A stretch of 64,000 bases of DNA from Clostridium sp. AT4 (lineage in GTDB: Bacteria > Bacillota > Clostridia > Lachnospirales > Lachnospiraceae): NCBI RefSeq assembly GCF_001517625.2, contig NZ_LN999828.1, positions 946,303 through 1,010,302 of the forward strand, read 5' to 3'. The notes beneath the pieces are model-generated. The model ran no database searches and was not told the DNA's origin. It was given only the letters and a program-made list of their open reading frames with translations. The stretch's first letter is position 1, and each line of letters begins with the position of its first letter. The translations under genes were made by a program, and so were the position numbers. Shown here in pieces: positions 1 through 64,000 of this stretch.

Positions 1-2
1 AT

Positions 3-278
3 GCAGTGATCCACGGCTATAGAGAGAAGTGTGGAACGGTAGTTATGGAGCTGACGGCAGACCGCACAGAACGGAGCCTGACCGTAGAAGTGACTGATCA
101 GGGAACCGGAATAGAAGATATAAAAAAGGCCATGGAACCCATGTATACCACAGACCGATCAGGAGAGAGGTCTGGAATGGGCTTTGCTTTTATGGAAGCC
201 TTTATGGATGAGATCACAGTGGAATCAGAGGCCGGATGCGGAACAAAGGTCACCATGAAAAAATATATCGGCAGGTGA
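3..278 (+). CDS. spoIIAB: Anti-sigma F factor SpoIIAB, C-terminal part (gene starts before the window)
   Basis: SpoIIAB is a GHKL-fold kinase that holds sigma F inactive and phosphorylates the anti-anti-sigma factor SpoIIAA in the predivisional cell and forespore. The 91 residues present carry the ATP-fold pieces expected of the family: AVIHGY near the N-box, a DQGTGI G1 box, a PMYTTD segment, a SGMGFAFM G2-type loop and the closing GTKVTMKKY strand. The start lies upstream of base 1. The stop (TGA 276-278) is 5 bases before the sigF start, which is the usual spoIIA operon order. Identification is firm from motifs and context. Confidence 0.93.
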   Translation, partial: AVIHGYREKCGTVVMELTADRTERSLTVEVTDQGTGIEDIKKAMEPMYTTDRSGERSGMGFAFMEAFMDEITVESEAGCGTKVTMKKYIGR

Positions 279-283
279 CGCCC

Positions 284-1012
284 ATGGAAGAGACCATCAG
301 GCAGATCCAGAACGCCCACCAAGGGGATAAAGCGGCCAGAGACCGGCTGGTAACGGAAAATACAGGACTGGTGTGGAGCATTGTCCGCAGGTTCGCAGGT
401 AGAGGATACGAGCTGGAAGATTTATTTCAGATTGGAAGTATTGGTCTTATGAAAGCCATTGATAAGTTTGATACCAACTATGAAGTGAAATTTTCCACCT
501 ATGCGGTTCCTATGATCGCAGGAGAAATCCGGCGTTTTATGAGAGATGACGGAATGATAAAGGTAAGCCGTTCCGTTAAGGAGCTGGGCTTTAAGGCCAG
601 AAATGCCGCAGAAGAGCTGACTAAAATACTGGGACGGGAGCCTACCATTGAAGAGATTGCAGAGAAAACAGGGGCCAGCCGTGAGGAGATAGCAGCGTCC
701 CTGGAGGCGGCGGCAGAGGTGGAATCCCTCTATAAGCCATTGGGAAACAGCGGTGACAAGGAACTGCTTTTGATGGACCGGCTGGAGGAGGAGCATGACA
801 GCCACGAAGAACTGTTAAACCATCTTGTTTTAAAGGAACTGATGGAAGGACTCACAGACCAGCACAGAGAAATCATATTGAGAAGGTATTTTTACAGCCA
901 GACTCAGACTCAGGTAGCAAAGGCGCTTAACATTTCTCAGGTACAGGTTTCTCGTCTGGAAAAACGGATCTTAAAGGAGATGCGGAAACGCTATGAGGAG
1001 GGAAGCAGCTGA
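284..1012 (+). CDS. sigF: RNA polymerase sigma-F factor (early forespore)
   Basis: This is a 242-residue sigma-70 family factor of the SigF/SigG/SigB group. Region 2 is clear (ELEDLFQIGSIGLMKAIDKFD, then KFSTYAVPMIAGEIRRFMRDDG). Region 3 follows (VSRSVKELGFKARNAAEELTKILGREPT), and region 4 holds the HTH (TQTQVAKALNISQVQVSRLEKRILKEMR). I chose ATG 284 because it follows the spoIIAB stop directly; the in-frame codon upstream at 236 lies inside spoIIAB. Position after spoIIAB separates sigF from sigG, which has similar domains. It would direct the first forespore-specific transcription, and its release from SpoIIAB is the control point. Confidence 0.95.
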   Translation: MEETIRQIQNAHQGDKAARDRLVTENTGLVWSIVRRFAGRGYELEDLFQIGSIGLMKAIDKFDTNYEVKFSTYAVPMIAGEIRRFMRDDGMIKVSRSVKELGFKARNAAEELTKILGREPTIEEIAEKTGASREEIAASLEAAAEVESLYKPLGNSGDKELLLMDRLEEEHDSHEELLNHLVLKELMEGLTDQHREIILRRYFYSQTQTQVAKALNISQVQVSRLEKRILKEMRKRYEEGSS

Positions 1013-1020
1013 AAAATAGT

Positions 1021-1050
1021 TGAATAGAAACGATAAAAAAACCCATACTA
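1021..1050 (+). promoter_or_regulatory. Sigma-G type promoter ahead of the spoVA genes
   Basis: TGAATA at 1021-1026 and CATACTA at 1044-1050 are separated by 17 bases. This matches the known sigma-G consensus (TGAATA / CATACTA) at every position I recall. In Bacillus subtilis the spoVA operon is transcribed by sigma-G in the late forespore, so the site fits its neighbours. It would uncouple the genes from 1127 onward from the upstream spoIIA/sigF transcript. The match is seen in the sequence; the assignment to sigma-G is inference. Confidence 0.82.
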
Positions 1051-1051
1051 C

Positions 1052-1095
1052 CATCAGCGGATAAAGGCAGACGAAATCATCCTTGTCCGCTGATG
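1052..1095 (+). terminator. Hairpin between sigF and the spoVA genes (no T-tract)
   Basis: A 10-bp perfect stem pairs 1052-1061 with 1086-1095 around a 24-base loop. It lacks a run of T after it, so it is a poor intrinsic terminator by itself. It lies just downstream of the sigma-G type promoter, so the spoVA transcript would begin near its left arm. It could slow or trim read-through from sigF, or protect the 5' end of the spoVA message. Confidence 0.4.
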
Positions 1096-1126
1096 ATGCA
1101 TCAAAACCGGAAAGGATGTGAGACGC

Positions 1127-1282
1127 ATGAAATCAGGAAAATATAAGTGGATCATCGGCATTCTGGCAGCAGCAGCGATTCTTTTGGGCGTTTTTGCGTG
1201 GTATGCAGTCTGGGGGATCAGAGACAAAGGATACGAGAACGAGGGAGTGATGGTTTATATTCAAAAATGTCAGGGGGTATGA
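1127..1282 (+). CDS. Unrecognised 51-residue membrane protein ahead of spoVAA
   Basis: This ORF begins at ATG 1127, about seven bases after a GGAAAGGATGTGA ribosome site, and encodes 51 residues. A basic start (MKSGKYKW) is followed by one hydrophobic helix at about residues 8-29 and a polar tail ending KCQGV with a single cysteine. Its TGA (1280-1282) overlaps an in-frame ATG of spoVAA (1279), the usual geometry of translational coupling. It is the first gene behind the sigma-G type promoter. I do not recognise the family. Good ribosome site, start/stop overlap and membrane character argue for a real gene; lack of any recognised homologue argues for caution. Confidence 0.6.
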   Translation: MKSGKYKWIIGILAAAAILLGVFAWYAVWGIRDKGYENEGVMVYIQKCQGV

Positions 1283-1284
1283 AT

Positions 1285-1911
1285 ATGACCCATACGGTTT
1301 ATGTAAAGCTGGATGAGATTACGGAACTGACCCACAAAGATATTCTTTTAAAGGATGTTGCCCAGGTCTACTGCCGGGATCAGAATATACAGAATAAATG
1401 CAGCGTATGCAGGATCATGACCGTGCGCTCAGATGAAGCCCATCGGTATGTGATGAGCGCTCTGGATGTGACCAAAAAGCTGGAGGCTCTGGATCCGGGG
1501 ATTGAAGTGGAGCATATGGGAAAGACAGACTTTATCATTGCCTACAAGCCGGCCGCTCCTCCTGCCTATGGACGGCAGTGGTGTAAGACAGCCTGTATCT
1601 GCCTGATCAGTTTTTTTGGAGCGGCCTTTGCTATTATGACATTTAATAATGATGTGAGCGTCACCAGCGTATTTCATGAGATCTATCGTCTGGTGATGGG
1701 GTATGAGGCAGCGGGCTTTACTGTGCTGGAGGCAAGCTATTGTGTGGGGCTGTCTCTTGGGATCATGGTGTTCTTTAACCATATTTCTGCCGGCAAGGTG
1801 AATACAGATCCGACTCCTCTGGAGGTAGAAATGCGGCTTTACGAGGAAAACATCAGTAAAACCCTCATTGATAATGCACAGAGGAAGGAGAAAAAGATTG
1901 ACATTTCTTAA
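1285..1911 (+). CDS. spoVAA: Stage V sporulation protein AA
   Basis: SpoVAA is part of the SpoVA membrane channel that loads dipicolinic acid into the forespore and releases it at germination. The N-terminal half (about residues 1-95) is a soluble domain opening with TVYVKLDEITELTHKDILLKDVAQV; two membrane helices follow (CKTACICLISFFGAAFAIMTF, then FTVLEASYCVGLSLGIMVFF) and a short charged tail. ATG 1285 was chosen over 1279 because it sits seven bases after AGGGGG. The C-terminus overlaps the spoVAB start by 14 bases. Function is from family knowledge; the match is good by length, order and neighbours. Confidence 0.85.
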   Translation: MTHTVYVKLDEITELTHKDILLKDVAQVYCRDQNIQNKCSVCRIMTVRSDEAHRYVMSALDVTKKLEALDPGIEVEHMGKTDFIIAYKPAAPPAYGRQWCKTACICLISFFGAAFAIMTFNNDVSVTSVFHEIYRLVMGYEAAGFTVLEASYCVGLSLGIMVFFNHISAGKVNTDPTPLEVEMRLYEENISKTLIDNAQRKEKKIDIS

Positions 1912-2335
1912 ATATGCGTTCCTTATCTTTTTTGGGATCTGTGCAGGAGGCGTGATCGCTGCAGGTGTATATGCCTTTTTAGCTATGATCGGTGTGTTTG
2001 TCCGTCTTATGGGGCGGACAAACACCGGGAAAAAGGCGCGTCTGTATGAAAAATGGATTATAGCAGGAGGGATTTTGGGAAATGCAGCAGACATTTATGA
2101 AATCCCCATGATACTGGGCAAAGGCCCCGGAACGCTTTTTTTAACGGCAGCAGGCCTTTCCATCGGCGTTTTTGTCGGCTGTCTGGCTATGTCATTAGCA
2201 GAGACTTTGAAGGCTCTTCCTGCCATGAGCCGCAGGATCGGTCTGGCGGCAGGGCTGCAGTATCTGATACTGGGCATTGCTGCAGGGAAGTTTGCCGGGG
2301 CCTGGATTTATTTCTGGAAGGGACTGGCCGTTTAG
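1898..2335 (+). CDS. spoVAB: Stage V sporulation protein AB
   Basis: This is a small, almost wholly hydrophobic protein of 145 residues with about four membrane segments, matching SpoVAB in length and placement. The start is TTG 1898, seven bases after GGAAGGAG (1883-1890); earlier in-frame codons lie deep inside spoVAA and lack a ribosome site. Recognisable parts are FGICAGGVIAAGVYAFLAMIGV near the N-terminus and NAADIYEIPMILGKG in the middle. It should work with SpoVAA and SpoVAC in dipicolinate movement across the inner forespore membrane. Confidence 0.85.
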   Translation: MTFLKYAFLIFFGICAGGVIAAGVYAFLAMIGVFVRLMGRTNTGKKARLYEKWIIAGGILGNAADIYEIPMILGKGPGTLFLTAAGLSIGVFVGCLAMSLAETLKALPAMSRRIGLAAGLQYLILGIAAGKFAGAWIYFWKGLAV

Positions 2336-2352
2336 CTGAGGAGGAAGTCATT

Positions 2353-2808
2353 ATGGAAATTGATAAAAAGAAATATGAGGAATATGTAAAGCGCATCACC
2401 CCGGTTCATGCGTTCTGGCCGACTCTGGGAAAAGCCTTTCTTACGGGTGGCCTGATCTGCACCTTGGGCCAGTTTATAAATAACTGGCTGATGAACAGCC
2501 GGGGATTGGAGCAGGAAGCGGCAGGAGCCTGGACCTCTCTGACACTGATCCTTCTCAGTGTTCTCCTCACAGGCTTTAATATTTATCCCAAACTGGTAAC
2601 CTTTGGAGGAGCCGGCGCTCTTGTTCCCATCACCGGATTTGCCAATTCTGTGGCGGCCCCGGCTATTGAGTTTCACGCAGAGGGAGAAGTATTTGGCGTG
2701 GGATGCAAGATTTTTACCATTGCAGGCCCGGTGATCCTCTACGGGGTTCTTGCAAGCTGGGCGTTAGGAGCCGTGTACTGGATCGGCGGGATGATGGGAA
2801 TTTTTTAA
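2353..2808 (+). CDS. spoVAC: Stage V sporulation protein AC
   Basis: SpoVAC is a membrane protein of the SpoVA channel, shown in Bacillus to behave as a mechanosensitive channel that lets dipicolinate out. The 151 residues fit the family length. Diagnostic stretches are KAFLTGGLICTLGQFI near residue 25, the LLTGFNIYPKL turn, and the highly conserved GGAGALVPITGFANS segment with SVAAPAIEFHAEG after it. It follows spoVAB by 17 bases. In most spore formers spoVAD comes next, but here an enolase does. Confidence 0.92.
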   Translation: MEIDKKKYEEYVKRITPVHAFWPTLGKAFLTGGLICTLGQFINNWLMNSRGLEQEAAGAWTSLTLILLSVLLTGFNIYPKLVTFGGAGALVPITGFANSVAAPAIEFHAEGEVFGVGCKIFTIAGPVILYGVLASWALGAVYWIGGMMGIF

Positions 2809-2820
2809 ATGGTAAATTGA

Positions 2821-6342
<3,522 letters not shown>

Positions 6343-6348
6343 AGGTGC

Positions 6349-6378
6349 CATTATAATATAAGAACGGGAGAGAATCAA
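6349..6378 (-). promoter_or_regulatory. Promoter of the AraC-type sensor gene, close to its start codon
   Basis: Read on the minus strand, TTGATT (6378-6373) and TATAAT (6355-6350) are separated by exactly 17 bases. Seven bases after the -10 box comes ATG 6342, which is about where transcription would start. No ribosome site can be seen between them. The boxes are directly visible; a leaderless or near-leaderless message is inference. Confidence 0.6.
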
Positions 6379-6500
6379 CTGAAAAAGAGAAAAATGTATG
6401 TTATCCGTAAAAAATGTGTGTTTTGCAGTGCAGATCTTAATGGAAACGTGAAAAAACTTTGAATGCTATAAAGAAAAAGAAATAGATGTAAAAACAAAGA

Positions 6501-6533
6501 ATTTCATGAAAAATGCACAATGAAATGAAATTT
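6501..6533. promoter_or_regulatory. Inverted repeat in the divergent control region, possible regulator site
   Basis: AATTTCAT at 6501-6508 is the exact reverse complement of ATGAAATT at 6526-6533, with 17 bases between. It lies upstream of a possible promoter for the binding-protein gene: TTGATA at 6541-6546 and GATAAT at 6562-6567, spacing 15, which is short. The spacing of the repeat suits two major-groove contacts on one DNA face, as AraC-type proteins make. This is suggestive only; the region is A/T-rich and such repeats arise by chance. Confidence 0.3.
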
Positions 6534-6630
6534 TAACAGTTGATATGAAGCAGTAAGAGTGATAATTTTGTAGACACATAAAACGTGTGGTGAAATCAGC
6601 ATACGAAATCTATGATCTGGAGGGAAAACC

Positions 6631-8196
6631 ATGAAAAAAAGGGTTAGGTGTACAGCAGCCTTCGCTGCAGCAGTCATGGCAGTGTCTTTGCTTGGCGGCT
6701 GCGGCCAGGATGGCGTGACAGCACCTGAAAATGTGGAAAAGTACACAGCAGACGGAGAACTGGTCAAACCGGAAAAAATTACGGTTATGGCAGACGGTAC
6801 GGTTTTTACAAAACGGAATGGACGTGATGCCTTTGAGGCCCGCTGGGAAGAGCTGACAGGCATTGATATTGAATTTATTCAGCCGGACCACAGCGCTTAC
6901 TATGATGTGGTAGGACAGACGTTTGCTTCCGGTGTTAAAAACTGGCCGGATGTGATCCTGTTAAGCTCCACCTATTACAGCGGTTACGCAGAGGAAGGCG
7001 CTCTGTGGGATTTGACAGAAACGTATGAAAATTCCGGTTTAAAGAAATCCGGACGGCTGACAGGCGAGGATGTCATTGACGGAATGCGCATCGGAGGAAG
7101 GCTTTACGGACTTCCTGTAAACCGCGGCGGCGGCTGCATTACCTATGTAAAAAAGAAATGGCTGGATAACTGCGGACTGGAAGTGCCGACAACCTATGAT
7201 GAATACATGAATATGTTAAAGGCATTTACAGAGGGAGATCCGGACGGAAACGGAGTAAACGGCGATACATACGCCCTTTCCGCAGCCGGCTTTATGGGCG
7301 AGGAGTCCCCTTATACCAACTATCTGCCGGAATTTTATCAGGAATCCTATCCTTCCTTTACAAAGGATGAGAACGGAGTGTGGTATGACGGCTTTATGGA
7401 GCAGGATTTCAAGGATTCGCTGCTTCGTTTAAGAGATGCTTATGTAAACGGATATGTTGATAAGGAAACGCTGACCAACGGCACCAGCGATGTGCGCAAC
7501 AAGTTTTACGAAGACCGCTGCGGCGTATTTACCTACTGGTCCGGAACCTGGGCGGAAAACCTGCGGAGCAATCTGGCAAAGAATGGACTGGATGACGAGC
7601 TGGTTCCCCTTCCGCCGATCAAGGAGCTGGGAAATTATATAGAGAGAACGCCGGCTGTCTGGTGTATTACCAATTCCTGTAAATATCCGGAGGCAGTGTA
7701 CAAATATTTTATTGAATCCATGATGGACGGCGGCGATATGCAGACGCTCTGGACATATGGCGTAGAGGGCGTGCACTGGTCTGTTCAGGCTGAGACGGTC
7801 TGCGGAAACACCTATGAGCAAGGCCAGTTCCATGGTCTGGAAAGTATGGATAAGCCGGGAACCCAGTACACAAAGGGACATATGGATCCGACGCTTTCCA
7901 TTGTAGAGTGGGAAAATGATCCCGGTATTGACTCCGTTGCTCCGGCTGCCAAGCGTTCACAGGAGATATTTAATGAAAACTGCAAACAGTCCCTTATGGT
8001 TCCCTCCACAACGGAAATGGCTACCTATAACGGCGATCTGACAACCTTAAAGCGTTCCATTGTGGCAGATGTAGTCGTTCAGGGAATGCCGGTAGAGGAG
8101 GCATACCAGAGGTTTGAAAAGGAGCACGGTGTAAAGTGGTCTAATATGATCGTGGATTCCCTTAACCGCCTGGCGGAAGCAGAGTCATCCAGGTAA
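6631..8196 (+). CDS. ABC sugar transporter, solute-binding lipoprotein
   Basis: This is the extracellular binding protein of a carbohydrate importer (SBP_bac_1 type, LplA/YtcQ-like, 521 residues). The signal peptide ends in a lipobox (SLLGGC, Cys about residue 24), so it is lipid-anchored on the outer face of the membrane. An EF-hand-like loop DPDGNGVNGDTY near residue 208 is typical of large oligosaccharide-binding members. Ribosome site GGAGGG lies seven bases before the ATG. Two permeases follow at once, and no ATPase gene is present, so a shared MsmX-type ATPase encoded elsewhere is expected (inference). The nearby hydrolases suggest a plant-glycan oligosaccharide as cargo. Confidence 0.9.
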   Translation: MKKRVRCTAAFAAAVMAVSLLGGCGQDGVTAPENVEKYTADGELVKPEKITVMADGTVFTKRNGRDAFEARWEELTGIDIEFIQPDHSAYYDVVGQTFASGVKNWPDVILLSSTYYSGYAEEGALWDLTETYENSGLKKSGRLTGEDVIDGMRIGGRLYGLPVNRGGGCITYVKKKWLDNCGLEVPTTYDEYMNMLKAFTEGDPDGNGVNGDTYALSAAGFMGEESPYTNYLPEFYQESYPSFTKDENGVWYDGFMEQDFKDSLLRLRDAYVNGYVDKETLTNGTSDVRNKFYEDRCGVFTYWSGTWAENLRSNLAKNGLDDELVPLPPIKELGNYIERTPAVWCITNSCKYPEAVYKYFIESMMDGGDMQTLWTYGVEGVHWSVQAETVCGNTYEQGQFHGLESMDKPGTQYTKGHMDPTLSIVEWENDPGIDSVAPAAKRSQEIFNENCKQSLMVPSTTEMATYNGDLTTLKRSIVADVVVQGMPVEEAYQRFEKEHGVKWSNMIVDSLNRLAEAESSR

Positions 8197-8223
8197 ACAA
8201 AAGAGAAATGGGAGGAAAATAGA

Positions 8224-9177
8224 ATGAAAAAAGAAACATCAAACCCGGGAACGGGAACGGTGCATAAAAAATCTCTGAAGCAGCAGATCTATTATTACAG
8301 AAGCTTCTATATTATGTTTATCCCTGTATTTATTTTTGCAGTCGTATTTCACTATCTGCCAATGCTGGGAATCCGTTATTCCCTGTTTTCCTATAAGGGC
8401 ATTAAGGCGCCGGAATTTATCGGTCTGGCAAACTTTGAGCGTATGTTTTCCATGCCGGGCTTCTGGAGCGCGTTTGGAAATACGATCCTGTTAAGCGTAG
8501 TAAAGCTTCTTCTGAATACGTTTATGGCCGTGCTGATCTCCATTCTGCTCAACGAGCTGCGGTTTATGAAGTTTAAAAAGGTAACCCAAACCATTGTGTA
8601 TCTGCCCCATTTTATGTCATGGGTTGTAACTGCCTCTGTATTTACCCTGATCCTGTCTCCCGGTGATGCAGGACTGGTAAATTCAATCCTGATCAAGCTG
8701 GGCATTATTGACGAGGGAATCTATTTCCTGGGAGATAAGGAATGGTGGAGGACCATGTTCTATGCGATCAATATCTGGAAGGATACGGGCTGGGGAACCA
8801 TCATTTTCATGGCTACCTTATCGGGCATCAATCCGGAGCTTTATGAGGCTGCTTCCATGGACGGAGCAAACCGCTGGAATCAGATCCGCTACATTACGCT
8901 GCCGGCTCTTGCCAATACCATTATTACGGTTTTGATCTTAAATCTTGCCAAGGTTATGAATCTGTTTGAATCGGTATTCGTACTGCAGAATGATGCGGTG
9001 ATCCAGAAGGCGGACGTTCTTCAGACCTATATCTATACCCAGACCTTTAATTCAGGCGCGCTTCCGGATTTCGGTTATACCACAGCGGTCAGCGTGACGG
9101 CGTCGGTTGTAGGCTGTATTCTGGTGCTGCTGTGCAACCGGGCAAGCTATAAGGTCCGCGGCAGAGGCATTGTATAG
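8224..9177 (+). CDS. ABC sugar transporter permease (LplB-like)
   Basis: This 317-residue permease has six predicted membrane helices and the cytoplasmic EAA loop that contacts the ATPase (YEAASMDGANRWNQIRYITLP). The opening stretch, including FHYLPMLGIRYSLFSYKGI, is characteristic of the LplB/YtcP permease pair. GGGAGG precedes the ATG. It lies 27 bases after the binding-protein gene and 14 bases before its partner permease, so the three are co-transcribed. It forms half of the membrane channel for an oligosaccharide importer. Confidence 0.9.
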   Translation: MKKETSNPGTGTVHKKSLKQQIYYYRSFYIMFIPVFIFAVVFHYLPMLGIRYSLFSYKGIKAPEFIGLANFERMFSMPGFWSAFGNTILLSVVKLLLNTFMAVLISILLNELRFMKFKKVTQTIVYLPHFMSWVVTASVFTLILSPGDAGLVNSILIKLGIIDEGIYFLGDKEWWRTMFYAINIWKDTGWGTIIFMATLSGINPELYEAASMDGANRWNQIRYITLPALANTIITVLILNLAKVMNLFESVFVLQNDAVIQKADVLQTYIYTQTFNSGALPDFGYTTAVSVTASVVGCILVLLCNRASYKVRGRGIV

Positions 9178-9191
9178 GAGGAATAAAAATT

Positions 9192-10031
9192 ATGAGAACG
9201 AAAAGAAGGACTGTTTTCGATGTGATTTCGGTCATCCTGTTTGTAATGATCAGCCTGATCATGCTGATCCCCATTTATAAGGTTCTGGTGGATTCCTTTG
9301 ATTTAAAGACGGCTTATGGTATGCGGCTTCTGCCGCAGCAGTTCGGCCTGGACGGATATATTTCTGTATTTACCAATCCCACTCTGTTCCAGCCGTTTCT
9401 GATTTCCTGTGTGACGACCATTGCGGGAACCTTCGCAGGACTTGCCATTTCCACTCTGGGCGCTTACGTGCTGATCCAGTGGAAGATGCCGGGACGCAAG
9501 CTGCTGGCAAATTTCCTTTTATTTACTATGATCTTTAACGGCGGTATGATCCCTACCTATCTGGTTATGAAGGCTCTCGGCCTGACGAATACGCTCTGGG
9601 TTGTAATCCTCCTTCCTGCGATCAATGTATACAATCTGGTTCTGATGAGAAACTTCTTTGAAGGAATTCCGGCCAGCCTGTTTGAGTCTGCTGAGATTGA
9701 CGGCTGTTCTCCTATGGGAACTTTCTTTAAGATCGTCCTTCCCTTATCCAAGGCTGCTTTAACAGCCATCGGACTGATGTTTGCGGTTCAATACTGGAAT
9801 GATTACACCAATTATAAACTTTACATTACAAATGAAAACCTGTATAATTTCCAGATGAAGCTGCGCTCCCTGATCTTAGGAAGCGATCTTCCTTCCGCAG
9901 TGGGAAGCGCAACGGAGAACACAATTAAGAATGCGGCTGTTATCGTAGCCATTCTTCCGTTTGTGATCATTTATCCATTCTGCCAGAAATACTTTATTTC
10001 CGGCGTGAATATCGGCGCTGTCAAAGAGTGA
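9192..10031 (+). CDS. ABC sugar transporter permease (YtcP-like)
   Basis: The second permease of the importer has 279 residues, six membrane helices and an EAA loop reading FESAEIDGCSPMGTFFKIVLPLS. Near the N-terminus the segment IPIYKVLVDSFDLKTAYG is usual for YtcP-type carbohydrate permeases. AGGAGG is placed ten bases before the ATG. It forms the translocation pore with the 8224 gene product. The GH43 gene follows after 22 bases, which ties transport to intracellular hydrolysis. Confidence 0.9.
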   Translation: MRTKRRTVFDVISVILFVMISLIMLIPIYKVLVDSFDLKTAYGMRLLPQQFGLDGYISVFTNPTLFQPFLISCVTTIAGTFAGLAISTLGAYVLIQWKMPGRKLLANFLLFTMIFNGGMIPTYLVMKALGLTNTLWVVILLPAINVYNLVLMRNFFEGIPASLFESAEIDGCSPMGTFFKIVLPLSKAALTAIGLMFAVQYWNDYTNYKLYITNENLYNFQMKLRSLILGSDLPSAVGSATENTIKNAAVIVAILPFVIIYPFCQKYFISGVNIGAVKE

Positions 10032-10053
10032 CAGACGCAGGGAGGAGAAATGT

Positions 10054-11607
10054 ATGAACACTGGAACTTACAAAAATCCAATTTTATATGCAGACTACTC
10101 CGATCCGGATGCAATCCGGGTCGGGGAAGACTATTACATGGTGGCATCTTCGTTTACATATCTTCCGGGGGTGCCTCTCCTTCATTCCAGGGATCTGGTC
10201 CACTGGGAGATCATGAACTACTGCGTGCCGGCCCTGCCGTTTGAAAAATATGACCGGCCATCCCATGGCTCGGGAACCTGGGCGCCCTCCATCCGGTATC
10301 ATAACGGGGAGTTTTTTGTCTTTGTGCCTCTGCCGGATGAGGGGATTTTTGTGGCGCGCTCCAAAGACCCGAAAGGAACCTTTCAGCTGAACCGTCTCTG
10401 TGAAGCCAAAGGCTGGATCGATCCGTGTCCGTTCTGGGATGAGGATGGAAGAGCCTATATGATCTTCGCCTATGCAAGAAGCCGCTGCGGGATCAAGCAC
10501 CGTCTGGCTCTGGTGGAGATGGATCCGGAATGTACACAGCTAAAGGGAGAGCCAAAGGTGATCTTTGACGGCACTCAGCTGGCGCCCACCAGCGAAGGGC
10601 CAAAACTGTATAAAAAGGATGGCTGGTATTATGTACTGATGCCTTCCGGAGGTGTTGCCACTGGCTGGCAGTCTGCCCTGCGGGCAAAGAAGATCTGGGG
10701 GCCTTATGAGTACAGGATTGTAATGCACCAGGGGAATACAGCCGTCAATGGGCCTCATCAGGGCGCATGGGTGGACACGCCGGAAGGAAGCAGCTGGTTT
10801 ATCCATTTTCAGGACGTAGGAGAGTTAGGACGCATTGTCCATCTGCAGCCTATGTGCTTCCAGGATGGCTGGCCCTTTATCGGCTGTGAAACAAACGGCG
10901 ATATGATCGGAGAGCCGGTAGAGGAGTGGGAGCTGCCTAAAGCAGGACAGCCTGCTTACAGGATTGCGGACTCAGATGAATTTGAAACCGGACGTCCGGG
11001 GCTGCAGTGGCAGTGGCAGGCCAATCCAGACGAAGCTTTTTTTGCGCGGGAACGGGAAATGGGAACCCTTAAGCTAGCCTGTCTGGCCAACCCGGAGAGG
11101 GAGAATCTTCTGTGGTATGCTCCCAATGTGATGACCCAGATCCCTCAGTCCAACGCATTTACGGCAGACGTAAAGCTTAGGCTGTCGGAGGGCGCTGGGA
11201 CAGAGGACAGTGACGGAGATATGGCCGTTTTGGGCATGACGGGCCATCACTATGCGTTCTGCGGCCTGGAACGGGAAGGCGGAGCGGTCTGGCTGCGTCT
11301 TTACGAAGGCGTTGTCACAGGAAAAGAGTTTGAAGGCGAGGCGATGGAGGGACTGGCAGCCTCAAGGGAGTGGAAACAGGATAAAGCTCTGTGGCTGCGC
11401 ATGGAGCTTAGGGAAGATAAGACTTTTTCTTTTTCAGTTTCTGACGACGGCAGTACCTTCCTTCCCTTCGGCCCTTCCTTCCATCTGGCAAAGGGGACCT
11501 GGACCGGGGCCAAGCTCTGCCTGTGGGCCTGCAACCGGAACAATACCGTATCAGGAGGATGGGGAGAATATGATTACATACACATCAGCCACAAAAAAGA
11601 TCGCTGA
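10054..11607 (+). CDS. Glycoside hydrolase family 43 (beta-xylosidase / alpha-arabinofuranosidase type)
   Basis: The 517-residue enzyme has no signal peptide, so it acts on oligosaccharides brought in by the importer. Residues 1 to about 300 form the five-bladed propeller: the catalytic base Asp in YSDPDAIRVGEDYYMV, the second Asp in WIDPCPFWDEDG, and the acid Glu in TSEGPKLYKKDGWYY. A C-terminal beta-sandwich of about 200 residues follows, as in the GH43 subgroup near subfamily 12. Substrate preference (xylose or arabinose) cannot be read from sequence alone. GGGAGGAG precedes the ATG. The last 38 bases overlap the next gene. Confidence 0.92.
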   Translation: MNTGTYKNPILYADYSDPDAIRVGEDYYMVASSFTYLPGVPLLHSRDLVHWEIMNYCVPALPFEKYDRPSHGSGTWAPSIRYHNGEFFVFVPLPDEGIFVARSKDPKGTFQLNRLCEAKGWIDPCPFWDEDGRAYMIFAYARSRCGIKHRLALVEMDPECTQLKGEPKVIFDGTQLAPTSEGPKLYKKDGWYYVLMPSGGVATGWQSALRAKKIWGPYEYRIVMHQGNTAVNGPHQGAWVDTPEGSSWFIHFQDVGELGRIVHLQPMCFQDGWPFIGCETNGDMIGEPVEEWELPKAGQPAYRIADSDEFETGRPGLQWQWQANPDEAFFAREREMGTLKLACLANPERENLLWYAPNVMTQIPQSNAFTADVKLRLSEGAGTEDSDGDMAVLGMTGHHYAFCGLEREGGAVWLRLYEGVVTGKEFEGEAMEGLAASREWKQDKALWLRMELREDKTFSFSVSDDGSTFLPFGPSFHLAKGTWTGAKLCLWACNRNNTVSGGWGEYDYIHISHKKDR

Positions 11608-13372
11608 GGAGGCCTTTCAGGCGGCTCTTTTGGGCGATCTGGACAAAGTAAAGCAGCTGGCAGGCCATACCTTCCATCTGGAAACCTGTGATGAGAAAGG
11701 GAACAGCCTTCTTCATTATGCGGTAAGAAGCAAAAATCTTGAGCTGGTGCGTTTCCTTACAGAAGCGGGAGGGCTGGATCTGACCTGGGCCAATGCAGAT
11801 CTGGTAACGCCCTTTGATCTGGCTCATATCCAGGCCAAGGAGCATCCGGGCGATCTGGCGGCAGAGGAAATGGAAGCCTGGATTGCTTCCGTCTGCGGCT
11901 TTTCCCATGAAGCCTGCTACCGCAATCCGGTGGTCCGGGGGATGTACCCAGATCCCAGCATTGTGCGTGTGGGAGAAGACTACTACATGGTTAATTCCAG
12001 CTTTATCTTTTTTCCGGGAATTCCGGTGTCCCATTCCAGAGATCTGGTCCACTGGGAAACCATTGGATATGTGGCGGCGGATCCGGACTGGGCCAGGAAG
12101 TATCTGGGGCCGTTAGAGGGCGGAAGAGGCTTCTGGGCGCCGGATATCAGCTATCATGACGGCTGGTTTACCGTCTGTGCCACCCTTCGGATGAATGATG
12201 ACGCGGATTGTATCCAAACCCAGTTTGTGGCCCGTTCCAGAAAGCCGGAAGGCCCTTATGAGAAACCGGTGATCCACAAAGTTTTAGGAATCGATCCCTC
12301 CATTTTCCATGATGAGGACGGGCGCACCTATATGCTTCTTAACCGCGGAGCACGCATCATGGAGATCTCTGAGGACGGGAAAGAATGTCTTTCAGAACCG
12401 GAGCTGATCTGGTATGGCTGGGATAAGCATGGGCCTGAGGGGCCTCATATTTTGAAAAAGGACGGCTGGTATTACTGTTTCCTGGCTGAGGGTGGAACCG
12501 GGATCGGACACAAAATTACGGTGGCCCGCTCCCGGCAGCTTATGGGCCCCTATGAGGACTGTCCCTATAACCCGATCATGACCCAGAAGGATCCGGCTGC
12601 AGCCATCCAGTGCTGCGGCCATGGAAAACCGGTCAGTACTCCAGACGGACGCTGGTATATGGTATATCTCTGTTCGCGGTATCTGGACGGAAAATGGGGA
12701 ATTTTGGGAAGAGAAACGTGTCTGGATGAGATTACCTGGACACCCGATGGCTGGCCGCTGGTAAATCAGAGAAAAGGCCCCTCTTATATGGCAAAGCTTC
12801 CTCTTAATGGATTGCAGAAACCGGATCCGGTTAAGCTTCCTTATGACGGCTGGCTCTGTCCAAGAACCATTGACAGAGAGCGTAGCTTCGTTTCTCCCGA
12901 AGGAATCCTTCGTATCCGGGGAGAAGGAAAGGACTTAAATGACAGAAGCTGCGTCAGCCTTCTGGTAAAACGCCAGCCGGATTTTAACTTTACCTGCGAA
13001 TATGAAATGTGGGCTCCGGATGAGGACGGATACCGGGATGCCGGACTGACCTTATACTATGATGAAAACACATTTATCAAATTTGGCATAAAGGGTAACA
13101 GCCTGTTTGTCAGAGAATATGTGGACGACGCCTATGTCCGCTGTCTGGAGCAGGATTTTGAGCCGGGAAACCGTCCTGTTTCCCTTAAAATTGTCACGGA
13201 AGGGCTTAAGAGGTCTTTCTATATCAATGGAACATGCGTTGGCGTTTTTGACCACGTTACGTCCCTTTGTTCAGAGGGATTAAAAAAGGGAAAACGCTTT
13301 ACAGGAGCAATGACAGGAGTGTATAACAATGGAACGAATTTTATATGCTGGAGACAGCACCGTAGCATTTAA
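11570..13372 (+). CDS. Ankyrin-repeat / glycoside hydrolase family 43 fusion protein
   Basis: This 600-residue protein starts at ATG 11570 behind AGGAGG (11553-11558), inside the end of the previous gene. Residues about 10-115 carry two to three ankyrin repeats (AALLGDLDKVKQL; GNSLLHYAVRSKNLELVRFL; LVTPFDLAHIQAKE). From about residue 120 a GH43 propeller begins: base Asp in GMYPDPSIVRVGEDYYMV, second Asp in GIDPSIFHDEDGRTY, acid Glu in GPEGPHILKKDGWYY. A beta-sandwich ends the protein. There is no signal peptide. The two GH43 genes probably cut different linkages of one imported glycan. Ankyrin repeats normally bind proteins, so docking to a partner is possible but unproven. Confidence 0.9.
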   Translation: MITYTSATKKIAEEAFQAALLGDLDKVKQLAGHTFHLETCDEKGNSLLHYAVRSKNLELVRFLTEAGGLDLTWANADLVTPFDLAHIQAKEHPGDLAAEEMEAWIASVCGFSHEACYRNPVVRGMYPDPSIVRVGEDYYMVNSSFIFFPGIPVSHSRDLVHWETIGYVAADPDWARKYLGPLEGGRGFWAPDISYHDGWFTVCATLRMNDDADCIQTQFVARSRKPEGPYEKPVIHKVLGIDPSIFHDEDGRTYMLLNRGARIMEISEDGKECLSEPELIWYGWDKHGPEGPHILKKDGWYYCFLAEGGTGIGHKITVARSRQLMGPYEDCPYNPIMTQKDPAAAIQCCGHGKPVSTPDGRWYMVYLCSRYLDGKWGILGRETCLDEITWTPDGWPLVNQRKGPSYMAKLPLNGLQKPDPVKLPYDGWLCPRTIDRERSFVSPEGILRIRGEGKDLNDRSCVSLLVKRQPDFNFTCEYEMWAPDEDGYRDAGLTLYYDENTFIKFGIKGNSLFVREYVDDAYVRCLEQDFEPGNRPVSLKIVTEGLKRSFYINGTCVGVFDHVTSLCSEGLKKGKRFTGAMTGVYNNGTNFICWRQHRSI

Positions 13373-13985
13373 CAAAATCCATACATATCCCCAGACCGGC
13401 ATGAGCCAGGCTCTGCCGCTGTACTTAAAGGATAATATCCAGGTAATAAGCTTTGCAAAAAACGGCCGCAGCACCAGGTCCTTTATTGCAGAGGGACGGC
13501 TTGCCGCCATTGAGAAGGAACTTAAGAAGGGGGATTATCTGTTCGTCCAGTTCGGTCACAATGATTCAAAAGCAGATGAAGCGCGTCACACCGATCCGGA
13601 TACGGATTTTAAGGAAAATCTTCGGATGTTTGCAGAGACAGCAAAGGCCTGCGGTGCAAAGGCCGTATTTATTACCCCCATTGCCAGACGTCTGTTTGAT
13701 GAAAACGGAACTTTTAAACCGGGAAGCCACGGTGCCTATCCCAGGGCGATGAAAGAGGCGGCAAAGGAAGCAGGCGTTCCGGTTGTGGATCTTACTACTG
13801 TGACAGAACAGTATCTGGCACAGGTGGGGGAACTGTGGTCTCGTCCGCTGTTTGTGTGGCCAAAGGACAATACCCATTTAAAATATGAAGGGGCCGTTAT
13901 GATGGCCGGATTCCTTGCAGAGGGCCTTCGGGCATTGGGAGAGCCATACAGCAGCCTTCTGGCAGAGGAGAAGGAGGAGCAGTAA
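13329..13985 (+). CDS. SGNH/GDSL acetylesterase (rhamnogalacturonan acetylesterase-like)
   Basis: The 218-residue SGNH hydrolase has block I YAGDSTVA with the nucleophile Ser near residue 10, block II-like FAKNGRSTRSF, block III QFGHNDSK, and block V DNTHLKYEGA with the catalytic Asp and His. This pattern matches the RhgT/YesT rhamnogalacturonan acetylesterase group, which removes acetyl groups from sugars. No signal peptide is seen, so it would deacetylate imported oligosaccharides before or along with GH43 action. It starts 44 bases inside the ankyrin-GH43 gene. Acetylated xylan is an equally possible substrate. Confidence 0.86.
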   Translation: MERILYAGDSTVAFNKIHTYPQTGMSQALPLYLKDNIQVISFAKNGRSTRSFIAEGRLAAIEKELKKGDYLFVQFGHNDSKADEARHTDPDTDFKENLRMFAETAKACGAKAVFITPIARRLFDENGTFKPGSHGAYPRAMKEAAKEAGVPVVDLTTVTEQYLAQVGELWSRPLFVWPKDNTHLKYEGAVMMAGFLAEGLRALGEPYSSLLAEEKEEQ

Positions 13986-13986
13986 A

Positions 13987-15774
13987 ATGGACCGGTATCA
14001 GGAGATGGAGCGCCGCTTTGCAGCCTGTTATCAAAAGCATGGGAAGCACTCTGTACGGGTGCTTCTGGAATTCTACAGGGGACAGTATCACAAATTTCTT
14101 CTCTCCACTCTCTTTTTCCTGCTGAAACATTCCCCGGCCCTCCTTTCCCCTCTTTTGATCGCAAATGTAGTCAATGGGGTGATCGAGGGAGGAGAAGCCG
14201 GGAGCAGGGCAATTTTTATTAATGTGGGAATCTGGCTGGGGCTTTTGAGCATCCATCTGCCTGCAAACTGGATCCACAATCAGCTGAAAAGCCGTGTGAT
14301 CCGAAATACGGAAGCCGGACTTCGGGCGGCCCTGGTAAGAAAGCTTCAGGAGCTGTCCATTCCCTACCATACAGGCAGCCAGTCGGGCCGCCTTCAGTCA
14401 AAGATCATGCGTGACGTGGAGGCAGTGGAAACGCTGTCGTCCCAGCTGTTTGTCAATATGCTTAATATTGTGATGAATCTCGTGATCACTCTGTCGATCA
14501 CAGCCGTAAAAAACCGGCTGATCCTTGTGTTTTTCGTTCTGGTCGCTCCGGTGGCTGCCGGAGCGGTGGTGGCATTCAGGACCAAGATCCACAGGGAAAA
14601 CCGCTCCTTCCGCCAGGGAATGGAGGAAACCAGCGCCAGGGTGATGGAGATGGTAGAGATGGTTCCTGTAGCAAGGGCCCATGCGTTAGAGGACAAGGAA
14701 GCAGCCAGGATCAGTGCGCTTCTTGAAGAAACCGCCAACCGGGGCTACCGCCTGGATATGGTACAGGCCCACTTTGGAGCGGTAAGCTGGGTGGTATTTC
14801 AGGTGTTTCAGGTGGTATGCCTGGCGGTATCCGGTTTTATGGCCATGTCCGGCCTTATAAAGGTGGGAGACGTGACCTTTTATCAGTCCAGCTTTACGAC
14901 CGTAGTGAATCAGTTTTCCGCCCTGATCAACCTGCTTCCCATTCTTACAAAGGGACTGGAATCCGTTTCCTCCATCGGAGAAGTGCTGTCCTCGGATGAG
15001 GTAGAGAAAAATGAAGGAAAGGAAGAGCTGGCTTCCTTAAAAGGAGAGTATTCTTTTAAACAGGTAAGCTTTTCCTATCCGGACAGCGACAGGGAGGTGC
15101 TTCACGGCCTGGAGTTTACGGTAAAGCAGGGAGAAACCATTGCCCTGGTGGGAGAGTCGGGCTCTGGAAAGACAACCATTTTAAATATGCTCATTGGTTT
15201 TATCCTGCCTTCAGGGGGACAGCTGCTGTTAGACGGAAAGGATATGAAGGGCCTGAATCTAAGGACCTACCGCCGTTTTCTGTCCGTGGTGCCTCAGACG
15301 CCGGTATTGTTTACCGGAACCGTGCGGGAAAATATTACCTATGGTCTGGAACATGTGAGTGAGGAGCAGATCGCGCAGGCAGTAGAAGCAGCCAATCTGT
15401 CCGAGGTGATAAAGAGGCTGCCCCAGGGGCTTGATACCATGATTGAAGAGCATGGAGCCAATTTAAGCGGAGGCCAGCGCCAGAGGATATCCATTGCACG
15501 GGCGCTGATCCGCAATCCTCAGGTCATTATTCTGGATGAGGCTACGTCGGCTCTGGACAGCATCTCTGAGTCGGAGATCCAGGAGGCCTTAGAACGCCTC
15601 ACAAAGGGAAGGACTACCTTTATTGTGGCTCACCGCCTTTCTACCGTGCGCGGAGCCGACAGGATCCTTGTCATCGGACAGGGAAGGATCAGGGAACAGG
15701 GAAGCTATCAGGAGCTGATGGCAAAAAAAGGAGAATTTTATCAGATGGAACAGCTTCAGAGAATGGTGAGGTAG
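13987..15774 (+). CDS. ABC exporter-type protein (fused membrane and ATPase domains)
   Basis: The 595-residue protein has a six-helix type-1 exporter membrane domain (about residues 30-320) followed by an ATPase domain: Walker A GESGSGKTT, Q-loop VVPQTPVLFTG, signature LSGGQRQR, Walker B VIILDEATSALD and H-loop VAHRL. The ATG at 13987 lies 8 bases after AAGGAGGAG; an upstream in-frame codon is inside the esterase gene. It is not the missing importer ATPase, because its own membrane domain is fused. What it exports is unknown; it stands between an acetylesterase and yesL. It would work as a homodimer. Confidence 0.9.
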   Translation: MDRYQEMERRFAACYQKHGKHSVRVLLEFYRGQYHKFLLSTLFFLLKHSPALLSPLLIANVVNGVIEGGEAGSRAIFINVGIWLGLLSIHLPANWIHNQLKSRVIRNTEAGLRAALVRKLQELSIPYHTGSQSGRLQSKIMRDVEAVETLSSQLFVNMLNIVMNLVITLSITAVKNRLILVFFVLVAPVAAGAVVAFRTKIHRENRSFRQGMEETSARVMEMVEMVPVARAHALEDKEAARISALLEETANRGYRLDMVQAHFGAVSWVVFQVFQVVCLAVSGFMAMSGLIKVGDVTFYQSSFTTVVNQFSALINLLPILTKGLESVSSIGEVLSSDEVEKNEGKEELASLKGEYSFKQVSFSYPDSDREVLHGLEFTVKQGETIALVGESGSGKTTILNMLIGFILPSGGQLLLDGKDMKGLNLRTYRRFLSVVPQTPVLFTGTVRENITYGLEHVSEEQIAQAVEAANLSEVIKRLPQGLDTMIEEHGANLSGGQRQRISIARALIRNPQVIILDEATSALDSISESEIQEALERLTKGRTTFIVAHRLSTVRGADRILVIGQGRIREQGSYQELMAKKGEFYQMEQLQRMVR

Positions 15775-15780
15775 GAAAAT

Positions 15781-16431
15781 ATGCTGCGATATGACGGACC
15801 ATTTATAACGTTTTTAATGAAACTGGGAGACATGATCATCCTTCACGTACTCTGGCTCCTCTGCAGCCTGCCGGTTATAACGGCAGGACCTGCTTTGGCA
15901 GCCGCCCATTATGCAGCCCTGCGGATTGTCAGGGATGAAGGCGGCTCTGTGTGCTCCATGTTTTTTAAAGCCTTCCGGATTAATTTTTTTCAGGCGCTTC
16001 CTCTGGGAGTTATAAGTCTTTTAGCCGGTGCGGTGATCGGAACCGATCTGTACCTGCTTTCCGGCCCGGTACAGCCAAAGGGAGCGGCGGGACTTTTTAT
16101 GCTGGCTCTTACCGTGTTTCTTTCCATTCTTTACGGGATTCTTATGCTGTGGCTGTGGCCGGTACTTGTAACCTTTGAAAATACATGGATGGGAACCATA
16201 AAAAGTGCATACATGATGGCAGCATCAAACTGGGGGGCAACCTCTGCCATGATCCTTCAGGATCTTGTACTGGGGATCGCTGCAGTATTCAGTATTGCCT
16301 TTCTGCCCCAGGCGGCCATTATTTTTCTTATTTTCGGCTGTCCGCTGTTTTTTGTGGTCAATGCCTTCCATATACGCAGAGCCTTTGACAGGATAAGGGA
16401 AAATAGCAGTAAGGAGGACGAAGATGAGTAA
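15781..16431 (+). CDS. yesL: YesL family membrane protein (DUF624)
   Basis: This 216-residue protein has about five membrane helices and opens with a typical YesL start (GPFITFLMKLGDMIILHVLWLLCSLPVITAGPA). YesL proteins occur next to LplB/YtcP-type sugar importers and their AraC sensors across Firmicutes; their biochemical role is not established. The last 8 bases overlap the hydrolase gene at 16424. Ribosome binding is weaker than for its neighbours (TAGGAAAAT), so translation may depend on coupling to the exporter gene six bases upstream. Confidence 0.85.
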   Translation: MLRYDGPFITFLMKLGDMIILHVLWLLCSLPVITAGPALAAAHYAALRIVRDEGGSVCSMFFKAFRINFFQALPLGVISLLAGAVIGTDLYLLSGPVQPKGAAGLFMLALTVFLSILYGILMLWLWPVLVTFENTWMGTIKSAYMMAASNWGATSAMILQDLVLGIAAVFSIAFLPQAAIIFLIFGCPLFFVVNAFHIRRAFDRIRENSSKEDEDE

Positions 16432-17530
16432 CACAGGAGAACGGATCCTGCCAGTGAGCCGCTATTATGACAGCCTAAACGGGATGAAGCGAAAATATGA
16501 CCGTCTGGCAAGGCAGGAGGCTTTTTCAGGAACGAACGTGGAAGAATGGACGGGATGGAAAAATAAGGAAAAGAAACGCTTGTGGGAGCTTTTGGGAATG
16601 GACAAAATGGAAATCTGCTCCCCCTGCCCTGAAATAGCGGAACGAGTCATGCTGGACGGAGGAATCCTGAGGGAAAAGCTTCTTTTGCAGGTGGAACCGG
16701 ATATATGGATGCCGGTGTATCTGCTGATCCCGCCGGGCAGCGGACGTCATTCCGATTGTGTCCTTGCTCCCCATGGACATCAGGGGGCGGGAAAATACAG
16801 TGTGGCCGGCTGCAGTGAGATTCCGGCAGTGGCAGAGGCGATTGACCGTTTCCATTACGATTACGGCCTCTATCTGGCCCGGCTGGGATATGTTGCCGTC
16901 TGTCCCGATGCCAGAGGCTTTGGCGAGCGGAGGGATCTGGCTTTTCAGAAGGATGAGGAAAATGCATTTATGCGCGGAACCTGTTTCTATCTGGCCCATA
17001 TGGCAGAGCCCCTTGGAATGACTGTGGCAGGAATGAATACCTGGGATCTGATGCGCCTGATCGACTATCTGGAAGAGAGGGGAGAATGGAATACAGAGCA
17101 TCTGGGCTGCGTGGGCTTTTCTGGCGGAGGACTTCAGACGCTGTATCTGGCTGCATTGGATGAGCGTGTACGTTATGCAGTGATCAGCGGTTATCTGTAT
17201 GGATTTAAAGACTCTCTTCTGGAATTAAATGGAAATTGCAGCTGCAATTATGTCCCGGGGCTCTGGAATGCGCTGGATATGGGAGATATTGCGTCCCTCA
17301 TTGCGCCCAGACCACTTGTGATCCAGTCCGGCAGGGCAGATCACTTAAACGGCCCAAGGGGCATTGTCAATGCAGAGGAACAGGTGGAGATCGTACGAAA
17401 AGCCTATGGGTTAAACGGCGCCGCAGAATGTCTGGTCCACCGCTGTTATGAAGGGGGCCATCAGTTCCATGAAGAGGACCTGGAAGAAGATCTGAAAAGA
17501 ATGAAATTTTTTACACAAATCTCCGGTTAG
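16424..17530 (+). CDS. Alpha/beta hydrolase, acetylxylan esterase / dienelactone hydrolase-like
   Basis: The 368-residue cytoplasmic hydrolase shows the nucleophile elbow GFSGGG near residue 232, an oxyanion-like APHGHQG stretch, a probable catalytic Asp in SGRADHLNGP and a His in EGGHQFHEE near the C-terminus. Its layout resembles the large Abhydrolase_7 / acetylxylan-esterase-related group. It is the last gene of the sugar locus and starts 8 bases inside yesL with AAGGAGG ahead. A second deacetylase for the imported glycan is the most likely role, but the substrate is not visible in the sequence. Confidence 0.82.
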   Translation: MSNTGERILPVSRYYDSLNGMKRKYDRLARQEAFSGTNVEEWTGWKNKEKKRLWELLGMDKMEICSPCPEIAERVMLDGGILREKLLLQVEPDIWMPVYLLIPPGSGRHSDCVLAPHGHQGAGKYSVAGCSEIPAVAEAIDRFHYDYGLYLARLGYVAVCPDARGFGERRDLAFQKDEENAFMRGTCFYLAHMAEPLGMTVAGMNTWDLMRLIDYLEERGEWNTEHLGCVGFSGGGLQTLYLAALDERVRYAVISGYLYGFKDSLLELNGNCSCNYVPGLWNALDMGDIASLIAPRPLVIQSGRADHLNGPRGIVNAEEQVEIVRKAYGLNGAAECLVHRCYEGGHQFHEEDLEEDLKRMKFFTQISG

Positions 17531-17538
17531 ATGATAAA
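17510..17538 (+). promoter_or_regulatory. Possible promoter of the large GGDEF/EAL gene
   Basis: TTTACA at 17510-17515 and GATAAA at 17533-17538 are 17 bases apart, overlapping the stop of the esterase gene. No terminator separates the two genes, so read-through from the sugar operon is also possible. Confidence 0.4.
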
Positions 17539-17571
17539 ATACATAGTATCAATAAAGGAGATTTGATACAT

Positions 17572-20500
17572 ATGGATATAAGGGAAGATTTGAATATATA
17601 TATGCAGATCATCCGTCTTCTGGATGAAAGCGTCAATGGATATCTTTATGCCTGTGATCTGCAGGATGACCGCATGTATTTTACAGATAAGATCTGCCGC
17701 AGATTTGCACTGCCTTTTTCCGGAGAGCAGGGAATCCCGTTTAAAGAATGGGAAGCTGTTATTTATGACCGGGATGTAAAGCTCATAAAAGACGATATGG
17801 AGGCGGTCCGTTCGGGTAAAAGAAACGGCTGTGATATCGAATGCCGGATGATCGACAGGGAAGGAAACCGGGTGGGCGTTCATTGGCGTGCAACGGTGCA
17901 TGCGGATAAGTCAGGAAAGCCGGCAGTTCTTTTAGGGAGCATGGATGAGCTTGTCCTGGGACAGAGGATCGACAGTCTGACCGGATTGTGGAATTATGAT
18001 AAGTGTACAGAGGATCTGGAATCTGCTGTTTTAAAAGAAGAGGGATATTTTATCGTTTTTGGAATTGATAATTTTAAGCATATCAATGTAAAAAATGGAA
18101 GACCCTTTGGAAATGATGTTTTAAAGCGGATGACAGAAAGTCTGGAAAAAAATGCAGACTGTTTGGTTACGCTGTATCGGCTGGATGGAGACTGTTTTGC
18201 AGCAACCCTTCCGGGAAAAGGGAAAAAGGAAGTATTCTCCTTTTACGATACCGTCAGGCAGGAGATGGAAAAAGAGTGCACTTTATCAGCGGGAGCTGCC
18301 GCTTATTCCCCTAACCGGGGCATGGATGGCTGGACCGTATACCAGTTTGCGGAAAATGCCCTTGATCGGGCAAAAAAAGAGGGAAAAAATATGCTTATTT
18401 TCTTCTCTCCCGAAGATTATCAGAAAAAACTGGATCAGATTGAGCTTTTGGATGAGCTTAAGTCAGCTGTTGATCAGGGTTGCAGGGGATTTTATCTCTG
18501 TTATCAGCCCCAGATTGACAGTAAAAACTACGGATTGTACGGAGCCGAAGCGCTGCTTCGCTATGAATCAGGAAAACGCGGGATGGTAGGGCCCGATCAG
18601 TTTATTCCTCTGCTGGAGCAGAGCGGCCTGATCTGTGAAGTAGGATTATGGGTACTGAGGACGGCCATCAGACAGAGCGTATTATGGCGCAGGATTCTTC
18701 CAAGCTTTCATATCAGCGTAAATATATCCTATGTGCAGCTTCGTCAAAAGGAAATCGAGGAAGAGGTTTTAGGTATTCTCAGGGAAGAAGGACTGCCGGG
18801 AGACGCTCTCACTCTGGAAGTGACGGAAAGTATGCAGCTTCAGGACTATACCTATTATAATAAGATCTTTTATGACTGGAAGCGAAAAGGAATCCAGATT
18901 GCCATTGATGATTTCGGAACAGGATACTCCAGCTTAAGCTATTTAAAAAGCATTGATATTGATGAAACAAAGATTGACCGCTGTTTTGTGAATCGTATCC
19001 AGAAAAATGCCTACAACTACAGGCTTTTGGATAATGTAATACAGCTGGCTCACAGCGCCCGGATACGTGTCTGCTGTGAAGGCGTTGAGACGGAAGAAGA
19101 GCTGTTTGTTTTAAAGGAACTGTGTCCGGATGTGCTTCAGGGATATCTTTTTGCCAGACCCTGCAGAAAAGAGGAATTTGAACAGACCTATCTGAACCGG
19201 GATTCAAAGGCCTATAAGGAACGGAGAGAGCGGCTGTTAAAATTCAGGTGTCCGGCTGCCAGAGACGGAAAGCTGGATGGTACACAAGAGCGTACGGAGG
19301 AGACGTATGAAGACATTCTGGAGCATACCAGCCTGGGACTGTGGAGGATATGCGCAGATTTTGAAACAGAGTGCTACGAGCTGTATGCAGATCCAGTGAT
19401 GCTTCGGGTCATGGGAGTGGAAACGGCTCTTTCGCCAAAAGAATGTTATTTCCACTGGTACAACAGGATCAATGACGGATATTACAACTATATTAACCTT
19501 GCGATCCAGAGTGCGGTTGAAACGGGTAAGATTACACAGGTTGAGTATACATGGAATCATCCTTCCAGAGGTGAGGTTACGGTACGCTGTATGATGATAC
19601 GGGCCAAAAGGGAGAACAGCACGGTCTGGCTGGAGGGGTATCACCAGATCATCAGCGATCTGGAACGGCCTGATTTTCTGCCTGGCGGTCTTAAGAGCGA
19701 GATCTTTGAATACAACGAGCATAAGAAAACCATTTATTTCCATACGAAGCGTCAGATGATCGCGGGAGATAAGATCCGGGAAGAGGATTTTCCGGAATGC
19801 TGGATCCGAAAACAGATTGTCCATCCTCATTTTGCAGATGAATTTCAAACTATGTTCCGGGATGTTAAGGATAAGTGGAATCGGGCAGGCAGCGAGATGC
19901 TTTTTCGGACCAAATCCGGTTCCTATGAGTGGTTTAAGGTAAAGACCCGTCACCTCAGCGATAAAAAGGAGGATGTTTATACAGTTGCAGTGCTCATGGA
20001 TTCTGCAGATCAGGAACGTGCCATAGAGCTGGAATATATGAAAAAGACAGATTTTTATGAGGCTCTTCTTTCGGAAACTGTGGCCCATGCAGAGATAGAT
20101 GTGGAAAGCGGCCATATTATGGAGGCAGCAGGGCTGTGGGCATTCGTCCAGAGCAAGGATCAGGAACAGGATTTTGAAAGCATTGTTCAGCAGCAGATGA
20201 GAAGTGATCAGATCTTTTGTGAGGATCTGGAGCTTTATGAATCGTATATGGATCTTTCCTATATGAAGGAAATGTATAAAAGCGGAACCAATACGGTTGA
20301 ATTGTGCTTCCGCCACTATGTGAAAGAGCGTCTCTGCTGGATGAAGCTGGTGATCCATGTATTTCAGGATCATTATACAGAAAATATGTATGCTCTTGTG
20401 TATCTGAAAAATATTGATGCTGAAAAGAGGAGAGAGCTTGCGGCTGAGACAGCGGCCAAAAGTGATCCCCTTACCAGGGTATACAACCGGAGCAGCTTTG

Positions 20501-20949
20501 AAGAAGAGGTATCTGATTTTATGACAACCGGGGAAGATTCTGCAAGGGGAGCGCTGCTGATCCTGGATTTAGATGATTTTAAACAGGTCAATGACCGCTT
20601 TGGCCATTTAAAGGGAGATGAGGTATTGAAATCACTGGCAGAAGTGCTGCGCCATACCTTCCGAAGCCACGATCTGATTGGACGTCTGGGCGGAGATGAA
20701 TTTCTTGTATTTGTAAAAGGCATTGAAAATAAGGAAATCCTGGATAGGAGAATGGATCAGCTGTTTAGTCGGCTGAATGATTCCTGCGGGGACTTTCTTT
20801 CCTGCAGTGCCGGTATCTGTTTTGTATCGGGAGAAGGCTTTGATTATCAAAAAGCGCTCAAATGCGCAGATATGGCCCTGTATGAGAGCAAGAAGAAGGG
20901 AAAAAGAAGGTACAGCTATTACGAAAAAATGGAAGATATGAAAGTCTGA
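17572..20949 (+). CDS. Cyclic-di-GMP enzyme: degenerate GGDEF, EAL, PAS-like, C-terminal GGDEF
   Basis: The 1125-residue protein lacks membrane helices. Order: N-terminal PAS-like domain (to about 125); a GGDEF domain with a ruined motif (RLDGDCF near 205); an EAL phosphodiesterase that looks intact (AEALLRY, Glu in LEVTES, IDDFGTGYSSLSYLK, KIDRCF, CEGVET, LQGYLFARP); two PAS-like segments (about 570-950); and an intact C-terminal diguanylate cyclase (DPLTRVYNRSSF, LDLDDFKQVND, LGGDEF, ADMALYESKKKGK). It can in principle both make and break cyclic-di-GMP. I preferred ATG 17572 over TTG 17563, which sits too close to AAAGGAG. A strong terminator follows. Confidence 0.88.
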   Translation: MDIREDLNIYMQIIRLLDESVNGYLYACDLQDDRMYFTDKICRRFALPFSGEQGIPFKEWEAVIYDRDVKLIKDDMEAVRSGKRNGCDIECRMIDREGNRVGVHWRATVHADKSGKPAVLLGSMDELVLGQRIDSLTGLWNYDKCTEDLESAVLKEEGYFIVFGIDNFKHINVKNGRPFGNDVLKRMTESLEKNADCLVTLYRLDGDCFAATLPGKGKKEVFSFYDTVRQEMEKECTLSAGAAAYSPNRGMDGWTVYQFAENALDRAKKEGKNMLIFFSPEDYQKKLDQIELLDELKSAVDQGCRGFYLCYQPQIDSKNYGLYGAEALLRYESGKRGMVGPDQFIPLLEQSGLICEVGLWVLRTAIRQSVLWRRILPSFHISVNISYVQLRQKEIEEEVLGILREEGLPGDALTLEVTESMQLQDYTYYNKIFYDWKRKGIQIAIDDFGTGYSSLSYLKSIDIDETKIDRCFVNRIQKNAYNYRLLDNVIQLAHSARIRVCCEGVETEEELFVLKELCPDVLQGYLFARPCRKEEFEQTYLNRDSKAYKERRERLLKFRCPAARDGKLDGTQERTEETYEDILEHTSLGLWRICADFETECYELYADPVMLRVMGVETALSPKECYFHWYNRINDGYYNYINLAIQSAVETGKITQVEYTWNHPSRGEVTVRCMMIRAKRENSTVWLEGYHQIISDLERPDFLPGGLKSEIFEYNEHKKTIYFHTKRQMIAGDKIREEDFPECWIRKQIVHPHFADEFQTMFRDVKDKWNRAGSEMLFRTKSGSYEWFKVKTRHLSDKKEDVYTVAVLMDSADQERAIELEYMKKTDFYEALLSETVAHAEIDVESGHIMEAAGLWAFVQSKDQEQDFESIVQQQMRSDQIFCEDLELYESYMDLSYMKEMYKSGTNTVELCFRHYVKERLCWMKLVIHVFQDHYTENMYALVYLKNIDAEKRRELAAETAAKSDPLTRVYNRSSFEEEVSDFMTTGEDSARGALLILDLDDFKQVNDRFGHLKGDEVLKSLAEVLRHTFRSHDLIGRLGGDEFLVFVKGIENKEILDRRMDQLFSRLNDSCGDFLSCSAGICFVSGEGFDYQKALKCADMALYESKKKGKRRYSYYEKMEDMKV

Positions 20950-20953
20950 AAGG

Positions 20954-21000
20954 AAAAAGCCCTGTGAGATCCGGATGAACGGATGCACAGGGCTTTTTTC
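20954..21000 (+). terminator. Intrinsic terminator between convergent genes
   Basis: AAAAAGCCCTGTG (20955-20967) pairs with CACAGGGCTTTTT (about 20986-20998) around a short A/G-rich loop, with T-runs on the plus strand and, because of the A-run on the left, also on the minus strand. It can therefore end both the GGDEF/EAL gene and the permease gene coming from the right. Confidence 0.88.
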
Positions 21001-21010
21001 AGGTATTTTT

Positions 21011-22441
21011 TCAGCCGGCAGCTTTTTCGTTTTTCTTGATGATCGGAAGGATCAGGCCAAGAGCAGTAAGCACAAAAGGAGTGATCACGTTTAAAGCCGT
21101 AGATGCCGGATCGCCTTCTACATACATGCCAAAGATACAGCAGAATGCAGTGACAACGAAGCACCAGATACCGGCAGTCAGAGCAATGCCCTGATTTTTT
21201 ACAAAACGGTATTCCGGATGGAACTTGTCTGCTGCCTTGCGCAGAGCGATGTAGGCTACGAATACCCACAGGTAACGCAGCGGCATGGTGACAGAGTTTA
21301 ACTTGTTTAACTGTGTCAGTACAGCTGCGGCTCCGGGAACGAAGGACTGGATCAGAATAATACTTCCGGACAGGCCGGCTACCATAAAGATACCGTTGAT
21401 ATAAGCGCCATGCTGATTCTTCTTTAACAATTTGGTAGGAACGAACTGTCTTGCATCCTCATTGTCAAGAAGCATACGCAGCGGAGCATCGATACTTAAA
21501 ACCAGAGTAGAGAACTGGCCGATGGCATTGCAGGCTGCATAGATAATTAACAGCAGGTTTCCTACATGGTAGTATTCACCCAGTTTCTGGAAGGACCAGT
21601 AAGCGCCGTTGGATACATAGGAGTTAAAGCTTTCAGAGCTTTCGTTGATCACAGAAGGATCGAACATCATACCCATAGCGATGGTTCCAAGGATTGCGCA
21701 GACCATAACCATAATGGCAAGAGCGATCATACCCTTGGGGAAACCGCGGGAAGGATCCTTTACCTTATTTACATAAGGGGAGATCTTCTCACAGCCACCT
21801 ACGGCAAATACCAGGATGGATAAGGAGGTAAAGTATCCCAGGTTAAACTGAGGGATCAGTGTCTCCTTGCTGAATTCCATGGTAACATAGCCGCCGTTTG
21901 GATTGATGGCAGGAGCTGCAAACATCATCAGGATATACAGGATGGACATAACGAACATACTGGTTCCGGCAATGGTTGCAAGCTTTTTTAATGGGTTTAA
22001 GCCGCGGCTTGCTACCCAGCAGAAGAATAAAAGCGCAGCCAGTGTAGCCAGCTGGATCCAGATGGTTGGGAACTGGTCATAAGTAGTTCCGTTCTGGAAG
22101 AACATCCAGCTTAATGCCTTTAAGCCGCCGCTTCCCTTGCTGGCGATATAGGTAACGTGGCAGGCCCAGTAAGTCCAGCCTGCGTAGTAGGCAAATTTCG
22201 GGCTGATCGTTTCGTGGATCCAGGAGCTGACGCCGCCGCCGGAAGTTTTAAAAGCAGATCCCAGCTCGCCTACCATAAGGGCATAGGGCACAAAATACAG
22301 TGCGAACATCAGGATCCAGCTGAAAATAACCTGTATACCGTTAAAGTATACAAAGCCGTTGAGTACATTTCCGAAGCCCCAGACCGTAGAAAAGGCCATG
22401 AATGCCAGGGTGTACCAGGTGATTTTCTTTGTGTTTTCCAT
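21011..22441 (-). CDS. Amino-acid permease of the APC superfamily
   Basis: The 476-residue protein has about 12 membrane helices. Helix 1 carries the family's broken-helix glycine pattern (AFSTVWGFGNVLNGFVYF), followed by a loop with SGGGVSSWIHE, and helix 6 reads LVFAVGGCEKISPYVNKVKDPSRGFPKG, both typical of the glutamate/GABA antiporter-like branch. Substrate cannot be fixed. AAGGAAGG lies before the ATG. A promoter can be read on the minus strand. The gene is a single transcription unit ending in the shared terminator at 20954-21000. Confidence 0.85.
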   Translation of the reverse strand: MENTKKITWYTLAFMAFSTVWGFGNVLNGFVYFNGIQVIFSWILMFALYFVPYALMVGELGSAFKTSGGGVSSWIHETISPKFAYYAGWTYWACHVTYIASKGSGGLKALSWMFFQNGTTYDQFPTIWIQLATLAALLFFCWVASRGLNPLKKLATIAGTSMFVMSILYILMMFAAPAINPNGGYVTMEFSKETLIPQFNLGYFTSLSILVFAVGGCEKISPYVNKVKDPSRGFPKGMIALAIMVMVCAILGTIAMGMMFDPSVINESSESFNSYVSNGAYWSFQKLGEYYHVGNLLLIIYAACNAIGQFSTLVLSIDAPLRMLLDNEDARQFVPTKLLKKNQHGAYINGIFMVAGLSGSIILIQSFVPGAAAVLTQLNKLNSVTMPLRYLWVFVAYIALRKAADKFHPEYRFVKNQGIALTAGIWCFVVTAFCCIFGMYVEGDPASTALNVITPFVLTALGLILPIIKKNEKAAG

Positions 22442-22477
22442 TGATAACCTTCCTTTTCTAAAATGTTTAACTTCACT

Positions 22478-22506
22478 AGGATATCATATTTCTATGAAAT
22501 ATTCAA
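22478..22506 (-). promoter_or_regulatory. Promoter of the amino-acid permease gene
   Basis: On the minus strand TTGAAT (22506-22501) and TATCCT (22483-22478) are 17 bases apart, and TG one base ahead of the -10 box gives an extended -10 form. The gene starts 37 bases further on. Confidence 0.45.
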
Positions 22507-22604
22507 ATGAAAGTAATATTTTTTTATTAAAATTTTTAAGAATTTTTATTTATCTGTGATATACTTCTTTTTATAACATCTGAAAATGAAAGGGGAAGCT
22601 GCAA

Positions 22605-23694
22605 ATGAAAAAATGGCTTCGATATACCGTTCTGATATTGCTTTTGTGGCTTTTATTCGTGATCCTTTGTCTGGTGGTCCCGCCGCTGTTTCATAAAGAA
22701 GCAGGATATGGCCCAGGGGCGGATGCAGAAGGAGATAGCTTTAGTACGCCGGAACGGATTCTCTGTATTGATGATAATAAAGAGGCTCTGATCTGGAGAC
22801 TGAGACTGATCGGGGCTGCTAGAGAACGGATCATTCTCACTACCTTTGATTTCAGAGATGAGGAAAGCGGACAGGATATCATGGCGGCTTTGTGGGAGGC
22901 AGAAATACAGACAACCGGTTTTTGGGATATAATAAGGAAAGCTATAACGAGGATAGGGATCTGTTGGTCTATGGAGAGAAGCCGGGACAAGGTAGTTCTT
23001 TTCAGGCGCTGGAAGCATCTTTTCATGAGATTTGGAATCAGCCCTGCTGTAAGGAGTTTGATGCAAAAGGCGGCATAGGCGGGCTGGAGAAGTGCTGTGA
23101 GCGGGTGAAAGAGCGGTATCCGGAAGCCTTTGACCGGATTTATTCAAAAGAGGACTGGGAGAAGGCTACCATGGAAACCAGGGGAATTGAACTGTGGAGA
23201 ATCCCACAGAGCCGGAAAATAAGAAGCCTGTTGTATGGGAAAGGATGATCGCAGCCATGGAAGGGGAAGAAGATATCCTGGTACAGACTCCCTATATGAT
23301 CTGCAGCAGAAAGATGTATGAGGATCTTCGCTCTGTCTGTGAAAAGGGCGCCAGAGTGGACATTGTGATTAATGCCGTAGAAAGCGGCACCAACCCCTTT
23401 GGATGTACCGATTATCTTAATCAGAAAAAGAAGATCTGCCAGACTGGAGTCCATATTTATGCGTATCTGGGAGACCAGGCGCAGCATACCAAATCGCTGG
23501 CAGTAGACTGCCCTGAATTAAACGCCTCTATCCGTGAGCAGGCACAGCCATTAAAAGAAAAAAGCCGCCACATGAGCCCGGATGGCCGGACTGAGGACGG
23601 ACAAAATTATGAGCCGAGGGAGCAGGATATGGCAAAAAGGGCTGTATACGCGCTTCTCCGGATCGTAATCAGTCCTTTCCGCCATGTGCTGTAG
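22605..23694 (+). pseudogene. Decayed phospholipase D / cardiolipin synthase-like gene
   Basis: The remains are spread over three frames. Frame 22605 gives an N-terminal membrane helix and a start of a PLD domain (ICIDDNKEALIWRLRLIGAARERIILTTFDFRDEESGQDIMAALWEA), here to about base 22900. The next frame continues directly with GGRNTDNRFLGYNKESYNEDRDLLVYGE, which normally lies well after the first HKD motif, so that motif is deleted. A third frame from about 23194 gives NPTEPENKKPVVWERM to the end; its second HKD region stops at HTKSL and resumes at AVDCPELN, so the second motif is lost too. With both catalytic sites gone and two frame changes it cannot be an active enzyme. Confidence 0.82.
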
Positions 23695-23702
23695 GGGAAA
23701 TC

Positions 23703-24998
23703 CTATCGCCCCTGTCCCTTGTTTGGAATCAGCTCTCCGGCCGTATTTCCATGGCAGATGGGTTTCCATTCTACCTTTTTGACAAGGGCAACGGCAGAGA
23801 TCGGAATATAGGTAAACATAAAAATCGGGAAGGTGAAGGTATAAAGGATCTTCCTGCCTGCAGACATGGCAATCTGTTTCCATTCTACCGCCATGGTGAT
23901 AGCGCCGTAGATCAGAAGGCTCACATAAAACATTCCAAGCGTCCTTCCAAGAAAGAAGATATTTTCCTCCACGATCATCCGGGCAATATAGCCGGGTTCT
24001 GTAAGATAGGCGCCCAGCATGACCACGTTGATGATCAGTGCTGCCAGGGTAAAAAACATTCCCGGTGCTACCGTCATAAAAATGTCATAGCAGGAGAAAC
24101 CCTTTCTGCCCGGACGGAAGCAGCCGCGGATGAGATCCAGGCTGTAGTGCCAGTCAACCTGATAAAATCCCTTAGACCAGCGCAGTCTCTGTCTCCAGGA
24201 CTGTTTAAAGTCTACGGGCTGTTCATCGTAGATAACGGCCTTGTCACAGTAGCCGATCACTTTTCCATCAATGGCGCAGTTTACAGAAAATTCAATATCC
24301 TCGGTCAGAAGATGGAAGGGCCAGCCTCCCTTTTCACGGATGACTTCTCCGGATACCAGAAACCCGGTGCCGGAAATGGCACAGTTGGTTCCCAAAAGCA
24401 TACGGGGGAAGTTAAGGAAGCGGGCTTCGCGCAGAAACCACAGTCCATATCCGGCAGAGATCCAGTTGGCTCCGAAGTTTTTGGAATTGCGGTAGCTGGT
24501 CAGAGCCGCATAGTGGCCGCCGTCAAATGTATTGTTCATTTCCCGTACGAAATTGGGATCTACATAATTATCGGCATCAAATACAAAGTAGCCGTCATAA
24601 ACATCCTTTCCGGAAGCGGACAGACATTTAAACAGATAATCCAAAGCGTAGCCCTTTCCGATCAGCTGGCGGTTAAAGCGGCGGTATACCTTGGCGCCTG
24701 CCTCTAAGGCTACCTGAGCCGTATTGTCGGTACAGTTATCGGCGATCACATAGATATCAAGAAGCTCGGAAGGGTAATCCTGGGCCTTCAGGCTTGCGAT
24801 CAGGCCGCCGATTACATTTGCCTCATTTCTGGCAGAAATCACAGCTGCATAGCGGTGAAGGGCATGGGAGACATCTGTCTCTTTTGTGTGCCGTTTCCAC
24901 AGACCTAACAGCAGATAGCCAATCTGATAGAAATAAAACACAACAAAGATAGTGGCCATTACAAAATTAAAATAATGAAGCATTCGCAGTGTATTCAT
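23703..24998 (-). CDS. Membrane glycosyltransferase family 2 (processive type)
   Basis: The 431-residue protein has an N-terminal membrane helix, a GT-A catalytic domain and about four helices at the C-terminus. Catalytic signatures of processive GT2 enzymes are present: AVISARNEANVIGGLI, nucleotide-binding VIADNCTDNTA, the DXD-type FDADNYV, TEDIEFS, and QRLRW (the QxxRW motif). It would build or extend a polysaccharide at the membrane, as cellulose- or poly-N-acetylglucosamine-synthase relatives do; product unknown. It lies between cyclic-di-GMP enzyme genes, and such synthases are often controlled by cyclic-di-GMP, but no PilZ domain is seen here. Confidence 0.87.
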   Translation of the reverse strand: MNTLRMLHYFNFVMATIFVVFYFYQIGYLLLGLWKRHTKETDVSHALHRYAAVISARNEANVIGGLIASLKAQDYPSELLDIYVIADNCTDNTAQVALEAGAKVYRRFNRQLIGKGYALDYLFKCLSASGKDVYDGYFVFDADNYVDPNFVREMNNTFDGGHYAALTSYRNSKNFGANWISAGYGLWFLREARFLNFPRMLLGTNCAISGTGFLVSGEVIREKGGWPFHLLTEDIEFSVNCAIDGKVIGYCDKAVIYDEQPVDFKQSWRQRLRWSKGFYQVDWHYSLDLIRGCFRPGRKGFSCYDIFMTVAPGMFFTLAALIINVVMLGAYLTEPGYIARMIVEENIFFLGRTLGMFYVSLLIYGAITMAVEWKQIAMSAGRKILYTFTFPIFMFTYIPISAVALVKKVEWKPICHGNTAGELIPNKGQGR

Positions 24999-25032
24999 AT
25001 CTAACCTCTTTACATGATATTTGGATCCTGTT

Positions 25033-25062
25033 TGTGATACAGAATCACAGTATTAGAATCAA
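25033..25062 (-). promoter_or_regulatory. Glycosyltransferase promoter overlapped by a TGTGAT/ATCACA palindrome
   Basis: On the minus strand TTGATT (25062-25057) and TATCAC (25039-25034) are 17 bases apart. A perfect inverted repeat TGTGAT-N5-ATCACA (25033-25049) covers the -10 box. The half sites resemble those of CRP/FNR-family regulators. A protein bound there would be expected to block this promoter, though which one is unknown. Confidence 0.5.
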
Positions 25063-25185
25063 TATAAAAAAATAGCATATTTTTAAAATAATACAAGAGT
25101 TTTAAGCAAATTCATAAAAAATTAATATTTACTTCATATAGTATTCAATTATGAATGATAAGCAGCGTATCTGTCTGGTTCACTA

Positions 25186-25214
25186 TTTACATTACATGGA
25201 ACTGCGGATATAAT
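25186..25214 (+). promoter_or_regulatory. Promoter of the second GGDEF/EAL gene
   Basis: TTTACA at 25186-25191 and TATAAT at 25209-25214 with a 17-base spacer. The coding start is 67 bases past the -10 box. The remainder of the 282-base gap from 24999 is A/T-rich and holds only the divergent promoter and palindrome. Confidence 0.65.
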
Positions 25215-25280
25215 AAATGACAGAATACATTTCTTTTCCGGACAGGAAAGAGAGAATAGACGGCAGAGGGGTGCAGGAGT

Positions 25281-28028
25281 ATGGATTATGAATTTGATGC
25301 GGAATTTTTAAAGAGGATTATAGAACGGATGCAGTCCAGCCTCTATATTACAGACCCTGTTACACATGAGATTCTTTATACCAACGGATATATCAAGGAG
25401 GCTTTTAACTGTGAAATGCCGGAGGGGAAATATTGCTGGGAGATTCTGCAAAAGGATATGAAGGAACCCTGTCCTTTCTGCAAAATACCGGCTCTGGCTG
25501 ACAAAGAATTGGGAGAAGCCATTGTCTGGCGGGAGCACAATGAGGCTTCAGGCCGTGATTATATCAATTATGACTGGCTGGAGGAATGGAACGGGCGCAG
25601 GTATCACATACAGAATTCCGTGGATATTACCTCCTTTCTTCAGCTGTCCATCGAGGCCTCTATTGACGAACTGACCGGGCTCTTAAACCGGAATGCGGGA
25701 AAAAATCATCTAAGCGAGGTTCTTTCCTCCTTAAAGGAGGACGGGCTTTGTACGGTAGCTCTTTGCGATCTAAATGGATTGAAATGGGTCAATGACACAT
25801 ATGGCCATCTGGAAGGCGACCGTTTTTTAAAGGTTACGGCCTGTACCATGCAGGAAGGGATGGAGGCTTCTGATTTTGCTTTCCGCCTCAGCGGAGATGA
25901 GTTCATTCTGGTTTTCCAGAATAAGGATTCTGATCAGGCAGCCGGTATTCTTGAGGAAATCCTTGCGCGCTTAAAGGAGCGCAGACAGTCCGTTGGCATC
26001 GATTATGAGGCAACCTTCAGCTACGGTCTGGTGACTGTGAATGGAGGCCACAGGCTCTCTGTTTCCGACGTTCTTTCCGTAGCGGATATGCAGATGTATA
26101 TACGCAAGAGAGATTATCACATATTATCCGGAAAGCAGGCAGCCAGACGGCTCAGCAAAGAAGCGGCGACGAGAGGAAACGCTTTTTCCTATCATAAAGA
26201 CCAGCTTTTAGACGCCCTGTCGGAGAGTCTTGATGATTATATCTTTGTAGGCAATCTGAAGACAGGAGAGTTTCGTTATACCTGGCAGATGGCGGAGGAC
26301 TTTGGGCTTCCCGGGCAGGTGGTAAAAAATGCAGCTTCCTTTTGGAAACGCAGGATCCATCCGGATGACGCAAGAATGTTTTTGGACAGTAATCAGGAGA
26401 TTGCAGACGGAAGGACAGACCGCCATGCCATTGTATACCGGGCGAAGGCAGCAGACGGCACATGGAAGCATCTTTTATGCAGAGGGCGGATGTACAGAGA
26501 TGGAAATGGCCGCCCGGAGCTGTTTGCAGGGGTGATCCGCAATCTGGATAAAGAACATGAAAAGAGCCTGATGGCTCCAAAACCGGGAATTGCCAGAACT
26601 ACGGTGGGACAAAAGGAGCTGGATTCCTTTTTGACGACGGCTATTATACGGGCTTCGAAGGGAAGTGCGGATAAACCTCTGGGAGAGAAGGAACTTCTTT
26701 TTTCCTTCCGTTTCAATCTGACCAGAGAACGGCTGGAGGAGCTTTGGGGGTTGGATGAGAAGCTTAACAGAGAGAGCAGTGACAGAAGCCTTTCCTTCCT
26801 TTTAGGCTACATCAACAGCCATATTGCCAGCGAGGATGACAGGAAGCGGTTTGGACTCAGATATAACAGAGAAGAGATCTTGCGGGATATCACTTTAAAA
26901 CGGGCAGTTCCGTCCTTTGAATTCAGGGAAAAGGACAGGGAAGGAAGGATCCGGTGGGCCAGAATGGATTTCCATGCAGTGCGGCAGAATGACGGAGATC
27001 TTCTTTTATATGGCTATGCCAGAAACATTGATGAGCAGAAAAAGAGAGAGCTGGCGCTGGAATACAAAGCCGGAACTGATATTGTCAGCGGTTTTTATGA
27101 TCAGACAACCGTCCGCCTTATGATCCAGAGCATACTGGAAAATAAAAACAGCAAAAACGGTATTCATGCTACGCTGATCCTGGATATGGATGATTTTTCA
27201 AAAACAGGAAAAAATTGGTCCAGAGGCGAAAAGGAAGAGGTTCTCCGTCAGGCCAGCACGATCCTGCGCAGCAGCCTTCCGCCCCTTTCCGTGGCAGGAC
27301 GGCTGGAGCAGGATGTATTTCTCATCTTTTACTTTGATATCTCCTCAGCAGATGAGATCAGGGAGGAGGCTGGCAGACTGCGCAGGCTGCTGTGCCGGAC
27401 GTATCAGGCGGGGGACGAGCTTTTGTATATGAGCTGGTCGGCAGGTCTTTGCTGCAGCTGTGAGGAAACCGTTACATACGACCAGCTGTATCACAGGAGT
27501 TTAAAAGCTCTGGAACGGGCTAAATATGAGGGCAAAAACCAGATGAAGGTCTATGGGGAGAGGAGTGAGACAGCAGAGAGGCAGAAGCTTTCCTGGGAGC
27601 TTTTAAGAGAATGCTTCAAAATTGGGGATACCGGTATTATACCACCGGCCTTTGGAGAAGCAGCGGCTGCGCAGAGGCTTTCTTTTATTCCAGCAGAAGA
27701 AGCTTCTCTTTTATGGGAACGTCTGGGTGCAAGATCTGGACAGGAACAGGTGTTTGAAGCAGAAAAGAGGGAGGAAGCTGCCTATGGGGGGCTGGAAGGC
27801 CTGCTGGAAGAAACATCGTATCAATTCCCGCTTTTGTGGACTGGCTGCTGGGGAGACTGCCTTACAGGCCTGCTTGTAGCAGAAGGGGTATGGGATAAGG
27901 AACAGTGTTCCAGAGTATTGAGGGAAATTTCCGGCTTTGTGGGAAAGATGGCCCAGTACCGTTTGATGCAGGAAAAATACAGCTATGTTATGACCCATGA
28001 CAGGGAATCAGGGCTTTTAAATTATTAG
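25281..28028 (+). CDS. Multi-domain PAS/GGDEF protein, 5' part of a gene cut by an in-frame TAG
   Basis: This 915-residue stretch has an N-terminal PAS-like domain with a cysteine cluster (KEPCPFCKIPAL), a GGDEF domain that could be active (DELTGLLNRNAG, LCDLNGLKWVNDTYGH, LSGDEF as a permitted SGDEF form), two more PAS-like segments (FRYTWQMAEDFGLP; FREKDREGRIRWARMDF), a degenerate GGDEF (LEQDVF), and then the first strand of a third GGDEF-like domain (DRESGLLNY) where TAG at 28026-28028 stops it. The same frame continues without another stop to 29228 as the rest of that domain plus an EAL domain. The ORF therefore looks like the front of a 1315-codon gene rather than a natural end. Confidence 0.78.
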   Translation: MDYEFDAEFLKRIIERMQSSLYITDPVTHEILYTNGYIKEAFNCEMPEGKYCWEILQKDMKEPCPFCKIPALADKELGEAIVWREHNEASGRDYINYDWLEEWNGRRYHIQNSVDITSFLQLSIEASIDELTGLLNRNAGKNHLSEVLSSLKEDGLCTVALCDLNGLKWVNDTYGHLEGDRFLKVTACTMQEGMEASDFAFRLSGDEFILVFQNKDSDQAAGILEEILARLKERRQSVGIDYEATFSYGLVTVNGGHRLSVSDVLSVADMQMYIRKRDYHILSGKQAARRLSKEAATRGNAFSYHKDQLLDALSESLDDYIFVGNLKTGEFRYTWQMAEDFGLPGQVVKNAASFWKRRIHPDDARMFLDSNQEIADGRTDRHAIVYRAKAADGTWKHLLCRGRMYRDGNGRPELFAGVIRNLDKEHEKSLMAPKPGIARTTVGQKELDSFLTTAIIRASKGSADKPLGEKELLFSFRFNLTRERLEELWGLDEKLNRESSDRSLSFLLGYINSHIASEDDRKRFGLRYNREEILRDITLKRAVPSFEFREKDREGRIRWARMDFHAVRQNDGDLLLYGYARNIDEQKKRELALEYKAGTDIVSGFYDQTTVRLMIQSILENKNSKNGIHATLILDMDDFSKTGKNWSRGEKEEVLRQASTILRSSLPPLSVAGRLEQDVFLIFYFDISSADEIREEAGRLRRLLCRTYQAGDELLYMSWSAGLCCSCEETVTYDQLYHRSLKALERAKYEGKNQMKVYGERSETAERQKLSWELLRECFKIGDTGIIPPAFGEAAAAQRLSFIPAEEASLLWERLGARSGQEQVFEAEKREEAAYGGLEGLLEETSYQFPLLWTGCWGDCLTGLLVAEGVWDKEQCSRVLREISGFVGKMAQYRLMQEKYSYVMTHDRESGLLNY

Positions 28029-28076
28029 TCCTATATCCGGTGCCTGAGCCACGAAAATCAGGAAATCTATTCATCC

Positions 28077-29228
28077 ATGGGAGTAGCAGGGATCCATATC
28101 TGGGATTTTAAGGGATATAATCAGCGCTATGGCCATGCAGGAGGCGACCGGCTTTTAGCACAGCTGGGAGAGAAGATACGGGAAATTTTTAAGGGGGCGG
28201 ACTGCTACCGCATCAGTGGAGCGGGCTTTCTGATCCGTTTTGCAGATGTAACAAAAGACCGGTTTGAGGAACAAGGCAGGCGGTTTCAGATGGAAGCAGA
28301 AACGCTGTGCCCGGGGCAGATTCTCTGCGAATATGTGTGGACAGCTCAGGTTCAGGCGCCCATGAAGCTTCAGCAGCAGGTGGAGGAAAAACTGCAGATC
28401 GCCATGAACCAGAGAAGTACCAGGGCCTATGGCGGAAGGACGCCTGCCGCAGCCCGAATGCTTTCTGAGCTTAAACAGGCGATAAAAAGAGGCGGGTTTA
28501 CTGCTTTTTTCCAACCCAAGGCAGACTTAAAAACAGGCCGTATCTGTGGAGCAGAGGCGCTGGTGCGCTATCAACATGGAAGAAAGGGTGTAATTACGCC
28601 GGATAAATTTCTGCCGGAAATTGAAAAGGCCGGGCTGATCCGCTATATTGACCTTTTTGTGCTGGAGGAGAGCTGCCGCCTGATGCGCCAGTGGCTGGAT
28701 GAAGGCTGGGAAGGATTTCCTGTTTCTCTTAATTATTCCAGAATTACGATTTTAGAGCCGGGGATATTAGAAGAAACCTGCGGTATTACAGACCGTTATC
28801 GTATTCCGCACAGGCTTATTTCCATTGAGATTACAGAAACTATCAGCGCAGTAGACAATATCAGCCTGAAGGCCATTACCACAGCATTTACAGAGGACGG
28901 CTATGGTATTTCCCTGGACGATTTCGGAACGGAGTACAGCAATATCCATGTGCTTTATGATCTCCCGATCAAGATCCTGAAAATAGACCGAAGCATTGTC
29001 ACAGATATGTTCCACAATCCAAAGGCAGGAATTGTGGCCCAGAGCGTATTTGCGGCCTGCAAAAGCCTTAAGATCCGTACGGTGGCCGAGGGCGTGGAGA
29101 CAAAGGAACAGGCAGATATTTTAAAAGAAATGGGCTGCGATATGATCCAGGGTTACTATATTAATAAGCCGCTTCCGGGCGATTGCTTTAAAGAAACCTG
29201 TCTGTCCTTTTCGGACATACAAAAATAA
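28077..29228 (+). CDS. EAL phosphodiesterase part, 3' piece of the TAG-interrupted gene
   Basis: This frame is the same as 25281-28028. Directly after the TAG it reads SYIRCLSHENQEIYSS and then, from ATG 28077, the remainder of a degenerate GGDEF (DFKGYNQRYGHAGGDRLL; ISGAGFLI in place of GGDEF) and an EAL domain with all main residues: AEALVRY, Glu in IEITET, LDDFGTEYSNIHVL, KILKIDRS, AEGVETKEQ, and QGYYINKP. Translation from 28077 alone would begin inside a domain and has only a weak ribosome site (AGGAAA, 13 bases ahead). So either the gene is broken, TAG is read through, or the EAL half is made separately. Confidence 0.7.
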   Translation: MGVAGIHIWDFKGYNQRYGHAGGDRLLAQLGEKIREIFKGADCYRISGAGFLIRFADVTKDRFEEQGRRFQMEAETLCPGQILCEYVWTAQVQAPMKLQQQVEEKLQIAMNQRSTRAYGGRTPAAARMLSELKQAIKRGGFTAFFQPKADLKTGRICGAEALVRYQHGRKGVITPDKFLPEIEKAGLIRYIDLFVLEESCRLMRQWLDEGWEGFPVSLNYSRITILEPGILEETCGITDRYRIPHRLISIEITETISAVDNISLKAITTAFTEDGYGISLDDFGTEYSNIHVLYDLPIKILKIDRSIVTDMFHNPKAGIVAQSVFAACKSLKIRTVAEGVETKEQADILKEMGCDMIQGYYINKPLPGDCFKETCLSFSDIQK

Positions 29229-29264
29229 AAGTTCATTTAAAGTGTCGCAAAATATAAAAAGTTG

Positions 29265-29273
29265 TGGTATACT
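29265..29273 (+). promoter_or_regulatory. Extended -10 promoter ahead of the cdaA gene group
   Basis: TGGTATACT gives an extended -10 element (TG-n-TATACT). No good -35 box lies 17 bases upstream, which is common for extended -10 promoters. The next gene starts 67 bases downstream. Confidence 0.45.
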
Positions 29274-29340
29274 GAATTGACATATTTTGAGAATCCTGTG
29301 CCTGTAAATCATTTCCGGGCATATAATAAGGAGCGTTCCT

Positions 29341-29772
29341 ATGCTGAATGAAGAGAAGATCCGCTATATGACAGAGCTGGCCATATTTGAAAAGAATGAA
29401 GGCAGAAAGATTTTTCCCGTAAACCGTTTTTTTAGGAGCGATTATGTGGGCGGTCAGATGTTCAGGGGCTTTTTCGGCTATACCTTCAGCTTCCTTTTGA
29501 TCGTTTTCACCTGGGCGATGTACAGATTGGATGTGATCTTGGGCGGGGCCGGGCCCGACACGGTTCTTGGCTGGATTAAAAACGGGACGTTTGCATATGT
29601 GGGAGGTCTGGTTTTATATCTTGCCGTTACCTGGAAGATCAGCTCCCGGCGCTATGAGATAGCCGCACGGAGCCAGACGATGTTTACAGCCCGCTTAAAA
29701 CATCTGATCAGACGATATGGAAAAGACCAGCCGGATACAGGCAGAGAAAAACGGGGAGGAAGAGCTATATGA
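29341..29772 (+). CDS. Unknown two-helix membrane protein upstream of cdaA
   Basis: The 143-residue protein has a polar N-terminus (about 50 residues), two membrane helices (FSFLLIVFTWAMYRLDVI and FAYVGGLVLYLAVTW) and a basic C-terminal tail. I do not recognise a family. Its stop overlaps the next gene's ATG (ATGA at 29769-29772), so the two are translationally coupled and may form one membrane complex. AAGGAG lies about seven bases before the ATG. Confidence 0.75.
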   Translation: MLNEEKIRYMTELAIFEKNEGRKIFPVNRFFRSDYVGGQMFRGFFGYTFSFLLIVFTWAMYRLDVILGGAGPDTVLGWIKNGTFAYVGGLVLYLAVTWKISSRRYEIAARSQTMFTARLKHLIRRYGKDQPDTGREKRGGRAI

Positions 29773-30740
29773 CAGGACTGCTGCTCTGGAAAGAGCATCT
29801 GAAGGGATTTTATCAGAAATATAATCAGCTGCTCCATCCGCTGATCCGCTTTCTGTTTACATTGTGCACTGTTTTAAGCATCAATTCTACTGTTGGATAT
29901 ATGGCAAAACTTAAGAATCCACTGGTGGTTTTTATGGTCTGCCTGGTCGGAACGCTGCTTCCCAACTGTATGCTGGTATTTCTCATAGGGGGATTTTTGG
30001 CAGTTCATCTGTATGCGGTGTCTGTAGAAATGGCGCTGATCGCGGTTCTTGTGATGATGATAATAGGCATCCTTTATTATGGCTTTAAACCGGGAGACAG
30101 CTGGCTTATGGTTCTTACGTCGCTGGCATTTCTGTTTAAAATCCCTTATGCGGTTCCGCTTCTGGTAGGACTGGGAGGAAGCTTAAGTTCCGTGATCCCT
30201 GTGGGCTGCGGCATCTTTTTTTACTACCTTATCATGTATGTAAAGCAGAATGCAGGCGTTCTCACAGGAGAAGCCGCCGTGGACATGGTACAGCGCTACA
30301 GCCAGATTGTGCGGTCCGTATTTTTAAATCAGACCATGACGGTGATGATCGCTACCTGTGCGGTAGGTATTCTTGTGGTATACCTGATCCGCCGCCTTTC
30401 CATTGACTATGCCTGGCTGGCAGCCATTGTGACAGGTTCTGTAGCAGAGCTTGTGGTGATCTTTATCGGTGATTTTGTGTTTGGTGTGCCGGCAGCACCT
30501 CTTGAAATGGTTGTGGGGATGCTGGTGTCGGCGGCTTTGGCGGCTTTGTATAATTTCTTTATTTTTTCAGTAGACTACTCCCGCACGGAGTATGTGCAGT
30601 TTGAGGACGATGACTATTACTACTATGTAAAAGCTGTTCCAAAGATGACTATGAGCACCACAGATGTGCGGGTAAAAAAGATCAATACGCACAGGCGGAG
30701 CGCAAGAGAGCGTGAGCCGGGAGGAACAAGGCAGCCGTAA
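29769..30740 (+). CDS. Unknown polytopic membrane protein upstream of cdaA
   Basis: The 323-residue protein has about eight to nine membrane helices and a charged cytoplasmic tail containing an acidic and tyrosine-rich patch (FEDDDYYYYVKAVPKM) then a basic end. No transporter motif or catalytic pattern is evident to me. It is coupled to the 29341 gene and ends 33 bases before cdaA, so a link to cyclic-di-AMP signalling or envelope synthesis is likely from context only. Confidence 0.75.
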   Translation: MTGLLLWKEHLKGFYQKYNQLLHPLIRFLFTLCTVLSINSTVGYMAKLKNPLVVFMVCLVGTLLPNCMLVFLIGGFLAVHLYAVSVEMALIAVLVMMIIGILYYGFKPGDSWLMVLTSLAFLFKIPYAVPLLVGLGGSLSSVIPVGCGIFFYYLIMYVKQNAGVLTGEAAVDMVQRYSQIVRSVFLNQTMTVMIATCAVGILVVYLIRRLSIDYAWLAAIVTGSVAELVVIFIGDFVFGVPAAPLEMVVGMLVSAALAALYNFFIFSVDYSRTEYVQFEDDDYYYYVKAVPKMTMSTTDVRVKKINTHRRSAREREPGGTRQP

Positions 30741-30773
30741 CATATGATATTTGTGAGAGGAGGGCGATAGAAG

Positions 30774-31661
30774 ATGGATATTTTTCTGGAAGTGCTGGAT
30801 AAGCTGTCATCCTGGCTGTCTCTGCTGCCCAGGATCTCAGCCAAAAATATAGTGGAGATCGCTATTATTTCTTTTCTTGTCTACGAGCTTTTGGTCTGGA
30901 TCAAAAACACCAGAGCCTGGACTCTTCTAAAAGGCCTTTTGGTGATTTTTGCCTTTTCAGTGGTTGTGGTGCTGTTTAAGCTCGATACCATTCTCTGGAT
31001 CATCAAAAATATTACAGCCATTGCGGTAACGGCTCTTTTAGTTGTATTTCAGCCGGAACTCAGAAAGGCTTTGGAGCAGCTGGGAAGCCAGAATATTATT
31101 ACCAATTTTCTTCCGGTAGACTCTTCCGGTAAAGAAGGAAGCGGATTTAATGAGCGTACGGTCAATGAGCTGGTCCGCGCCACCTTTGAAATGGCAAAGG
31201 TAAAGACGGGAGCTCTGATGGTGATTGAACGCGGCACCTCCTTAAAGGAGATTGAGCGTACGGGAATTGAGATCAACGGACTGATCAGCAGCCAGCTTCT
31301 GATCAATATATTTGAGCACAATACCCCCCTTCATGACGGAGCAGTGGTGATCCGGGGAAATCGGGTAGCAGCAGCTACCTGCTACCTGCCTCTGTCGGAT
31401 AATATGTCCATCAACAAGGCTCTGGGAACACGCCACCGTGCGGCAGTAGGCGTTAGTGAAAGTACAGACAGCCTGACGATTGTTGTATCAGAGGAAACGG
31501 GACGTGTTTCCGTTGCTCAGGAAGGACATCTTCAGACGGTATCTGACGCAGAAACCCTCAGAACGATCCTGTCCGGGATCCGGGAAACAGCCGAACCGTC
31601 TGGCAGTCGGTTTAGGTTATGGAAGGGAAGGCTGATCAATGGAAAAAAAGCTGATAAATAA
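30774..31661 (+). CDS. cdaA: Diadenylate cyclase CdaA (c-di-AMP synthase)
   Basis: CdaA makes cyclic-di-AMP from two ATP at the membrane; the messenger controls potassium and osmolyte balance and wall stress. The 295-residue protein has three N-terminal membrane helices (about residues 15-90) and the DAC domain with its two signature motifs, LHDGAVVIRGNRVAAA (DGA) and LGTRHRAAVGVSE (RHR). The start has GAGGAGG ahead. The end overlaps cdaR by 23 bases, the usual cdaA-cdaR arrangement; glmM, often third in this operon, is absent here. Confidence 0.96.
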   Translation: MDIFLEVLDKLSSWLSLLPRISAKNIVEIAIISFLVYELLVWIKNTRAWTLLKGLLVIFAFSVVVVLFKLDTILWIIKNITAIAVTALLVVFQPELRKALEQLGSQNIITNFLPVDSSGKEGSGFNERTVNELVRATFEMAKVKTGALMVIERGTSLKEIERTGIEINGLISSQLLINIFEHNTPLHDGAVVIRGNRVAAATCYLPLSDNMSINKALGTRHRAAVGVSESTDSLTIVVSEETGRVSVAQEGHLQTVSDAETLRTILSGIRETAEPSGSRFRLWKGRLINGKKADK

Positions 31662-32946
31662 TTTAAAACTGAAAATTCTTTCCGTATTCATCGCTTTCTT
31701 TGTATGGCTGGCTGTGGTAAATATATCAAACCCTGATATTACAGCAACCCAGATCGTGTCTCTGGATGTGATCAATGAATCTGTGCTTACCTCCAGTAAA
31801 AAGACCTATGAGCTTTTAGACGACAGGAGTACGGTTACTGTTTCCTACAAGGTCCGGACTCTGGACGCAGGAGGTGTTTCTCCTTCAGATTTCAGAGCCT
31901 ATATTGATCTGGCAGATATGTATGAGCCTACAGGTGCAGTTCCTGTCAAGATAGAGGTTAAAAATAACCGTGTGGATTCGGTAGAAGCCAAGCCGGGAGT
32001 GATCCGTGTAAGGACAGAGGATCTGCAGGAGAAGCCTTTTGAGCTTACGCCTAAATATGTAGGAAAGGCGGAGGAAGGCTACCGCCAGGGAAGCGTCAGT
32101 TTGTCACCGTCTAAGATCGTTGTAAGCGGCCCCCAGTCTCTGGTAGGACAGATCAGCAGCGTGGGGATTGAAATCGACTTAAGCGGGGCGACGGAGGATC
32201 TTACCGGTACCAGGCCCATTAAATGTTACGATGCCAATGGCGAGGAGATTGCCCTGGATGAACGGGTTATTTTAAGCCGGACGGAGGCGGATTATGATCA
32301 GTCTATTCTCAAGGTAAAGAATCTGGGATTGAATTTTGAAACAGAGGGCCGTGTGGCAGAAGGATACCGCTATACAGGGATTGAGTCCAGCATTAACTCG
32401 GTGGAAGTAGTCGGACTTAAATCCGATCTGGCGGGAATCAATTCCATTACCATTCCGAAGACAGAGTTGAATATGGACGGAGCTGATTCAGACCGCAAGG
32501 TCAATATTGATCTGAAACAGTATCTGCCGGACGGAGTATCTCTTGCAGGAGAGGAAAGTCAGATTACGGTTACCATCAAGGTAGAGCCTCTTGAAACAAA
32601 GGATATTGTGCTGGGAGCCGATGCAGTCCGCCAGGTAGGTGCATCCAGCCACTATAGCTATCAGTTTGACCGGGATCAGATCACGGTTACCATCAAGGGG
32701 CTGGCGGAGGATCTGGATCAGCTGACCGAGGAAAGCCTGGAGGCAGAGGTGGATGTAAGCGATATGAAGCCCGGAACCCATACGGCAGAAGTAACGTTTC
32801 AGCTGGGAGCCGCCTATGAGCTGGTAAGCTGTGATCCTCTTCAGATCATTGTCCATGACCGGACAGAGGAATCAAAAGAGAGCATGGAAACGGAAAGCCA
32901 GGCAGAGACAGAGGAAGAAAGCGCCTCTGCTTCCGAGCAGTCATAG
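31639..32946 (+). CDS. cdaR: CdaR, YbbR-domain regulator of the diadenylate cyclase
   Basis: The 435-residue protein has an N-terminal membrane helix (LKILSVFIAFFVWLAVVNIS) and an outside part made of about four YbbR repeats, each recognisable by VxVxGxxxxxxxI-type strands (for example SKIVVSGPQSLVGQIS and NSVEVVGLKSDLAGINS). The C-terminus is a low-complexity Ser/Glu tail. CdaR binds CdaA and tunes its activity. Overlap with cdaA suggests coupled translation and matched amounts of the two proteins. Confidence 0.93.
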   Translation: MEKKLINNLKLKILSVFIAFFVWLAVVNISNPDITATQIVSLDVINESVLTSSKKTYELLDDRSTVTVSYKVRTLDAGGVSPSDFRAYIDLADMYEPTGAVPVKIEVKNNRVDSVEAKPGVIRVRTEDLQEKPFELTPKYVGKAEEGYRQGSVSLSPSKIVVSGPQSLVGQISSVGIEIDLSGATEDLTGTRPIKCYDANGEEIALDERVILSRTEADYDQSILKVKNLGLNFETEGRVAEGYRYTGIESSINSVEVVGLKSDLAGINSITIPKTELNMDGADSDRKVNIDLKQYLPDGVSLAGEESQITVTIKVEPLETKDIVLGADAVRQVGASSHYSYQFDRDQITVTIKGLAEDLDQLTEESLEAEVDVSDMKPGTHTAEVTFQLGAAYELVSCDPLQIIVHDRTEESKESMETESQAETEEESASASEQS

Positions 32947-32982
32947 CAGCGTGTATTATGGATAAGACAGGAGTGAAGTTAT

Positions 32983-33246
32983 ATGGTAAATGAGGCAACT
33001 ATAATTAAAAATCCATCCGGCCTTCACTTAAGGCCGGCAGGAATTTTGTGCAAGGAAGCGTTAAAGTTTAAATCAAAAATATCCTTCAGGGTCCGCAACG
33101 TTACGGCCAATGCAAAGAGTGTTTTAAGCGTTCTTGGAGCCTGTGTCAAATGCGGTGAGGAAGTGGAATTTATCTGTGATGGTTCCGATGAGGAAGAGGC
33201 TCTTAAAGCCATTATCCGTCTGGTGGACGACCGTCTGGGAGAATGA
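32983..33246 (+). CDS. ptsH: Phosphocarrier protein HPr
   Basis: HPr passes phosphate from enzyme I to sugar-specific PTS enzymes. The 87-residue protein keeps the active histidine in PSGLHLRPAG (common form GxHARPA) and the regulatory serine region in NAKSVLSVLGAC, target of HPr kinase in Firmicutes. The replacement of Ala by Leu after the active His and a Cys-rich centre (GACVKCGEE) make it a somewhat divergent HPr. AGGAG precedes the ATG. ptsI follows after 82 bases. Confidence 0.92.
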   Translation: MVNEATIIKNPSGLHLRPAGILCKEALKFKSKISFRVRNVTANAKSVLSVLGACVKCGEEVEFICDGSDEEEALKAIIRLVDDRLGE

Positions 33247-33328
33247 TGACGGCAACCAAAGGTTGTGAGTATAAATAAGGAAATACCGGTATGGGCCGGG
33301 ATTTCAAAATATTAAGGAGGAAATACAT

Positions 33329-35050
33329 ATGTATAAGGGAACAAATGCTTCTGACGGTATCGGCATCGGTACTGCGGTGATTGTGGAGGAAGCAGAGCTT
33401 ATCATTACAAGGAGAGAAGTAAACGATACAGAGGCAGAGGTGCAGCGTTTTAAGGGAGCGCTGGAAACGACCATTGCTGAAACCCAAAAAATGGCTGAGG
33501 ATCTGGCTGCCCGTGTGGGTGAAAAGGAAGCCGAGATCATGCAGGGCCATATGATGCTTTTATCTGACCCGATGCTGACAGGGGAGATTGAAAATTCTAT
33601 TCAGAATGATAAGGTAAACAGTGAGTTTGCCATTGAAAGTGTCTGCAATATGTATGCAGATATGTTCGCGTCCATGGGCGATGAGCTGATGCAGCAGAGA
33701 GCGACCGATATGCGGGACATTAAGGTGCGTATGCAGCGTACCCTGATGGGACTTCAGTCTGTGGACGTATCTGCCCTTCCGGCAGGAACGATCCTGGTGG
33801 CAAAGGATCTGACCCCGTCTATGACAGCAGGCATCAATCCGGCGAATGTAACCGGTATTGTAACAGAACTTGGCGGACGTACCTCCCACAGTGCAATTCT
33901 TGCAAGAGCCCTGGAGATTCCTGCGGTAGTTGCCGTAAACGGCCTGTTAGATGAGGTAAAGGATGGAGACACGGTTGTCCTTGACGGAAGCGCCGGAGAG
34001 GTTTATGTAAATCCGGAGGCAGAGGTAAAGGCTGCTTACGAAGCAAAGAGAGAGCAGTTTTTAATGGATAAGAAGGAGCTGGAAAAATATATCGGACAGC
34101 CCTCTGTGACAAAAGATGGTGTACAGGTTGAGATCGTAGCCAATATCGGAAAGCCTGAGGATATTGATAAGGTGCTTCAGTATGACGCAGAGGGAATCGG
34201 TCTGTTCCGTACGGAGTTCTTATTCATGGACCGCACTGCAATGCCTACAGAGGAGGAGCAGTTTGAGGCTTATAAAAAGGTAGCTGCCGCTATGAACGGA
34301 AAGCCGGTGATCATCCGTACCCTGGATATCGGAGGCGATAAGGAAATTCCTTATATGGGACTTGAAAAGGATGAAAATCCATTCCTTGGCTACCGTGCTA
34401 TCCGGTTATGCCTGGATCGTAAGGAGGATATCTATAAGCCTCAGTTGCGCGCCCTTTTAAGAGCCAGTGCATTTGGAAACATCCGCATCATGATTCCTCT
34501 TGTAACCTGTATCGATGAATTCAGAGAGGCAAAGGCCCTGATCGAAGAGATCAAAAAGGAACTGGATGAAAAGGGAATTGCCTATAAGAAGGATATTCAG
34601 GTAGGCATCATGGTGGAGACTGCGGCAGCATCCCTGATCGCTGATATTTTTGCAAAGGAAGCAGACTTCTTCAGCATCGGAACTAATGACCTGACCCAGT
34701 ATACCATGTCGGTAGACCGCGGAAATAAAAAGATTTCCTACCTTTACTCCACCTTTAATCCGGCTGTCCTTAGAAGTATCCGCCATATTATTGCCTGCGG
34801 ACGGGAAACAGGCATTATGGTAGGAATGTGCGGCGAGGCTGCCAGCGATCCCATGATGGTTCCGCTGCTGCTTGCCTTTGGCTTAAATGAGTTCAGTATG
34901 AGCGCCTCTGCAGTGCTGCGCACCAGAAAGCTGGTAACAGGCTTCAGCATTAAGGAGCTGCAGGCAGTGGCAGAGAAGGCAATGAGCTTTGCTACAGCGG
35001 CAGAAGTGGAAGCTTATATGAAAGAATTTATGGAGAAGATGACCGACTGA
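33329..35050 (+). CDS. ptsI: PTS enzyme I (phosphoenolpyruvate-protein phosphotransferase)
   Basis: Enzyme I takes phosphate from phosphoenolpyruvate and gives it to HPr, starting all PTS sugar uptake. The 573 residues are full length. The phospho-histidine lies in GGRTSHSAILARALEIP, the PEP-binding arginine region in GIGLFRTEFLFMDR, further sites in TLDIGGDKEIPY and FFSIGTNDLTQYTM, and the catalytic cysteine in GMCGEAASDP. AAGGAGG is nine bases before the ATG. The stop TGA shares a base with the next gene's ATG. Confidence 0.96.
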   Translation: MYKGTNASDGIGIGTAVIVEEAELIITRREVNDTEAEVQRFKGALETTIAETQKMAEDLAARVGEKEAEIMQGHMMLLSDPMLTGEIENSIQNDKVNSEFAIESVCNMYADMFASMGDELMQQRATDMRDIKVRMQRTLMGLQSVDVSALPAGTILVAKDLTPSMTAGINPANVTGIVTELGGRTSHSAILARALEIPAVVAVNGLLDEVKDGDTVVLDGSAGEVYVNPEAEVKAAYEAKREQFLMDKKELEKYIGQPSVTKDGVQVEIVANIGKPEDIDKVLQYDAEGIGLFRTEFLFMDRTAMPTEEEQFEAYKKVAAAMNGKPVIIRTLDIGGDKEIPYMGLEKDENPFLGYRAIRLCLDRKEDIYKPQLRALLRASAFGNIRIMIPLVTCIDEFREAKALIEEIKKELDEKGIAYKKDIQVGIMVETAAASLIADIFAKEADFFSIGTNDLTQYTMSVDRGNKKISYLYSTFNPAVLRSIRHIIACGRETGIMVGMCGEAASDPMMVPLLLAFGLNEFSMSASAVLRTRKLVTGFSIKELQAVAEKAMSFATAAEVEAYMKEFMEKMTD

Positions 35051-36357
35051 TGTTAGTTTACCTCATTTGTTACATTGTAAGTTTTATCCTGGCCTGGCAG
35101 CACATTTATGTGCTGTCCGGCCTTGTGCTCTTAGGAGCAGCTCTGTGGCTGTATATAAAGGATTATATGAGAACAGGAAACCTGATCCATCTTCGGGGAC
35201 TGTTCTGTCTCTTTTTTGTGGGCGGACAGGGGATCTCCTGCTTTAAGCTTTCCAGGCTTCAGACTGACTGGGCGCTTATGACCTGGATCAGCCTTTTTCT
35301 GGCTGTCGTTTTTTTCTGGACGGTCTTTGAGATACTCACCCGTCTTTTTGACGGCTGGTCGGAAAAGGACATGCAGTCAGTTTACCGCTTTTTTTCCTCC
35401 GGGGAATCGCCCCTGCAGGCAAAGCGCCTCCTGATTTCCATGAGCGTCATCACTGCAGTATCCCTTCTGGCCTTTTTATTTGAGGCCTGGAGACTGGGCT
35501 TTGTTCCCATGTTTTCTTACGGCGTACCTCACGCCTATTCAGAGTTCCACATCAGCGGAGTTCATTACTTTACCGTATCCTGCGTACTGGTTCCCAGTCT
35601 TTCCGTGGTTTACAGCGTAATGACAGCCAGACGGGGAAGAGGACTTACAAGAGACAGAGGCTTTTGGCTGGCAGTGGTTTTGGATGTGGTGGCTCTTTCT
35701 ATCCCGCTTTTATGCGTATCCAGATTTCAGCTGATCCTTGCAGCAGGCATGGCGGTATTCACCTATATCTCTATGACCGGAAGCTTCAGTCTGATACACG
35801 CAGGAATTTTGATCGTCCTTTTAATCCCGGCCTACCTGATCCTCACCGTATTAAGAAGCCACAGTGTAGAATATTTAAACGGCATCTTTGAGATGAAAAA
35901 CAGCCATATGCCCATTTTCATCACCCAGCCTTATATCTACATTGCTAATAATTACGACAACTTCAACTGCCTGGTAGAACAGCTGGGCCGCCACAGCTTC
36001 GGACTCAAGGGACTGTTTCCATTATGGGCGCTGACAGGCCTTAAATTCCTGTTTCCGTCTCTCGTGAACTTTCCATTATATGTAACAAAAGAGGAACTGA
36101 CGACGGTCACCTTATTTTACGACGCCTACTATGATTTCGGCGTTTTCGGCATGATCTTTTTCGGAGCTCTTCTGGGCGCGGCCTGCTACGGCCTGATCCG
36201 CTTCAGGAAAAAACTCACCTGCCCCGCAGGCCACATCATCTACGCCCAGATCGCCATGTACATGATCCTGTCCTTCTTCACCACCTGGTTCTCCAACCCA
36301 ACCACCTGGTTCTACCTGATCTTATCAGGATTGGTATATCTCTATGTAGATGCTTAA
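35050..36357 (+). CDS. Polytopic membrane protein, oligosaccharide-unit polymerase-like (Wzy type)
   Basis: The 435-residue protein has about 11-12 membrane helices with a larger outside loop near residues 290-350 (YIYIANNYDNFNCLVEQLGRH; LFYDAYYDFGVFGMIFFGALLG), a layout and motif set typical of O-antigen/oligosaccharide repeat-unit polymerases. No sugar-nucleotide motif is expected in this family. It starts on the last base of the ptsI stop (TGATG), so it depends on ptsI translation. Placement next to PTS genes rather than a polysaccharide cluster is unusual. A terminator inside a larger palindrome follows. Confidence 0.72.
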   Translation: MLVYLICYIVSFILAWQHIYVLSGLVLLGAALWLYIKDYMRTGNLIHLRGLFCLFFVGGQGISCFKLSRLQTDWALMTWISLFLAVVFFWTVFEILTRLFDGWSEKDMQSVYRFFSSGESPLQAKRLLISMSVITAVSLLAFLFEAWRLGFVPMFSYGVPHAYSEFHISGVHYFTVSCVLVPSLSVVYSVMTARRGRGLTRDRGFWLAVVLDVVALSIPLLCVSRFQLILAAGMAVFTYISMTGSFSLIHAGILIVLLIPAYLILTVLRSHSVEYLNGIFEMKNSHMPIFITQPYIYIANNYDNFNCLVEQLGRHSFGLKGLFPLWALTGLKFLFPSLVNFPLYVTKEELTTVTLFYDAYYDFGVFGMIFFGALLGAACYGLIRFRKKLTCPAGHIIYAQIAMYMILSFFTTWFSNPTTWFYLILSGLVYLYVDA

Positions 36358-36418
36358 ACACATTCAGTATCAGAGATTATATTAATTTTTGTCCCATCGG
36401 CTATTATATCCCCAGCCG

Positions 36419-36623
36419 GGGCGTCCTGCCTCCTGTCTGTCCGGGCGATTTTTGGAGGTCATTAGAAGGTTTTAGGAGGCTGGACTTTTCGTTAAGAGCC
36501 ACATCAAACCTGTCTGAGCGCAGCGAGTTTTTGATGTGGCTCTTGTTTTTAGAAAAATCCAGGCCCCTTAGATCTTCTTATGGCCGGAAACCTGAGCCCG
36601 GACAGACAGGAGGCAGGACGCCC
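36419..36623. repeat. 205-bp imperfect palindrome with 28-bp perfect ends
   Basis: Bases 36419-36446 and 36596-36623 are exact reverse complements (28 of 28). Inside, 36455-36491 and its counterpart on the right match at about 70 percent, and the centre is a 15-bp perfect stem (36494-36508 with 36530-36544). The whole element can fold as one hairpin nearly 100 bp long. It contains no ORF. Such a form fits a MITE or an extragenic palindromic repeat, or a very long terminator. Target-site duplications are not evident to me at the ends. Confidence 0.75.
36494..36550 (+). terminator. Intrinsic terminator at the centre of the palindrome
   Basis: A 15-bp perfect stem (36494-36508 / 36530-36544) with a 21-base loop is followed by TTTTT at 36546-36550. 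It would end the transcript that includes ptsHI and the polymerase-like gene. The loop carries a CTGAGCGCAGCGAG stretch that is itself partly symmetric. Confidence 0.78.
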
Positions 36624-36648
36624 ATACGACAACTCCCACAATTTCAAG

Positions 36649-36677
36649 TTGAATCCCCATCCAACCTGGGTTATAAT
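36649..36677 (+). promoter_or_regulatory. Promoter of the sulfhydrylase gene
   Basis: TTGAAT at 36649-36654 and a perfect TATAAT at 36672-36677 are 17 bases apart. The leader is about 55 bases with AGGAGG just ahead of the ATG at 36740. I see no S-box or T-box in the leader, which is too short for either. With the palindrome and terminator this accounts for the 382-base gap between genes. Confidence 0.75.
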
Positions 36678-36739
36678 AAAAAGCAGCTGTTCCAAACAGT
36701 ATCAAATTTTACGGAAACCGACCCCAGGAGGAGAGAAGT

Positions 36740-38020
36740 ATGACAAAAAAGCGTTCATTAGACACTATCTGTATTCAGGGTGGCTGGGAGCCGAAAAACG
36801 GCGAACCAAGACAGCTGCCTATTTACCAGAGCACGACCTTTAAGTACACCTCAAGCGAGCAGATGGGACGTCTGTTTGATCTGGAAGAAAACGGATATTT
36901 CTATACAAGACTGGCAAACCCCACCAATGACGCGGTCGCAGCCAAGATCTGCGAGCTGGAGGGCGGTGTGGGCGCCATGCTTACTTCCTCAGGCCAGGCG
37001 GCTAATTTTTATGCGGTGATGAATCTGTGTCAGGCAGGAGACCATGTGGTAAGCTCTGCGGCTATTTACGGCGGGACAACGAACCTCTTTACGGTTACGA
37101 TCCCTAAAATGGGAGTGGAATGTACCCTGGTAAGCCCGGATGCCACTGAAGAGGAGCTGGCAGCAGCGTTCCGCCCCAATACAAAGGCATTATTTGCAGA
37201 GACCATTGCCAACCCTGCATTAACGGTTCTGGATATTGAAAAATTTGCAAAAGCAGCCCATGACCATGGTGTTCCCCTGATTGTGGACAATACATTTGCA
37301 ACCCCTATCAACTGTCGTCCCTTTGAGTGGGGAGCAGATATTGTAACCCACAGTACCACCAAGTACATGGACGGCCACGCCATGACCATAGGCGGCTGTA
37401 TCGTAGACAGCGGCAATTTTGACTGGGAGGCTCACCACGATAAGTTTAAGTGCCTGACAGAGCCGGATGAGTCCTATCACGGTGTAATCTATACGCAGAA
37501 ATTCGGGAAAATGGCCTATATTACAAAGGCTACTGCACAGCTGATGCGTGACCTTGGATCGATCCAGTCTCCCCAGCATGCCTTTCTGATCAACGTAGGC
37601 CTTGAGACTCTTCATCTGAGAATGCCCCGGCACTGTGAAAATGCATATAAGGTAGCTTCCTATCTGAAATCCAGAGAGGATGTGGCCTGGGTAAATTATC
37701 CCGGACTGGAAGGCGACAAATATTATGAGCTTGCAAAGAAATATATGCCGGATGGTACCTGCGGCGTTATTTCCTTTGGCTTAAAATCCGGCAGAGAGGG
37801 AGCAGCCAGATTTATGGATCGGTTAAAGCTCTGCTCCATTGAAACCCATGTGGCTGATTCCCGCACAGCCGTTCTTCATCCTGCAAGCCATACGCATAGA
37901 CAGCTGACCAATGAGCAGCTTGTAGAGGCAGGCGTTGATCCGTCCATGATCCGCTTCAGCGTCGGTATTGAGGATGCAGAGGATATCATAGAAGATATTC
38001 GTCAGGCATTAGAGGAATAA
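36740..38020 (+). CDS. O-acetylhomoserine sulfhydrylase / aminocarboxypropyltransferase (MetY type)
   Basis: This PLP enzyme joins sulfide (or a thiol) to O-acetylhomoserine to make homocysteine for methionine. The 426-residue protein has the Cys/Met-metabolism fold: FYTRLANPTNDAVAAKICELEGG, the cofactor-stacking YGGTTNLF, the PLP-contacting VDNTFATP, and the Schiff-base lysine in HSTTKYMDGH. The long insertion near residues 225-260 (EAHHDKFKCLTEPDESYHG) is typical of the MetY branch and not of cystathionine lyases. It is a single-gene unit with its own promoter. Confidence 0.93.
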   Translation: MTKKRSLDTICIQGGWEPKNGEPRQLPIYQSTTFKYTSSEQMGRLFDLEENGYFYTRLANPTNDAVAAKICELEGGVGAMLTSSGQAANFYAVMNLCQAGDHVVSSAAIYGGTTNLFTVTIPKMGVECTLVSPDATEEELAAAFRPNTKALFAETIANPALTVLDIEKFAKAAHDHGVPLIVDNTFATPINCRPFEWGADIVTHSTTKYMDGHAMTIGGCIVDSGNFDWEAHHDKFKCLTEPDESYHGVIYTQKFGKMAYITKATAQLMRDLGSIQSPQHAFLINVGLETLHLRMPRHCENAYKVASYLKSREDVAWVNYPGLEGDKYYELAKKYMPDGTCGVISFGLKSGREGAARFMDRLKLCSIETHVADSRTAVLHPASHTHRQLTNEQLVEAGVDPSMIRFSVGIEDAEDIIEDIRQALEE

Positions 38021-38122
38021 GACGTTATTCTTGTGAAAATATAACGATAAAATGCAAAAATTTTTAGGTTGTTTTTGTGAAAAATGCATAAAAATAAAGA
38101 AAATATTTGAGAAAAATGCAGA

Positions 38123-38151
38123 TAGACTAAATTTTTTTAAGGGTATATAAT
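38123..38151 (+). promoter_or_regulatory. Promoter ahead of the purine riboswitch
   Basis: TAGACT at 38123-38128 and a perfect TATAAT at 38146-38151, spacing 17. Transcription would start near 38158, about 25 bases before the aptamer. Confidence 0.6.
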
Positions 38152-38180
38152 ATAGATAATTCAATAAAGCAAATTGTCTG

Positions 38181-38267
38181 ATATGTATATCCTGGGGATT
38201 GGCCCAGAGTCTCTACCAACTACCTTAAGAGTTGACTACATACATTTATGTAGTCAGCTCTTTTTTT
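38181..38267 (+). promoter_or_regulatory. Variant guanine-type purine riboswitch with terminator (predicted ON switch)
   Basis: The purine aptamer fold is visible: P1 38182-38187 / 38237-38242; P2 38192-38196 / 38203-38207 with loop GATTGG; joining strand GTCTCTACC (38209-38217); P3 38217-38221 / 38230-38234 with loop containing CCTTAA; closing GACTAC with cytosine 38236 at the ligand-pairing place (C74 of the xpt aptamer), which indicates a guanine-like ligand rather than adenine. Loop GG and CC can kiss as usual. Departures are C at the place of U48, and one base fewer in J1/2, L2 and L3. A 15-bp terminator stem (38228-38242 / 38247-38261) plus seven T uses P3' and P1' as its left arm, so ligand binding should prevent termination. 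The genes downstream degrade and move purines. Confidence 0.82.
38228..38267 (+). terminator. Riboswitch expression-platform terminator
   Basis: AGAGTTGACTACATA (38228-38242) pairs with 38247-38261 over 15 bp with one T-G wobble, a four-base loop, then TTTTTTT to 38267. Its left arm is shared with aptamer helices P3 and P1, so the two folds exclude each other. The stretch 38268-38437 up to the gene holds only the ribosome site AAGGAGG near the end; the rest of the 417-base gap is A/T-rich leader. Confidence 0.88.
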
Positions 38268-38437
38268 GTACCTGTTTATAAGCTGGGCGTTGTTGGATTT
38301 TAACAGTTATTTTTACCTGAAAAATTCATGCTTGCGGCATTGGTATAAAAAGAGAGCTGTCCGTTTATCCGAGGATGAAAGAATCGGAACGATCGTTCGG
38401 GATGCAGAAACAGACAGTAAAGTAAGGAGGAAATACA

Positions 38438-40864
38438 ATGAAAGTTGTTGGCCAGGAAATCACACGCGTGGACGCTTTCGGTAAAGTGACCGGTGAAGCC
38501 AAGTATACCGCAGATTTGGAACCCAGAGATATCCTTCATGGAAAAGTCGTCCATTCCACCATTGCAAACGGCCTTGTAAAGAGCTTTGATCTGGACGAGG
38601 CGTTAAAGGTGCCGGGAGTGGTAAAGATCGTCACCTGTTTTGATGTTCCGGATATCCAGTTTCCCACCGCAGGTCATCCCTGGAGCGTGGAGTTAAAGCA
38701 TCAGGATATCTGTGACAGAAAGCTTTTAAATCAGAGAGTTCGCCTTTATGGGGATGATATTGCGGCAGTTGTGGCTGAAAATGAAGTGGCTGCGGCTCAG
38801 GCGGCTCGTCTGATCAAGGTTGAGTACGAGGAGTACGAACCCATTGTTACCGTAGAAGCGGCATTAAAGCCGGAGGCAACACCTCTTCATCCCGATCTCA
38901 GAAAGGACAACGTAGTCGTTCATTCCCATATGACCATGGGATCTTCTGATTTTACTTTTGAAGAGGGAAGAAAGAAAGCCATTGAAGAGTACGGAGAGGA
39001 AAACCTGGTGGAGATTGATGAAACATATGATACTCCAAGGATTTCCCACTGCCATATTGAGCTTCCCGTTTCCTGGTCCTATGTGGATACAAACGGAAAA
39101 GTGACCATTGTTTCTTCCACGCAGCTTCCCCATATTGTACGCCGTGTAACGGCTCAGGCATTGGGAATCCCAGTTGGTAAGGTCCGCGTGATTAAGCCCT
39201 ATATCGGAGGCGGTTTTGGTAACAAGCAGGATGTACTTTATGAGCCGTTAAATGCCTTCCTTTCCATGAGTGTAGGCGGAAGAGCCGTCCGGATGGAGAT
39301 CAGCCGCGAGGAAACCATTTCCGGAACCCGTACCCGCCATGCGATCAAGGGCGTGTGCAAGGGTATTGTTGCAAAGGACGGAACCGTACTTGCAAGACAG
39401 CTGGAGGCCTTTGCCAACAACGGCGGCTATGCCTCCCATGGTCACGCTATCTGTGCCAACTGCGGAAATGTATTTAAGGATCTGTATAAAGACCGGCTGG
39501 GTACAGAGGTAGACTGCTGGACTGTTTATACCTCTTCCCCTACGGCAGGAGCCATGAGAGCATACGGCATCCCCCAGGCAGATTGGTTTGCAGAGTGTCT
39601 GACAGATGATATGGCAGATGCAGTCGGTATGGATCCCTGTGAATTCCGCTTAAAGAACTGTCTGGATGCAGGCTTTGTGGATCCGGCCAACGGTATTACA
39701 TTCCATACATATGGCCTGACCGAGTGCATTAAAAAAGGCCGGGAGTACATTCACTGGGACGAAAAGAGAGAGGCCTATAAGAATCAGACCGGACCGGTGA
39801 GAAGAGGTGTGGGAATGGCGATGTTTATTTACAAAACAGGCGTTTATCCCATTTCTCTGGAAACTGCTTCTGCCCGTATCACTTTAAATCAGGACGGTTC
39901 CATCCAGCTTTCCATGGGCGCTACGGAAATCGGACAGGGAGCAGATACCGTATTCACTCAGATGGCGGCAGAGACTACTGGAATCAGCGTAGACAGGGTA
40001 TATATCAATTCCACACAGGATACGGATGTAACTCCCTTTGATACAGGTGCTTATGCGTCCCGTCAGACCTATGTATCCGGCATGGCCTGCAAAAAGTGTG
40101 CCTTAGAGTTCCGTCAGAAGGTCTTAGAGTATGCTGCCTATATGCTGAACCATGATGTGACAGATCTTTCAAAGACGGTCTATGCAGATCTTGTAAAGGA
40201 GGCTGCCGGTAAGGTACGTCAGGTTCTGGGGCTTCATGCAGAGGAGGAAATTACCTGGGAGATGTTAGACATTGCGGACAGCCAGGTGGTTGTAAACGGC
40301 GGCGATCCGGTACTCTTTGATGTGGCGGTAGTAGCTGATACAGCGTTCTATTCCTTAGACCGCTCTATCCATATTACAGCAGAGGTTACAAACCAGTGCA
40401 AGGACAATACCTTTGCTTCCGGCTGCTGCTTTGTGGATCTGGAAATCGATATGCCTCTGGGTCTTGTGACTGTAAAGGATGTGATCAATGTCCATGACTC
40501 CGGTATCCTGATCAATCCGAAGACAGCCGCCGGACAGGTACACGGCGGTATGAGCATGAGCCTTGGTTTTGGACTTTCTGAGGAGCTTTTAGTAGATGAA
40601 AAGACCGGAAAACCGTTAAATAATAACCTTCTGGATTACAAGATCCCTACCGCTATGGATGCTCCGGAGCTTCATGTGGAATTTATCCAGTTAGACGATC
40701 CTACAGGCCCTTATGGAAACAAATCTCTGGGCGAGCCGCCGGCAATTCCGGTTGCTCCGGCGATCCGGAACGCCATCCTTCATGCAACCGGCGTACATAT
40801 GAATACAGCGCCTATGACAGCCCAGCGTCTGATCGCAGCGTTTAAAGAAAAGGGACTTATTTAA
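38438..40864 (+). CDS. xdhA: Xanthine dehydrogenase-type hydroxylase, molybdopterin subunit
   Basis: The 808-residue large subunit carries the molybdenum cofactor and hydroxylates purines or related N-heterocycles. Visible family marks: VTGEAKYTADL at the N-terminus, IGGGFGNKQDV and RTRHAIKG for cofactor binding, AGAMRAYGIPQ, EIGQGADTVFTQMAAE, and the catalytic base Glu in YGNKSLGEPPAIPVAPAI near residue 755. Subunit order Mo, FAD, FeS in one operon matches bacterial xdhABC. Substrate (xanthine, hypoxanthine or another) is inferred from the purine riboswitch ahead and the NCS2 permease behind. Confidence 0.92.
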   Translation: MKVVGQEITRVDAFGKVTGEAKYTADLEPRDILHGKVVHSTIANGLVKSFDLDEALKVPGVVKIVTCFDVPDIQFPTAGHPWSVELKHQDICDRKLLNQRVRLYGDDIAAVVAENEVAAAQAARLIKVEYEEYEPIVTVEAALKPEATPLHPDLRKDNVVVHSHMTMGSSDFTFEEGRKKAIEEYGEENLVEIDETYDTPRISHCHIELPVSWSYVDTNGKVTIVSSTQLPHIVRRVTAQALGIPVGKVRVIKPYIGGGFGNKQDVLYEPLNAFLSMSVGGRAVRMEISREETISGTRTRHAIKGVCKGIVAKDGTVLARQLEAFANNGGYASHGHAICANCGNVFKDLYKDRLGTEVDCWTVYTSSPTAGAMRAYGIPQADWFAECLTDDMADAVGMDPCEFRLKNCLDAGFVDPANGITFHTYGLTECIKKGREYIHWDEKREAYKNQTGPVRRGVGMAMFIYKTGVYPISLETASARITLNQDGSIQLSMGATEIGQGADTVFTQMAAETTGISVDRVYINSTQDTDVTPFDTGAYASRQTYVSGMACKKCALEFRQKVLEYAAYMLNHDVTDLSKTVYADLVKEAAGKVRQVLGLHAEEEITWEMLDIADSQVVVNGGDPVLFDVAVVADTAFYSLDRSIHITAEVTNQCKDNTFASGCCFVDLEIDMPLGLVTVKDVINVHDSGILINPKTAAGQVHGGMSMSLGFGLSEELLVDEKTGKPLNNNLLDYKIPTAMDAPELHVEFIQLDDPTGPYGNKSLGEPPAIPVAPAIRNAILHATGVHMNTAPMTAQRLIAAFKEKGLI

Positions 40865-40884
40865 GAAGGAAGGAGAAATAAGGC

Positions 40885-41775
40885 ATGTTTGATATAAAAT
40901 CATTTTACGAGGCAAAGGATGTACAGGATGCTGTGCAGGCTCTGGTAAATGAGCCGGATGCAGAGGTGATCAGCGGTGGTACCGACGTACTGATCCGTGT
41001 AAGAGAGGGAAAGGATGCAGGAAAAGCCCTTGTATCTATCCACAATATTCCGGAGCTTAAGGGAGTAAATGTTCTGGAAAACGGAGATCTCTGGATCGGA
41101 GCAGCTACTGCATTTTCCCATATTACAAATGATCCCCTGATCCAGAAGCTGATCCCCATGCTGGGTGAGGCAGTGGATATGGTGGGTGGACCTCAGATCC
41201 GCAACACAGGAACCATCGGCGGAAATATCTGCAATGGAGCTACTTCTGCAGATTCAGCTTCTACCATGTGGACCTTAAATGCCAAAGTGATCCTAGTGGG
41301 ACCGGAAGGGGAGAGAATCGTTCCCATCTGCAAGTTTTATACAGGTCCCGGACGGACCGTAAGAGCCAGAGAAGAGGTATGTACGGGCTTTCTCATTGCA
41401 AAAGAGGATTATGAGGGCTGGTACGGCCAGTATGTAAAGTACGGAAAGAGAAAGGCCATGGAGATTGCCACTTTAGGCTGTGCAGTCCGGGTAAAGCTTT
41501 CAGAAGACAAGACGGTCATTGAGGATGTGCGCCTGGGCTACGGAGTGGCAGGACCTACGCCCCTTCGCTGCCGGAACGCAGAGGAAGGCTTAAAAGGAGC
41601 AAGAGTGGATGACAAAGAGGCGGCAGAGCAGTTTGCAAAAACAGCGCTCACAGAAGTAAATCCCCGTTCTTCCTGGAGAGCATCCAAGGAATTCCGCTTA
41701 CAGCTCATTGAGGAGTTAGCAAAGCGTGCACTGGCAGAATCTATCACAAGAGCAGGAGGTAATTGCAATGCTTAA
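40885..41775 (+). CDS. xdhB: Xanthine dehydrogenase-type hydroxylase, FAD subunit
   Basis: The 296-residue flavoprotein belongs to the CO-dehydrogenase/xanthine-dehydrogenase FAD-binding family. FAD-contacting motifs are AEVISGGTDVLIRVREGK near residue 30 and the paired loop GGPQIRNTGTIGGNICNGATSADS near residue 95-115. The C-terminal domain follows from about residue 175. It passes electrons from the FeS subunit to its acceptor, probably NAD or a ferredoxin. GAAGGAGAAATAAGGC precedes the ATG. The last 8 bases overlap xdhC. Confidence 0.92.
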   Translation: MFDIKSFYEAKDVQDAVQALVNEPDAEVISGGTDVLIRVREGKDAGKALVSIHNIPELKGVNVLENGDLWIGAATAFSHITNDPLIQKLIPMLGEAVDMVGGPQIRNTGTIGGNICNGATSADSASTMWTLNAKVILVGPEGERIVPICKFYTGPGRTVRAREEVCTGFLIAKEDYEGWYGQYVKYGKRKAMEIATLGCAVRVKLSEDKTVIEDVRLGYGVAGPTPLRCRNAEEGLKGARVDDKEAAEQFAKTALTEVNPRSSWRASKEFRLQLIEELAKRALAESITRAGGNCNA

Positions 41776-42259
41776 GATCATACATATGAAAGTAAACGGA
41801 AAAGAGCATGAACTGGCAGTGGACGAGAGAGAGTCCCTTTTAGATACTCTGCGTCTGCGCCTGGGGCTGACTTCGGTGAAAAAGGGCTGTGAGGTAGGAG
41901 AGTGCGGAGCCTGTACGGTACTGGTAAACGGAGAGGCCATTGACAGCTGTATTTATCTGACCATGTGGGCAGATGGAAAGAGCGTAATGACCGTAGAAGG
42001 CTTAAAGGGGCCAAACGGCGAGCTTTCTCCGATCCAGAAGGCATTCATTGAGGAGGCTGCCGTACAGTGCGGCTTCTGTACGCCGGGCCTGATCATGAGT
42101 GCGGTTGAGATCGTGGGAACGGGAAAGAAGTACAACCGCGAAGAGCTTAAAAAGCTCATTTCCGGTCATCTGTGCCGCTGCACGGGCTATGAGAACATTT
42201 TAAACGCTATGGAACGGATTGTGGAAGAAGTATATCAGACCACACATAAAGAAGCATAG
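41768..42259 (+). CDS. xdhC: Xanthine dehydrogenase-type hydroxylase, 2[2Fe-2S] subunit
   Basis: The 163-residue iron-sulfur subunit has a plant-ferredoxin type N-terminal domain ([21 protein letters not shown]) and the four-helix second domain with [12 protein letters not shown] and [11 protein letters not shown], giving eight cysteine ligands for two clusters. ATG 41768 is chosen because AGGAGGT (41754-41760) stands seven bases before it and it overlaps the xdhB stop; the upstream in-frame ATG lies well inside xdhB. It carries electrons from molybdopterin to FAD. Confidence 0.94.
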
Positions 42260-42339
42260 AATGAGTGTGCCGGCAGATGTCTGGTCTGGGGAGATAAATA
42301 AAGACAGCTGCCGGCATGAGAATGGAGGCGGTAAATCGT

Positions 42340-43704
42340 ATGGGGAAAACAGCAAAAACAGCAGGAAATGCAGCAGACTGCAGTATTAACAACATATACA
42401 GACTGGAGGGAAGAGTGCCCATCGGAAAGGCTATTCCCTTTGGACTGCAGCATATTTTAGCCATGTTCGTTTCAAACCTGGCGCCGATCACCATTATTGC
42501 GGGAGCGTCCAAGACGCCGCTTACACCGGCCCAGTTGGGTATGCTTCTGCAGAACGCCATGTTTGTAGCAGGCATTGCTACCATGATTCAGCTTTATCCT
42601 ATCTGGCGGATCGGATCAAAGCTTCCTGTGGTTATGGGTGTAAGTTTTACCTTCGTAACGGTGCTCAGTACCATTTCAGCCAATTACGGCTATCCGGCTG
42701 TAGTAGGAGCGGTTCTGGTGGGAGGTCTCTTTGAAGGAACCTTAGGACTGATGGCAAAATACTGGAGAAAGATCATTACTCCGATCGTAGCGGCCTCTGT
42801 AGTAACGGCCATCGGTTTTTCACTCTTTACCGTAGGAGCCAGATCTTTTGGCGGCGGCTATAATGATGATTTCGGTTCTGCCCAGAACCTGATCCTTGGA
42901 ACCGTAACACTGGCTACCTGTCTTTTGTGGAATATTTTTGCAAAGGGATATCTAAAGCAGCTTTCCGTTTTAGCCGGCCTGGTAGTAGGATATATTCTGG
43001 CGATCACCATGGGAAAGGTAGATCTGTCTATGATCATGTCCGGTGGAATCATTTCCCTGCCCCATCTGATGCCCTTTAAGCCGGAATTTTATCCGGGAGC
43101 GATTATCTCCGCATGTATCATTTTCCTGGTGTCTGCGGCTGAGACCATCGGCGATACCTCTGCTCTGGTAGCAGGCGGATTAAACCGGAAGATCACAGGA
43201 GAGGAAATCTCAGGTTCCCTGGGCTGCGACGGCTATGGTTCCGTTATTTCTGGTCTCTTTGGATGTCCTCCTGTAACTTCTTTTTCACAGAACGTAGGCC
43301 TTGTCAATATGACAAAGGTAGTGAACCGTTTTACGATCATGACGGGCGCTGCCTGCATGATTTTAGCAGGACTTCTTCCGCCGGTGGGAAATTTCTTTGC
43401 TTCCCTTCCGGACGCAGTATTAGGAGGATGTACGATCATGATGTTTGGAACTATCTTAACCTCTGGTATTCAGATGGTGGCTGACTGCGGTTTCTCTCAG
43501 AGAAATATTACCATTGCAGCGTTGTCCTTATCCATCGGCATCGGTTTTACCACAGCCAGCGAGGTCGGGATCTGGGATATCTTCCCGCCGATGATCCAGT
43601 CCGTATTTTCTGCCAATGTGGTAGCGGTAGTGTTTGTAGTATCTATTATTTTAAGCCTGATCCTTCCAAAAGATATGGACGTGAAAAAGATCGATCAGCA
43701 GTAG
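42340..43704 (+). CDS. NCS2-family xanthine/uric acid/uracil permease
   Basis: This proton-linked nucleobase transporter of about 454 residues has 14 membrane segments by pattern. The NCS2 mark is the stretch around AAETIGDTSALVAGGLNRK and the following GCPPVTSFSQNVGLVNMTKVVNR, where the substrate-binding Glu and the QNxGxxxxT motif sit. ATG 42340 was preferred (GGAGG 11 bases ahead) over in-frame ATGs at 42316 and 42322. It follows xdhC by 80 bases without terminator and so belongs to the riboswitch-controlled unit, feeding purines to the hydroxylase. Confidence 0.9.
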   Translation: MGKTAKTAGNAADCSINNIYRLEGRVPIGKAIPFGLQHILAMFVSNLAPITIIAGASKTPLTPAQLGMLLQNAMFVAGIATMIQLYPIWRIGSKLPVVMGVSFTFVTVLSTISANYGYPAVVGAVLVGGLFEGTLGLMAKYWRKIITPIVAASVVTAIGFSLFTVGARSFGGGYNDDFGSAQNLILGTVTLATCLLWNIFAKGYLKQLSVLAGLVVGYILAITMGKVDLSMIMSGGIISLPHLMPFKPEFYPGAIISACIIFLVSAAETIGDTSALVAGGLNRKITGEEISGSLGCDGYGSVISGLFGCPPVTSFSQNVGLVNMTKVVNRFTIMTGAACMILAGLLPPVGNFFASLPDAVLGGCTIMMFGTILTSGIQMVADCGFSQRNITIAALSLSIGIGFTTASEVGIWDIFPPMIQSVFSANVVAVVFVVSIILSLILPKDMDVKKIDQQ

Positions 43705-43732
43705 CGGCCAGAATGGAGGCAGCTTCGTATAC

Positions 43733-43761
43733 TTGCCAGAAAAGAAAATATATGAGATAAT
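43733..43761 (+). promoter_or_regulatory. Promoter of the cardiolipin synthase gene
   Basis: TTGCCA at 43733-43738 and GATAAT at 43756-43761, spacing 17. The -10 box ends exactly where the terminator stem for the permease gene begins, so transcription starting here lacks part of that stem's left arm and escapes it. Confidence 0.6.
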
Positions 43762-43803
43762 AATACGCGGTTTAGCTTCTTTGGGGCTGGCCGCGTATTT
43801 TCT
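43762..43803 (+). terminator. Intrinsic terminator after the purine operon
   Basis: AATACGCGG (43762-43770) pairs perfectly with CCGCGTATT (43791-43799) across a 20-base loop, followed by TTTCTC. The T-run is short, so strength is moderate. Confidence 0.65.
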
Positions 43804-43851
43804 CTCGGGAAAGAATATGGGGCCATTGTTTTAGAAGAAAGGGACATACAT

Positions 43852-45405
43852 ATGAAGAAAAAACTGAGAGGTCTTTTTAGGATCATCTTTGGCAGGACTG
43901 CTTTTGTAATGGCAGGGCTGGGGCTGCAGCTTTGGGTATTTATAGCGGCGTTTAAGTTTTTGAATGGGTATCTTCATTATTTTTATATTCTCTGTGTGCT
44001 TTTAAGTGCTCTTGCAGTGATCGCCATTTTAAATGAACCTATTGATTCCAGCTTTAAGATGGCCTGGATCATACCGGTACTCGTGATACCGGTGTTCGGC
44101 GTACTTTTATACATTTTCGTACAGATGCAGTTTCAGACCAAAGCTCTGGCCAGACGTCTGGCAGCATCCACTGCCAAAACAAGACCCTATCTGAACCAGA
44201 ATGAGGATGTGAGGAAGGAACTTGAGGCTCTGGACGGCCGTACGGCCGGACTGGCGGATTACCTGGAACGTATGGCTGGAGCGCCGGTATATAAAAATAC
44301 GGACATCGAGTATTTTCCCCTGGGAGAGGATATGTTCGTACGGTTGATGAAAGAGCTGAAGGCGGCAAAGCATTTCATTTTTATGGAGTTTTTTATCATT
44401 GATAGGGGATATATGTGGGATGAGATCTTAAAGGTTCTGGAGGAAAAGGTAAAGGAAGGAGTAGAAGTCCGGGTGATGTATGACGGAATGTGCTGTCTGA
44501 TGCTTCTTCCGTTTCACTATCCCAGGCAGCTGGAACGGAAAGGGATCCGCTGTAAAATGTTTTCTCCCATTATCCCGGTGCTTTCGACCCATCAGAATTA
44601 CAGGGATCATCGAAAGATTGCAGTCATTGATGGCCGCTGTGCCTTTACCGGAGGAGTAAATCTGGCAGATGAATATATTAACCGCAAAGTGCGCTTTGGC
44701 CACTGGAAGGATACGGCTCTGATGGTAAGGGGAGATGCGGTAAAGAGCTTTACCATGATGTTTCTTCAGATGTGGGATGTGACAGAGAAAAAGGAAGAGG
44801 ATTACAGGAGATATCTTTCTGCTCCGGCAGGAGAAGCCGCAGCCGGACGGATGGAGAAAGGCTATGTGATCCCCTATGGGGACAGCCCCTTTGACAAGGA
44901 ACAGATCGGCGAGCAGGTCTATCTGGACATACTCAGCCAGGCAAAGGAATATGTCCACATTATGACGCCGTATCTGATCCTGGATGACGGCATGAAGGAC
45001 GCCCTGTGCTATGCGGCAAAACGGGGAGTGGAGGTTATTATCATTATGCCTCATATTCCGGATAAGAAATATGCCTATCTGCTGGCCAGAACCTATTATC
45101 CGGAGCTTTTAAAGGCAGGAGTCCGGATTTTTGAATATGAACCGGGCTTTGTCCACGCGAAGGTTTTTGCCAGTGATGATGAGAAAGCCACGGTGGGAAC
45201 CATCAACCTGGATTTTCGCAGTCTGTACCTGCATTTTGAGTGCGGCACTTTTTTATACCGCAATCCGGTTATTGAAAAAATCGAAGCGGATTATCAGGAA
45301 ACACTAAAAAAATGTATTCCGGTCACCCTTGAAACCTGTTATAGCTACAGCTGGCTGGGCCGCAAGGCAGGAAGGCTGCTGCGTCTGATCGCGCCTCTTA
45401 TGTAG
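43852..45405 (+). CDS. cls: Cardiolipin synthase
   Basis: Cls joins phosphatidylglycerol units into cardiolipin at the membrane. The 517-residue protein has two N-terminal membrane helices followed by two phospholipase-D domains, both intact: motif 1 in YRDHRKIAVIDGRCAFTGGVN (HxK with downstream D and GG; the first His is in the DHRK segment) and motif 2 in FVHAKVFASDDEKATVGTINLDFRS. This contrasts with the decayed PLD gene at 22605. AAAGGGA lies before the ATG. It appears to be a single-gene unit with a promoter overlapping the upstream terminator. Confidence 0.93.
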   Translation: MKKKLRGLFRIIFGRTAFVMAGLGLQLWVFIAAFKFLNGYLHYFYILCVLLSALAVIAILNEPIDSSFKMAWIIPVLVIPVFGVLLYIFVQMQFQTKALARRLAASTAKTRPYLNQNEDVRKELEALDGRTAGLADYLERMAGAPVYKNTDIEYFPLGEDMFVRLMKELKAAKHFIFMEFFIIDRGYMWDEILKVLEEKVKEGVEVRVMYDGMCCLMLLPFHYPRQLERKGIRCKMFSPIIPVLSTHQNYRDHRKIAVIDGRCAFTGGVNLADEYINRKVRFGHWKDTALMVRGDAVKSFTMMFLQMWDVTEKKEEDYRRYLSAPAGEAAAGRMEKGYVIPYGDSPFDKEQIGEQVYLDILSQAKEYVHIMTPYLILDDGMKDALCYAAKRGVEVIIIMPHIPDKKYAYLLARTYYPELLKAGVRIFEYEPGFVHAKVFASDDEKATVGTINLDFRSLYLHFECGTFLYRNPVIEKIEADYQETLKKCIPVTLETCYSYSWLGRKAGRLLRLIAPLM

Positions 45406-45471
45406 GCGCTTTTTGTTTATCAAAAAATACACAGCCAGAACACAAAATCGTCACAAACGGATGGTACATTA

Positions 45472-45499
45472 GTGACAGTTAATCATTGATATGTATAAT
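45472..45499 (+). promoter_or_regulatory. Promoter of the SLH-protein / ABC efflux operon
   Basis: GTGACA at 45472-45477 and TATAAT at 45494-45499, spacing 16. AGAGGAG follows shortly before the ATG at 45519. Confidence 0.55.
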
Positions 45500-45518
45500 T
45501 ACTTAGAGGAGTTTATGT

Positions 45519-46691
45519 ATGAAAGGTTCCAAATCCTATGGCCGCTTTATCTGTGGTTCTCTGGCTGTTTCGTTTGCCGTTTCGCCCTTTTTGTCTCTTA
45601 CAGTGCTTGCAGACAATATTTCCAGCGCCAATTTTGACCTGCGCCGTCAGGTAGTAAAGCTTACGGGAATCATGGAGATTTCCAGCTTCCGGGGGCAGAT
45701 CACAAGAGGAGATTTTGCGAAGATGCTGGTAAAGGCGTCCAGCTACCGGGAAAATCTTCCTTCTTCCAGCGTGTCGGTATATGCGGATGTGCCGGCAGAC
45801 CATCCAAACGCGGTCTATATCCGTGTGGCAGCTTCTCAGGGCTGGATGAGCGGATATCTGGGCGGCAATTTCAAACCGGAGGAGCCTGTTTTATATAAGG
45901 ACGCAGTGAAGGCCGTTTTAACGCTGTTAGGCTATACAGATGAGGATTTTACAGGAGAGATGGCCAGCTCCAGGATTTCGAAATTTAATCATCTGGAACT
46001 GAATGAAGATGTGAGCTGTCAGGCGGATGAAGCGATTACGGAAACGGACTGCATGAATATTTTTTATAATCTGCTGAAAACAAAAAAGAAGGACAGCAAC
46101 GAGATATACGGAACCGTGCTGGACTGCGAGCTGAATTCAGATGGGGAGATCAATCCCATTTCCATACTGGAGGATGAGCGCAAAGGCCCCATCCTGGTCC
46201 ATAAGAATTTCAGCGTGGCCCAGTCTGTACCCTTTGATACGGAGGATGCCAATGTGTTTTTAAACGGCGTGGAAAGCACCCTGGCGGCGGTAAAGGCTTC
46301 CCAGCAGCAGTCTGGTTTTGCAGTACTGTATTACAATGTGAAGTCAAAAACCATCTGGGCGTATACGACCACCGGCTGGGATACAAAGGACGATTCGGGC
46401 AACAACACCTATGTGCTCATCAAGGGAGAGATCAAAAATATCTACTATCAGTCCACAGATGTGATGACGCCGACCTCGGTGCGCATCGAGGTGGATGAGG
46501 CAAATTCAGACGATGATTTTGATACCAGCGAGGATGTGGATTCCGACGGCTATCTGAATATCAGTCTGGACTCTTCGGAACTTCAGTATCTGTTTTCCAT
46601 CTATGGAAATCTGGAAGTGGGGGACGATGTGGTGCTGGTGTGCAGCAGAAGCGGAAGCAGCTATACGGCAGTGGATGCGATTGAATATTAA
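45519..46691 (+). CDS. Secreted protein with S-layer homology (SLH) repeats
   Basis: The 390-residue protein starts with a signal peptide (about 30 residues, ending near TVLADN). SLH-type repeats cover about residues 45-180: GQITRGDFAKMLVKASSY, then a YADVPADHPNAVYIRVAASQGWMSGY segment, here split in two for reading, and FKPEEPVLYKDAVKAVLTLLGY. SLH repeats bind pyruvylated wall polymers. The C-terminal half is a beta-rich region I do not recognise, ending with an acidic patch (DEANSDDDFDTSEDVDSDGY). Twelve bases separate it from the macA-like gene, so it probably acts with that system at the wall. Confidence 0.82.
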   Translation: MKGSKSYGRFICGSLAVSFAVSPFLSLTVLADNISSANFDLRRQVVKLTGIMEISSFRGQITRGDFAKMLVKASSYRENLPSSSVSVYADVPADHPNAVYIRVAASQGWMSGYLGGNFKPEEPVLYKDAVKAVLTLLGYTDEDFTGEMASSRISKFNHLELNEDVSCQADEAITETDCMNIFYNLLKTKKKDSNEIYGTVLDCELNSDGEINPISILEDERKGPILVHKNFSVAQSVPFDTEDANVFLNGVESTLAAVKASQQQSGFAVLYYNVKSKTIWAYTTTGWDTKDDSGNNTYVLIKGEIKNIYYQSTDVMTPTSVRIEVDEANSDDDFDTSEDVDSDGYLNISLDSSELQYLFSIYGNLEVGDDVVLVCSRSGSSYTAVDAIEY

Positions 46692-46703
46692 GGGAGAAAC
46701 GAG

Positions 46704-48380
46704 ATGAAAAAGAAAAAATTATGGGTTCGTCTGCTGGCGGCTCTTCTGGCAGCGGCAGTACTTCTTACCGGCCTTATGATTTGGAAAAATAAAAAAACAA
46801 AGGCTGCGGCTGCAGCCCGGGCCCAAAGCCTTAATACGGCAGCCGTGAAAAAGAGAACCATTACCTCTGAACTATCCTCCTCCGGTACTCTGGCGGCAAA
46901 GGATACATACAGCATCACGTCCATGGTTGAGGGCGAGGTGGTTGCCGCCGCTTTTGAAGAGGGAGATCAGGTGCAAAAGGATCAGGTGCTTTATGAGATC
47001 GACAGTTCCAGCATGACAACGGAGCTTACCAGCGCTGAAAATACCCTGACCCGGTCCCGGAATTCCTATGAGGATGCGCTGGAGGATTATAATCAGGCCT
47101 TAAGCGATTACAGCGGAAATACATATAAGGCCACAGAATCGGGATATATCAAGGAACTTTATATCAGTGCAGGCGATAAGGTAAGCGGAAATACAAAGCT
47201 GGCGGATCTGTACAGTGATGATGTGATGGAGATACGGATCCCCTTCCTTTCCGGCGAAGCAGCCCAGATTACCCCGGGAAGTTCCGCTGTCCTTACGCTG
47301 ACTGATTCAGGAGAACAGGTGGAAGCGTCGGTTAAGGCAGTTGCCAACCGAGAGGAAGCTCTTTCCGGAGGGCGTCTGGTACAGTATGTGACCTTTACAG
47401 TGGCAAATCCTGGTGGGTTGACTGTTTCTACCAGAGCGTCTGCCCGGGTAGGCGAGTGGATCGGAAGTGAGGAAGGGCTTTTTGAGGCTTCCATTGATAC
47501 CTCTATGGAGGCAGACCTTTCATCCAGCGTAGAAATAGAGGCGATGCTGGTAAATGAAGGCGATTACGTTACAAAGGGAACGCCTGTTTTCCGCATGACG
47601 GCAAAAACGGCGGATAAGCTGATCCAGAGCTACAAGGACAGTCTGGATAAGGCCCAGGAGAGCGTGGAGTCGGCCCAGAGCCATTTGGAGAGCACTCAGG
47701 ACAGCTATGACAATTATACGATCACAGCTCCCATTTCCGGCCAGGTCATCACAAAGAATTATAAGGTGGGGGATAATATTACAAAGAACACCAGTAATAC
47801 CACCGTTCTTGCAGTGATCTATGACCTGTCCAGTCTTACCTTTGAAATGTCCATTGATGAACTGGATATCAAAGAAGTAGAAGTGGGCCAAAAAGTGGCT
47901 GTGACGGCCGATGCCTATGAGGGGCAGACCTTTTCAGGTACGGTTACAAACGTAAGCCTGGAGAGTACCTATTCAAACGGAGTCAGCACCTATCCGGTAA
48001 CGGTAACCATGGATGAAGCAGGAGATCTTCTTCCGGGTATGAATGTGGACGGTATTATTACCCTGGATCAGGCAGAGGATGTGCTTTCAATTCCCGTAGA
48101 TGCGCTTATGAGGGGAAATCAGGTCTACATAAAGGACGATACAGTTACTGAGCAGCAGGGACCGATCCCCGCAGGCTTTAAAGCCGTGGAGGTAGAAACA
48201 GGCCTTATAAGCGACAGCTATGTGGAAATCAAAAGCGGGCTTTCTGAAGGAGATACGGTTTATGTGGCGGAATCCAGCCAGAGCAGCGATGCTGTGATGA
48301 TGATGCCCGGAGGCGGAATGGGAGGCGGCCCAGGAGGCGGCCCAGGAGGTAGAATGGGAGGCGGTTCCGGCGGCCGCTGA
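46704..48380 (+). CDS. MacA/HlyD-type efflux adaptor protein
   Basis: The 558-residue adaptor has an N-terminal membrane helix, a lipoyl-like half (TYSITSMVEGEVVAAAFEEGDQVQKDQVLYEID split over two motifs), a coiled-coil hairpin (about residues 105-135 and 315-340), the second lipoyl half (YTITAPISGQVITKNYKVGDNI), beta-barrel and membrane-proximal domains. It ends in an odd low-complexity tail of Met, Gly and Pro with repeating GGGPGG units. With the following ATPase and permease it forms a MacAB-like tripartite efflux or envelope system adapted to one membrane. Confidence 0.88.
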   Translation: MKKKKLWVRLLAALLAAAVLLTGLMIWKNKKTKAAAAARAQSLNTAAVKKRTITSELSSSGTLAAKDTYSITSMVEGEVVAAAFEEGDQVQKDQVLYEIDSSSMTTELTSAENTLTRSRNSYEDALEDYNQALSDYSGNTYKATESGYIKELYISAGDKVSGNTKLADLYSDDVMEIRIPFLSGEAAQITPGSSAVLTLTDSGEQVEASVKAVANREEALSGGRLVQYVTFTVANPGGLTVSTRASARVGEWIGSEEGLFEASIDTSMEADLSSSVEIEAMLVNEGDYVTKGTPVFRMTAKTADKLIQSYKDSLDKAQESVESAQSHLESTQDSYDNYTITAPISGQVITKNYKVGDNITKNTSNTTVLAVIYDLSSLTFEMSIDELDIKEVEVGQKVAVTADAYEGQTFSGTVTNVSLESTYSNGVSTYPVTVTMDEAGDLLPGMNVDGIITLDQAEDVLSIPVDALMRGNQVYIKDDTVTEQQGPIPAGFKAVEVETGLISDSYVEIKSGLSEGDTVYVAESSQSSDAVMMMPGGGMGGGPGGGPGGRMGGGSGGR

Positions 48381-48400
48381 CAGAAAGGGTGAAAAAGCTT

Positions 48401-49135
48401 ATGAACGTAAATGAACGGCTGTCAGAGGAAACACATCCACTGATCGAGTTGAAGCATATTTCAAAGATTTACAATATGGGAGGAGAAGAAGTCAGAGCGA
48501 ATGACGATGTAAATATTTCTATCCAAAAGGGTGAATTTGTGGCTATTGTAGGAAAATCAGGAAGCGGAAAATCCACTCTGATGAATATTATCGGCGCTCT
48601 GGACGTGCCGACCACAGGAGAGTATTATCTGGGCGGTGAGGATGTAAGTAAAATGGGAGATAAGCAGCTGGCCAGGATCCGCAACCGTATGATCGGTTTT
48701 ATCTTCCAGCAGTATAATCTCCTTCCCAAACTTAATCTTCTGGAAAACGTAGAGCTTCCTCTTCTTTATGCGGGAACAGGAGCAGAGGAACGAAAAAAAC
48801 GGGCCATGGCTTCCCTTGAAAAGGTGGGGCTTGCGGAAAAATGGAAAAATATGCCTAATCAGCTTTCAGGAGGCCAGCAGCAGAGGGTATCTATTGCCAG
48901 GGCGCTGGCAGGAAATCCATCCCTGATCCTGGCTGATGAACCCACAGGAGCGCTGGACTCCAAAACCAGCCGTGATGTGCTTAATTTTTTAAAGCAGATC
49001 AATGAGGAGGGAAATACCATTGTTATGATTACCCATGACAATTCCATTGCTGTGGAGGCAAAGCGGGTGATCCGCATTGCAGACGGGCATAAAATTTTTG
49101 ACGGAGATGTAAAAGATTATGCTGCAATCCTTTAA
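48401..49135 (+). CDS. MacB-like ABC transporter ATPase
   Basis: The 244-residue ATPase belongs to the MacB/LolD group: Walker A VGKSGSGKSTLMNIIG, Q-loop FIFQQYNLLPKL, signature LSGGQQQRVSIARAL, Walker B LILADEPTGALDS and H-loop VMITHDN. ATG 48401 is preferred; an in-frame GTG at 48389 overlaps the ribosome site AGAAAGGG. The 3' end overlaps the permease gene by 17 bases. It powers the FtsX-type permease rather than moving substrate through the membrane directly. Confidence 0.92.
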   Translation: MNVNERLSEETHPLIELKHISKIYNMGGEEVRANDDVNISIQKGEFVAIVGKSGSGKSTLMNIIGALDVPTTGEYYLGGEDVSKMGDKQLARIRNRMIGFIFQQYNLLPKLNLLENVELPLLYAGTGAEERKKRAMASLEKVGLAEKWKNMPNQLSGGQQQRVSIARALAGNPSLILADEPTGALDSKTSRDVLNFLKQINEEGNTIVMITHDNSIAVEAKRVIRIADGHKIFDGDVKDYAAIL

Positions 49136-50297
49136 ACTGGCTCTTAAAAGCATATGGGGCAATAAGATGCGTTCTTTTCTTACCATGCTGGGGATTATTA
49201 TCGGTGTGGCTGCGGTGATCATTCTCGTAAGCCTGGTAAATGGATACATGGGGACGATCGTAGAAAATTTTGCCAGCATGGGAGTGAACCAGATCAATGT
49301 AAACGTAACCAATCTGACATCCCGAACTGTAAGTCCAGATGAAATGTATGGATTTTTTGAAGAGCACACAGACGTATTTGAGGCTTTAAGCCCCAACGTG
49401 ACCATTTCCACGACGATAAAAAAGGGAAATGATTCCATGACTTCTACCAGTGTGGCAGGACGCAGCGAGCAGTATCTGGAGATTAAGGACTATGAGCTGC
49501 AGCAGGGAAGAAATATCACCTATTCGGATATTCTTTCCCGTCAGAAGGTCTGCGTGATCGGGGCGTATGTGGCCCAGGAGCTGTTTGGCAGTGCTGAAAA
49601 GGCTCTTGGGGATACGCTGAAGGTAGGGGGCTATGCCTATAAGGTAGTGGGCGTAGCAGAAATTCAGGATGAGGACGATATGAGCGACGGAGGCACGGAT
49701 GATTTTGTATGGCTTCCATATACGGCTTCCATTAGTCTGGCGAGAAGCGCTAATATTAACAGCTACACCTTTACAGTGGCAGATACGGATGATGCGGATG
49801 AGGCAAAGACGCTCATTGAGAATTTCCTTTTTGAGATTTTTAAGGATGACGATTACTATAGGGTATCTGCCATGAGTGAAATGCTGGATTCCCTGAACGA
49901 ACAGATTGCCATGATGAGCGGTATGCTGGGAGGAATCGCCGGGATTTCCCTTCTGGTAGCCGGAGTGGGCGTTATGAACATCATGCTGGTGTCTGTGACT
50001 GAGCGGACAAGGGAAATTGGAATCCGAAAATCTCTTGGGGCGGACAAGGGAACCATTATGCAGCAGTTTGTGATCGAAGCGGCAGTTACCAGTTCTCTGG
50101 GCGGAGTGATCGGAATTCTCATTGGCTGCGGGGCTACTGCAGTAGTAGGGGCAGCCATTGGCATTTCGGCTACACCTACATTTTCTGCCATTGTAATTTC
50201 ATTTAGCGTATCCGTGGGGATCGGCCTGCTTTTTGGTTATATGCCAGCCAGCCGTGCGGCTAATTTAAATCCGATTGATGCGCTGCGAAGTGAATAA
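49119..50297 (+). CDS. MacB-like ABC transporter permease (FtsX domain)
   Basis: The 392-residue permease has an N-terminal helix (FLTMLGIIIGVAAVIILVSL), a large outside MacB-type domain (about residues 45-260), and three C-terminal helices in an FtsX domain with the conserved VSVTERTREIGIRKSLGA coupling loop. It ends with the common NPIDALRSE. It completes the SLH-adaptor-ATPase-permease operon, which a terminator follows. Peptides or envelope molecules are the usual cargo in this family; here it is unknown. Confidence 0.92.
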   Translation: MLQSFKLALKSIWGNKMRSFLTMLGIIIGVAAVIILVSLVNGYMGTIVENFASMGVNQINVNVTNLTSRTVSPDEMYGFFEEHTDVFEALSPNVTISTTIKKGNDSMTSTSVAGRSEQYLEIKDYELQQGRNITYSDILSRQKVCVIGAYVAQELFGSAEKALGDTLKVGGYAYKVVGVAEIQDEDDMSDGGTDDFVWLPYTASISLARSANINSYTFTVADTDDADEAKTLIENFLFEIFKDDDYYRVSAMSEMLDSLNEQIAMMSGMLGGIAGISLLVAGVGVMNIMLVSVTERTREIGIRKSLGADKGTIMQQFVIEAAVTSSLGGVIGILIGCGATAVVGAAIGISATPTFSAIVISFSVSVGIGLLFGYMPASRAANLNPIDALRSE

Positions 50298-50309
50298 GGA
50301 GTTTACATT

Positions 50310-50345
50310 CCCCATCTGCCGTATATGGTGCGATGGGGATTTTTC
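50310..50345 (+). terminator. Intrinsic terminator of the SLH/MacAB-like operon
   Basis: CCCCATC (50310-50316) pairs with GATGGGG (50332-50338) over a 15-base loop, then ATTTTTC follows. Confidence 0.75.
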
Positions 50346-50346
50346 A

Positions 50347-50373
50347 TTGACATCTTTTTTGACGTAGTATAAA
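50347..50373 (+). promoter_or_regulatory. Possible promoter of the two-component system
   Basis: A perfect TTGACA at 50347-50352 and TATAAA at 50368-50373 have only 15 bases between. It lies upstream of the phased repeats, so the true start may instead be nearer the gene and depend on an activator. Confidence 0.4.
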
Positions 50374-50396
50374 CTGAATAGGATGATATATGAAAA

Positions 50397-50462
50397 TTTA
50401 CGCAGATTTTACATTTCATTGGTTCGGATTTTACTTCTGTTTGGTATGCTGTTTACATGAGG
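50397..50462 (+). promoter_or_regulatory. Six 11-bp phased direct repeats, likely response-regulator binding array
   Basis: TTTAC occurs at 50397, 50408, 50430 and 50452, and TTGGT at 50419 and 50441. Taken together the six words start at exact 11-base steps, which places them on one face of the helix. OmpR/PhoB-family regulators bind direct repeats with 10-11 base spacing. The array ends 57 bases before the response-regulator gene, so self-regulation is the simplest reading. Confidence 0.65.
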
Positions 50463-50519
50463 CTTTAAAAAGCTTAATATGTAAATTTAATAACAGGGAA
50501 AGGGCAGGAATCAGCATTT

Positions 50520-51221
50520 ATGGAAAAAATTTACATCATAGAGGATGACGAAAATATCAGAAATCTGTTAAAGATCGCACTGGAGGGGTTTGGCTTTGAG
50601 GCAGAGGGGTTTGAAACAGCAGAAGAAGGGCTGGAGCGTATCCGGCAGGAATGCCCGTCCATGGCGATCTTCGACTGGATGCTCCCGGGAATGGACGGGG
50701 TGACGGCCATCCGGCAGATCCGTCAGACCGAGGGGATAAGCGGCCTTCCGATCATGCTTTTGACAGCAAAGGAAAAGGAGCTGGATAAAGTAGTGGGGCT
50801 GGACTGCGGAGCAGATGATTATATGGTAAAGCCCTTTGGCGTTCTGGAGCTTTCTGCCCGGATCCGCAGTCTCCTGCGCAGGGTAAGGCGGGAAGAAAAA
50901 AAGGATATACTGTCCTATCAGGGGATCAGTATCAATAAAAAGACAAGAGAGGCTTCCAGCAGCGGCCGTGTCTGCGAGCTTACTTTAAAGGAGTTTGAGC
51001 TTTTATGTTATCTTTTGGAGAATCAGGCCAGAGTAGTAACCAGGGATGAACTTTTAAACCAGATCTGGGGCTATGAGTATGACGGAGAGACAAGGACACT
51101 GGATATGCACATCCGTACCCTGCGCCAGAAGCTGGGAGAAGAGGGCGGAAGCTGCATCAAGACCGTCCGTGGCGTTGGCTACCGCCTGGTGCGCTCGGAG
51201 ACAAAGGAGGAGGATCGATGA
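50520..51221 (+). CDS. OmpR/PhoB-family response regulator
   Basis: The 233-residue regulator has a receiver domain (acidic pocket IEDDE, phospho-acceptor Asp in AIFDWMLPGMDG, switch Thr/Lys in LLTAKE and VKPFG) and a C-terminal winged helix (ELTLKEFELLCYLLENQARVVTRDELLNQIWG; ending in VRGVGYRL), quoted here in segments. It overlaps its sensor kinase gene by 4 bases (ATGA). Targets are unknown; the 11-base phased repeats ahead of the gene are candidate sites, and both flanking ABC transporter operons are possible targets. Confidence 0.94.
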   Translation: MEKIYIIEDDENIRNLLKIALEGFGFEAEGFETAEEGLERIRQECPSMAIFDWMLPGMDGVTAIRQIRQTEGISGLPIMLLTAKEKELDKVVGLDCGADDYMVKPFGVLELSARIRSLLRRVRREEKKDILSYQGISINKKTREASSSGRVCELTLKEFELLCYLLENQARVVTRDELLNQIWGYEYDGETRTLDMHIRTLRQKLGEEGGSCIKTVRGVGYRLVRSETKEEDR

Positions 51222-52618
51222 GAAGGGCTATTCTGAAAAAATTTATACTGGTACTTCTGGCGGCGCTGTGTATTAACAGCGTCATCTTTTATCTTATCAG
51301 CAGTCATATGATCTTAAAGATGGCCAGAGAGGATATGACCTATACTATAGAAATGATTGACCGTCTGCTCGATTATGAGGATGAATCGTATCTGGCTGTC
51401 CAGATCGAGCGTATGGAGGAGTTTACAGGCGCGGATGATACGCGGGTTACACTGATCCATTTAGATGGCACGGTTGTATCTGACACAGATACTTCTACGG
51501 AAGATCTGGATAATCATTTAAGCCGCAAAGAGGTAAAAGAGGCTCTGCTGAATGGAATGGGATATGCAAAGCGGTATTCTAAAACCATGGGAAAGCATTT
51601 TCTTTACGTTGCCTTCCAGTCACACAGATCAGATATGATCCTTCGCATTTCCGTTCCCTACTCAGGATTCAGCGAATATCTGCCCATGCTGCTGCCGGCT
51701 GCCCTTGTGAGCTTTCTTGCCGCTTTAGCCTGTGCATTTGTATTTACCAGGCGGTTTGTGGATTCCGTTACAAGACCCTTGCAGGATATTGTTTCGGAGC
51801 TTCAGAAGGTGAAGGGAGGAAACGGGGAACTCCATTTTTCGCCCTGTCCGTATCAGGAGCTGAATGTGATCGCAGAGACGACCATGGAAATGTCAAATAA
51901 TGTAAAAGATTATTTGAACCGTATAGAGAAAGAAAAGCAGATCCGTCAGGAGTTTTTCAGCAATGCCTCCCATGAGCTTAAAACTCCTATTACCTCGATC
52001 CAGGGTTACGCAGAGCTGATGGAGAGCGGGATGATCCAGGATGAAGCCATGAAGCTGGATTTTATCCGGCGGATCAAAAAGGAGGCTTCCAATATGGCAG
52101 GGCTGATCGGGGATATTCTGATGATTTCCCGGCTGGAGGCAAAGGATGCCCAGGTGGTGCTTTCCGATGTGCGGATTAGCCCTCTTTTGGAGGAGATCGC
52201 AGAAAGCTTAAAGCCCGCAGCCGCCCAGAGCCAGGTCTTTATCCATATAGATTGCCAGCCGCTGTGCATAAAGGCCAATGTGCAGCAGATGAAGGAGCTT
52301 CTTACAAATCTGGTCGGAAATGCGGTTAAGTATAATCATCCGGGAGGACAGGTTTGGGTGACGATCAGAGAACAGGACGGACAGATGGTGATCCGTGTCC
52401 GGGATAATGGCGTGGGGATACCGGAGGAAAGCCTGGACCGTATTTTTGAACGTTTTTACCGGGTGGATAAGGGACGCAGCCGGAAACAGGGAGGTACGGG
52501 ACTGGGACTTTCAATCGTAAAGCATATCGTAAATTTTTATCACGGTTCTATCCATGTGGCTTCTCAGCTGGAAAAGGGAACGGAATTTACGGTTACAATT
52601 CCATTGAAATGGGAATAA
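51218..52618 (+). CDS. Sensor histidine kinase
   Basis: The 466-residue kinase has two membrane helices (about residues 8-28 and 155-175) enclosing an outside sensing domain of about 125 residues, a HAMP-like linker (RRFVDSVTRPLQDIVSELQ), a dimerisation helix with the phospho-histidine in FFSNASHELKTPITSIQGYAE, and an ATP domain with N box NLVGNAVKYN, G1 VRDNGVGIP, F box FERFYRVDKGRSR and G2 GGTGLGLSIVKHI. It pairs with the regulator encoded 4 bases upstream. The signal it senses cannot be read from the sequence. Confidence 0.94.
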   Translation: MRRAILKKFILVLLAALCINSVIFYLISSHMILKMAREDMTYTIEMIDRLLDYEDESYLAVQIERMEEFTGADDTRVTLIHLDGTVVSDTDTSTEDLDNHLSRKEVKEALLNGMGYAKRYSKTMGKHFLYVAFQSHRSDMILRISVPYSGFSEYLPMLLPAALVSFLAALACAFVFTRRFVDSVTRPLQDIVSELQKVKGGNGELHFSPCPYQELNVIAETTMEMSNNVKDYLNRIEKEKQIRQEFFSNASHELKTPITSIQGYAELMESGMIQDEAMKLDFIRRIKKEASNMAGLIGDILMISRLEAKDAQVVLSDVRISPLLEEIAESLKPAAAQSQVFIHIDCQPLCIKANVQQMKELLTNLVGNAVKYNHPGGQVWVTIREQDGQMVIRVRDNGVGIPEESLDRIFERFYRVDKGRSRKQGGTGLGLSIVKHIVNFYHGSIHVASQLEKGTEFTVTIPLKWE

Positions 52619-52684
52619 TTGGGTTATACTTTGATACATAAAAGCGCCAATGCGTTAAAAACACAAAAATTTAAAGCAATAAAA

Positions 52685-52713
52685 TTGACGCGCCCTTTTT
52701 TTTGTAGTATGAT
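52685..52713 (+). promoter_or_regulatory. Promoter of the ABC_sub_bind-type importer operon
   Basis: TTGACG at 52685-52690 and TATGAT at 52708-52713, spacing 17. The leader to ATG 52769 is about 50 bases and holds GAGGAG; there is no room for a T-box or riboswitch. Confidence 0.7.
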
Positions 52714-52768
52714 AAAAAAAGTTCGAAAGAAACGGACGAAATTTTGGGTAAAAACGAGGAGCGATGTT

Positions 52769-53785
52769 ATGAAAAAGACGGCAAAAATTTTTTCCTTCGT
52801 ACTGGCCGGAGCGATGGCTGCGGCTGTAACAGGATGTGGATCAGGCACAAATGAAACAACGGCAGCTGCTGCGGACACTTCAAAGGAAGCAGAGGGGGGT
52901 AAGGAGGTATACCAGGTAGGTATCTGCCAGCTGGTACAGCACGTTGCCCTGGATGCGGCGACTCAGGGCTTTAAGGATGCTCTGGTGGAGACCTTTGGAG
53001 AAGACGGTGTGGAGTTTGATGAGCAGAATGCCCAGGGTGATTCCAACACCTGTTCCACGATCATCAACAGCTTTGTATCAGAGGGTGTGGATCTGATCCT
53101 GGCAAATGCAACCGCATCTCTTCAGGCCGCTCAGGCAGGCACCAACGAGATTCCTGTGCTGGGAACTTCTGTAACAGAATACGGTGTGGCCCTGGGAATT
53201 TCCGATTTTAACGGAACCGTAGGAGGAAATATTTCCGGAACATCGGATCTGGCTCCTCTGGACGAGCAGGCGGCCATGATCAAAGAGCTGTTCCCGGATA
53301 AGAAAAATGTAGGTCTGCTCTACTGCTCTGCAGAGCCTAACTCTCAGTACCAGGTAGATACGGTAAAGCTGGCTCTGGAAGAGCTGGGTTATACATGTGA
53401 GTATTATGCATTTTCCGATTCCAATGATTTATCCACCATTGCTACTAATGCAGCTTCTGCAAGCGATGTGATCTATGTTCCTACGGATAATACCGTTGCT
53501 TCCAACACAGAGATCATCAATAATATCTGCCAGCCGGCAGGCGTTCCCGTGGTAGCTGGCGAGGAGGGCATCTGCGCGGGCTGCGGCGTTGCCACCTTAT
53601 CCATCAGCTACTATGATCTGGGTACGGCAACCGGAAAGATGGCTGCAAAGATCCTTTCCGGCGAAGCCAATGTATCTGAGATGCCCATCGAGTATGCGCC
53701 TCAGTTTACAAAGAAGTACAACAAAAACATCTGCGATGCACTGGGAGTTGCCGTGCCGGATGATTATGAAGCAATCGAGGAATAA
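52769..53785 (+). CDS. ABC transporter substrate-binding lipoprotein (ABC_sub_bind / TrpX-like)
   Basis: The 338-residue lipoprotein has a signal peptide ending in a lipobox (AAAVTGCG, Cys near residue 23), an Ala/Thr-rich linker, and a two-lobed periplasmic-type fold: VYQVGICQLVQHVALDAATQGF, NAQGDSNTCSTIINSF, KNVGLLYCSAEPNSQYQV, DVIYVPTDNTVASN. This is the PF04392 family whose best known member in Firmicutes is TrpX. No tryptophan T-box is present, so the ligand may differ. ATG 52769 has GAGGAG seven bases ahead; the longer frame upstream has no ribosome site. Confidence 0.88.
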   Translation: MKKTAKIFSFVLAGAMAAAVTGCGSGTNETTAAAADTSKEAEGGKEVYQVGICQLVQHVALDAATQGFKDALVETFGEDGVEFDEQNAQGDSNTCSTIINSFVSEGVDLILANATASLQAAQAGTNEIPVLGTSVTEYGVALGISDFNGTVGGNISGTSDLAPLDEQAAMIKELFPDKKNVGLLYCSAEPNSQYQVDTVKLALEELGYTCEYYAFSDSNDLSTIATNAASASDVIYVPTDNTVASNTEIINNICQPAGVPVVAGEEGICAGCGVATLSISYYDLGTATGKMAAKILSGEANVSEMPIEYAPQFTKKYNKNICDALGVAVPDDYEAIEE

Positions 53786-53791
53786 CCGATC

Positions 53792-54709
53792 ATGAGTATT
53801 ATGAGCTTATTTAATTCACTTCCAGGCGCTGTGGCCCAGGGACTAGTGTGGGGCATAATGGCGATTGGCGTATACCTTACCTTCCGCATCCTGGATTTTG
53901 CGGATCTGACCGTAGACGGCTCCCTTTGTACGGGGGGCGCTGTCTGCATCGTGATGATGCTTGCCGGACAGAATGTCTGGGTGGCTCTTTTATGTGCCGC
54001 TCTGGCAGGGATGGCAGCAGGATTCTGCACAGGTATCCTTCATACCTTTATGGGAATCCCGGCTATTCTTTCCGGTATCCTGACCCAGCTGGGCCTGTAT
54101 TCCATTAACTTAAAAATTATGGGAAAAGCCAACCAGGCCATCAATGTAGACAAGTATGACCTGCTGGTTTCCCTGCGTTTTATCCGCAATGTACCCCTGT
54201 TTAAAAATACCATTTTTCTGGTGTCTGTGATGATCCTGGTACTGATCGGTCTGCTTTACTGGTTTTTCGGCACGGAGCTTGGCTGTTCCATCCGTGCCAC
54301 CGGCGGCAATGACCGCATGGCAAGAGCACAGGGGATCAACACCGATTTTAACCGTGTGCTGGGGCTGATGGTTTCCAATGGACTGGTCGCACTTTCCGGC
54401 GCGCTTTTATCCCAGTATCAGGGCTTTGCAGATATCAATATGGGCCGCGGAGCCATTGTCATCGGACTGGCCGCTGTGATTATCGGAGAAGCGATTTTTG
54501 GAAAAGTTTTCCACAACTTTGGCTTCCGCCTTCTGGGTGTGGCTTTGGGCTCTATTGTATATTATCTGGTGCTCCAGGTTGTGATCTGGCTGGGAGTTGA
54601 TACGGATTTACTGAAGCTTCTTTCCGCTGCTGTGGTAGCTGTTTTCCTGGCGATCCCCACCTGGAAGGGAAGATATTTTAAGAGTGCGCCAAAGGGAGGT
54701 AAGAGCTGA
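53792..54709 (+). CDS. ABC transporter permease (TrpY-like, branched-chain type)
   Basis: The 305-residue permease has eight to nine membrane helices of the BPD_transp_2 type, with GLVWGIMAIGVYLTFRILDFADLTVDGS at the N-terminus and the cytoplasmic coupling region GCSIRATGGNDRMARAQGIN, typical of partners of PF04392 binding proteins. It starts 6 bases after the binding-protein gene and its stop TGA overlaps the ATPase ATG by one base. It forms the homodimeric pore. Confidence 0.9.
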   Translation: MSIMSLFNSLPGAVAQGLVWGIMAIGVYLTFRILDFADLTVDGSLCTGGAVCIVMMLAGQNVWVALLCAALAGMAAGFCTGILHTFMGIPAILSGILTQLGLYSINLKIMGKANQAINVDKYDLLVSLRFIRNVPLFKNTIFLVSVMILVLIGLLYWFFGTELGCSIRATGGNDRMARAQGINTDFNRVLGLMVSNGLVALSGALLSQYQGFADINMGRGAIVIGLAAVIIGEAIFGKVFHNFGFRLLGVALGSIVYYLVLQVVIWLGVDTDLLKLLSAAVVAVFLAIPTWKGRYFKSAPKGGKS

Positions 54710-55506
54710 TGCTGGAAATCTGTCATGTGAATAAAACATTTAACAGGGGCACGGTAAATGAAAAGCAGGCCTTGAAAGATTTGAACCTCACCTTAAAGGA
54801 TGGAGATTTTGTTACGATCATCGGCGGAAACGGCGCCGGAAAGTCTACGACCCTGAATGCGATTGCAGGCGTGTGGCCTGTGGACGAGGGAAAGATCGTG
54901 ATAGACGGAAGGGATGTGACAAAGCTTCCGGAATATAAAAGAGCCGCCTTTTTGGGCCGTGTATTCCAGGATCCCATGAATGGAACCGTGTCTACTATGG
55001 GAATTGAGGAAAATCTGGCTCTGGCTTTAAGAAGAGGAGGGCGCCGCACATTAAAGCCCGGTATTACAGGCAGTGAAAGAAAGCTGTACCGGGATCTGCT
55101 CTTAAAGCTGGGACTGGGGCTGGACGAACGCCTTACCTCTAAGGTGGGACTTTTGTCCGGCGGACAGAGACAGGCCTTAACCCTTCTGATGGCAACTTTA
55201 AAAAAGCCAAAGCTGCTTTTGCTGGATGAACACACTGCTGCCCTGGATCCTCAGACGGCGCAGAAGGTTCTGGAGCTTACCAGTGAAATCGTAGAGGAGC
55301 AGCGGCTGACTGCCCTGATGGTAACTCATAATATGAAGGATGCCATCCAGATCGGCAACCGCCTGATCATGATGAATGACGGCCATATTATCTATGATGT
55401 GAGGGGGGAGGAGAAAAAGAACCTCACGGTGGATGACTTGTTAAAGAAATTTGCCGAGGCCAGCGGCAAAGAATTTGCAAATGACCGTATGATGCTGGCA
55501 AATTAA
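54709..55506 (+). CDS. ABC transporter ATPase (TrpZ-like)
   Basis: The 265-residue ATPase has Walker A GGNGAGKSTTLN, Q-loop VFQDPMNGT, signature LSGGQRQALTLL, Walker B LLLLDEHTAALDP and H-loop VTHNM. Note HT after the catalytic Glu, where most ATPases have PT or AT; the same HTAALDP form is usual in this importer family. It completes the three-gene importer and is followed by a strong terminator. Confidence 0.92.
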   Translation: MLEICHVNKTFNRGTVNEKQALKDLNLTLKDGDFVTIIGGNGAGKSTTLNAIAGVWPVDEGKIVIDGRDVTKLPEYKRAAFLGRVFQDPMNGTVSTMGIEENLALALRRGGRRTLKPGITGSERKLYRDLLLKLGLGLDERLTSKVGLLSGGQRQALTLLMATLKKPKLLLLDEHTAALDPQTAQKVLELTSEIVEEQRLTALMVTHNMKDAIQIGNRLIMMNDGHIIYDVRGEEKKNLTVDDLLKKFAEASGKEFANDRMMLAN

Positions 55507-55530
55507 AAATTCATAAAAAATTCACCCATC

Positions 55531-55572
55531 CAGCCTGTCCTTTATGGTATAATAAAAAGGACAGGCTGTTTT
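55531..55572 (+). terminator. Intrinsic terminator of the importer operon
   Basis: A 13-bp perfect stem (55531-55543 / 55556-55568) with a 12-base loop is followed by TTTT. The loop itself contains TGGTATAAT (55545-55553), a perfect extended -10 element that could serve the next gene. Confidence 0.85.
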
Positions 55573-55617
55573 GCACTGCAAAGCAGGAATCAAATTTGAG
55601 ATGGAGACGATTAAAAT

Positions 55618-57282
55618 ATGCTTGAGCATAAGGATTATTTATCCAGCCTGAATAAGGCTAGGAGGAAGCGCAGCCAGAAGCCGGATCCCAGGCTGTGGAT
55701 TCTGATCCTGGCAGCTGTCCTGGCTGTGGGAGCTATTATTTTTGCGGTGAAATATATGAAAAAGCCGGAATCTGGGGAAATGGCGGTTCGGTCGATGGGT
55801 GAGCAGCTCCAGACGGGAGAGCCGCAGACAGACCCGGCAGCGGCTGTGGCTGCAGAGAGCGATGAAGAGACACAGTGGGAACAGCAGGTGGAGGAAGCTG
55901 TGGGCCGTTTTGCCAATCTGGGTCTGATCCAGGTGTCGGGCTATGTAAATATCCGTGAGACTCCGGGAACAGACGGTACGGTTTTAGGTACTATCGCAGA
56001 CGGAGGCGGATGCGAGGTTCTGGGAACAGAGGGCGAATGGACAAAGATACAGTCAGGAGGTTTAGAGGGCTATGTGAGCAGCCAGTATCTTGTAACCGGC
56101 CAGGAGGCAAAAAATCTGGCGGAAAAATATGTAAAGCTCAGAGCTGTGATTACTATGGAGACAGAAGGCGAAAAACTGCGGGTGCGGGAAACTCCGGACG
56201 ATTCCACCAGCGACAATGTCATAGGAGCCGTATCAGACGGGGAAAGTTTTGAGGTGCTTAGCCAAGAGGACGGATGGATCCAGATTAAGGACGGATATAT
56301 TTCCGATCAGTTTGCCCAGGTAAGCTATGCTCTGGAGGAAGGACGCAAACTGGATGAAAAAACAAAGGCCATTAATCAGTATGAAAATCTGGTGATGTCC
56401 AAGGTGAACGGTTATCTGAATGTGCGCAGTTCACCGGAGGATAAAGGAAATGCCAATATTATCGGAAAGATGACCAGCAAGGCGGGAGGAGAGATCCTGG
56501 AAACTCTGGACGGCTGGTATAAGGTGAAATCCGGCCCTATCGTAGGTTATATTTCCTCTGATCCCCAGTACACAGCTACGGGCAGGGAGGCAAAGGATAT
56601 TGCCCTTCAGACCGCATCCCTGAAAGCGGTGATCAGTACGGATGTGTTAAACGTCCGCACAGAACCCAGTACGGACGCCAAGATCTGGACCCAGATCGTA
56701 AAGGATGAAAAATATCCTGTGATCGACGATCCTGAAACGCCGGACGGCTGGCTGAAGATCGATCTTGATTCCGTGGATGAAGAAGATGGGGGTGTATCAG
56801 ACGGAGCCTATATTTCTACAAGAGATAATAATGTGGAAGTCCGTTATGTGATCAATGAGGCTATTAAGTTTAAACCTGCTGAAAGCGGCTCCGGAGGTTC
56901 AGGAAGCTCAGGCTCCGGTTCACGCCGCTCTCAGATAGTGAACTATGCGATTCAGTTTGTGGGAAATCCTTATGTCTGGGGCGGTACCAGCCTGACAAAC
57001 GGCGTAGACTGCTCCGGCTTTACCATGAAGGTAATGCAGAAATTCGGAGTATCGCTTCCTCACTATTCCGGCTCGCAGGCCAAAATGGGAAAGAAGGTCA
57101 CTTCTGGAAATATGAAGCCGGGCGATCTGATATTCTATGCAGGCAGCAATGGCCGTATCAACCATGTGGCTCTGTATATTGGAAACGGACAGGTGGTTCA
57201 TGCGGCAAGCAGGCGCAGCGGCATCAAGATTTCTACCTGGAATTACCGCTCTCCGGTAGCAATCCGCAACATGCTGGATTAA
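55618..57282 (+). CDS. SH3-repeat / NlpC-P60 cell-wall peptidase
   Basis: The 554-residue protein has a basic start and a membrane helix (about residues 30-47), then four bacterial SH3 repeats (first NIRETPGTDGTVLGTI; second RVRETPDDS; third NVRSSPEDKGNANIIG; fourth NVRTEPSTDAKIW), a Gly/Ser linker and a C-terminal NlpC/P60 domain with Cys in GVDCSGFTMKV, His in NHVALYIGNG and a third polar residue in VVHAAS. Such enzymes cut peptide stems of peptidoglycan outside the cell. The membrane anchor in place of a cleaved signal peptide suggests it stays on the cell surface. Confidence 0.92.
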   Translation: MLEHKDYLSSLNKARRKRSQKPDPRLWILILAAVLAVGAIIFAVKYMKKPESGEMAVRSMGEQLQTGEPQTDPAAAVAAESDEETQWEQQVEEAVGRFANLGLIQVSGYVNIRETPGTDGTVLGTIADGGGCEVLGTEGEWTKIQSGGLEGYVSSQYLVTGQEAKNLAEKYVKLRAVITMETEGEKLRVRETPDDSTSDNVIGAVSDGESFEVLSQEDGWIQIKDGYISDQFAQVSYALEEGRKLDEKTKAINQYENLVMSKVNGYLNVRSSPEDKGNANIIGKMTSKAGGEILETLDGWYKVKSGPIVGYISSDPQYTATGREAKDIALQTASLKAVISTDVLNVRTEPSTDAKIWTQIVKDEKYPVIDDPETPDGWLKIDLDSVDEEDGGVSDGAYISTRDNNVEVRYVINEAIKFKPAESGSGGSGSSGSGSRRSQIVNYAIQFVGNPYVWGGTSLTNGVDCSGFTMKVMQKFGVSLPHYSGSQAKMGKKVTSGNMKPGDLIFYAGSNGRINHVALYIGNGQVVHAASRRSGIKISTWNYRSPVAIRNMLD

Positions 57283-57297
57283 AAGAAAGAAAAAAGG

Positions 57298-57393
57298 AAA
57301 GACTATCCTGAAAGAATATGGGCCGGATGCCTTATATAAGGTATCCCCTATCCCTTTGTGGTAAGGCCCGATTTGGAAAGGATGGTCTTTTTT
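57298..57393 (+). promoter_or_regulatory. Structured leader with terminator-like end ahead of tepA
   Basis: An outer stem pairs 57298-57309 with 57379-57390 (12 bp, one G-T wobble) and is followed by TTTTTT to 57393, three bases before the tepA start codon. Inside are a GGGCC/GGCCC helix (57320-57324 / 57365-57369) and a near-perfect hairpin (57325-57333 / 57338-57346). A second CTATCC copy at 57348-57353 could replace the outer left arm, giving a rival fold. The outer right arm contains the likely tepA ribosome site (AAAGGATGG). The design resembles an attenuator or riboswitch, but I cannot match it to a known class. Confidence 0.5.
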
Positions 57394-57395
57394 AT

Positions 57396-58109
57396 ATGAA
57401 CAGACAGGAAGAACGGCAGACAGAGCAGGAAATCCGTGAAAAAGAGGACAGGGAGTTAAAAGAGTATGGCCAGATGACCCTGGAAGAAAATGGAAAAAAG
57501 AGAAAAATTCATCTGCTCTCTATTATAGGAGAGGTGGAAGGACACGAAAACAGCCCCGGTTCTTCCAAAAGCACCCGATACGATCATGTGCTTCCCAGAC
57601 TGGCCCAGATTGAAGATGACGACAGCATTGACGGAATGCTGGTTCTTTTAAATACATCGGGAGGAGACGTGGATGCGGGACTGGCCATCGCTGAGATGAT
57701 CGCATCTATGAGCATTCCGGTAGTATCGCTGGTTTTGGGAGGCAGCCATTCCATTGGCGTACCATTGGCCGTATCCTCCTGCTATTCCTTCATTGTACCT
57801 TCAGGGACCATGATGGTTCATCCGGTGCGCATGACGGGCATGGTGATCGGCACTGAGCGGACCTATGACTATTTTCAGATGATACAGGATCGTATCTTAA
57901 CCTTTGTATCGGAGCATTCCGCCATTGCCTATGACAAGCTCCATGACCTGATGCACAATACAGAGATGCTTACCAGGGATCTAGGGACCGTTCTTGTGGG
58001 AAAAGAGGCAGTAGACGTGGGGCTGATCGATGCAGTCGGCGGGATAAAGGAGGCATTAGCGAAACTGTATGAGATGATCGACGAGAGAAAAAATCTCGCA
58101 AAACAGTAG
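57396..58109 (+). CDS. tepA: TepA-like ClpP-family serine protease
   Basis: TepA (translocation-enhancing protein) is a ClpP-fold protease, known in Bacillus for helping protein export and for digesting signal peptides or small acid-soluble proteins. The 237-residue protein shows IDGMLVLLNTSGGDVDAGLAIAEMI, the serine region GGSHSIGVPLAVSS, and the histidine region GTMMVHPVRMTG. ATG 57396 was chosen because upstream in-frame sequence lies within the folded leader. The N-terminal 45 residues are highly charged. It precedes a dipeptidase and ftsK, an order frequent in Clostridia (tepA-ftsK). Confidence 0.85.
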   Translation: MNRQEERQTEQEIREKEDRELKEYGQMTLEENGKKRKIHLLSIIGEVEGHENSPGSSKSTRYDHVLPRLAQIEDDDSIDGMLVLLNTSGGDVDAGLAIAEMIASMSIPVVSLVLGGSHSIGVPLAVSSCYSFIVPSGTMMVHPVRMTGMVIGTERTYDYFQMIQDRILTFVSEHSAIAYDKLHDLMHNTEMLTRDLGTVLVGKEAVDVGLIDAVGGIKEALAKLYEMIDERKNLAKQ

Positions 58110-58166
58110 AAGAAAGAGCAGAAGTATCGTATGATATACACATAAGATAAGACAGGGGGAACAGCC

Positions 58167-59105
58167 ATGAAGTATTTTGACCTTCACTGCGATACCATTG
58201 AAGAATTGAAAAAACGCGGGGAGAATTTTTTAAACAGCACCACTCAGTTTACCATACAGGATCAGGAACGGTTTGAGGCGGCTGTCCAGTGTATGGCCGT
58301 CTGGGTACCGGATTCCATTCGGGGAAGAGCGGCAGTAGAATTTACAGACAGCCATCTGGCCTATCTGGAAACGCTTGTGGAAATGATCCCGGAACGGGCA
58401 GTCCTGGCAGATTCCGCTTCTGAGCTGCAGAAAGGGGTAGAGGAAGGAAAATGGGTATTTATCCGGACTATAGAAGGGGGAGCAGCCCTGGGAGGAGATC
58501 TGGAAAAGATTGTCCATTTTGCCAAAAAGAAGATTAAGATGATGACCCTTACCTGGAATGGGGAAAATGAGCTGGGAAGCGGCTGTGCCGGAACCGGAGG
58601 ACTTACGGGATTTGGAAAAGAGGCCGTGAAGCTTATGGAAGAAAATGGAATCATTGTGGATTGCTCCCATTTAAACGATGCAGGCTTTGAGGATCTTTTG
58701 AACATAACGAAAAGGCCATTTGTTGCCTCCCATTCCAACCTGCGTTCCTGCTGTGAGGTGCCAAGAAATTTAAGAGAGGATCAGTTTGTTGAGCTTGTAC
58801 GCCGGGGCGGCCTCTGCGGCATCAATTTATATTCCCGTTTCCTTTCTGTTCCGGATCAGAAGGGAGAGAGGGAGCGCGAACTGCTGTTTCGCCATATATA
58901 CAGGATGCTGGAGCTGGGAGGAGAGGACTGTATCGCCTGGGGAACAGATCTGGACGGACAGATCACCTGCGACCCTTCCCTTGGCTCGCCGTTTGGAGCG
59001 GCTTCCTTTGGAACATATCTTGCGGAGCGGGGGATTCCCGAAGGGGCTGTGAAAAAATTCTGCTTTGAAAATGCGTACCGTTTTTTCCAATCTTATATGC
59101 GGTAA
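58167..59105 (+). CDS. Membrane dipeptidase family (M19) zinc peptidase
   Basis: The 312-residue metallopeptidase has the renal-dipeptidase fold: zinc ligands in FDLHCDT (HxD), bridging Glu in IRTIEGG, His in IIVDCSHLN and in FVASHSN, and the Asp in WGTDLDG. The loop LTWNGENELGSG is typical of bacterial M19 enzymes. There is no signal peptide, so it cleaves dipeptides in the cytoplasm. GGGGGAAC precedes the ATG. It sits between tepA and ftsK; a role in finishing peptide breakdown started by TepA is possible. Confidence 0.9.
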   Translation: MKYFDLHCDTIEELKKRGENFLNSTTQFTIQDQERFEAAVQCMAVWVPDSIRGRAAVEFTDSHLAYLETLVEMIPERAVLADSASELQKGVEEGKWVFIRTIEGGAALGGDLEKIVHFAKKKIKMMTLTWNGENELGSGCAGTGGLTGFGKEAVKLMEENGIIVDCSHLNDAGFEDLLNITKRPFVASHSNLRSCCEVPRNLREDQFVELVRRGGLCGINLYSRFLSVPDQKGERERELLFRHIYRMLELGGEDCIAWGTDLDGQITCDPSLGSPFGAASFGTYLAERGIPEGAVKKFCFENAYRFFQSYMR

Positions 59106-59114
59106 AAAACTGCG

Positions 59115-59143
59115 TTGCAATTCCCATTAAATTTTTGTATACT
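59115..59143 (+). promoter_or_regulatory. Promoter of ftsK
   Basis: TTGCAA at 59115-59120 and TATACT at 59138-59143 are 17 bases apart; the coding start is 57 bases past the -10 box. Confidence 0.65.
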
Positions 59144-59199
59144 ATAAGTAATGTAAGTCAAGACTTAATATAGGAACGAGGAATGGGAGGCTTGTATTT

Positions 59200-62100
59200 G
59201 TGTCTGATGCAGTAAAGAAACAGCAGGGCAGCGCCAGAAAACCGGGGAGGCCCAAGGGAAGTACGACAAAAAAGAACACGGGGACAACTACTGCAAAGAG
59301 GCAGAGCAGCACATCCAGAGATAAAAGCCGGCCAAGACGCCCGGCTTATGAGGAAGAAGAGGATATGGGATTTATGAGAGCAGAAGTGATCATCATCTGC
59401 TCTTTTGCTGTGGCAATCCTTTTGTTTTTAAGCAATTTCCGCTTATGCGGAGTGTTTGGAGATGTGCTGCGCAGCGTGCAGCTGGGACTTTTTGGCATGA
59501 TCGGCTATCTTCTTCCTATCATGCTTTTTGTGGGAACCTGTTTTCACCTGTCCAATCAGGGGAATATCCACGCAGCAGTGAAACTGGCTGCAGTCATAGG
59601 AGTGTTTTTCACGCTCTGCGGCCTGCTCCAGCTGATGTTTGGAAAGGCGCCTGAGGGCGCTTCCCTGATGGAGTATTATACGGTATCCTCTGTGAATGGA
59701 GCAGGAGGCGGGCTGGTCGGCGGAGCATTATCCGGCCTTTTGAGCTTCCTTCTGGGACGGGCCGGAGCATATCTGGTACTGGTGGTGCTCCTTATCATCT
59801 GTATGGTATGTATTACGGGAAAATCCTTTGTATCCTTTGTACAGCAGGGAAGTGACCGGGCCTATCAGTATGCAAGGGAGGATATGGACCGCAGGAGAGA
59901 ACTCCATGCTCAGAGAGCAGAAGAAAGACGTCTTCTTAAGGAGGAGCAGCGTGTCCGCGGTGTGAATCTGGAGGCGACTGCTCTGGGGGGAAGAGGGGAT
60001 CGGACAGAGGAATTTTATGAGGAAGAAGGCCTTGCAGAGGATGCATTTGAACGGGAATTTGGAGCGGATCCTGTAAGAAAGGGTGAGCCTGCAGAAAATG
60101 AGGCGTCTCCAGCAGATGAATTTCGCGGAAGGATCCAGCTTCCCAGAAACTATGACACAGCAGGCACTGTGGGAGCTAGACAGGAAAGGACGGAAGGAGA
60201 AGCGGGACGTCTGGCCAGAGAGCTGGAAGACCGTGAGAAAACATCCGAAGCCAGAAGAGAATGCAAAAATGAACCGACGCCTCAGAGCCGGACAGAACAG
60301 GGAGACTGCGGGGGAGCAGAGGAAGAAGAGCCGATATATGAAACGATCCGGGTTCAGAGAGACAGGAGAACTCTGGATGAGCTGGATATGGGTGTAGGCG
60401 CTCCAAGACCGGTAAGCTTTGAAGAGGATATAAGTGGATTACAGGAAACAGTTTACCGGCAGGAACCTGTATCTGCCCCCGCGCCGGCAAGGGAGCCGGA
60501 GAAGCAGGAGAGAGATGAAATGCCGGAGCAAAAGGCTGTACATATTGCTCCCTGGGATACAGAACCTGAAGAGGAAACCATCCATCTGGATGAAGGTTCA
60601 GAGGAGCCGGACTGTGACGGAACCTCTCCCTGGGATCCGGATCCAGACAGCAGCCCCACTTCTGCGCCAAAGCCATTCGAAGCGGTACAGCCGTCTATGA
60701 TGGCCGCTCCCGATACTCTGTATCAGCCGGAAGGCACAAAACGTGTTGTCACTGCCTCCGGAAAGATCATCGAAACGGAAACGGATCTTCTTCAGAAAAA
60801 ACTGGAAAAGAAACGGGAGGCGGCAGAGGTTCAGGCAGCAGAGGTTTCGGTGGCTCAGGAGATCCATAAAAAGATAGAGGAAAAAAAGGAATATGTATTC
60901 CCTCCTACGGATCTGCTGAAAAAGCCTGTGCATAATGCCGCTTTTTCTGAAAATGAATTTAAGGCCACAGCGATCAAGCTTCAGCAGACCCTTCATAATT
61001 TCGGTGTAGGCGTTACTGTGACGAATATCAGCTGCGGTCCTTCTGTTACCCGTTATGAACTCCTTCCGGAACAGGGCGTAAAGGTCAGCAAGATCGTTTC
61101 TTTGACTGATGATATCAAGCTGAGTCTTGCAGCGGCAGATATCCGGATCGAGGCTCCGATTCCCGGCAAATCCGCAGTGGGGATCGAGGTGCCTAATAAG
61201 GAAAATAACATTGTTTATCTGCGTGAGCTTTTTGAATCCGAAGCCTTCCGCCGCCACAAGTCCCGTCTGGCTTTTGCTGTGGGAAAGGATATCGGCGGTC
61301 AGGTGGTTGTTACGGATATCGCAAAGATGCCTCATCTTCTGATCGCAGGCGCTACTGGATCCGGTAAGTCCGTCTGTATCAATACATTGATCATGAGTAT
61401 TATTTACAAGGCGGATCCGGCCGATGTGAAGCTGATCATGGTAGATCCCAAGGTGGTAGAGCTGAGCGTCTACAACGGAATCCCCCATCTGCTGATCCCG
61501 GTCGTGACCGATCCGAAGAAAGCATCCGGGGCGTTAAACTGGGCGGTGGCTGAGATGACAGACCGGTATAAGAAGTTTGCCGAGTGCAATGTCCGGGATT
61601 TAAAGGGCTACAATGAACGGGTTGCGAAATTAGATGATATCGATGATGACAAAAAGCCAAAGAAGCTGCCCCAGATTGTGATCATTATCGACGAGCTGGC
61701 CGATCTTATGATGGTGGCTCCGGGAGAGGTGGAGGATTCCATCTGCCGTCTGGCCCAGCTGGCCCGTGCAGCAGGCATCCATCTGGTAATTGCAACCCAG
61801 AGACCGTCCGTCAATGTTATCACCGGACTGATCAAGGCAAACGTGCCTTCCAGAATTGCATTTTCCGTGTCCTCAGGTGTAGATTCCAGAACGATTATCG
61901 ACATGAACGGTGCAGAAAAGCTCCTTGGAAAGGGCGATATGCTCTTTTATCCCGCAGGTTTTCCAAAACCCCAGCGTGTACAGGGCGCTTTTATATCGGA
62001 TGAGGAGGTCAGCCGCGTGGTAGAATTTCTTACCGAGCAGGGTATGGTGGCAGAGTACAGCCAGGAAGTGGTAAATAAAGTTGCATCTCCTTCCATGGAT

Positions 62101-62343
62101 GGAGGAAGCTCAGGGGCAGACCGGGATGAACTGTTTGCACAGGCCGGAGCCTTCATTATTGAAAAGGACAAGGCTTCCATCGGTATGCTCCAGCGGGCCT
62201 TTAAGATCGGATTTAACCGCGCGGCCCGGATCATGGATCAGCTGGCAGAGGCAGGAGTTGTGGGCGAAGAGGAGGGCACAAAACCCAGAAAGATCCTTAT
62301 GAGTCCGGAACAGTTTGAGGAAATGATGGAACAGGGGTATTAA
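59200..62343 (+). CDS. ftsK: DNA translocase FtsK/SpoIIIE
   Basis: This 1047-residue membrane-bound motor pumps DNA through the division or sporulation septum. A basic start ([21 protein letters not shown]) is followed by four membrane helices (about residues 60-210), an unusually long, charged linker (about 215-570), and the motor: Walker [14 protein letters not shown], Walker [14 protein letters not shown], the [24 protein letters not shown] block and a C-terminal gamma winged helix ([24 protein letters not shown]) that reads polar DNA sites. Start is GTG 59200, nine bases after GGGAGG. In spore formers the same protein type acts as SpoIIIE. Confidence 0.95.
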
Positions 62344-62464
62344 AATGCATCAGGAGTCCAAAGGAGAATCCCAATGACTCCGGGCATAAAATATAAATTA
62401 CCAGGCACCGGCAGGAGAAGGACATAACCTGATCGGGACGCCGAAAAAGAGGAGGATCAGCCAA

Positions 62465-64000
62465 ATGAAATCAGATATTGAGATCGCACAGGAAGCTGCA
62501 ATGATACCGGTAAAAGAGGTGGCCGCCAGATATGGAATCAAAGAGGACGATCTGGAACTGTATGGAAAATATAAGGCCAAGCTGACCGATGAGCTATGGA
62601 ATCAGATCAAGGACCGTCCGGATGGTAAACTGGTGCTGGTGACGGCTATCAATCCCACACCGGCAGGAGAGGGAAAGACAACTGTGACAGTAGGCTTGGG
62701 AGAAGCATTTGGAAGAATGGGAAAAAATTCCATTATAGCGCTGAGAGAGCCGTCCCTTGGCCCCTGCTTTGGCATCAAGGGAGGAGCTGCTGGAGGCGGC
62801 TATGCCCAGGTTGTGCCTATGGAGGATTTAAATCTGCATTTTACAGGTGATTTCCATGCCATTACCTCTGCCAATAACCTTCTGGCAGCTCTTCTTGATA
62901 ACCATATCCAGCAGGGAAATTCCCTCGGCATTGATCCAAGACAGATTTTATGGAAGCGGTGCGAAGATATGAATGACCGTGCGCTGCGCAATATTGTGAT
63001 CGGTCTGGGTGCAAAGGCCGACGGCATGGTAAGAGAGGATCATTTTGTCATTACCGTAGCATCCGAGATCATGGCAATCCTCTGTCTGGCCGATGATATG
63101 AAGGATTTAAAGGAGCGCCTGTCACGCATTATCGTTGCATATAATTTTGCAGGCGAGCCGGTGACTGCGGGAGATCTTCATGCCACCGGAGCCATGGCGG
63201 CTCTTTTAAAGGATGCTTTAAAGCCGAACCTGATCCAGACCTTGGAGCATACAGGCGCGTTGGTTCATGGCGGCCCCTTTGCAAATATCGCACACGGCTG
63301 CAACAGTGTAAGAGCCACAAAGACAGCTCTTAAGCTCTGCGATATTGTTGTTACGGAAGCAGGCTTTGGCGCGGATCTGGGCGCTGAGAAGTTTATGGAT
63401 ATCAAGTGCCGCAAAGCAGGCTTAAAGCCGGATGCGGTTGTTTTGGTAGCCACCGTCCGGGCTTTAAAGTATAATGGCGGTGTCCCGAAGGATCAGCTTT
63501 CCGTAGAAAATCTGGAAGCTTTAAAGAAGGGCATTGTAAATCTGGAAAAACATATTGAAAACATCCAGAAGTTTGGCGTTCCGGTTATAGTTACCCTTAA
63601 TTCTTTCATAAGCGATACAGAAGCAGAGTATGCTTATATTAAGCATTTCTGTGAGGAAAGAGGCTGTGAATTTGCTCTGGCTGAGGTCTGGGCAAAAGGC
63701 GGCGAGGGCGGGCTTCCCCTGGCAGAAAAGGTATTAAACACATTGGAAAACCGTCCCACTGATTTCCATGTGCTCTATGAGAATGAAGCTTCCTTAAAGG
63801 ATAAGATCGGAACCATTGCTTCCCAGATATACGGAGCGGACGGCGTGACATACACTCCGGCAGCTTTAAAGGCGTTAAAGCGCATGGAAGAGATGGGCTT
63901 TGGAAATCTTCCCGTATGCATGGCAAAAACCCAGTACTCCCTGTCGGATGATCAGACGAAGCTGGGACGGCCTGCAGGCTTCCAGATCAACGTAAGAGAC
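62465..64000 (+). CDS. fhs: Formate-tetrahydrofolate ligase, N-terminal 512 codons (runs off the window)
   Basis: Fhs makes 10-formyl-tetrahydrofolate from formate, tetrahydrofolate and ATP, in one-carbon metabolism or the methyl branch of acetogenesis. The frame stays open to base 64000. Signatures: P-loop-like [18 protein letters not shown] near residue 65, [54 protein letters not shown] and [13 protein letters not shown]. The family is about 556 residues, so some 45 residues are missing on the right. GAGGAGG lies ten bases before ATG 62465. The 120-base gap from ftsK shows no T-tract terminator and no tetrahydrofolate riboswitch that I can recognise. Confidence 0.96.

Follow-up and report, generated by a model that had tools for sequence, protein, structure and literature searches.

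We suggest that the xdhABC-pbuX operon in the window analysed here (the whole 64-kb stretch of DNA) is governed by a transcriptional ON switch, composed of a guanine-I class purine aptamer and an intrinsic terminator that directly overlaps it; we put the probability of this reading at roughly three in four. Without ligand, P3' and P1' would be drawn into a 16-bp terminator hairpin, and the transcript would stop near position 38265. With guanine bound, or hypoxanthine or xanthine at presumably lower affinity, P1 and P3 would hold the left arm of the terminator, which would permit read-through in the cell. Free guanine would be the signal for purine uptake and degradation, since two further switches of the same genome precede an NCS2 permease-guanine deaminase pair and an adenine deaminase gene. 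Both the ON direction and the purine-catabolism target are well supported by the anatomy of the leader and by its conservation in relatives.

A search of the whole window against all Rfam models placed the purine aptamer RF00167 at 38163-38258 of the forward strand, between a promoter-like site and xdhABC-pbuX, with 50.4 bits against a gathering threshold of 37 (E 1.5e-5); beyond RF00167, nothing in the window matched at the gathering threshold. The genus alignment and the fold place the 5' strand of P1 at 38182-38187 (partner 38237-38242), the P2 hairpin at 38192-38207 (38192-38196 with 38203-38207, loop L2 at 38197-38202) and the P3 hairpin at 38217-38234 (38217-38221 with 38230-38234), all on the forward strand. 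J2/3 (GUCUCUAC, 38209-38216) holds the equivalents of U47 (38210), C48 (38211) and U51 (38214), U22 corresponds to 38188, and C74, the expected Watson-Crick partner of the purine, to 38236, all four contact residues (U22, U47, U51 and C74) being intact. J3/1 is AC, and both J2/3 and J3/1 have the Rfam consensus lengths. Judged from the letters only, the CC of L3 (38223-38224) is able to pair with the GG of L2 (38201-38202). The covariance score bears out the initial annotation, which had described a complete purine aptamer with a pairing cytosine at 38236, and its placing of a C at the U48 equivalent, 38211, was also right.

The paired structure is well supported by a genus alignment (A1). It has 25 rows, drawn from 29 loci scoring over the cut-off; the near-copies L008, L011, L012 and L019 were left out, as were L004 and L029 (RF00167 score below gathering); for the genus locus set itself, 8 of 39 RF00167 matches had been left out. 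Paired cells make up 94.3% and cells changed on both sides number 54, neither figure being reached by any of 500 shuffles; eight pairs changed on both sides (13/500 shuffles reach eight), and the number of further pair types was not above that of the 500 shuffles. In P2, five of the six column pairs change on both sides, and the GG of L2 and the CC of L3 are invariant in all 22 distinct rows.

A wider set of 136 aptamers was reduced to 122 unique ones by dropping near-identical leaders; a regex scan for related leaders gave 43 rows, one of which, L064, was a false match (fold -4.6 kcal/mol). In the alignment columns, position 47 and positions 49-53 (U47, U49, C50, U51, A52, C53) are constant in 122/122 aptamers, U22 is present in all 121 rows holding that position, and C74 in 121 of 122. 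The constancy of these contact letters is partly selected for, because the search model behind the set (R1) favours such letters; this does not apply to the variation at position 48. The sole U74, the adenine-type letter, was seen in L225 (6001-6071, reverse strand).

Upstream of the aptamer lies a promoter-like TAGACT-17 nt-TATAAT (38123-38151, forward strand), found by motif scan. Related leaders carry TATAAT 24-33 bases before the core in 13/13 cases and the layout T(A/G)GACT-17 nt-TATAAT in 12/13; the scan counts themselves are near chance, for promoters (3 found, 2.6 expected) as for terminators (1 found, 0.9 expected). The spacer between -35 and -10 often holds an A/T palindrome, CTAAAA...TTTTAG (38123-38151 and related leaders, by eye), which may serve as an operator for another regulator, or else be a feature of the promoter spacer.

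This promoter bears on the possibility that the hairpin merely terminates the upstream O-acetylhomoserine sulfhydrylase gene, a same-strand neighbour with its end at 38020, and that the aptamer has decayed. We consider this highly improbable: the conserved promoter lies between that gene and the aptamer, aptamer and terminator are conserved together, and in L086 the same leader precedes xdhA even though the nearest upstream ORF of more than 150 aa runs in the other direction.

The intrinsic terminator (38227-38269, forward strand; scan and fold) comprises a left arm at 38227-38242, a right arm at 38247-38262 and a U tract. Its helix (38227-38262) has 16 bp, and the left arm is composed of P3', J3/1 and P1', so that the earlier proposal of an arm built from P3' and P1' was confirmed, with J3/1 included. 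In stepwise folding at 3-nt steps, P1, P2 and P3 are all in the best fold for transcripts ending at 38242-38251; once the transcript reaches 38254, P1 gives way to the terminator, followed by P3. The minimum free energy of the full leader is -33.2 kcal/mol, vs -18.4 kcal/mol with P1 forced, pseudoknot or loop-loop contact and ligand not counted. A ligand-stabilised aptamer would exclude the terminator, and the leader would therefore act as an ON switch; this direction, too, had been proposed initially from structure, and it is supported by the anatomy, the fold competition and the relatives. An OFF switch, which like canonical guanine riboswitches would terminate more when ligand is bound, would agree with guanine-I switches being commonly described as OFF (PMC9295807, excerpt), but the left arm of the terminator is itself P3' and P1', so that a bound aptamer excludes the terminator, and the folds of 38158-38270 contain no separate antiterminator. 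We hold this direction to be very unlikely, and it was rejected on the fold competition.

Across 17 leaders, 93.4% of the pair cells of the terminator helix are kept, a percentage reached by 83/500 shuffles, and two pairs changed on both sides, which 39/500 shuffles reach. This covariation is weak and uninformative, because the aptamer already fixes the left arm. The terminator arms are parted by only 4 bases, so the ligand must bind fast, which we count against the ON reading.

Downstream, all on the forward strand, follow xdhA (38438-40864), for the molybdenum subunit of xanthine dehydrogenase (NF043082, 1153 bits), xdhB (40885-41775), for the FAD subunit (NF043083, 424 bits), and xdhC (41726-42259), for the 2Fe-2S subunit (NF043084, 254 bits); the true start of xdhC is probably slightly inside the ORF, as the match begins at residue 17. 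Each of the three exceeds its NCBIfam equivalog cut-off, and the closest XdhA found, from Enterocloster alcoholdehydrogenati, is 91% identical. The next gene (42316-43704, forward strand) encodes a PbuX-like NCS2 permease, which is over the cut-off of TIGR00801 (ncs2) and reaches 392.4 bits with TIGR03173, for which the pbuX cut-off is 414.15. These genes match the purine-catabolism target named in the initial annotation.

In the genome itself (3.4 Mb), three purine aptamers score over the cut-off, and a further, weak match falls short of it. The second switch (C6:393889, L001) lies before an NCS2 permease gene, with guanine deaminase (C6:390955-392217) behind; the third precedes adenine deaminase, and the genome also has an SsnA gene that scores over its cut-off. 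The three switches and their genes can be read as one purine-breakdown gene set. In the permease-guaD leader L001 (C6:393889-393985) and its sister L014, the terminator lies well downstream and does not involve aptamer strands; this counts against our preferred reading, and that leader may act in either direction.

As to the shortened loops, the single-base losses in J1/2, L2 and L3 that had been noted at the outset are real in comparison with the Rfam consensus, against which P2' and P3 each lack a base as well, but in the genus alignment they are better read as a P2 one base pair shorter and an L2 one base shorter, in 25/25 rows. L3 is one base shorter in 13 of the 25, namely in 2/6 xdh leaders and in 11/11 guanine-deaminase and FAD-oxidoreductase leaders; among the genus aptamers on non-xdh genes this loss occurs in 11/19. 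The P2/L2 shortening extends beyond xdh leaders to those of guanine deaminase, permease and adenine deaminase genes (25 rows). Because it is shared by all 25 rows, non-xdh leaders included, we regard the small losses as lineage traits; as ligand markers they were rejected, being lineage-wide and also present on guanine deaminase and permease leaders.

Position 48 is variable in the 122 aptamers (U86, C29, A4, G3). C48 occurs in 9/11 leaders placed directly before xdhA, in 11/30 before guanine deaminase genes that share an operon with xdh, in 2/13 truncated guanine-deaminase loci and in 7/68 of the remaining classes, 13 of the 122 leaders being classed as 'other' and only partly identified. It is enriched near xdh (20/41 vs 7/68; Fisher p=1.7e-5, related rows not being independent; the 13 truncated loci were left out, and L046, which has U in the alignment, was counted as not C). 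Collapsed to genera, with each public contig as its own unit, the counts are 10/29 for xdh and 4/45 for non-xdh leaders, a weakly significant association (p=0.013).

This enrichment is an argument for a variant of changed specificity, in which C48 and the shortened P2, L2 and L3 would shift the preference of the pocket towards xanthine, urate or 8-oxoguanine, i.e. a substrate or product of xanthine dehydrogenase. The direct-xdhA leaders L156 and L170, which belong to another aptamer subtype, also have C48, and this repetition suggests that C48 may have arisen more than once; moreover, the guanine-I pocket is said to discriminate xanthine only about tenfold (PMC9295807, excerpt). However, the known contact residues are intact and the losses lineage-wide, xdhA leaders with U48 exist (L034, L214), and C48 is also found before non-xdh genes, i.e. 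guanine deaminase, permease and FAD-oxidoreductase genes and, in L237, the gene of a PnrA-like nucleoside-binding lipoprotein. In the nine genera with both kinds of leader, C48 is the majority in three for xdh leaders and in two for non-xdh leaders. Position 48 does not appear among the contact positions named in the available part of PMC9295807; in the add adenine aptamer, the base is solvent exposed on binding, and a U48 to 2-aminopurine replacement still responds to adenine (PMC4971091, excerpt).

C48 is thus neither required near xdh nor exclusive to it, and may represent a mild tuning change, not the mark of a new ligand. An altered ligand due to U48C was rejected as the main reading on the position 48 counts over 122 aptamers, and the initial view that U48C and the losses mark such a change did not survive the intact contacts, the variability of position 48 in relatives and the lineage-wide spread of the losses; we rate a pocket of changed specificity as unlikely. 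A narrower form, in which C48 (in xdhA leaders of two subtypes) and the shortened P2/L2 make a guanine-I aptamer retuned to xanthine, or responding equally to guanine, hypoxanthine and xanthine, seems to us rather improbable; were it true, xdh operons would sense their own substrate, while the sister guanine-deaminase leaders would sense guanine. We take guanine as the default ligand, because the contacts are intact, the losses are lineage-wide, U48 and C48 are both found across xdh and non-xdh leaders, and position 48 is replaceable. Xanthine or hypoxanthine is possible as a weaker or physiological co-ligand.

Two loci carry paired aptamers. In L216, tandem purine aptamers (401-472 and 567-636, forward strand) lie about 95 bases apart before guanine deaminase, the first with C48 and the second with U48. 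In L170 (401-470 and 1951-2022, forward strand), a U48 copy precedes guanine deaminase and a C48 copy precedes xdhA 1.5 kb later, a pair which offers a natural comparison for studying the effect of C48.

Among known classes, the arrangement resembles the pbuE-type adenine ON riboswitch, which we take to build the left arm of its terminator from aptamer strands and to read through with ligand; here, in place of the U74 of adenine riboswitches, C38236 indicates guanine-type pairing. The 8-oxoguanine riboswitch, also ON and located before a purine deaminase, is known only from Paenibacillaceae, where it accompanies 8-oxoguanine deaminase genes, and the window differs in having xdhABC-pbuX downstream and no 8-oxoguanine deaminase. 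With guanine-I (RF00167; the xpt type of B. subtilis) the window aptamer shares the three-way junction, the L2-L3 GG/CC contact and U22, U47, U51 and C74; it differs in the shorter P2 (one pair) and L2 (one base), in C48, in the ON direction and in its catabolic targets.

Xanthine-II RNAs, defined by U51G and insertions in J2-3 and J3-1, are ON switches near dioxygenase, allantoinase and xanthine dehydrogenase genes (PMC9295807, excerpt), and the ON architecture and the purine degradation genes are alike here; the window aptamer, however, has U at 38214, as have 122/122 relatives, and consensus-length joining regions. Guanine-II is likewise ON and keeps U22, U51 and C74, as does the window aptamer, but it has a one-base J2-3 insertion, which is absent here, along with most other xanthine-II variations, and stands mostly before phosphoribosyltransferase genes (PMC9295807, excerpt). 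Membership in xanthine-II and guanine-II was rejected on U51 and on the insertions. For 2'-dG-III, changes in all three joining regions and a downstream nucleoside hydrolase gene are described (PMC9295807, excerpt); in the window aptamer J2/3 departs from the consensus only at 48 and J3/1 nowhere, and the downstream gene is xdhA. The sequence tests place the window RNA in guanine-I and outside xanthine-II, guanine-II and 2'-dG-III.

Other reports concern related biology. Xanthine-I RNAs occur near purine degradation genes (PMC7373994, excerpt), and the glycine riboswitch is the sole riboswitch mentioned in the available part of PMC3519856. C. difficile is reported to have four OFF guanine riboswitches with high-affinity guanine binding, one of which responds specifically to xanthine (PMC11477304, excerpt); by analogy, the guanine binding speaks for our preferred reading and the xanthine response against it.

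The terminators of the related leaders make use of aptamer strands in more than one manner. In eight of the 11 direct-xdhA leaders, P3'/P1' form part of a terminator with no intervening stretch, an arrangement shared by many permease leaders of the same subtype as the window aptamer. In guanine-deaminase leaders with a U tract and in some FAD-oxidoreductase leaders, the terminator mostly lies 30-75 nt further downstream. There the P3 5' strand and L3 (AACUACCG) are the pairing partners of the upstream terminator arm, which typically reads CGGUAGUUUUU or CGGUGGUUUUU. On both platforms, aptamer and terminator are predicted to be mutually exclusive.

We compared each such arm with 200 shuffled arms (p<=0.05, uncorrected), leaders being testable if six consecutive U occurred within 200 nt (86/122; the 36 others include 16 of the 30 guanine-deaminase-with-xdh leaders). 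An arm-aptamer helix was significant in 56 of the 86, about 4 being expected by chance. By class, it was significant in 9/11 direct xdh leaders (7 via P3'/P1', 1 via P3 5' and 1 via another stretch), in 12 of the 14 testable guanine-deaminase-with-xdh leaders (30 in all), in 3/6 other and 8/10 truncated guanine-deaminase leaders, in 12/16 permease leaders and in 6/17 FAD-oxidoreductase leaders. L156 and L214 gave no significant helix in the 200-shuffle test; L034 passes via a different stretch of its aptamer, and the fold shows its P3'/P1' terminator. The leaders with no U tract (36/122) or no significant helix (30/86) count against our ON-switch reading. In the PbuX-type permease leader L264 (G056:C1:3721524-3721624, reverse strand), the last base of J2/3 is U in place of C (GUUUCUAU), and by eye the U-tract arm looks complementary to P3 5'.

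Aptamers of this kind recur in many genomes of the family. R1 was built from this genus, and its sample leans to such RNAs; it found an aptamer in 52/250 Lachnospiraceae genomes (E<=0.001) and in 70/396 (E<=1e-5; a larger draw overlapping the 250). From the smaller draw, with 69 R1 matches, 61 (60 regions) and 5 of G000/G001 were included, G141:C337 and G233 were left out, and G116 entered later as L254; from the larger, G141:C337 and G369:C121 were left out. Fairer is the sample obtained with the neutral Rfam model, which gave 35 RF00167 matches in 26/100 Lachnospiraceae genomes. In this sample, 26/35 matches precede purine catabolism or purine permease genes (joined by hand): xdh directly (3), guanine deaminase with xdh (8) or otherwise (9), adenine deaminase (2), a PbuX permease (1) and NCS2 permeases that we take to be AzgA-like, 'AzgA' being our own naming (3). 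FAD-dependent oxidoreductase (5), PnrA-like lipoprotein (2) and MATE transporter (2) genes were also found, and a purine-synthesis or xpt-type gene stood behind none of the 35 matches from the 100 genomes. Downstream labels were assigned mostly by tblastn to one reference protein each, those of L254 and L171 by resemblance to the scanned L237 and L173. Starting from the enzyme, 15 loci of 75 XdhA relatives had an R1 match upstream, and the other 60 had none within the flanking DNA examined.

The first gene in 25 of the 122 unique leaders (e.g. L016, L017, L018, L027, L028, L155, L160, L165) encodes an uncharacterised FAD-dependent oxidoreductase. The one member scanned matched Pfam PF21688 and Rossmann families and no NCBIfam family over its cut-off; the enzyme may belong to purine metabolism. 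In L171 and L173, a MATE-family transporter gene (L173 by Pfam, L171 by resemblance) immediately follows a guanine-type aptamer in which the bases leading up to C74 are unusual (TTAC, TTGC), and these transporters are possibly involved in purine efflux.

In most descriptions, guanine-I riboswitches restrain the synthesis, salvage and uptake of purines. Our literature search, which had most subscription journals outside its reach and judged mostly by title or the start of the abstract, found no paper in which they switch on guanine deaminase or xanthine dehydrogenase genes of Lachnospiraceae, which is weak evidence of novelty. The aptamer itself is of a known kind; what appears new is the proposed reversed direction together with the shared catabolic gene set. 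Across many Lachnospiraceae, the same pocket seems to accelerate purine breakdown, acting on guanine and adenine deaminases, xanthine dehydrogenase and permeases, with two distinct ways of making a terminator from aptamer strands. These leaders might constitute a natural set for studying the rewiring of one aptamer from OFF to ON, and offer a point at which the control of purine and urate turnover in gut bacteria can be tested directly.
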